From a virus, in the IMG/VR virus record IMGVR_UViG_3300048590_000220, positions 1 to 24,775 of that record: a stretch of DNA of 24,775 nucleotides; one strand, given 5' to 3'. This document shows positions 1 through 24,775 of the stretch, piece by piece. Made by a program: the position numbers and the translations under genes. Below the pieces are notes generated by a model that did no database searches, had not been told where the DNA came from, and worked only from the letters and a program-made list of their open reading frames with translations. The stretch's first letter is position 1. Each line of letters starts with the position of its first letter.

Positions 1-8
1 CCACCTTG
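1..8. repeat. 8-bp terminal direct repeat (joins to 24768-24775)
   Basis: The first eight bases, CCACCTTG, are the same as the last eight of the window. Joining the ends puts the HNH nuclease gene directly before the small terminase gene, the usual order around the cos site of HK97-like phages. I infer a circular or cohesive-ended genome. The repeat could be a filled-in cohesive end or an assembly overlap, and the sequence does not separate the two. Confidence 0.55.
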
Positions 9-73
9 TACAAATTTTTCAAAAAAGCCTCTGTTTCTCGACAAGTGACATAAATACTACATCAGGAGAACTA

Positions 74-508
74 ATGAAATCCATTGCGCCACAAGGCAGA
101 GTCAAGAAAGTAGCCAAAAACACAGAGCCTTTTGATATCGAAAAGATAGAGATACCTGCATGGGTAGGAGAAGAGGGAAGGGAATTGCTTGAGCAGATCC
201 TACCAGAGTTGTCCTATTCAATCAATGCCAATGATATCTATGGCCTGTTCCAACTAGGAGCAGCTTACTCAATTTCTGTAGATGCAGCAAAGACCATCAT
301 GGAAGAAGGCTCAATTATCCACACTAAGGATGGAGTAAGAAAGAATCCGTTCCTTCAGGTCTTCAGAGATGCAACCGCATTGTATACCGGACTAGCTGCC
401 CGATATGGATTGACACCAGCAGACAGAGCCAAAATTACCCAAGAGGCGAACAACAAAGCTGGTGTTGATACAGGCTTAATGGAAATCATCAGAAAGAGTA
501 ATGCCTAA
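74..508 (+). CDS. terS: Terminase small subunit (P27 family)
   Basis: A 144-residue protein. The C-terminal part carries the P27-type small terminase signature, with FRDATALYTGLAARYGLTPA around residues 96-115 followed by DRAKI. In this family the small subunit recognises phage DNA at the packaging site and loads the large subunit. The start is supported by AGGAG about eight bases upstream of the ATG. An ATAAATA motif lies at 50-56, before the Shine-Dalgarno. The end overlaps the large terminase start by eight bases, implying translational coupling. Of seven arginine codons, five are AGA, matching the phage-borne tRNA-Arg(UCU). The position between the joined genome end and terL fits the assignment. 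Confidence 0.9.
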   Translation: MKSIAPQGRVKKVAKNTEPFDIEKIEIPAWVGEEGRELLEQILPELSYSINANDIYGLFQLGAAYSISVDAAKTIMEEGSIIHTKDGVRKNPFLQVFRDATALYTGLAARYGLTPADRAKITQEANNKAGVDTGLMEIIRKSNA

Positions 509-2057
509 ATTTCATTTTGATGAAGAGAAGGCACAATTAGCAGTTGACTTCATCCAATCACTCACACTAACTGAAGAATGTTTAGGGCAACCGTTTCGCC
601 TCATTGAAGGTCACAAAAAGATTGTACGAGATATCTACGGCAATGTTGATGAAAACGGATATAGGCAGTATCAACAGGCTTTCATTTCATTTGCAAGAAA
701 AAATGCAAAAACGCAATTAGCTGCTGCTCTGGCAATCAAGGGATTGTTTGCAGATGGCGAAGTCTCACCGAAGGTCTATAGTGCTGCTGTAGACAAGGAA
801 CAGGCGTCTTTGTTGTTCAAGATGATGAAGAGCATGATTCTTGCCAACTCAACATTATCTTCACTATGCAAGATTACCGATTCACAGAAGATGATTCAAA
901 CGTCTTTCAATAATGGTGAATTCAAAGTATTGTCATCTGATGGAGAGTCGAAACATGGTTTGAATCCTACCCTTGTTGTATTTGATGAGTTGCATGGCTG
1001 GAAGAATCAAGAATTGTGGGATGCGCTGACAACAGGGTCCGATACCAGAAAGCAACCATTGTTTATCTACATCACAACAGCAGGAATTGATGAAAACAGT
1101 ATTTGGGGAAGGCAATATCAGTATGCCAAGAAGATTCAGCTTGGCTCAATCACGAATCCACGCTATTACACTTCAATCTGGGAAGTTCCATCAGATGCAG
1201 ACTGGAAAGACGAAAAGAACTGGTACAAGGCCAATCCCGGTTTAGGTGTCACCATTACAGTAGACAAGCTCCGAGAATCTTTCACACAAGCTCTGGATAT
1301 TCCTTATGAGCAAACCAAGTTCAGAAGACTGAAGCTGAATCAAGTTGTGAGAAGTAATGAAACATGGATGGACTATGATAAATGGCTTGCCTCTGCTGGC
1401 TTTGTCAATCCAACTGAGCTACTAGGAAAGACCTGTTATGCAGGCTTAGACCTGTCCAGTACAGAAGACCTTACCGCGCTAGTTCTTACCTTCCCTTGGG
1501 ATGACGGAACATTCAAGATATTGCCGTTCTTCTTTATGCCTGAAAGATCCGTACAGGATCATAAGAGAACAGATCAAGTTCCATACGATACATGGGTAGA
1601 ACAGGGATTGATAACGGCAACAGATGGAGACGTGATTGATTATGACTATGTGTTAGAAGTCATCAAAAAGATTGATTCCACCTATGATCTAAAAGAAATT
1701 GCCTTTGACCGATATCTTAGTGGGAGTTTAGGTCAAACTGTCACGAACTTAGGTATCAAAATGATTCCCTTTGGTCAAGGCTTCGTTTCAATGTCTGGAC
1801 CAACAAAGCAAGTGATTAATCTAGTATTGCAGAAGAAGCTACATCATGGTAACAATCCTGTCCTAAATTTCATGACTAGTTGCGCTACAGTTACTCAGGA
1901 TGCGGCAGAGAACATTAAATTAGTGAAGCCCAACAGAAGAAAGAGCAGCAACAGGATTGATGGACTGATTGCAATGATTATGGGATTTGATCGGGCATCC
2001 AGAAGAGAAGAAAAGAAGCCATCTATCTATGAGCAGAAAGGGTTAACAATATTGTGA
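501..2057 (+). CDS. terL: Terminase large subunit
   Basis: 518 residues, normal for the Terminase_1 family. It pumps DNA into the prohead by ATP hydrolysis and cuts it. The ATPase domain shows a variant Walker A, ARKNAKT (residues 65-71), a Walker B, VVFDELH (159-165), and a coupling motif, ITTAG (about 191-195). The nuclease domain follows, with acidic residues in GLDLS (D317), AFDR (D403) and the C-terminal DGLIAMIMG (D487), as expected for the RNase H-like fold. It begins inside terS in another frame. Its stop is followed by ATAAATA and the portal gene. Confidence 0.95.
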   Translation: MPKFHFDEEKAQLAVDFIQSLTLTEECLGQPFRLIEGHKKIVRDIYGNVDENGYRQYQQAFISFARKNAKTQLAAALAIKGLFADGEVSPKVYSAAVDKEQASLLFKMMKSMILANSTLSSLCKITDSQKMIQTSFNNGEFKVLSSDGESKHGLNPTLVVFDELHGWKNQELWDALTTGSDTRKQPLFIYITTAGIDENSIWGRQYQYAKKIQLGSITNPRYYTSIWEVPSDADWKDEKNWYKANPGLGVTITVDKLRESFTQALDIPYEQTKFRRLKLNQVVRSNETWMDYDKWLASAGFVNPTELLGKTCYAGLDLSSTEDLTALVLTFPWDDGTFKILPFFFMPERSVQDHKRTDQVPYDTWVEQGLITATDGDVIDYDYVLEVIKKIDSTYDLKEIAFDRYLSGSLGQTVTNLGIKMIPFGQGFVSMSGPTKQVINLVLQKKLHHGNNPVLNFMTSCATVTQDAAENIKLVKPNRRKSSNRIDGLIAMIMGFDRASRREEKKPSIYEQKGLTIL

Positions 2058-2073
2058 TGATAAATAACAAAGT

Positions 2074-3249
2074 ATGAATCTATTCAAGAAGTTCACTGGC
2101 TTGTTCAACACCCAGAAGATATACAACTCTTCAGGTCTAATTTTCGGACTATCGACACCATCAGGAACGGTTGTAACTGTTGACAGGGCTTTGACTGAAT
2201 CAACGGTTGCTAGTTGTATTCGTTTGATCTGTTCCAATGTTGCCGCCCTTCCCCTGATTCCGTATGAGAAGACGGATAACGGAAGACGCAAGTTAGATGA
2301 TTTGAAGCTCTATCAAGTTGTCACCACTTCACCAAACAAGCAGATGACTTCTTTTCAATGGAAGTATGCCACCATTGCACAAATGATAGTGTACGGCAAT
2401 TCCTATAGCTTCGTGGAATACGGATTAGACAGAGAGCCTAGAAGTGTCTGGCTACTTCCACCAACAGAAGTAACCATGAAGACAGATGCAGACGGCTACC
2501 CAGTGTATTTCTACAAAGACAAGACCTTCACTCATGTAGATATGCTGCATTTCAAAAACTTCTCATTAGATGGTCTAGTAGGGTTGTCAGTGATTGAGCA
2601 ACACAAGAACAAAGTTGGTGCTTCTCTCACGTCTCAGGAATATCACTCAAGTACCCTCAAGAACGCTACCTCATTAAGTGGAGTGTTGAGCCATCCCGGT
2701 ATCTTGACACCAGAAGCTAAAGCCAATCTGAAAGAAAGTTGGCAGGATGAATATTCAGGTAAGGATAATGCAGGAAAGGTTGTCATTCTTGAAGAAGGGT
2801 TAGTATACAAACCACTTGAGTTGATTAAGCCTTCAGATGTTGAGTACATCAATAATGCCAAGATGACGGCATTGCAGATATGCGCTGTCTTTGGTGTCCC
2901 TGCTCACATGGTCAACGCAAACGATAAGCCAACATACGCAAGTGTTGAGCAAGCAGCAATCGAATTCCTCAACTACACAATCAGACCATACCTAGTGATG
3001 ATTGAGCAGACGCTAAACAAGCAATTCTTTTCCGACAATCCCAACAGATATTTTCAATTCAATGTTAATGCTCTGATGCGAACGGATATCAAGACAAGAT
3101 ACGAAGCATACAAAATTGCTATCAACAATGGCTGGATGAACATTAACGAAGTCAGAGAGCTTGAAGAGTTGAACACGATTGATAGCGGGAATATTCATTA
3201 CTTCCCAATGAATATGTCACCAATCTATGAAGATGTAACCAATAAATAA
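2074..3249 (+). CDS. Portal protein (HK97 family)
   Basis: 391 residues, typical for an HK97-type portal, the dodecameric ring at one capsid vertex through which DNA enters and leaves. The conserved C-terminal segment FGVPAHMVNANDKPTYASVE (about residues 275-294), followed by a helix with EQAAIEFLNYTIRPYL, is characteristic. It sits between terL and the protease as in HK97. The start ATG has no good Shine-Dalgarno; instead ATAAATA lies at 2060-2066, seven bases before the ATG. The gene is full length with no disruption. Confidence 0.93.
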   Translation: MNLFKKFTGLFNTQKIYNSSGLIFGLSTPSGTVVTVDRALTESTVASCIRLICSNVAALPLIPYEKTDNGRRKLDDLKLYQVVTTSPNKQMTSFQWKYATIAQMIVYGNSYSFVEYGLDREPRSVWLLPPTEVTMKTDADGYPVYFYKDKTFTHVDMLHFKNFSLDGLVGLSVIEQHKNKVGASLTSQEYHSSTLKNATSLSGVLSHPGILTPEAKANLKESWQDEYSGKDNAGKVVILEEGLVYKPLELIKPSDVEYINNAKMTALQICAVFGVPAHMVNANDKPTYASVEQAAIEFLNYTIRPYLVMIEQTLNKQFFSDNPNRYFQFNVNALMRTDIKTRYEAYKIAINNGWMNINEVRELEELNTIDSGNIHYFPMNMSPIYEDVTNK

Positions 3250-3266
3250 GATAGCAGAAGGAACCA

Positions 3267-3902
3267 ATGAATAACGAACTAATCTTAGAAATCAAATCAC
3301 TAGAAGAGCAGGGTATGTTCACTGGATACGCTGCAATTTTCGGCAACATAGACAGACAGGGCGAAGTAATCACAGAAGGCGCGTTTAAGGCTTCACTGTC
3401 TCGCAAGAGAAAGAGTCTGCCTCTGCTCTGGCAACATAACCAGTCAGAAGTTATTGGTAAGGTTTCAGAGGTAAAAGAAGACAGTGTTGGTTTATGGGTA
3501 AAGGGTAACTTGAATCTTGATGTAGCTAAGGCCAAGGAAGTATATTCCATGCTCAAAGCTGGTGATGTATCTGGAATGAGCATTGGTTACAGAATCAAGA
3601 ACGGTAAGCGGAAGGATGGCGCAACATATCTTACCGAGCTAGACATTTTTGAAGCTAGTATTGTTCCGATACCAGCAAATGAACTAGCAGAAGTGGTTTC
3701 AGTCAAGAGCCAAGAGGGAATGAGCGGAATGGAAAACGAACTAAAACAGATCCAACTAGACATGAAATCACTATTGGATAAAGTAAACGAAGTGTTGGCT
3801 AGACAAGAATCACTTGAGAGCCTGCAAAAAGAGAACATAAATAAAGAAAGGGAAGATAGTATGAAAGCATACAAAGATTTTCTCGAAGACTTAATAGGAT
3901 AA
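3267..3902 (+). CDS. HK97-family prohead protease with C-terminal coiled coil
   Basis: 211 residues. The N-terminal 145 residues form a prohead serine protease: GYAAIFGN (20-27), LWQHN with the likely catalytic His57, and GMSIGYRI with the likely nucleophile Ser105, followed by the conserved FEASIVPIPAN (128-138). The family trims the capsid delta domain and scaffold before maturation. Residues 155-211 are a charged, heptad-like helix that resembles a scaffold and would extend the usual protease length. An AGAAGGA Shine-Dalgarno precedes the ATG. ATG codons at 3720 and 3729 near GAGGG could allow internal translation of the coiled-coil part, which I infer but cannot prove. Confidence 0.9.
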   Translation: MNNELILEIKSLEEQGMFTGYAAIFGNIDRQGEVITEGAFKASLSRKRKSLPLLWQHNQSEVIGKVSEVKEDSVGLWVKGNLNLDVAKAKEVYSMLKAGDVSGMSIGYRIKNGKRKDGATYLTELDIFEASIVPIPANELAEVVSVKSQEGMSGMENELKQIQLDMKSLLDKVNEVLARQESLESLQKENINKEREDSMKAYKDFLEDLIG

Positions 3903-3917
3903 GGTAATTACAAATCT

Positions 3918-5069
3918 ATGTCGATGGAATTAGAACTGAAAGGATTAATGGAAGAAGCCAAGAAGAAGTTTCTTGAAACTGGCGAAGTATCCAAAGACCT
4001 CACAAATAAGTATGAGCTATTGAAGAAAGAGATGGGAGACAAGTTCTCTGCCATCGAAGAAAGACTAAGCAAATCTCCTGTTGAAGATAACACGAACAAT
4101 GTTAAGACTGTTGGTGAAATCTTTATTGGGTCAACCAATTTCAAAAATTTCTCGACTAGCGGATTCCAGACAACTGGTGCTGTTAATGTTGGATCTTTTG
4201 GAACGAAGGCGATTGTTAATGCTACTGGTGCATCTCAACCGCTAGTTGCTGCTGATAGAACTGTTGGAATCTACGCTAACCCTGATAGAAAGCTGACTGT
4301 TAGAGACTTGCTGCCAACTATGACAACCACGTCCAATTCGGTTGAATATACTAAGGAAAACGTATTTACGAATAGTGCTGCTCCTCAGTATGTTTCGCCT
4401 TCTTTTGAGAATGTGGCGAAGGCTGAATCTGATATCACCTTCACTCTGGGTACTGCTCCTGTCAGAACCATTGCTCACTTCATCTCTGCATCCAGACAGG
4501 TGCTTGAGGATAGTGGAGCTTTGGAAGGCTACATCAATAGTCGTTTGGTGTATGGTCTGAAGCTGAAGGAAGAGAATCAACTCTTGAATGGTGATGGTAC
4601 CGGTGGAAATCTCTCTGGTCTTATCACTAACGCAACTGCTTACGATACCGCGCTAACTGTGTCTGGTGATACCTACATGGATAAACTACGGCATGGTATC
4701 TATCAAGTAGAAGCTGCCGAATATCCCGTTGATGCGATTATCATGAATCCGAAAGATTGGCATACAATCGAACTGATTAAAGATTCTGGTGCAACTACTG
4801 GAATGTATGTCTTCGGTAATCCTCTTTCCGGTAATCGTCCGAATATTTGGGGTGTTCCTGTTGTCACCACAAATAGCATGGCAGTTGGTAAGTTCCTTGT
4901 TGGTTCTTACACCATGGGCGCTGCAATCTTTGATCGGCAGAACGCTACGGTTGAGATGAGCAATTCTCATGGTGATAACTTCACTAAGAACATGGTCACG
5001 ATTCTTGCTGAAGAGCGAATCGCCTTAGCCATTTTCCGTCCTGCTTCGCTTGTATACGGTTCTTTCTAA
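3918..5069 (+). CDS. Major capsid protein (HK97 gp5-like)
   Basis: 383 residues. The first 65 or so are a charged coiled-coil delta domain, which normally acts as an internal scaffold and is removed by the prohead protease. The rest has the HK97-fold sequence pattern: RTIAHFISASRQVLEDSGAL, GLKLKEENQLLNGDGTGGN, VDAIIMNPKDWHTIELIKD and a C-terminal EERIALAIFRPASLVYGSF. It forms the icosahedral shell. The gene is rich in GCT, GGT and CTG-type codons, unlike its neighbours, as expected for the most abundant virion protein. A strong terminator follows immediately. Confidence 0.94.
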   Translation: MSMELELKGLMEEAKKKFLETGEVSKDLTNKYELLKKEMGDKFSAIEERLSKSPVEDNTNNVKTVGEIFIGSTNFKNFSTSGFQTTGAVNVGSFGTKAIVNATGASQPLVAADRTVGIYANPDRKLTVRDLLPTMTTTSNSVEYTKENVFTNSAAPQYVSPSFENVAKAESDITFTLGTAPVRTIAHFISASRQVLEDSGALEGYINSRLVYGLKLKEENQLLNGDGTGGNLSGLITNATAYDTALTVSGDTYMDKLRHGIYQVEAAEYPVDAIIMNPKDWHTIELIKDSGATTGMYVFGNPLSGNRPNIWGVPVVTTNSMAVGKFLVGSYTMGAAIFDRQNATVEMSNSHGDNFTKNMVTILAEERIALAIFRPASLVYGSF

Positions 5070-5077
5070 CCCTTATG

Positions 5078-5160
5078 TAGCCGCATATTCTCCCCTTTGT
5101 TTCATCACTCTTGCGGCTAACAGAAGCCCTACAGCTTAGGTTGTGGGGCTTCTTCTTTTT
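5078..5160 (+). terminator. Double hairpin and intrinsic terminator after the capsid gene
   Basis: A first hairpin pairs TAGCCGCA (5078-5085) with TGCGGCTA (5112-5119), eight perfect pairs. A second pairs GAAGCCCTACA (5123-5133) with TGTGGGGCTTC (5142-5152), eleven pairs with one G-U, and is followed by a T-rich tail (5153-5160). The second is a classical intrinsic terminator. It probably lowers readthrough from the capsid gene into the connector genes and so sets protein ratios. Confidence 0.85.
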
Positions 5161-5174
5161 GTGGAGTCATAAAT

Positions 5175-5774
5175 ATGTCATATATGGAATTCCGAATCAA
5201 ACGAACTGTTCAACCCTCTGTAGAGCCTGTCACCACATCAGAATTGAAAGCCCATCTGAAGCTGACTGGAAGTGCTGAAGACGGCTATCTGGCAAATGTC
5301 ATCACTGCTGCTCGGCAGATGCTAGAGGACTATACACAATCGGCATGGTGTCTAACAGCCTTCGAGCTATCTTTACCTACATTTGTGGACTATGTAGAAC
5401 TTCCTTATTCTGCTGTCAATACCACTGTTACCAGCATTAGTTACAAAGATTCTGATGGAGTCGCCAACACAATCAACAACACCAATTATCAAGTGGTGTC
5501 TGATGTTTCGCCTAGTGTTGTCAAGTTCAAAAGCTCTTTCACTATTCCATCGATTGAGTTGTTTGCTGGCTTCCCTATTAAGGTGACATACACAACAGGT
5601 CACGCTACAGCAGCAACAGTACCGATGAAGTACAAGCAAGCTGTTTTGATCTACGCATCAAGTCTCTATGAAAACAGAGAAGGGGAAGGGAAGACAGCTA
5701 TTCCAATGTCCTGTAGAACACTGCTCAACTCAGAACGTCTTTTTTCTTCAATTGCCTATGTAGGAATCAAGTAA
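5175..5774 (+). CDS. Head-tail connector (gp6 / phiE125 gp8-like)
   Basis: 199 residues. The N-terminal pattern, RTVQPSVEPVTTSELKAHLK followed by AEDGYLANVITAARQMLEDY, is that of phage gp6-like connector proteins, which form the ring under the portal. A beta-rich middle and a final helical segment, MKYKQAVLIYASSLYENREG, agree with the family. The ATG follows GGAG by eight bases and overlaps an ATAAATA motif (5169-5175). The gene starts just after the capsid terminator and its stop overlaps the next start (TAATGA), suggesting coupling. Confidence 0.85.
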   Translation: MSYMEFRIKRTVQPSVEPVTTSELKAHLKLTGSAEDGYLANVITAARQMLEDYTQSAWCLTAFELSLPTFVDYVELPYSAVNTTVTSISYKDSDGVANTINNTNYQVVSDVSPSVVKFKSSFTIPSIELFAGFPIKVTYTTGHATAATVPMKYKQAVLIYASSLYENREGEGKTAIPMSCRTLLNSERLFSSIAYVGIK

Positions 5775-6091
5775 TGAAAATTGCACAAATGGACAGACAG
5801 GTAATCATCCAGACAAGCACTTCTACTCTCGGAAGATTAGGGAAAGAAGAACTGACTTGGACAACCTTTGCAACAGTCTGGAGTCAAAGAACCAGCAGAC
5901 CATCAAGAGAGTTTTACGAAGCTGGCAGAGTTGTGACAGATCAACAGTTCTATTACACAATTCGACACCTAGACGGCATTAATGTGAAGATGCGATTGCT
6001 TGATGGTTCAGATACGTTTGAGATCGAAGAAGTTAAGTATTCAGACAAGCGAAACTCATTTATTCAACTGACTTGTAGGAAGGTGAAGTAA
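5774..6091 (+). CDS. Head closure / head-tail adaptor protein
   Basis: 105 residues with the pattern of the Phage_H_T_join family (HK97 gp7 and SPP1 gp16 type): MDRQVIIQTSTSTLG, ELTWTTFATVWSQ, and FYEAGRVVTDQQFYYTIRHL. Such proteins seal the portal channel and join it to the tail. AGGA precedes the start, which overlaps the previous stop, and the stop overlaps the next start. Length and position between the connector and the gp10-like gene agree with this role. Confidence 0.85.
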   Translation: MKIAQMDRQVIIQTSTSTLGRLGKEELTWTTFATVWSQRTSRPSREFYEAGRVVTDQQFYYTIRHLDGINVKMRLLDGSDTFEIEEVKYSDKRNSFIQLTCRKVK

Positions 6092-6525
6092 TGGCAAAGC
6101 AAGCAGTAACAAAGAAATGGGCAACTATACATGGTCTGCCAGAACTTACCAGAAAGATTAACGATGTTATCCAAGCTGTAGAAGGCGAAGAAATTCTCAG
6201 AGTAATCATGGCTGGAACTAAGCATATCGAAAAAGCAGCAAAGGACAAAGTACCTGTAGATACCGGAAATCTGAAGGGTGCTATCTACGCTGCATACGGT
6301 AAGCAGAAGAACAAAAAGAAACCTACAGTTATTGCTGGTGTCAACTACTCAAATCAGAACAGCCAACTGAACTATGCTCCATACGCTCATATTGTTGAAT
6401 TCGGATCTTCCACCAGAGCAGCTAAACCGTTTTTTGGTCCTGCCATCACTTCACAAAGAAGCAATGTAGCAAAGACGTTTGCTGATGGATTCAAAGCACT
6501 ATTGGAGAAGACAGTAAAGAAATGA
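6091..6525 (+). CDS. HK97 gp10-like neck/tail protein
   Basis: 144 residues. Family features are IEKAAKDKVPVDTGNLKGAI in the middle and YAPYAHIVEFGSSTRAAKPF near the C-terminus, typical of HK97 gp10 proteins of the neck region. The start has a strong AGGAAGGTG Shine-Dalgarno. The stop overlaps the next ATG (ATGA). In HK97-like gene order this place is between head closure and the tail terminator, which fits. Confidence 0.88.
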   Translation: MAKQAVTKKWATIHGLPELTRKINDVIQAVEGEEILRVIMAGTKHIEKAAKDKVPVDTGNLKGAIYAAYGKQKNKKKPTVIAGVNYSNQNSQLNYAPYAHIVEFGSSTRAAKPFFGPAITSQRSNVAKTFADGFKALLEKTVKK

Positions 6526-6923
6526 TTGGACAAGAAGTTATCTACAATTATCTGAAAGCTAACTCTGGAGTAGCAGCAAAGGTATCGACAAGGATTCATT
6601 ACCTTCAAGCTCCTCAAGAAAGTGTTGCTCCATATCTAGTGCTAACCACTATTGGTTTAACGGATCTTTCCACACTTCAAGAGCCATCAAAGTTATCAAT
6701 TCACCAGATTCAAATAATGGTTGTTGCTGATGATGTGTTGGCAATGGTTGACACAATGCAAGCTGTCCACACTGCAATGAGTCTATGGCCTATTACGGCA
6801 ACTGTATCAAGTGTTAGCTACACCATCAATGCAGCAGTGAGAGAGAGCCAGAATGATTTCTTTGACAATGATACAAAGCAGTATTACACAGTTGCTCGGT
6901 ACAACCTGTATTATTCAGCATAA
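6522..6923 (+). CDS. Tail terminator / completion protein (DUF3168)
   Basis: 133 residues resembling the DUF3168 family: an N-terminal helix (YNYLKANSGVAAKVSTRIHY), then PQESVAPYLVLTTIG, an SIHQIQIMVVADD strand and an LAMVDTMQAVHTAMS helix. Members cap the tail tube and attach it to the head. It is coupled to the upstream gene through ATGA. The stop is followed at once by ATAAATA (6920-6926) and then by the inserted glycosyltransferase gene, where a tail tube gene would normally come next. Confidence 0.82.
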   Translation: MIGQEVIYNYLKANSGVAAKVSTRIHYLQAPQESVAPYLVLTTIGLTDLSTLQEPSKLSIHQIQIMVVADDVLAMVDTMQAVHTAMSLWPITATVSSVSYTINAAVRESQNDFFDNDTKQYYTVARYNLYYSA

Positions 6924-6931
6924 ATACTTGC

Positions 6932-7660
6932 ATGAATCAGACGCAACCATTAGTAAGCTGCATTACTCCCACATATAACAGGACAGAACTTCTCAAGCAC
7001 TCCATAGAGCAATGGCTAGAACAGAGTTATCAGAACAAAGAACTAGTCATTATTGATGATGGCGAAAAGAGTGTTGAAAAGATTGTAAAGAAGTTCCATC
7101 GTCCCAACATTCAATACATTCGATGGCAAGACAAGATATCCATTGGCAGAAAGAGAAACATTGCTTGCGAGTATGCCAGAGGCGAATATATCGCACATTG
7201 GGATGATGATGACTGGAACCACACTAACAGACTAGCTGAACAGGCCAACACTCTTCAGGTGTCCAATGCTGCTGCTACTGGATACAACTCCATCTACATC
7301 TACAATAAGCCATCTAACAGAGCCATTCATTATTACGAAGATCATTACACCCTTGTTGGTGGAACACTAATGTATGTCAAGAATCATTGGAAAACAAATA
7401 GGTTTCCCGATATTAGCATTGGTGAAGACACCTACTTCATGAGACGGATTCCAACAAGCTCATTGATTCCTACAAATGGATTGAATCGGTATGTAGCAAT
7501 TGATGGGCATGGATGTAATGTCAGCAATCGAAACTTTGACCAATGGTTAGCCAGATACCCAGAAGCTAAGGTTGAAGTTGTTCTCCAGATGATTGAGTTG
7601 CCAAAGAAGACCAAACAAAGCTCCAAATGGATCATTGCCAATAATCCTGCACATAAATAA
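6932..7660 (+). CDS. Family 2 glycosyltransferase inside the tail module
   Basis: 242 residues with a clear GT2 (GT-A fold) N-terminus: LVSCITPTYNRTELLKHSIE (residues 7-26), ELVIIDDG (37-44), ISIGRKRNIACEYARGEYIA (69-88) and the metal-binding run HWDDDDW (89-95). A later GEDTYFMRR agrees with the acceptor-side acidic motif. It would transfer a sugar from a nucleotide-sugar to an acceptor in the cytoplasm. The gene sits between the tail terminator and tail tube genes, so a virion protein is the likeliest acceptor; this is inference. There is no Shine-Dalgarno; ATAAATA ends five bases before the ATG. It looks like a cargo gene inserted at a junction. Confidence 0.88.
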   Translation: MNQTQPLVSCITPTYNRTELLKHSIEQWLEQSYQNKELVIIDDGEKSVEKIVKKFHRPNIQYIRWQDKISIGRKRNIACEYARGEYIAHWDDDDWNHTNRLAEQANTLQVSNAAATGYNSIYIYNKPSNRAIHYYEDHYTLVGGTLMYVKNHWKTNRFPDISIGEDTYFMRRIPTSSLIPTNGLNRYVAIDGHGCNVSNRNFDQWLARYPEAKVEVVLQMIELPKKTKQSSKWIIANNPAHK

Positions 7661-7710
7661 AGATGAAACCCGAATAGGGTAATTCTTGCAAGGATAAAGG
7701 TTAAAAGTAT

Positions 7711-8142
7711 ATGGCAAAAACATTTGGGTTTGGTACTGCTCTAAAGAAAGGGGACGCTGCTTCACCAGAAGTCTTCACGGCAGTAGCATACGTTAGCAAT
7801 ATTTCAATTTCAGGTTACTCGGTTGACACTGTTGAAGTGACTACGCATGACTCGGCAGATGGATTCAAGGAATACATTGCGGGATTGGCTGATGGTGGCG
7901 AAGTTAGCTTTGATGTTGTGTTTGATCCAAGTAACTCGACACATAACGAAACTACTGGTGGTCTGAAGGCATTTATGGATGCAAAGACTGTTGTGAATTG
8001 GAAAGTAGAATTTCCGCTATCGCCTGTCAAGACTTGGGCTTTCTCTGGTTTTTTGACTTCCTTTGAGTTGGAAGCTCCGCTAGATGATGCTCTGGCAGGT
8101 TCAATGTCCATCAAAGTAACAGGTAAGCCAGTTCTATCGTAA
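7711..8142 (+). CDS. Major tail tube protein
   Basis: 143 residues, mostly beta, with the sequence character of siphovirus tail tube proteins: SPEVFTAVAYVSNISISGYS, VDTVEVTTHDSADGFKEYIA, a GEVSFDVVFDPSN strand pair, and a C-terminal SMSIKVTGKP. It polymerises into the tail tube around the tape measure. Its position just before the frameshifted chaperone pair is the standard order. ATAAATA occurs at 7653-7659, followed by a short ACCC/GGGT hairpin in the 50-base leader and GCAAGGATAAAGG before the ATG. Confidence 0.85.
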   Translation: MAKTFGFGTALKKGDAASPEVFTAVAYVSNISISGYSVDTVEVTTHDSADGFKEYIAGLADGGEVSFDVVFDPSNSTHNETTGGLKAFMDAKTVVNWKVEFPLSPVKTWAFSGFLTSFELEAPLDDALAGSMSIKVTGKPVLS

Positions 8143-8159
8143 GAGGAGAATAATACACA

Positions 8160-8480
8160 ATGTTTCCAACAGACGCAAACAAGATAAAGTTCTCGGATGG
8201 TACGGAGAGAGAGATCCGTTTTTCTCTCCGAACTTTCCAAATTCTAAAGAAGAAGTATGGCTATTCGTTTTTGACTGGAGAAGGATGGAACAAGGTTGAT
8301 GAAGATTCGCTGCCTGAAATCATCTATCAAGCTCTAGTGGACAAGACGGATATCACTGCTGATGACATTGCAGACTTGATTTCAGGCGATGCAATTCCAG
8401 TAGTTATGCAAGCAATTGCAGCTTCACTTGGATCAAAGACAGATCAAGACGATAGTAAAAAAAAGACAGAACTTCAGTAA
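8160..8480 (+). CDS. Tail assembly chaperone, upstream part (gpG-like)
   Basis: 106 residues, located between tail tube and tape measure as for lambda gpG. It binds the tape measure and recruits tail tube subunits, and is not part of the virion. GAGGAG lies about eleven bases before the ATG. The last codons contain eight consecutive A residues (8457-8464). In the zero frame they form A AAA AAG, a classical -1 slippery site, 15 bases before the stop. No domain motif is strong, so the call rests mainly on position, size and the frameshift signal. Confidence 0.82.
   Translation: MFPTDANKIKFSDGTEREIRFSLRTFQILKKKYGYSFLTGEGWNKVDEDSLPEIIYQALVDKTDITADDIADLISGDAIPVVMQAIAASLGSKTDQDDSKKKTELQ
8459..8465 (+). 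promoter_or_regulatory. Programmed -1 ribosomal frameshift site (A AAA AAG)
   Basis: In the reading frame of the upstream chaperone gene, A8459, AAA 8460-8462 and AAG 8463-8465 give the heptamer A AAA AAG, the strong slippery sequence known from dnaX. After a -1 shift the frame reads GAC AGA ACT TCA and stays open without a stop to 8794. The predicted fusion has about 211 residues. I saw no clear downstream pseudoknot. Confidence 0.85.
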
Positions 8481-8491
8481 GTATAACTGAG

Positions 8492-8794
8492 TTGTGGAGT
8501 TATGGAGTAGGGACTATGAAGTTAGACAATGAATTCTTCTGGTCCCTAACACCTTCTGAGTTTTCATTGTTGGTGGACAGGCATAGAGAAGCTGAATCAA
8601 TGAAGGATTACAGAGCAGGAATCATAGCAGTAATATTGGCCGAATCCAACAGAGACAAGAAGAAGCAAAAGAATCCGTTCACAGTTGCAGATTTCTTTCC
8701 GAGTTTGCAACAGGTCAAGAAAGAGAAGAAACGTAAGACTGATGAAGAGCTATATAACATTGCTCAACAGATTACAAAGGTATTGGGTAACTAG
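8492..8794 (+). CDS. Tail assembly chaperone, downstream part (gpT-like), made by frameshift
   Basis: An open frame of 100 residues counted from TTG at 8492, but with no Shine-Dalgarno for that codon. The frame is continuous with the -1 frame from 8465, so it is most likely expressed only as the C-terminal domain of a fusion with the upstream protein, as lambda gpGT. The first part, FFWSLTPSEFSLLVDRHREA, and a basic C-terminus (KKEKKRKTDEELYNIAQQ) resemble second chaperone domains that contact tail tube subunits. The tape measure starts four bases after its stop. Confidence 0.82.
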   Translation: MWSYGVGTMKLDNEFFWSLTPSEFSLLVDRHREAESMKDYRAGIIAVILAESNRDKKKQKNPFTVADFFPSLQQVKKEKKRKTDEELYNIAQQITKVLGN

Positions 8795-8797
8795 CAG

Positions 8798-11700
8798 ATG
8801 GCTTCACTAGGCGATTTATTTGTTAGAGTTGGTGCAGACATTGGTGACTTTCAATCAGGAATGGGAGAAGTCACTAGAACAACTAACAAAATTAGTAAAG
8901 ATATGGGCAGTATCGCAAACACTCTTGGGAGTGCTGGTACTGCCTTGACTGCTGGCCTTACCCTTCCTCTTGTTGGTGCTGCTGGTGCTGCTCTGAAGTT
9001 TGCACAAGACTTCAATGCAGGGTTAGCCAACATTGCTACTCTTATTCCCGGTACAGGTGACAGAATCAAAGAAATCGGTACAGGTATTCAAGCTGTTGCT
9101 GTCACTGTTGGTAAGAGTACAACTGATATTTCAAATGGTATGTATCAGGTTATCTCTGCCTTTGGTGATTCTGGCGAGTCGGTTAAGATTCTTGAGATTA
9201 ACGCTAAAGCTGCTGCTGCTGGATTGGCAACAACAACAGACGCTATCAACCTTACATCTGCCGTAACCAAAGGTTATGGCGATACATCTGCTGAAGCTGT
9301 CCAGAAGGCTTCTGACTTGGCCTTTGTTGCGGTTCAGTTGGGTCAAACCAGCTTCCCTGAACTAGCGGCATCAATCGGAAGGGTAATTCCTCTTGCATCA
9401 GAGTTGAAGGTGTCACAAGAAGAAGTCTTTGCAGTAATGGCAACGGCTACTGGTGTTACTGGTGGAGCAGCAGAAGTATCGACACAATTAAGAGGAGCTT
9501 TACAGGCTCTACTAGCTCCAACAAAAGAGATGAACGCGCTAACCAAATCTTTAGGCTATGAGTCTGGTTATGCAATGATCGAAAGTTTAGGGTTAAAAGG
9601 TTCTCTTGATGCAGTCAAAAACAAAGTAGCCGAAAGCGGAGAACCACTAGCCAAGTACATTGGATCAATTGAGGGTCAAACATTGGCTCTTGCCCTGACA
9701 GGTTCTCAGGCAGATACATACATGGAGAAACTCGGCGCAATGTCATCTGCGACAGGTGCCACTGAACAGGCGTTTATTGCACAAACTCAGGGTGTTAATG
9801 CTGCTGGCTTCGCACTTCAACAACTGAAGACTAGAGCAGAAGTAATTGGGCAGAAGTTCGGAGACGTGTTAACACCAGTCTTAAGTAGATTCTTGGAAAA
9901 CATCATAGTTCCATTGGTTGCAAAGATAGAATCAGCAGTTAACTGGTTCACCAACTTACCTGCTCCTGTTCAGAATGTAATGTTAGCTGTTGCTGGACTA
10001 GCGGCAGCAATCGGACCCTTAATGCTTGGTGTCTCTGCTCTAATTTCTGGCTTCTCTTCAATGATGGCCTTACCGGGAATCCTTACAACAGCATTGGGAG
10101 TATTGAAAACATCCTTTGTTGGTCTAGGAACGGTTCTAACTGGTGTTGCTGCTCCCGCTCTTACAACCATTGGAGTTGTTGTTGCTGCTGTAGCTGCTGC
10201 CTTCGCTGCTTGGAAGTTGATGGAATGGGCTTATGAAAACTTCGAGCCATTCAGAACACTTGTCGATAATGTGTTTAGCTTTGTTGGAGTCATTATTGAA
10301 GGTGTTGTACAGTTGGCTATTCTTCAGTTCAATATGATGAAAGCTGCTGTTGTCTATACATGGGAAGCCTTGAAGATGTTTGGAGAATGGTTTGTCAATC
10401 TTCCTGTTGTTCAAACAATTATCACAACATTCAAAGACATAGTTGGTGCTGCCTTCGATAAAGTAAGCGAAGCAATTGGTTTCATGGTTAGAGCAATGAA
10501 AGCCTTTGTTGAGACAGTGAAATTGTTCAATACTGATACTCCAGTAATGACAACAAAAACTCATGCTGCTGGAGACGCAATGAAAAAAGCTGCCGATGAA
10601 GCTGAGAAGCTCACTAAGGCAACTAAGGATACTGCTGGAGAGATGAAGGGTGCTGGTAATGAAGCCAACACTGCGAAGACAAAGTTTGGCACTCTTAACA
10701 GTGAACTTGATAAGAGTGAGAAGAAAAAGAAAAAAGTCAAGAAAGAAACAAAAGAGTTGTCCGATGAATACAAGATTATGGTTGCTCAGTTGGATCAAGT
10801 AACACCAAGCAAGAAGAAATTGATTGATTCGATTGCAACTTTGAAAAACTCAATACAATCTGTGAAGAATCCTCAAGATACTATGCTTGAAGATTTGAAG
10901 AAGCTGACAGCAGAAACAACAGCTATGAATGATGGAACAACAGCCTTAGCTACTATTGCTCCTCCAGCTTGGTTTGCTGCTGGTAATGCTGCATCTGAAT
11001 CAGTGAAGAAGATTGAAGATGCTTATAAGAGCTTGGGTATCACGTCAACAGCAACACTTGAGGCAAATGCAACAAAGGCACAGACTGAGTATCAGACAAT
11101 TAAGAATTCTGGTATTGCATCAGCTAACGATATCTTGGCTGCTGAGAAGGCTGCTATGGATGCGCGAGTTACCTATCTGAAGTCAATTGGTGAAAGTCTT
11201 ACTACTGAAGAGAAGAATAGATATGCAGCCTTAGAGACTGCTCTACCTACTCACTTGAACACTCAGAAGACAGCATGGGAAGGATACAAGAATTCTGTGT
11301 CTACAACCATTACTAATATGGCTCAGGATATCGGAAAGACCTTATTTGATGGTGATTTGTCTTGGGGTGAAAAGTCAAAGAAGATGTTGAGTGCAATCGG
11401 TTCAGGATTCACTTCTTTACTTGTTGAACCTGCAACAGAGGCAATCAACGGATTTATTACAGGTGCATTGAAGAGCTTGTTAACTGGAGAAGGTGGTTTA
11501 GGTTCTGTGATGGGTTCTTTAACCAACATCGGATCAAAGATAGCAGGGATATTTGGTGGTAGCAGTTCTGCGTCTGGTCCTGCTGTTCCCGGTGTTCCTG
11601 CTGTTCCCGGTGTTGGTGGTGCTGCTGGTGGTGCAGCTTCAGGAGCTTTAGGAGCAATTGGAGCAGTTACCGGAATTGTTAGCGCGATTAGTGGTGTCTT

Positions 11701-12070
11701 CGGTAACTTCCAAATGGCAACCATGAATTCAACTTTGAAGATGATTGAAGAGAATACCAGATTTGCTCATATCTTACTGAAAGACTTGTACACTCCCATC
11801 TATGATTACACAGATGACTTTAGAAAGAGATGGACTGGTGGACTGGGAATATTCAATCAAGAGGGTGATTCAGGTATCAGACTTGCACCCTATGAGTTTA
11901 ATGGTGGTTCATTCCCAATTGATATCACTACTGGATTAGAAGATGTTGTTGGCCTGTTGTCTGATATCAAGTCTTCACCAAGAAATGTTACTTTCAATAT
12001 TTCTGGTGTAACCGATGCAGAGGAAGTTGCAGACATTGTTCTAAATAGATTAGCAGAGGAACTAGGCTAA
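8798..12070 (+). CDS. Tail tape measure protein
   Basis: 1090 residues, the longest gene here. The N-terminus is a TP901-type core: MASLGDLFVRVGADIGDFQS followed by helices rich in small residues and phrases such as KFAQDFNAGLANIATL and DAINLTSAVTKGYGDTSAEA. Hydrophobic segments lie around residues 375-480 (VQNVMLAVAGLAAAIGPLML and following), the membrane-like part common in these proteins. A lysine-rich coiled coil follows (about 590-660), then a Gly/Pro/Val low-complexity stretch near 925-945. At about 0.15 nm per residue it predicts a tail near 160 nm. No peptidase or lysozyme domain is evident. Confidence 0.93.
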   Translation: MASLGDLFVRVGADIGDFQSGMGEVTRTTNKISKDMGSIANTLGSAGTALTAGLTLPLVGAAGAALKFAQDFNAGLANIATLIPGTGDRIKEIGTGIQAVAVTVGKSTTDISNGMYQVISAFGDSGESVKILEINAKAAAAGLATTTDAINLTSAVTKGYGDTSAEAVQKASDLAFVAVQLGQTSFPELAASIGRVIPLASELKVSQEEVFAVMATATGVTGGAAEVSTQLRGALQALLAPTKEMNALTKSLGYESGYAMIESLGLKGSLDAVKNKVAESGEPLAKYIGSIEGQTLALALTGSQADTYMEKLGAMSSATGATEQAFIAQTQGVNAAGFALQQLKTRAEVIGQKFGDVLTPVLSRFLENIIVPLVAKIESAVNWFTNLPAPVQNVMLAVAGLAAAIGPLMLGVSALISGFSSMMALPGILTTALGVLKTSFVGLGTVLTGVAAPALTTIGVVVAAVAAAFAAWKLMEWAYENFEPFRTLVDNVFSFVGVIIEGVVQLAILQFNMMKAAVVYTWEALKMFGEWFVNLPVVQTIITTFKDIVGAAFDKVSEAIGFMVRAMKAFVETVKLFNTDTPVMTTKTHAAGDAMKKAADEAEKLTKATKDTAGEMKGAGNEANTAKTKFGTLNSELDKSEKKKKKVKKETKELSDEYKIMVAQLDQVTPSKKKLIDSIATLKNSIQSVKNPQDTMLEDLKKLTAETTAMNDGTTALATIAPPAWFAAGNAASESVKKIEDAYKSLGITSTATLEANATKAQTEYQTIKNSGIASANDILAAEKAAMDARVTYLKSIGESLTTEEKNRYAALETALPTHLNTQKTAWEGYKNSVSTTITNMAQDIGKTLFDGDLSWGEKSKKMLSAIGSGFTSLLVEPATEAINGFITGALKSLLTGEGGLGSVMGSLTNIGSKIAGIFGGSSSASGPAVPGVPAVPGVGGAAGGAASGALGAIGAVTGIVSAISGVFGNFQMATMNSTLKMIEENTRFAHILLKDLYTPIYDYTDDFRKRWTGGLGIFNQEGDSGIRLAPYEFNGGSFPIDITTGLEDVVGLLSDIKSSPRNVTFNISGVTDAEEVADIVLNRLAEELG

Positions 12071-12073
12071 TAC

Positions 12074-14686
12074 ATGAGAATCATAGTTAAGTTAGATAAC
12101 GTCGATATCACCAATAGAGTCTTACTGAACAAGACCAGCTTGAACAAGGCAACCAATAACAGAAGTGGTAATGCTTCTATCAGTGTTATTGCAAGCAGTT
12201 CAGATGTTGCCTTATATGATGCTGCTCTGTATGATTCGGCTGTCTATGATTCCTCTGTGTCCAGTGAATACACTAACAAGATTGTGACGATTGAGACAGC
12301 ATCAACCAATGAACTAATCTACAAGGGTATCGTTACTGATGTTGAGATCAAAGTAATTAAGCCTATTGAACATTTGTACGATTTGAAGTTAAAGGAATAT
12401 TCAACAATCCTAGATGAAGTGTTGGTTGTGTCTGAGTCATACTCAAGCAAGACCAATGAATTCATTATTGATGATATCTTTGCATCTTACCTTCCATCAG
12501 TAGATACAACCAATGTTCAGAACCTATTCACTCTGGCTAACTATCAGATCAAAGACAAGACAATCAAGGCTGTCTTAGATGAACTAGCCAAACTTACTAA
12601 TGGTGTCTGGTGGTTAACGGCTGATGATGAGTTGTTCTTTACTTCTATTCTGTATGCTCCTGTTGCTCCATACAAGCTAACATCCAATTCAACAGATCCA
12701 GATTACTTCAAGGCTTTCAATCTTGATATCAAGAAAAACACAAAAGACTTTGCCAACAGAGTAATTGTTTTGGGTGGAGTTGATATTGATGGTGATGAAG
12801 TTAGAGCAGAAGCCAACAACACAACAAGTCAGACCAACTTAGGAAAGATTGTAGAAAAAGTAATTGTCAACAGAGAGATTACCATTACAGCCATAGCTGA
12901 GTTGCTGGCTGATGCTGAACTAGATAACAGGGTATTGACACAGATCTATGGTTCCTTCGATACCATGCAAGCTGGCTTTGAAGTTGGACAGGTGCTAACT
13001 GTTTATCAACCTTCTCATGCTGTCAATCAGGATGTATTGATTACTGGCATTGATTACACTTGGATTGAACCAGACAAGGTAAGGTACAAGATTACATTTG
13101 GTCCTAAGCCAGTGTTTGCTGATGTTGTCAATAAACTACTTGGCAAAGATTCCAAGATGGTTTCTACGGCTATTCCAGATGGCTCTATCACTGCATCTAA
13201 GATTGCCTCAGTGAATGCGTCTGCTATTCAAGGAACAGTAACAGCTTCTCAAGTTGGTTCAGTAAATGCTTCAGTGATTCAAGGAACAGTTGTAGCAGAT
13301 CAAATTGGCTCAGTTAATGCAACAGTAATTCAGGGTGTTATTGTTTCTTCCCAAGTAGCTGATGGAATTATCAATGATCTTTCAAAATACTCTGATGCAC
13401 TAAGACCAATTCCAATCTTGGCTGCTGCTCCATCATTGCCAAGTGCTAACTATCCAGTGAATTCGTTTTATTACAATTCTACTGACAGTACCTTCTACAA
13501 GAATATTGCTGGAGTCTGGACAGCAACAACAGAGAATGATGCTGTATCAGGTAAGTTCGATCTGTACCACATCGGAACAATAAAAGCTGAGAGAATCAAT
13601 GGTCTGATTGTTTCAACTCAGATTGGCTCAGTAAATGCTACAGCTATCAATGGTTCTATTACTTCATCCCAGATAACTTCTCTTGCAGCAGATAAGATTA
13701 CTGGAAGTTTGGTTGCTTCTCAGATCTCAACAGTTAATGCTGCTTCGATTCAAGGAACAATTCAAGCTGCTCAGATTGCTACGGTTAATGCGTCTGCTAT
13801 CACTGGCACAATAGCAGCTTCCCAGATTGCTACGGTTAATGCTTCTTCAATTCAGGGTCAGATATCTGCTGCTCAGATCTCAACTGTAAATGCTTCTTCG
13901 ATTAGTGGACAGATCAACTCAACTCAGATATCTTCTGTGAGTGCTTCGGCTATTACAGGTACTATTGCTGCTTATCAAATTGCTGGTATTGATGCAACAC
14001 AGATAACAGGTTCAATCCAGTCTTCTCAGATAACTAACATTGCAGCATCTAAGATTGATGGGTTGATCCAGTCTTCTCAAATCGACACAATTGCTGCAAC
14101 AAAGATTACAGGTACTATTTCGGCAAGTCAGATCGGAACTGTTAATGCCTCTGCTATCACTGGCAGTATTTCAGCAAGTCAGATCGGAACTGTTAATGCT
14201 TCTGCTATCACTGGTGGTATCACTGCAACACAGATTACAAACGTATATGGGAATGTTGTAACGTCAAGTGTGAGCAATCCTTTTGGTGGTATATATTGTA
14301 CTGGGACTATTACTATTGCTTCTCCCGGTAGTTTATATATTGACAATGGAGAACTAACCGTAAATGGTACATTTGGCAATAGTGGTGGGATTACTTGTAA
14401 GCACTTTACACAGACAGGAAGCAATGTATCAATATCCAATCCGACAAACTGGAGAAATGCTATTGGTGCTGCTGCTACTTCTCATACCCATGCACAATCA
14501 GAAATTACTAATTTAGTTACCGATCTGGGTAATAAGTCTTCATCTACTCATACTCATACAGCTACAGTTACATTAAGTGTGACAACAGCTAATGCCAACA
14601 TTCAAGATTATAGCGGCAATTGGCATAACTTTGATTATGTAACTGGAGTAACTGTACAGAGTGTATCCATAAGTCAGCCTGTATAA
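12074..14686 (+). CDS. Tail hub/fibre protein with 17-residue repeats
   Basis: 870 residues. Residues 1-360 look like a distal tail or hub domain (for example TNGVWWLTADDELFFTSILY and VGQVLTVYQPSHAVNQDVLI). From about 370 to 720 a 17-residue unit, consensus SQIGTVNASAITGTISA, repeats about 16 times with one spacer domain near residues 435-510. The repeats probably form a long beta-structured shaft. The C-terminus has fibre motifs: NWRNAIGAAATSHTHAQSEI and SSTHTHTAT, with HxH pairs as in T4 gp37-like tips that bind metal. It begins three bases after the tape measure. It is a candidate host-recognition protein. Confidence 0.8.
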   Translation: MRIIVKLDNVDITNRVLLNKTSLNKATNNRSGNASISVIASSSDVALYDAALYDSAVYDSSVSSEYTNKIVTIETASTNELIYKGIVTDVEIKVIKPIEHLYDLKLKEYSTILDEVLVVSESYSSKTNEFIIDDIFASYLPSVDTTNVQNLFTLANYQIKDKTIKAVLDELAKLTNGVWWLTADDELFFTSILYAPVAPYKLTSNSTDPDYFKAFNLDIKKNTKDFANRVIVLGGVDIDGDEVRAEANNTTSQTNLGKIVEKVIVNREITITAIAELLADAELDNRVLTQIYGSFDTMQAGFEVGQVLTVYQPSHAVNQDVLITGIDYTWIEPDKVRYKITFGPKPVFADVVNKLLGKDSKMVSTAIPDGSITASKIASVNASAIQGTVTASQVGSVNASVIQGTVVADQIGSVNATVIQGVIVSSQVADGIINDLSKYSDALRPIPILAAAPSLPSANYPVNSFYYNSTDSTFYKNIAGVWTATTENDAVSGKFDLYHIGTIKAERINGLIVSTQIGSVNATAINGSITSSQITSLAADKITGSLVASQISTVNAASIQGTIQAAQIATVNASAITGTIAASQIATVNASSIQGQISAAQISTVNASSISGQINSTQISSVSASAITGTIAAYQIAGIDATQITGSIQSSQITNIAASKIDGLIQSSQIDTIAATKITGTISASQIGTVNASAITGSISASQIGTVNASAITGGITATQITNVYGNVVTSSVSNPFGGIYCTGTITIASPGSLYIDNGELTVNGTFGNSGGITCKHFTQTGSNVSISNPTNWRNAIGAAATSHTHAQSEITNLVTDLGNKSSSTHTHTATVTLSVTTANANIQDYSGNWHNFDYVTGVTVQSVSISQPV
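13176..14240 (+). repeat. About 51-bp coding tandem repeats in the fibre gene
   Basis: The fibre gene repeats a roughly 51-base unit encoding NASAITG-type 17-mers. The copies near 14125-14215 are the most alike; the stretch AGTCAGATCGGAACTGTTAA occurs twice, 51 bases apart. Copies further upstream are diverged. The pattern suggests growth by duplication and possible length variation by recombination. Confidence 0.8.
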
Positions 14687-14694
14687 ATAACAAT

Positions 14695-14910
14695 ATGGAA
14701 TACACATTAACAGAAACAGAAAGAGAAGACCTTATCGGCTACGGAATCAAGTTGGTTGAATTGGAGAATGAGTATCTGGAGAGAATGGAAAGTGTCCAAC
14801 TTCAGGCTAGTAACTACATTGTGTCTGTGTTGTCAGCAAGAAACATTGAAGTATGTGACTTTGAACTTAGTGACGATTTCAGCACGATTAGAATAAGAGA
14901 GGAAGAGTAA
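14695..14910 (+). CDS. Small acidic protein of unknown function
   Basis: 71 residues, acidic and mostly helical at the N-terminus ([32 protein letters not shown]), with a beta-like C-terminus ending IRIREEE. I do not recognise a family. It lies between the hub/fibre gene and the collagen-like fibre gene and may be a fibre chaperone or a virion component; neither is shown. The ATG lacks a Shine-Dalgarno. A perfect TATAAATA (14682-14689) overlaps the previous stop and ends five bases before the ATG. Confidence 0.65.
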
Positions 14911-14912
14911 CT

Positions 14913-15857
14913 ATGGCTTGGCCTAATAACGTATCTGCTGGACAGGTAATAACATCTGCTCATATCAATGCAATCAAGAATGCTATAGCTACTTGGGGTG
15001 GTGATATTGCTGCTGGTGGTTATACTCTTTCCAATGTTGGTAAATTACTTGTCAACACTTCAACTGATAATACTGTTGATACTGTTCAGGTGAATGGTTC
15101 CATATTGGCAACAACACTAAAAGGAAATATTGATTACAGCTATATTCAAAATGCTCCTAGTGCTGGTATGGGTGCAACAGGACCAACTGGATTAACTGGT
15201 GCTACTGGTGTTCAGGGTCCAACAGGTGCTACAGGTTCTCAGGGTGTTCAGGGTGTTGCAGGATTTACTGGAGCTACTGGTGTTCAGGGAATTCAGGGAC
15301 CAATCGGAGCTACTGGTGTTCAAGGAATTCAGGGACCAATCGGAGCTACTGGTGTTGGCCTTACTGGAGCTACTGGTGTTCAGGGTCTAACTGGTGCTAC
15401 TGGTGTTCAGGGTCCGCAAGGCTTTACTGGTGCAACTGGTGTTCAGCCTTGGAATATTGCAGGTTCGGATATCAATTACACAACAGGCAAAGTTGGTGTT
15501 GGTGCTACTGGTCCGATAACCACAATTGACCTTACAGGAAACTTCGGGCAGACAATTACTTCTGTCTCTGGTGCTACTGGTCTTGCTTCTGTCAATTGTT
15601 CTAATTCAAACTATTACACAATTACCGTCAACGGGAATATTGAGTTAGCTTTCACTACTGTTCCTGCTGGTAGAGCATACTATTTCACTATTGAAGTTAC
15701 TCACACTTCTGGAACAATTACTTGGCCTAGTTCGGTTAAGTGGCCTTCGGACACAGCACCAACATTAACCACTGGAAAGACACATTTGTTCAGTTTCATT
15801 ACTGATGATGGTGGAACTAGGTGGAGAGGATCTTTTCTGAAGGATTACACAAACTGA
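14913..15857 (+). CDS. Collagen-like tail fibre protein
   Basis: 314 residues. Residues 1-85 are a head domain beginning [20 protein letters not shown], a start typical of phage tail appendage proteins. Residues 87-178 are Gly-X-Y triplets (about 30), rich in GAT, GVQ and GPT, which should form a collagen triple helix. One interruption occurs at residues 147-149 (Gly-Val-Gly). Residues 180-314 form a beta-rich C-terminal domain that likely trimerises the fibre and may bind a receptor. Thr in the Y position offers O-glycosylation sites, of interest because two glycosyltransferases are nearby. The DNA of the triplet region is itself repetitive. Confidence 0.85.
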
Positions 15858-15858
15858 G

Positions 15859-16593
15859 ATGTTATACAGACCATTCATTACTCAGCAAGTAGATGCGGTT
15901 TCTGGTGGTGATCCGGTTTCAATTGCTCAGACTCGTTCTCCGCTTCCTTCCTCTGGTGGTTATACTGGATCGACCCAGACAATTACATATTCTTCCACAC
16001 CAAGCGAAGGCCAATTGATGATCTGGTGGTCTTTAACTATCGGTGTTGATAGTGCCTCAATTGCTCCTCCTGCTGGTTGGACAACGGCAACATTACCAGC
16101 AGTTGACTCAAATGGACACCATGTTGGAGTATTCTATAAATTAGCTGGTGCTTCTGAATCAAATAGCTATTTGTTTGATCTTACCGGAGATGGAACCTTT
16201 GGTACTCGATTCTGTGGAACTGTTCTAGATAATGTGAATCAAACGACTCCAGTTATTGCTGTTGGTGGCAGGAAGTTTTCGAGTGTTACTTCTGTTGTTA
16301 TGAGTACAGTTTCTCAATCGGATACTACTGCTGTCAACTTCTCTCCCAATACTGGAGATATGCTTTTGGCTTTTTGGGCATCTGGAACTGGTAACAGAAC
16401 AACTGCCGGAAATCCAACATTTAGTAATTCGTTTGGTAATAAGCACGAATGGGATAGCACAGGCGGAAACCAATTATGGGTCCGCGCCCACAGAGTTTAC
16501 GAATCAAACGAAACTGGTCAAAATTGTACTGCCAGTTGGTCCGGTTCATCTGCCGGAACCAGCACGATAATCATGCACATTGGAGCGGAATAA
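15859..16593 (+). CDS. Beta-rich putative tail appendage/adhesin
   Basis: 244 residues, rich in Ser, Thr, Gly and aromatic residues, with almost no charged helices. Alternating strands such as GQLMIWWSLTIGVDSASIAP, SYLFDLTGDGTFGTRFCGTV and MLLAFWASGTGNRTTAGNPT suggest a jelly-roll or lectin-like fold. I do not recognise a named family. It starts two bases after the collagen-like gene and may be a receptor-binding or decoration protein of the tail tip. The role is inferred from context. Confidence 0.7.
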   Translation: MLYRPFITQQVDAVSGGDPVSIAQTRSPLPSSGGYTGSTQTITYSSTPSEGQLMIWWSLTIGVDSASIAPPAGWTTATLPAVDSNGHHVGVFYKLAGASESNSYLFDLTGDGTFGTRFCGTVLDNVNQTTPVIAVGGRKFSSVTSVVMSTVSQSDTTAVNFSPNTGDMLLAFWASGTGNRTTAGNPTFSNSFGNKHEWDSTGGNQLWVRAHRVYESNETGQNCTASWSGSSAGTSTIIMHIGAE

Positions 16594-16596
16594 GAG

Positions 16597-17214
16597 ATGC
16601 AATATCTATACACAGACGGCACAAGACTTTCAATTTCATATAATCAGGTTAGACAGGAAAATAAGAATATTTCGTTTCCTATCGGAGAATTTCCAGAGGT
16701 TGCTGGTTATATTCGGTACAGGCCAACAGACAGACCAAGTATCACTGAATCACAGAAGGTTACTGAATCAACACCATCAATGATTGAAGGCGAGTATGTT
16801 CAGGTATGGTCTGTTGTCAATCTGAATGAACAGGAGCTATCGGAAGTCATCAACACAAAGAAGGCTCAACTAAGAGCATTGGTGACAGAGAAGAGACGGA
16901 ACAAAGAAAATGGTTTCATCTTGTTTGGTAACATTCCGATTGCTACGGATTCTGTCAGCCAATCGAAGATGCTTGGTGTTTATGTGATGGCCCTGTCTAA
17001 TCCTGAATATCAAGTGAGATGGAAGGCCAATGACGGAACATTCCATACGTTCAATGCTTCCCAGATTATGAGTATGTCGATTCAGGTCAGAGATTACATT
17101 CAGTCAGTCTTTGATGAAGAGTCTGATTTCTACAGCCAGATTGAACAGGCTGAAACATTGGAAGACTTAGCAGTAATTGAGGCATCTTTGAGTAATGAAG
17201 AAAGTACAGGATAA
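16597..17214 (+). CDS. DUF4376-type tail protein
   Basis: 205 residues. The C-terminal half has the DUF4376 pattern: KKAQLRALVTEKRRNKENGF, then ILFGNIPIATDSVSQSKMLG, then a Trp-containing segment VRWKANDGTFHTFNASQIMS. Members are found next to tail fibre genes in many phages and may help fibre assembly or attach to the tail; their function is not firmly known. The stop at 17214 overlaps the next gene start at 17195 in another frame. Confidence 0.75.
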   Translation: MQYLYTDGTRLSISYNQVRQENKNISFPIGEFPEVAGYIRYRPTDRPSITESQKVTESTPSMIEGEYVQVWSVVNLNEQELSEVINTKKAQLRALVTEKRRNKENGFILFGNIPIATDSVSQSKMLGVYVMALSNPEYQVRWKANDGTFHTFNASQIMSMSIQVRDYIQSVFDEESDFYSQIEQAETLEDLAVIEASLSNEESTG

Positions 17215-17629
17215 GGAACGAAAACAGCGAATGGAATTTGAAGGACACGTTTTAACCAAACTGGATTCTCTTACTCAGGAAGTGTCTAGGAATACTGCCG
17301 TTACTGAAGGTGTTGTTGAGAGACTGGATAAGTTGAACGGCAAAGTTGCGACACTTCAGGAGCAAACCAATAAGCAAGATGGCTGGATTACTAAGCATGA
17401 TGAATTATCTATCTTGAGAAGCGATCATATTGTTATGGATGTATCAGAGATAGACAAGAGGGTTAAGACTCTTGAAGAATCCATGCAGTTGTTTGGCGTC
17501 TTCTCCAAGGTTGATTGGATAAAGATTGTAAAGTATGTTGGTCTGGTTTTCATTGCTCTGTTGTTGATTCAAGCTGGTAGAGTTGATTTGATCGGAAATA
17601 TTCTTTCTTTCTTGATGGGTGGTTCATGA
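17195..17629 (+). CDS. Coiled-coil membrane protein, possible holin-like
   Basis: 144 residues: a basic N-terminus, coiled coil over about residues 15-100 (LTKLDSLTQEVSRNTAVTEG, RVKTLEESMQLF), then a hydrophobic segment around 109-127 (WIKIVKYVGLVFIALLLIQA) and a second hydrophobic stretch 131-141. The layout, a long coiled coil with a C-terminal membrane anchor, resembles XhlA-like or other phage membrane proteins found near lysis genes. It is the best lysis candidate in the window, but no endolysin is next to it. It overlaps the glycosyltransferase start (17626) by four bases. Confidence 0.65.
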   Translation: MKKVQDKERKQRMEFEGHVLTKLDSLTQEVSRNTAVTEGVVERLDKLNGKVATLQEQTNKQDGWITKHDELSILRSDHIVMDVSEIDKRVKTLEESMQLFGVFSKVDWIKIVKYVGLVFIALLLIQAGRVDLIGNILSFLMGGS

Positions 17630-18345
17630 AGATTTCTGCAATCTTGAACGGCTACAGAAGACCTAATACTCTTCAGGAACAAATACAGGCTATCAAAGGC
17701 CAAGAGTGTTCAGCTTCGATTGAACTGATGTACTGGCAAAACACTCAGCCAGATATTCAGTATTCCGTTCCTGCTGATATCACTTCTGCTGTCTCCAATG
17801 TCAATCTTGGAGTATGGGCAAGATTTGCTTATGCTCTTAATGCTAAATCTGATTATGTTTGTATCTTCGATGACGATACTATTCCCGGTAAGCTCTGGTT
17901 TCAAAATTGTCTTGATACCTTCGATGCTGTTCCTGATGCTGGACTCTTAGGAACTATCGGAGTAATTTACACTAGACCTGAATATCGGTACTTCAGAAGA
18001 GTTGGATGGGATTGTCCAAATGAATCAGCAACACAAGCGGACATAGTAGGCCACTGCTGGTATTTTCATAGAGACTTTCTTTCAACATTCTTCAGAGAGC
18101 TTCCACCATTAGAACAGTGTCCCTTTGTTGGTGAAGATATTTGGGCTTCTTATATGCTTCAGAAGTTCACCAACAAGAAAACGTATGTTCCTGCCCATCC
18201 TACAAGCAATAGAGAAATGTGGGGCAGTCTTCATGGTGTTAGATATGGTGCTGATGGGAATGAAACATGGTCTAAGAATATTCACTTGATGGATGCTGAC
18301 CTGAAGAGAGCCATAGCTAACGGTTTCCGCTTGATCGCTGCTTGA
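17626..18345 (+). CDS. Second GT-A glycosyltransferase-like protein
   Basis: 239 residues with GT2-like features: MKISAILNGYRRPNTLQEQI at the N-terminus, NVNLGVWARFAYALNAKSDY (59-78), then YVCIFDDDTIPG, in which D82-D84 is the DXD-type metal site. An acidic GEDIWASYML occurs later, and a Trp- and Tyr-rich middle section follows. It lacks close similarity to the first glycosyltransferase (6932-7660), so the two are separate acquisitions. It sits at the end of the tail fibre genes, so fibre or capsid proteins are plausible acceptors; host surface sugars are the alternative. Confidence 0.82.
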   Translation: MKISAILNGYRRPNTLQEQIQAIKGQECSASIELMYWQNTQPDIQYSVPADITSAVSNVNLGVWARFAYALNAKSDYVCIFDDDTIPGKLWFQNCLDTFDAVPDAGLLGTIGVIYTRPEYRYFRRVGWDCPNESATQADIVGHCWYFHRDFLSTFFRELPPLEQCPFVGEDIWASYMLQKFTNKKTYVPAHPTSNREMWGSLHGVRYGADGNETWSKNIHLMDADLKRAIANGFRLIAA

Positions 18346-18392
18346 CACTTGGTTGAGTGTTGTGGTTAGTTTGATCTAGTCCTATCTAGGAC
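18342..18392 (+). promoter_or_regulatory. Possible promoter and small hairpin before 18401
   Basis: TTGACA (18342-18347) overlaps the end of the glycosyltransferase gene. A weak -10 (TTAGTT, 18366-18371) follows at about 18 bases. Then GTCCTA (18379-18384) and TAGGAC (18387-18392) form a small inverted repeat in the leader. The -35 is consensus but the -10 is poor. Confidence 0.35.
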
Positions 18393-18400
18393 AAGGAAGG

Positions 18401-18883
18401 ATGGACAACTTGAGCATTTCACATGATGCACTCCAGAAGGCAGCAGAGAAGGTCAGACAGGTTCAGGAAGCTCTGGAAACAGCCAAGAGCGATCTGAAGC
18501 AGCTACTAGACAACTATGATGCTGATTTGGCTTCTATCAGGGAATTGGTTGCAGAGCCAGAGCCAGCACCAGCAGCACCAGCAGCAGGGACAGAGCCAGC
18601 GAAGCCGAAAAGGGGAAGGTTAGCAGGACAAGGTTTCACTGTTGGCTCTACCATGATTGGTGTTACCTCTACCATCAAGGGGTGTTCTTCAGAAGAGATG
18701 GCAAGGGAACAGGCTAAAGAGAAGGTAGAGACGATTGCTAAGAAGCATTCCCACACAGTCACAGATGAAGAGTGGTCCGAGCTTGAAAAACGGATTGAAG
18801 AGAAGATCAAGGAAGTCTTTGGAGAAGCTGAAGCGGATCAGCCAGTAGCCAGCACCAAGAAGGCGAAGACTGCCAAGGGATAG
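18401..18883 (+). CDS. Coiled-coil protein with Pro/Ala linker, unknown function
   Basis: 160 residues in three parts: an N-terminal coiled coil (QKAAEKVRQVQEALETAKSD), a Pro/Ala/Glu linker around 51-69 ending in the basic stretch KPKRGRL, and a charged C-terminal helix (EEWSELEKRIEEKIKEVFGE) with a Lys/Ala tail. I do not recognise a family. The basic patch and Lys-rich tail could bind nucleic acid. It has its own possible promoter and is the last gene before a strong terminator, so it may be expressed separately from the tail genes. AAGGAAGG abuts the ATG. Confidence 0.7.
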   Translation: MDNLSISHDALQKAAEKVRQVQEALETAKSDLKQLLDNYDADLASIRELVAEPEPAPAAPAAGTEPAKPKRGRLAGQGFTVGSTMIGVTSTIKGCSSEEMAREQAKEKVETIAKKHSHTVTDEEWSELEKRIEEKIKEVFGEAEADQPVASTKKAKTAKG

Positions 18884-18906
18884 ACCCAGACTCAGGCTCA
18901 CCATCG

Positions 18907-18941
18907 GACCCTGCTAGGCTTCGTGCTTGGCAGGGTCTTTT
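18907..18941 (+). terminator. Intrinsic terminator ending the late gene cluster
   Basis: GACCCTGC (18907-18914) pairs with GCAGGGTC (18930-18937). The inner TAGGC/GCTTG pairs continue the stem around a five-base loop, and TTTT follows. It closes the rightward structural cluster. Its outer stem closely matches that of the terminator after the integrase (20371-20410). Confidence 0.85.
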
Positions 18942-19008
18942 GCTGTCTCTGGAAGGCTCTCTAGCGCGTTCTCGGACCCTTCCCTATGTTCAGAGTAGGG
19001 CAAGCTGG

Positions 19009-19014
19009 TAGAAT
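19009..19014 (+). promoter_or_regulatory. Possible -10 box of the tRNA gene
   Basis: TAGAAT ends ten bases before the mature tRNA 5' end, a common arrangement for tRNA promoters. No convincing -35 box is visible at 16-18 bases. A small CCCTA/TAGGG inverted repeat lies upstream at about 18982-19000. Confidence 0.35.
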
Positions 19015-19024
19015 CGTTCTGGAT

Positions 19025-19101
19025 GGCCCTATAGCTCAACCGGATAGAGCAACAGCCTTCTAAGCTGGAGGTTGCAGGTTCAAGTCCTGCTAGGGCTACC
19101 A
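19025..19101 (+). tRNA. tRNA-Arg (anticodon UCU)
   Basis: A full cloverleaf of 77 bases. The acceptor stem is GGCCCTA/TAGGGCT with one G-U pair, the D arm is GCTC/GAGC, the anticodon loop is CTTCTAA with anticodon TCT, and the T arm is GCAGG-TTCAAGT-CCTGC. A genome-encoded CCA ends it. The anticodon stem has one mismatch at its outer end (27-43). It decodes AGA, the favoured arginine codon of the phage genes I checked, so it may support phage translation. It also lies beside the integrase and may overlap the attachment site. Confidence 0.93.
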
Positions 19102-19457
19102 AAAAAAAAATTCCTCAATCTGCTATCTCTGCTGATATCAAGCAGATACAAACCCAACATCAATAAAAACAGGGCATAAGAAAGAGGGTCTAGCGTGATA
19201 CCTGAGTTGACCTTCTTTCTTAAGAAAAACGTCATCTGTAGAAAATGATGTAAACATAAGAAAACAAAGCACTTACGAAATCCAAAGTGAACATCTTGCT
19301 TCTAACAAGAAGGTCAAACACCAACTTCTTAAGTCTTTAGTTATCAACTACTTAGCTATTCTCAGATACCCTGTTGACCATCTTTCTTGCATTTCGTAAG
19401 TTGTTGATTTACTATGGTAGGTGTTGGAAAGATGCTCTAGCAGAAAGAAGGTCATGA
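19102..19457. other. attP-like intergenic region with recombinase/excisionase-type repeats
   Basis: 356 bases without a gene, between the tRNA and integrase. A 13-base motif TGACCTTCTTTCT occurs at 19208-19220, with one mismatch at 19375-19387, inverted and perfect at 19442-19454, and as a shorter inverted copy (AAGAAGGTCA) at 19307-19316. A second motif forms a perfect inverted pair: ACTTACGAAAT (19271-19281) and ATTTCGTAAGT (19391-19401). Such ordered motifs suggest protein binding sites of an attP site. The last copy overlaps the integrase Shine-Dalgarno. The crossover core could be in the tRNA 3' part; this is inferred. Confidence 0.6.
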
Positions 19458-20345
19458 ATGTTGCACTTAGGCGAATGGTTTCAAGACTTTACAGAAGAAC
19501 GAAGGATCATGCATAACGTCTCAAAAAAGACCCTGCTCGGCTATCGTCATGCTTGGGCTTGCTTGGGTCAAGGCTTCCTAGACCGGGTGGAGAAGCCCGA
19601 ACACATCAAGAGGCAGATGAAGGATTCTGTTCACCTGAGTATGAGAAGGGTCCGAGCCAAGGAACGGATCACAGAAGGCACCATCAATACCTACATCACG
19701 GTTATCAATGCCTTCCTTCGCTGGTGTCATGAGGAAGACCACTTGGACAGGCTAATCATCATTCCCAAGCTGAAGACTCAAACCAAAGTCAGACAGACTG
19801 TAGCCGATGATGTGGTGAAGGTGCTGAAGAGTTTCAATCCCAAGGGTACGAACCAAACAAGACTCAAGATGGCGATTCTGATTTGTCTTGACTGTGGTCT
19901 GAGGTTGAACGAAGTAAGGAAGATCAAGAAACAGGATGTTGACCTAGAAAATAATCTGCTCACTGTCATAGGGAAGGGAAACAAAGAAAGAATCGTCCCT
20001 ATCTCTGATGAACTGAGAAAACATCTGTTCAAGTACATGAAGACTGTGAATCATGATTACTTGTTTGTTACGTCTGGTGGCAAGCTCTATGGGCTTCGTA
20101 ACATTGCGCGTGACTTGGTTGTCTTGTGCGATAGGCTGAAGGTTGAACAGTTTTCCTTCCACCAGTTGCGCCATACCTTCGCTACCAACTATCTCAAAAA
20201 GGGTGGCGATATCTCCAGACTCAAAAGAATCATGGGTCATTCTTCAATTGTTGTTACTCAGGTATATGAACACCTGAACACTCAAGACCTGAAGAAGAAT
20301 TTTAACAATCTGTCTTCCATCCATAGCGATATCGAAGAAGACTAA
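19458..20345 (+). CDS. int: Tyrosine recombinase / phage integrase
   Basis: 295 residues. An N-terminal SAM-like core-binding domain (about 1-100, with TEGTINTYITVINAFLRWCH) is followed by the catalytic domain. Catalytic residues are visible: Arg in CGLRLNEVRKI, His and Arg in FHQLRHTFATNYL, His in IMGHSS, and the nucleophile Tyr in VTQVYEHLN. It would integrate and excise the phage genome. The length is XerC/D-like and leaves little room for a separate arm-binding domain. GAAGG before the ATG lies within a 13-base repeat shared with the upstream region, suggesting autoregulation. A terminator follows. Confidence 0.93.
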   Translation: MLHLGEWFQDFTEERRIMHNVSKKTLLGYRHAWACLGQGFLDRVEKPEHIKRQMKDSVHLSMRRVRAKERITEGTINTYITVINAFLRWCHEEDHLDRLIIIPKLKTQTKVRQTVADDVVKVLKSFNPKGTNQTRLKMAILICLDCGLRLNEVRKIKKQDVDLENNLLTVIGKGNKERIVPISDELRKHLFKYMKTVNHDYLFVTSGGKLYGLRNIARDLVVLCDRLKVEQFSFHQLRHTFATNYLKKGGDISRLKRIMGHSSIVVTQVYEHLNTQDLKKNFNNLSSIHSDIEED

Positions 20346-20363
20346 CATCTAGTCCAGCTTCAA

Positions 20364-20672
20364 CTAATCGGACCCTGTAGCCGTCTTCGGTTGCAGGGTC
20401 TTCTTCTTTTGGTGAACAATGATTCTAGGGTGTCTCTTGGGTAGGAACGTCTTAACAGGTTTCTGTGTGAGCCTTTGATACAACCTCAAAGCAACAGACT
20501 CAGGGACTATGAAGGTTGTATAGCTCCTCTTGCCTACACTTGGTCCTAGATTGGACAATCTCAATACACCATCTTCGTTTCTCACCAAGTCTCTGATGGT
20601 CTGCTCGGACAGGTTCCACCAATCCGATAGTTCCTTGACCTTGTAGTGTCTCTCCTGCTTCATAGCAGACAA
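20364..20672 (-). CDS. Excisionase-like helix-turn-helix protein
   Basis: 102 residues. The N-terminus, HYKVKELSDWWNLSEQTIRD followed by LVRNEDGVLRL, is a MerR/excisionase-type helix-turn-helix with a wing. The rest is basic (PVKTFLPKRHPRIIVHQKKK). In temperate phages such small proteins convergent with the integrase often act as recombination directionality factors, and the repeats upstream of int would be candidate binding sites. The role is inferred from the fold and context. Its 3' end overlaps the integrase terminator. Confidence 0.7.
   Translation of the reverse strand: MSAMKQERHYKVKELSDWWNLSEQTIRDLVRNEDGVLRLSNLGPSVGKRSYTTFIVPESVALRLYQRLTQKPVKTFLPKRHPRIIVHQKKKTLQPKTATGSD
20371..20410 (+). 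terminator. Intrinsic terminator after the integrase
   Basis: GACCCTG (20371-20377) pairs with CAGGGTC (20394-20400), extended by TAGCCG/CGGTTG around a TCTT loop, then a T-rich tail (20401-20410). It terminates the rightward integrase transcript. The leftward gene at 20364-20672 reads through the same bases in its last codons. Confidence 0.8.
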
Positions 20673-20715
20673 TCATAGCAGACCATCAGCCAATCAAAGC
20701 TGGTGGTCTGTACGT

Positions 20716-20943
20716 TCATTCAGACCAAGTGAATTCCAACTCTCCCAATGCTGCATCCTTCTTCACCCGTCTAACCCATGCAACAACTTCAGGTGTCTTC
20801 TTCACCTTCAAATGGTTACCCATCAATTCAAGAGTGACTGTAGCACCATAGGAAGCCTTATCAAACATCCTGATACTACGTTCCATCAAAGCCTTCTGTA
20901 CAACCTTCTCAATAAAGTTCACCTTCTCGTGTCTTGCAAGCAT
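20716..20943 (-). CDS. Small basic protein, unknown function
   Basis: 75 residues from the chosen start. Two ATGs are possible, 20949 and 20943. The second is better spaced from the AAAGGGA Shine-Dalgarno, so I use it. The sequence has an N-terminal helix (FIEKVVQKALMERSIRMFDK) then beta-like TVTLELMGNHLKVKK and VAWVRRVKKDAALGELEF. I do not recognise a family. It is the first gene after the strongest sigma70-type promoter in the window and lies upstream of the excisionase-like gene, so a regulatory or early role is plausible. Confidence 0.65.
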   Translation of the reverse strand: MLARHEKVNFIEKVVQKALMERSIRMFDKASYGATVTLELMGNHLKVKKTPEVVAWVRRVKKDAALGELEFTWSE

Positions 20944-20982
20944 AATCATTCCCTTTCATTTTTCATCATCTGCCAACACTCC

Positions 20983-21013
20983 CACTATAGCAGTATTGAT
21001 AGTGATTTGTCAA
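20983..21013 (-). promoter_or_regulatory. Strong leftward promoter with dyad operator
   Basis: On the minus strand TTGACA (21013-21008) is followed after 18 bases by TATAGT (20989-20984), preceded by TGC, an extended -10. An inverted repeat, CACTAT (20983-20988) and ATAGTG (20999-21004), covers the -10 and spacer, so a bound regulator would block the promoter. It would drive the 20943 gene and the excisionase-like gene. Confidence 0.75.
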
Positions 21014-21030
21014 GTGCAGGAAGGCGCAAT

Positions 21031-21177
21031 CCGAACTTTATTTAATGGGCCGGATTCGCAAAAGTTCGGCCTAGTCATATCAACAACTTGGAGGTACTTT
21101 TTCCTATCGGGCAGGGATTCGCAAAATTGTTCCTATCGGGCAGGGATTCGCAAAAGTTTCGCAAAAATTTCGCAAAA
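21031..21177. repeat. TTCGCAAAA repeat cluster and hairpins (iteron- or operator-like)
   Basis: TTCGCAAAA occurs five times in the same orientation: 21055, 21118, 21147, 21158 and 21169 (start positions). The last three are 11 bases apart, one helical turn. A 26-base block beginning TTCCTATCGGGCAGGGATTC is duplicated at 21101-21126 and 21130-21155. An inverted repeat CCGAACTTT (21031-21039) / AAAGTTCGG (21061-21069) precedes them. The stretch 20950-21258 contains no gene apart from this cluster, the leftward promoter and a terminator. Confidence 0.7.
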
Positions 21178-21209
21178 AAAAGAGGAGCAGAACGCATTGG
21201 CCCTGCTCC
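21173..21209 (-). terminator. Intrinsic terminator of the leftward operon
   Basis: GGAGCAG (21184-21190) and CTGCTCC (21203-21209) form a seven-pair stem. On the minus strand it is followed by TC and eight T residues (21180-21173). It ends transcription of the four-gene leftward operon about 50 bases after its last stop. Its T run overlaps the last TTCGCAAAA repeat. Confidence 0.8.
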
Positions 21210-21258
21210 GAACAAATGAAACAAACAAAAAATTAGGAGTTTTTCTGAACATGAGTAT

Positions 21259-21615
21259 TTATGCGTCTTCTTTCCAAATCTGAAGAAACTCCAGAACCAT
21301 CGCGTTATCGTGCTGGAACTGTTCCAATGAGGCCACTAGTCTCTTACTGTCAATAATCGCCTCTTCCAATCTGTCATTGTTTTCCAGAGCCTTCGTGATG
21401 AGTAGCGATAACACCAACTTCAGATTATCCTGTTCGATATGGTGATACATGGTTTTTAATTCGTCCTTGAACTGCTCGGACTGTTTTTTACCATACGCCT
21501 TCCTGCAACTGGAACAATAATCTGAAGAATACTCGCTGCCGTCTTTCTTTTTTGCGATGAAAAGAGAATGTTGCTTAGTCCAGCCACAATTCTTACAGGT
21601 CTTCTCAGTTAGCAT
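21259..21615 (-). CDS. Zinc-ribbon protein, unknown function
   Basis: 118 residues. Four cysteines in two pairs, CKNC (7-10) and CSSC (34-37), form a probable zinc ribbon like those in phage and recombination-associated small proteins. The rest is helical: FKDELKTMYHHIEQDNLKLV, LVASLEQFQHDNAMVLEFLQ. I cannot name the family. The start overlaps the end of the upstream gene (stop 21609) by seven bases, so it is translationally coupled as the last gene of a leftward operon. The stop is embedded in CATAAATAC. Confidence 0.7.
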   Translation of the reverse strand: MLTEKTCKNCGWTKQHSLFIAKKKDGSEYSSDYCSSCRKAYGKKQSEQFKDELKTMYHHIEQDNLKLVLSLLITKALENNDRLEEAIIDSKRLVASLEQFQHDNAMVLEFLQIWKEDA

Positions 21616-21869
21616 CCCTTCTTCCAGTGTTCAGCTAGATCGTTCATGGATGAGATGAACTTGGCAATATTCTCGGACGTTTCGCCTAGATCCTCACATA
21701 GTTCAGCAATATCAATATCTTGATCTTCGTCCACTGGTGTCAATCCTAATCGTTTTCTGATAATAGGATTATCCAGCCAGCTTGCAGAGTTTGGGTAATC
21801 CTCGTCCTTCAAATCGGCTTCCCATTGCGCCATCATTGATTCGTCTTCGGTCATTTTTCTGAAGTTCAT
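21609..21869 (-). CDS. Small acidic protein, unknown function
   Basis: 86 residues, strongly acidic (DEDQDIDIAELCEDLGETSE) with a helical ending MNDLAEHWKKGC. No family is recognised. It has a good Shine-Dalgarno in ACAGGAGAACAACTAA, the last codons of the preceding gene. Small acidic phage proteins sometimes mimic DNA or inhibit host enzymes, but nothing here proves that. It is the third of four leftward genes. Confidence 0.65.
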   Translation of the reverse strand: MNFRKMTEDESMMAQWEADLKDEDYPNSASWLDNPIIRKRLGLTPVDEDQDIDIAELCEDLGETSENIAKFISSMNDLAEHWKKGC

Positions 21870-21870
21870 G

Positions 21871-22146
21871 TTAGTTGTTCTCCTGTCTGATTCTATTATC
21901 CCTCTTTAGTTGTTTCTTATATTCAGCCAACAGGGGATTATTTGACTGAAGAGCATACATATCGATGGCTTCAAAAACGATACACTTAACCTCTACTGGC
22001 AATTGTTTCAGAATATTCAAACTTGCTCGGAACTTTTTTACATTGTGCTTATGATTGCTGATGATGCTCCTACAGGCAGTACAAGTGTTTCTCTTCTTGC
22101 CACTAAACCTTTGTTTGCAGCTATCGCAAGTATGTGTATTTTCCAT
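21871..22146 (-). CDS. Zinc-ribbon protein, unknown function
   Basis: 91 residues. CDSC (7-10) and CTAC (22-25) make a compact four-cysteine zinc ribbon at the N-terminus, followed by a basic segment and helices (ASLNILKQLPVEVKCIVFEA). The N-terminus is analogous to the 21259-21615 protein, so the two may share an origin. Its ribosome binding site is the 3' end of the winged-helix gene, and its own last codons (QENN) form the binding site of the next gene. Confidence 0.7.
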   Translation of the reverse strand: MENTHTCDSCKQRFSGKKRNTCTACRSIISNHKHNVKKFRASLNILKQLPVEVKCIVFEAIDMYALQSNNPLLAEYKKQLKRDNRIRQENN

Positions 22147-22147
22147 C

Positions 22148-22378
22148 TTAGTTGTTCTCCTGTTGAATACTCTTTGTTGGATCTACGGCTATGTAAGTAC
22201 CTCTCCACAACTTAACCACCATTCCAGCCTTCATCAATGGCTTGAGTTTGTATGTGATATTGCTTTTGGTCAACTTCATAGCGCGAGACATTTTATCAAT
22301 ATTCCATGTGGTGTTGCTCTTCAACATCAACTCCCACAATCGGTATGTTTCTTCGGTAAATTGCGTCTTGTCAATCAT
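22148..22378 (-). CDS. Winged-helix DNA-binding protein, candidate regulator
   Basis: 76 residues. A helix-turn-helix is visible in TWNIDKMSRAMKLTKSNITY followed by KLKPLMKAGMVVKL, with a beta wing RGTYIAVD. It resembles small MarR/ArsR-like or replication-initiator-type winged helices. It is the first gene of the leftward four-gene operon. With no CI-like repressor seen elsewhere, it is the best candidate for the phage regulator; this is inference. The start follows AGGAG in a GGACAGGACAGGAG context, with TATAAATA further upstream. Confidence 0.7.
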   Translation of the reverse strand: MIDKTQFTEETYRLWELMLKSNTTWNIDKMSRAMKLTKSNITYKLKPLMKAGMVVKLWRGTYIAVDPTKSIQQENN

Positions 22379-22585
22379 TGTTCTGTTCTCCTGTCCTGTC
22401 CTTATTTATACAATCTGAATTTTCTGAATACCCTTACACTTCAAGCGTAACAACAACATAGATATTTGTCTATATTTTAATTCGACAATTACTGCTATGA
22501 ACAATATTTTGACTCTCTTTGGATAGGTGCTGAACTAAGTGCTTTGTTTTCAGTGAAGGCTAGTTCTTGTGGAATATTCGTGTTG
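22379..22585. other. Non-coding region between divergent TATAAATA motifs
   Basis: About 200 bases with no credible gene. The leftward TTGTATAAATA lies at 22413-22403 and the rightward copy at 22583-22593, so the stretch looks like a divergent promoter region. A small hairpin, ATAGA/TCTAT, lies near 22460-22475. Confidence 0.5.
22403..22413 (-). promoter_or_regulatory. Leftward TTGTATAAATA promoter-like motif
   Basis: On the minus strand TTGTATAAATA lies 24 bases before the ATG of the winged-helix gene. It is identical over 11 bases to the motif at 22583-22593 on the plus strand. No clear -35 is seen. Confidence 0.55.
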
Positions 22586-22593
22586 TATAAATA
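22583..22593 (+). promoter_or_regulatory. Rightward TTGTATAAATA promoter-like motif
   Basis: TTGTATAAATA precedes the structured non-coding region, with transcription expected to begin near 22600. It matches the leftward motif at 22413-22403. No gene start follows for more than 1 kb, so its product would be an RNA. Confidence 0.55.
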
Positions 22594-23045
22594 GAGTTGG
22601 GTAACGAAGACAGACGAAAAAAGTTTGTACTTTTTATTCGATAGATGAAACCTTTTTGCTTTGGTTTGCGTCTATATAAGTGTTGGATACTTTAGGAGAT
22701 GTTGTTGTTGAAATCTCTAGGAAGGAAACTTCCCTGCTGCTTAAGAGGTCGTGCATTGGCCCTTTTCGGAAGCAGGATTCTCAAGGTTACGTTCTTGAGG
22801 TCAAATCGGACCGTCTGCCCTGACTTTCGTGAATTTTTATTTGAGTCCTTAAGCAAGACAATAGAATACTAGGAAGCGATCATACGGGAGATACACCGGG
22901 CGAAAAGATGATTTGCATATGCCGCGATGAAGCTAAGTTAAATTCTCGCTCTCTACTATCAGGATATTGATAGTACAGATACTCTAAAGATTGCCTTTCC
23001 GTGAGTTTTTCTTCTCCCGACTGGTTAAGATTTAGTGTATCTAAA
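22594..23045 (+). ncRNA. Candidate large structured non-coding RNA
   Basis: A dense set of perfect helices is visible on the plus strand. AAAAAGT/ACTTTTT pairs at 22618-22635. GGAAG-GAAA-CTTCC (22720-22733) is a GNRA hairpin. CTCAAG/CTTGAG pairs at 22780-22799. TACTATCA/TGATAGTA (22954-22975) is an eight-pair hairpin. Longer-range pairs are TGCTTAAG (22738-22745) with CTTAAGCA (22848-22855) and CGGGAGA (22885-22891) with TCTCCCG (23013-23019). The strand UATGC...GCTAAG (about 22919-22936) resembles an 11-base GAAA tetraloop receptor. No reading frame of note is present. Large ornate phage RNAs such as GOLLD and ROOL are natural comparators; membership is unproven. Confidence 0.55.
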
Positions 23046-23067
23046 AATACTTTAATAACTTAAATAT

Positions 23068-23512
23068 ATTGAACGAAGTTCAATTTCCGAACGAAGTGAG
23101 GAAATAGATAACAGTAAAGAAACTGTTACGAAACTTCTAAGTAACTGATAGAATCAGTATCTATCTTTAATGGCTCGAATTGTGTTTATACTCATTTAAG
23201 AAGGTATCATTTGCCTTCGGCAAACGGGCTTCGCCCGATTCCTTTTGAGTGTATAATATTCATAAGAAGAATTGAAACTGTTCTCTACACTAATAAGAAG
23301 GATTGAAGATGTATCCTTACATTAAGAGAAGGTATCTTGTTGGCTTCGCCAACTGAACTTCGTTCAATCCTCTTGATCTCAATAACAAATGTAAAGAGTA
23401 TTATTCACTCCAAGAAAAGGATTGAAGATGTATCCTTACAATAAGAGAAGATATCATTTGCCTTCGGCAAACGAACTTCGTTCGATTTCATCGGATTCAA
23501 TTAAAGAGTGAA
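23068..23512. repeat. Array of tandem twin-hairpin units with compensatory stems
   Basis: Paired triloop hairpins repeat. The first is ATTGAAC-GAA-GTTCAAT (23068-23084). Then come TTTGCC-TTC-GGCAAA (23210-23224) with CGGGC-TTC-GCCCG (23225-23237), GTTGGC-TTC-GCCAAC (23339-23353) with TGAAC-TTC-GTTCA (23354-23366), and TTTGCC-TTC-GGCAAA (23457-23471) with CGAAC-TTC-GTTCG (23472-23484). Outer stems enclose some pairs: TTACATT/AATGTAA (23317-23323/23388-23394) and TTCACTC/GAGTGAA (23404-23410/23506-23512). A further unit, TAACAGT/ACTGTTA with ACTGAT/ATCAGT, lies inside ATAGAT/ATCTAT (23104-23164). AAGGAT/ATCCTT hairpins (23298-23318, 23417-23437) separate the units. Confidence 0.8.
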
Positions 23513-23605
23513 AGAGACAATAGAAATGGATTGATACACTCTAAGAAAGAATGATGCCTGCTTGAAACTGATGATGACTGATTGACACTTACGATGCCCG
23601 CTTGA

Positions 23606-23710
23606 GCCTGTCCCTGCCTTCCCCTGCCAGCTTCGGCACGTTCCGTCCCTGCTAGACCCGCTCCTGCCTGTCCCTGCCTTCCTAGACCCGCTCCTGCCCT
23701 TCCCCTGCCC
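23606..23710. repeat. C-rich degenerate tandem repeat with quadruplex potential
   Basis: CTAGACCCGCTCCTGCC occurs at 23652-23668 and 23682-23698 (30 bases apart). GCCTGTCCCTGCCTTCC occurs at 23606-23622 and 23666-23682 (60 apart). On the minus strand 23710-23687 has four G runs of three or more with loops of 2, 2 and 7, a canonical quadruplex pattern. Base composition differs sharply from the AT-rich stretch before it. The stretch 23521-23605 shows nothing notable. Confidence 0.75.
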
Positions 23711-23723
23711 ACTAAGTACCAAT

Positions 23724-24161
23724 GTGCATGAGCTACGCCTAGACCCAGAGCCATTCTGGACATATCGACAAGAGCCATACGTTATTCAACCTTCAAGAGA
23801 CTACGAAGGCTTTGTGTACCTCATAACCAACAAGCAGACCAACAGGAAGTACATAGGCAAGAAATCATTCTGGTCTAGGGTATCGCTCAAGAGTGGCAGG
23901 AAGCAGACCATAGAAAGCGATTGGAAGAAGTATTACGGATCTTCTGATGAACTGAGCCAAGATATCAAACTCATTGGCAAGCACAACTTCAATAGAGAAA
24001 TACTTCACCTATGCCGAACAAAGAAAGAAACAACATTCTTTGAACTTCAGGAACTATATGCAAGGCAAGTGCTGTTGTCTGAAGAGTACTACAACAAGTC
24101 TATTCAAGGCAAGTTCTTCAAGTCAGAGATGCAGAAAACAATAAATACAATCAGGAGTTGA
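23724..24161 (+). CDS. GIY-YIG-like endonuclease
   Basis: 145 residues from a GTG start. The GIY-YIG core is degenerate but clear: GFVYLITNKQTNRKYIGKKS, in which VYL replaces GIY and YIG is intact, then FWSR with the likely catalytic Arg. A middle KKYYGSSDEL and a C-terminal NREILHLC/TTFFELQELYARQV/YYNKSIQGKF follow, as in phage homing-type nucleases. It cuts DNA, probably as a free-standing homing endonuclease. No Shine-Dalgarno is seen, and the same frame is open upstream to 23586 through the C-rich repeat, so the start is uncertain. CTAGACCC recurs at 23739 within the gene. Confidence 0.78.
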   Translation: MHELRLDPEPFWTYRQEPYVIQPSRDYEGFVYLITNKQTNRKYIGKKSFWSRVSLKSGRKQTIESDWKKYYGSSDELSQDIKLIGKHNFNREILHLCRTKKETTFFELQELYARQVLLSEEYYNKSIQGKFFKSEMQKTINTIRS

Positions 24162-24165
24162 ACAC

Positions 24166-24363
24166 ATGGAAATCAAAACGTATGAACAGTTAAGGCGAGA
24201 AAGAATTGATGAAGCAAGGGAATGGGGAAACCTGTACCGTAAGCTGTCATTGCAGACGGCATTGGAGAACAGGCGAGACAGGTATGAACAGTTTGATTGT
24301 AGGTTGACTATGAGGGAAGAAGAGTTGTTGTATGCCAAAGAAATTGGAAAGAGCTTGCGCTAA
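24166..24363 (+). CDS. Small charged protein, unknown function
   Basis: 65 residues, highly charged and helical (EQLRRERIDEAREWGNLYRK, RRDRYEQFDCRLTMREEELL). No family is recognised. The start has AGGAG about 11 bases upstream, with ATAAATA at 24141-24147. Its last 32 bases overlap the HNH gene in another frame, so the two are coupled and it may assist the packaging nuclease. That role is a guess from position. Confidence 0.65.
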   Translation: MEIKTYEQLRRERIDEAREWGNLYRKLSLQTALENRRDRYEQFDCRLTMREEELLYAKEIGKSLR

Positions 24364-24709
24364 TCGAAGTTGTCCGAACACAACAAGTAATTTTATGGGT
24401 TACTGCAATGATTGTGTGAATGAACGCAACAGGCAACAACCAAGGCAAGACAAGAAAGAATACGATACAGAGCAATGGAAGAAGTTGAGAGCGATTGTGT
24501 TGGCGAAGAATCCGTTATGCCTAGTCTGCCAGAGCTTCGGAGAGACAACCATAGCTACTGAAGTTGACCACATCAGAGAATGGAGAACAGGCAGAGACAA
24601 AGCAGAGCAATGGAGATTGTTTGTGGATATGAACAATATGCAATCCCTTTGTAAGAGTTGTCACAGTAAGAAGACGTTCAAACACTGGCTGAATAATCGT
24701 CGTAAGTGA
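24332..24709 (+). CDS. HNH endonuclease of the packaging module
   Basis: 125 residues. An N-terminal cysteine cluster (C9, C14, C25, C28) precedes the HNH domain: CLVC (63-66), the catalytic VDHI (D79, H80), NNMQSLC (N101-C107) and CKSCH (107-111), a zinc-bound beta-beta-alpha-metal fold. Next to terS across the joined ends, it matches the HNH proteins known to work with terminase in cos cleavage of HK97-like phages. The start overlaps the upstream gene. The 66 bases after the stop and the first 73 of the window are the likely cos region. Confidence 0.9.
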   Translation: MPKKLERACANRSCPNTTSNFMGYCNDCVNERNRQQPRQDKKEYDTEQWKKLRAIVLAKNPLCLVCQSFGETTIATEVDHIREWRTGRDKAEQWRLFVDMNNMQSLCKSCHSKKTFKHWLNNRRK

Positions 24710-24775
24710 CTGATAGGGAAGGGGATATCTCAAAACTTTCTGGCTCTGGCTGGAAGGACGCGGTTCCCCACCTTG
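24710..24775. other. Candidate cos region (continues into 1-73)
   Basis: Non-coding bases between HNH and, across the joined ends, terS. They include GGAAGGACGCGG and end CCCCACCTTG, overlapping the start of the window by eight bases. By analogy with HK97-like phages the cohesive end would be here. The exact cut cannot be read from sequence alone. Confidence 0.5.

Follow-up and report, generated by a model that had tools for sequence, protein, structure and literature searches.

The origin of phage phiX174 contains C-GAA-G DNA mini-hairpins, GC-GAA-GC being an unusually stable DNA mini-hairpin, and the hairpin promoters of N4-type phages likewise consist of a short stem and a three-base loop. 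At the RNA level, the put RNAs of phage HK022 (putL and putR) comprise two stem-loops in ~70 nt and suppress intrinsic as well as Rho-dependent termination at least 10 kb away; their long, bulged stems, which include a triple helix, contact the zinc-binding domain of the β' subunit of RNA polymerase (PMC9378689). Short adjacent palindromes also occur as double-hairpin elements in the organelles of fungi, green algae and sponges. Double-hairpin repeats are present in sponge mtDNA (PMC2800124), palindromic repeats of Volvox organelles are considered selfish (PMC2670323), and in the yeast GC42 element and the sponge repeats the loops vary whereas the stems are conserved (PMC4478555, PMC2800124).

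Here we describe an array of double hairpins, three tandem units (U1 to U3) and one inverted copy (U0), in an IMG/VR virus record of 24,775 bases that is classed as linear and is referred to in its full length as the window. Like put, a unit places two adjacent stem-loops in ~70 nt of phage non-coding DNA ahead of an operon, but its stems are perfect, 5-6 bp long and closed by triloops, and it occurs in three tandem copies plus one inverted copy. With the organelle elements the array shares short adjacent palindromes, the presence of several copies in both orientations and the non-coding location, whereas its loops are constant, its stems compensated, its copies clustered and its carrier a phage; dispersal of the mobile double-hairpin or REP type was not seen, as the window holds only the clustered copies and the loci and genomes searched hold none. 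The phiX174 and N4-type hairpins resemble the modules, read as single-stranded DNA, in the short stem and the GAA-type loop closed by C-G. Unlike them, the modules are abutting double hairpins, and neither an N4-like virion RNA polymerase nor a rolling-circle replication gene was recognised in the window. A likeness to lambda-type nut sites lies in the boxA-like core CTCTTTA, which precedes U2 and U3 on the minus strand (23392-23398 and 23502-23508) and is followed by the GAA-loop hairpins. With 4 occurrences against 4.6 expected this motif shows no enrichment in the window, and unlike in nut sites a full boxA is found only with three mismatches, the hairpins have triloops instead of pentaloops and no N-like protein was recognised. 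ROOL and GOLLD are similar in being associated with a large phage non-coding region, but the locus does not match an Rfam covariance model. The array works like several known systems, and in full tests it could be assigned to no known family. Compensation between repeats within one genome is a rare hint, independent of homologues, of a non-coding phage element that is kept by its shape.

Genome and setting of the array

The window reads as a siphophage-type genome. The gene for the small terminase subunit (74-508, Terminase_4) is located at the left end and is followed by those for the large terminase (501-2057), the portal, the capsid and the tail, whereas a rightward SegE-type GIY-YIG gene (23724-24161) and an HNH gene (24332-24709) occupy the right end. 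As HNH and small terminase thus lie at opposite ends and the contigs of two relatives, L272 and L278, also open just ahead of the small terminase gene (with its start codon at 33 and 79, respectively), we infer that the record probably covers the whole genome of a cos phage of 24.8 kb, cut at its cohesive ends. Its relatives are distant, with best identities of ~45% for the terminase and ~52% for the capsid. Comparisons of the integrase, the tRNA or the tail protein did not identify a host, and no replication gene was recognised in the window.

Within the tail gene region two genes (6932-7660 and 17626-18345) look by eye like family 2 glycosyltransferases, the product of the latter having no match among annotated phages, and the region between them encodes a tail protein with 17-residue repeats (51 bp; 13202-14235) and a collagen-like G-X-Y protein (15183-15414). 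In the right part a tRNA-Arg(TCT) gene (19025-19101) directly precedes the integrase gene (19458-20345), and repeated AAGAAGGTCA-like sites at ~19200-19460 resemble integrase arm sites and may mark an attachment region. The integrase gene is followed by a block of small leftward genes (20364-22378, minus strand, first start near 22378). Among the promoter-like sites of the right part the best one, TTGACA-18-TATAGT (21013-20984, minus strand), is situated ahead of the leftward gene 20949-20716, and tandem TTCCTATCGGGCAGGGATTCGCAAAA-like copies are found in a short non-coding stretch at ~21097-21150.

The leftward genes and the GIY-YIG gene are separated by 1.34 kb (22380-23723) with no convincing ORF and no Rfam family, the only large non-coding region of the window, which holds the hairpin array. 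It is bordered by the gene for a probable winged-helix (MarR/ArsR-like) protein (22148-22378, minus strand), a candidate regulator whose best Pfam match is MarR with an E value of 0.0041, below the curated cut-off. An AT-rich stretch (23030-23075) adjoins the array, and between the array and the GIY-YIG gene the plus strand carries a C-rich, G-poor degenerate repeat (CCTGCC; 23586-23720). With 62 C versus 23 G in 130 nt this tract shows the largest C-over-G excess of the window, includes its only G-quadruplex motif (23687-23710, minus strand) and, by its composition, could be a Rho-type (rut-like) site. The GC skew at the array tracks the gene strand without a clear origin signal, DnaA-box-like sites show no excess (21 found, 29.8 expected), and promoter-like sites near the array are no more frequent than in shuffles.

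Anatomy and compensation of the double hairpins

The units U1 to U3 are arranged in tandem ~120 bases apart and have the leader AGAAG(G/A)TATC in common, at 23199-23208, 23327-23336 and 23446-23455, respectively, in agreement with a first-pass annotation of this DNA. U1 (23187-23253, plus strand) carries the hairpins TTTGCC-TTC-GGCAAA (23210-23224) and CGGGC-TTC-GCCCG (23225-23237), U2 (23317-23394, plus strand) carries GTTGGC-TTC-GCCAAC (23339-23353) and TGAAC-TTC-GTTCA (23354-23366), and U3 (23404-23512, plus strand) carries TTTGCC-TTC-GGCAAA (23457-23471) and CGAAC-TTC-GTTCG (23472-23484); the covariance model scores are 72.9, 69.4 and 75.7 bits. All hairpins of the annotation, which had assigned two adjacent ones with three-base loops to each unit, were found again, and hairpin 1 abuts hairpin 2 without a spacer in every unit. 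The TTC triloop is invariant, as had been claimed, and leader and lengths are constant, whereas the stems vary with full compensation.

In U1-U3 the module is mounted on a short outer helix, resulting in a three-way junction. The outer stems, all assigned by reading, comprise 7-8 pairs and differ in sequence from unit to unit. The seven-pair stems already ascribed to U2 (TTACATT/AATGTAA, 23317-23323/23388-23394) and U3 (TTCACTC/GAGTGAA, 23404-23410/23506-23512) could both be read, and U1 has one too (TATACTCA/TGAGTGTA, 23187-23194/23246-23253, one G-T). As stems of seven pairs turn up by chance not infrequently in stretches of this size, we give the outer stems little weight alone. In the double-hairpin units a helix, which in U1 is AAGG.AT/AT.CCTT with a T-T mismatch, bears both hairpins at its tip and resembles the stem of the simple hairpins that are interspersed on the plus strand. 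These are S2 (23298-23318, AAGGAT-TGAAGATGT-ATCCTT), located upstream of U2, S3 (23417-23437), which is identical in sequence to S2, precedes the U3 leader and is enclosed by the U3 outer stem, and S1 (23268-23284, AGAA-TTGAAACTG-TTCT), a related and partly compensated version of S2 and S3.

A covariance model built solely from U1-U3 detected U0 on the minus strand at 23067-23110 with 21.3 bits and E=0.0024, the next best match having an E value of 0.37. U0, TATCTA-[TTTCC-TC-AC-TTC-GT-TC-GGAAA][TTGAAC-TTC-GTTCAA]T, keeps TATC, the abutting order and the hairpin TTGAAC-TTC-GTTCAA, and its hairpin 1 is longer with two mismatched positions; a perfect 7-bp hairpin (23068-23084) lies within it. In all four copies TATC is followed, after 1 to 3 nt, by hairpin 1 and then directly by hairpin 2; the GAA loops are on the minus strand in U1-U3 and on the plus strand in U0. 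U0 is a genuine fourth copy, and the array consists of four homologous modules, three in tandem and one inverted. The upstream unit of the same architecture proposed in the annotation could not be upheld: the two further hairpins at 23104-23163 (plus strand), AACAGT-aaagaa-ACTGTT and ACTGAT-AGA-ATCAGT, have loops of another kind and are separated by a gap of ~16 nt, so that they are at most a loose analogue of the double-hairpin units.

Between 23060 and 23520 we counted nine perfect hairpins that have a triloop and a stem of 5 bp or more, and three abutting pairs, as compared to means of 0.75 and 0.0015 and maxima of 5 and 1 in 2000 dinucleotide shuffles of this segment. Triloop hairpins of the type C-TTC-G/C-GAA-G occur seven times in the 417 nt of the array; such loops account for 20 of the 4513 perfect triloop hairpins in the related phage and prophage sequences that were fetched (3.37 Mb). 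The array is real and statistically solid. In the alignment of U1-U3 all 42 pair cells (14 modelled pairs in three units) are paired, slid partners being paired in 21-50% of cases, and five pairs are changed on both sides, a result matched by 2 of 500 shuffles. The 33 pairs of the hairpin stems are all Watson-Crick, with no G-U. An alignment of three sequences is strong for pairing and weak for phylogeny. The earlier claim of compensation in every stem holds insofar as all pairs are kept and double changes are present, but hairpin 1 is identical in U1 and U3.

Identity among U1-U3 amounts to 90-100% in the leader and 63-86% in the hairpins, and drops to 34-45% in the downstream flanks and to 31-34% in the upstream flanks of U1 versus the others. 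U2 and U3, however, are 97% identical in their upstream flanks, yet differ in 3 of 11 stem pairs. As leader, loops, lengths and pairing are kept while the flanks are mostly lost, we favour selection on shape, and the structure is likely to be kept across the copies, which are compared here within one genome. To call the compensation direct evidence that structure is selected, as the annotation did, is nevertheless too strong. Template switching at imperfect palindromes perfects them by mutation, without selection (PMC7202029), and could also yield compensated stems, which, together with the stem differences between U2 and U3 despite their near-identical flanks, makes a palindrome-specific mutational process a live alternative.

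Folding and search for relatives

Relative to shuffles the array reaches RNA folding z-scores of -5.2 (plus strand) and -4.9 (minus strand) and DNA folding z-scores of -5.1 (plus strand) and -6.4 (minus strand), the latter being the lowest. With DNA parameters and 15-nt flanks the plus-strand probabilities of hairpin 1 and hairpin 2 are 0.85 and 0.97 in U1, 0.98 and 0.71 in U2, and 0.88 and 0.50 in U3, whereas with RNA parameters U1 loses hairpin 1 (0.17) and U3 loses hairpin 2 (0.00) to other pairings. DNA parameters lower hairpin 2 of U3 to 0.25 on the minus strand, and within a longer context they too give up hairpin 2 of U2; U0 folds poorly under both parameter sets. The predicted folding tilts slightly to single-stranded DNA over RNA, the double hairpin being retained with greater consistency under DNA parameters, in line with the suggestion that a role as single-stranded DNA is as possible as one as RNA. 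As plus-strand RNA, U1 has an alternative hairpin, GAAGGUA/UGCCUUC, which lacks conservation in U2 and U3 and was dismissed as the conserved structure.

Rfam searches of the region at gathering and at relaxed thresholds gave no match; a hit to the CRISPR-repeat family RF01320 was discarded as chance (18 bits, 37 needed). The region had no blastn match in phages and a chance match of 30 nt in plasmids, and scans of IMG/VR for the hairpin, leader and flank patterns returned only matches without twin-hairpin context. The element was absent from ~310 loci, fetched mostly via the GIY-YIG, terminase (TerL) and capsid proteins (best identities ~45-52%). R1, a covariance model built from U1-U3, found no match in 49 records and 798 genomes, of which 399 belong to the phylum of G001, a Bacillota genome, and 399 to that of G002, which is recorded as Succinivibrionaceae. 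This empty genome search proves little, as no host could be identified and the filters were strict. Within the DNA searched the array appears to be unique.

Possible roles of the array

Our preferred but weakly held reading is that the modules form hairpins as DNA, in a region for control or for the start of replication; a leader RNA and selfish double palindromes follow closely behind. What counts for it are the Watson-Crick stems with double changes, no loop change and no G-U, the core being kept and the flanks lost, the z-score of the minus strand as single-stranded DNA, and the hairpin probabilities predicted with DNA parameters, as well as the setting: the array is adjacent to an AT-rich stretch and lies in the one large non-coding region of a probably complete phage in which no replication gene was recognised. 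Against it count the lack of a DnaA-box excess and of a clear skew signal, the flipped strand of the GAA loop in U0, the displacement of U2 hairpin 2 in longer context, the poor fold of U0 and the empty homologue searches. In this mechanism the modules would be kept as shape, not as sequence, and the working molecule would be single-stranded or extruded DNA. Very stable mini-hairpins would form on whichever strand has the C-GAA-G loops, the minus strand in U1-U3 and the plus strand in U0, and a host or phage protein of replication or transcription may recognise their loop and junction, much as in the single-strand initiation hairpins of phages or in N4-type hairpin promoters. Read as DNA, the array would add a shape-coded signal to phage biology. 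In its full form the proposal is that a host or phage protein reads loop and junction, and not the sequence of the stems, on single-stranded or extruded DNA and thereby initiates replication or transcription. This would be a shape-coded signal undescribed in such phages, and we regard the full proposal as doubtful.

The array could also be, with a probability we consider modest, the leader RNA of a rightward transcript into the packaging and structural operon, its double hairpins acting in cis on the elongating RNA polymerase as HK022 put does, so that it would read through terminators, for instance a Rho-type site within the C-rich tract. It is located upstream of the GIY-YIG and HNH genes and, once the genome is circularised, of the terminase and the long rightward gene block, and the plus-strand RNA z-score is in accordance with such a role. 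Since the tract just downstream (23586-23715), with its extreme C-over-G excess, could be a Rho-type site, we keep this as a serious rival, but its rut-like character is a matter of composition, the double hairpin is not the preferred plus-strand RNA fold in U1 and U3, the short triloop stems are unlike those of put, and promoters are not in excess near the array. An inverted copy and the absence of G-U pairs would likewise be unexpected for an RNA element. Should it hold, the array would represent a new cis-acting leader element. Somewhat less probable in our view are selfish or mutation-driven double palindromes, self-copied or locally duplicated, with stems perfected by template switch, in the way put forward for the palindromic and double-hairpin repeats of organelles, and no function for the phage. 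The divergence of the U2 and U3 stems, the mosaic flanks, the inverted copy and the perfecting of quasipalindromes by template switching (PMC7202029) are consistent with this, as is the fact that excision of TATC through hairpin 2 leaves AAGG|ATT, resembling the hairpin-free AAGG|ATTGAAG at 23298 and 23417. All copies, however, lie within 420 nt, the rest of the phage, the 3.9 Mb of DNA fetched and ~800 genomes contain none, constant loops and varying stems are the reverse of the GC42 and sponge pattern, and no transposase or reverse transcriptase was recognised in the window. This reading would bring organelle-type double-hairpin repeats into a phage and give an example of 'covariation' without function.

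That the array is part of a large structured phage RNA (~22610-23540), analogous to ROOL and GOLLD and of a different family, is unlikely. The RNA fold of 22610-23560 has a z-score of -4.3, 1.34 kb without a gene is much for a 24.8-kb phage, and the window contains a tRNA-Arg gene; yet Rfam gave no match at a useful score, the upstream half alone is weakly better than shuffles (z -1.8), and the folding signal of the array is strand-symmetric. Least probable are double-stranded operators for a dimeric regulator, for which the MarR/ArsR-like protein encoded at 22148-22378 at the border of the region would be at hand. Operators keep their sequence, whereas here the half-sites change and complementarity is kept; shape being kept instead of sequence argues against such sites, and we rejected them.

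Intrinsic terminators, i.e. a G+C-rich stem followed by a T run, were also dismissed for the double hairpins, as only one double-hairpin arm per strand appears in a scan, and the T runs of these arms are broken. In the strong terminator-like sites of this phage, at 18906-18938 and 20370-20401, the stems comprise 14 bp. These sites are related hairpins with common GGACCCTG...CAGGGTCT stems, the former located after the last rightward gene before the tRNA gene and the latter after the integrase gene.
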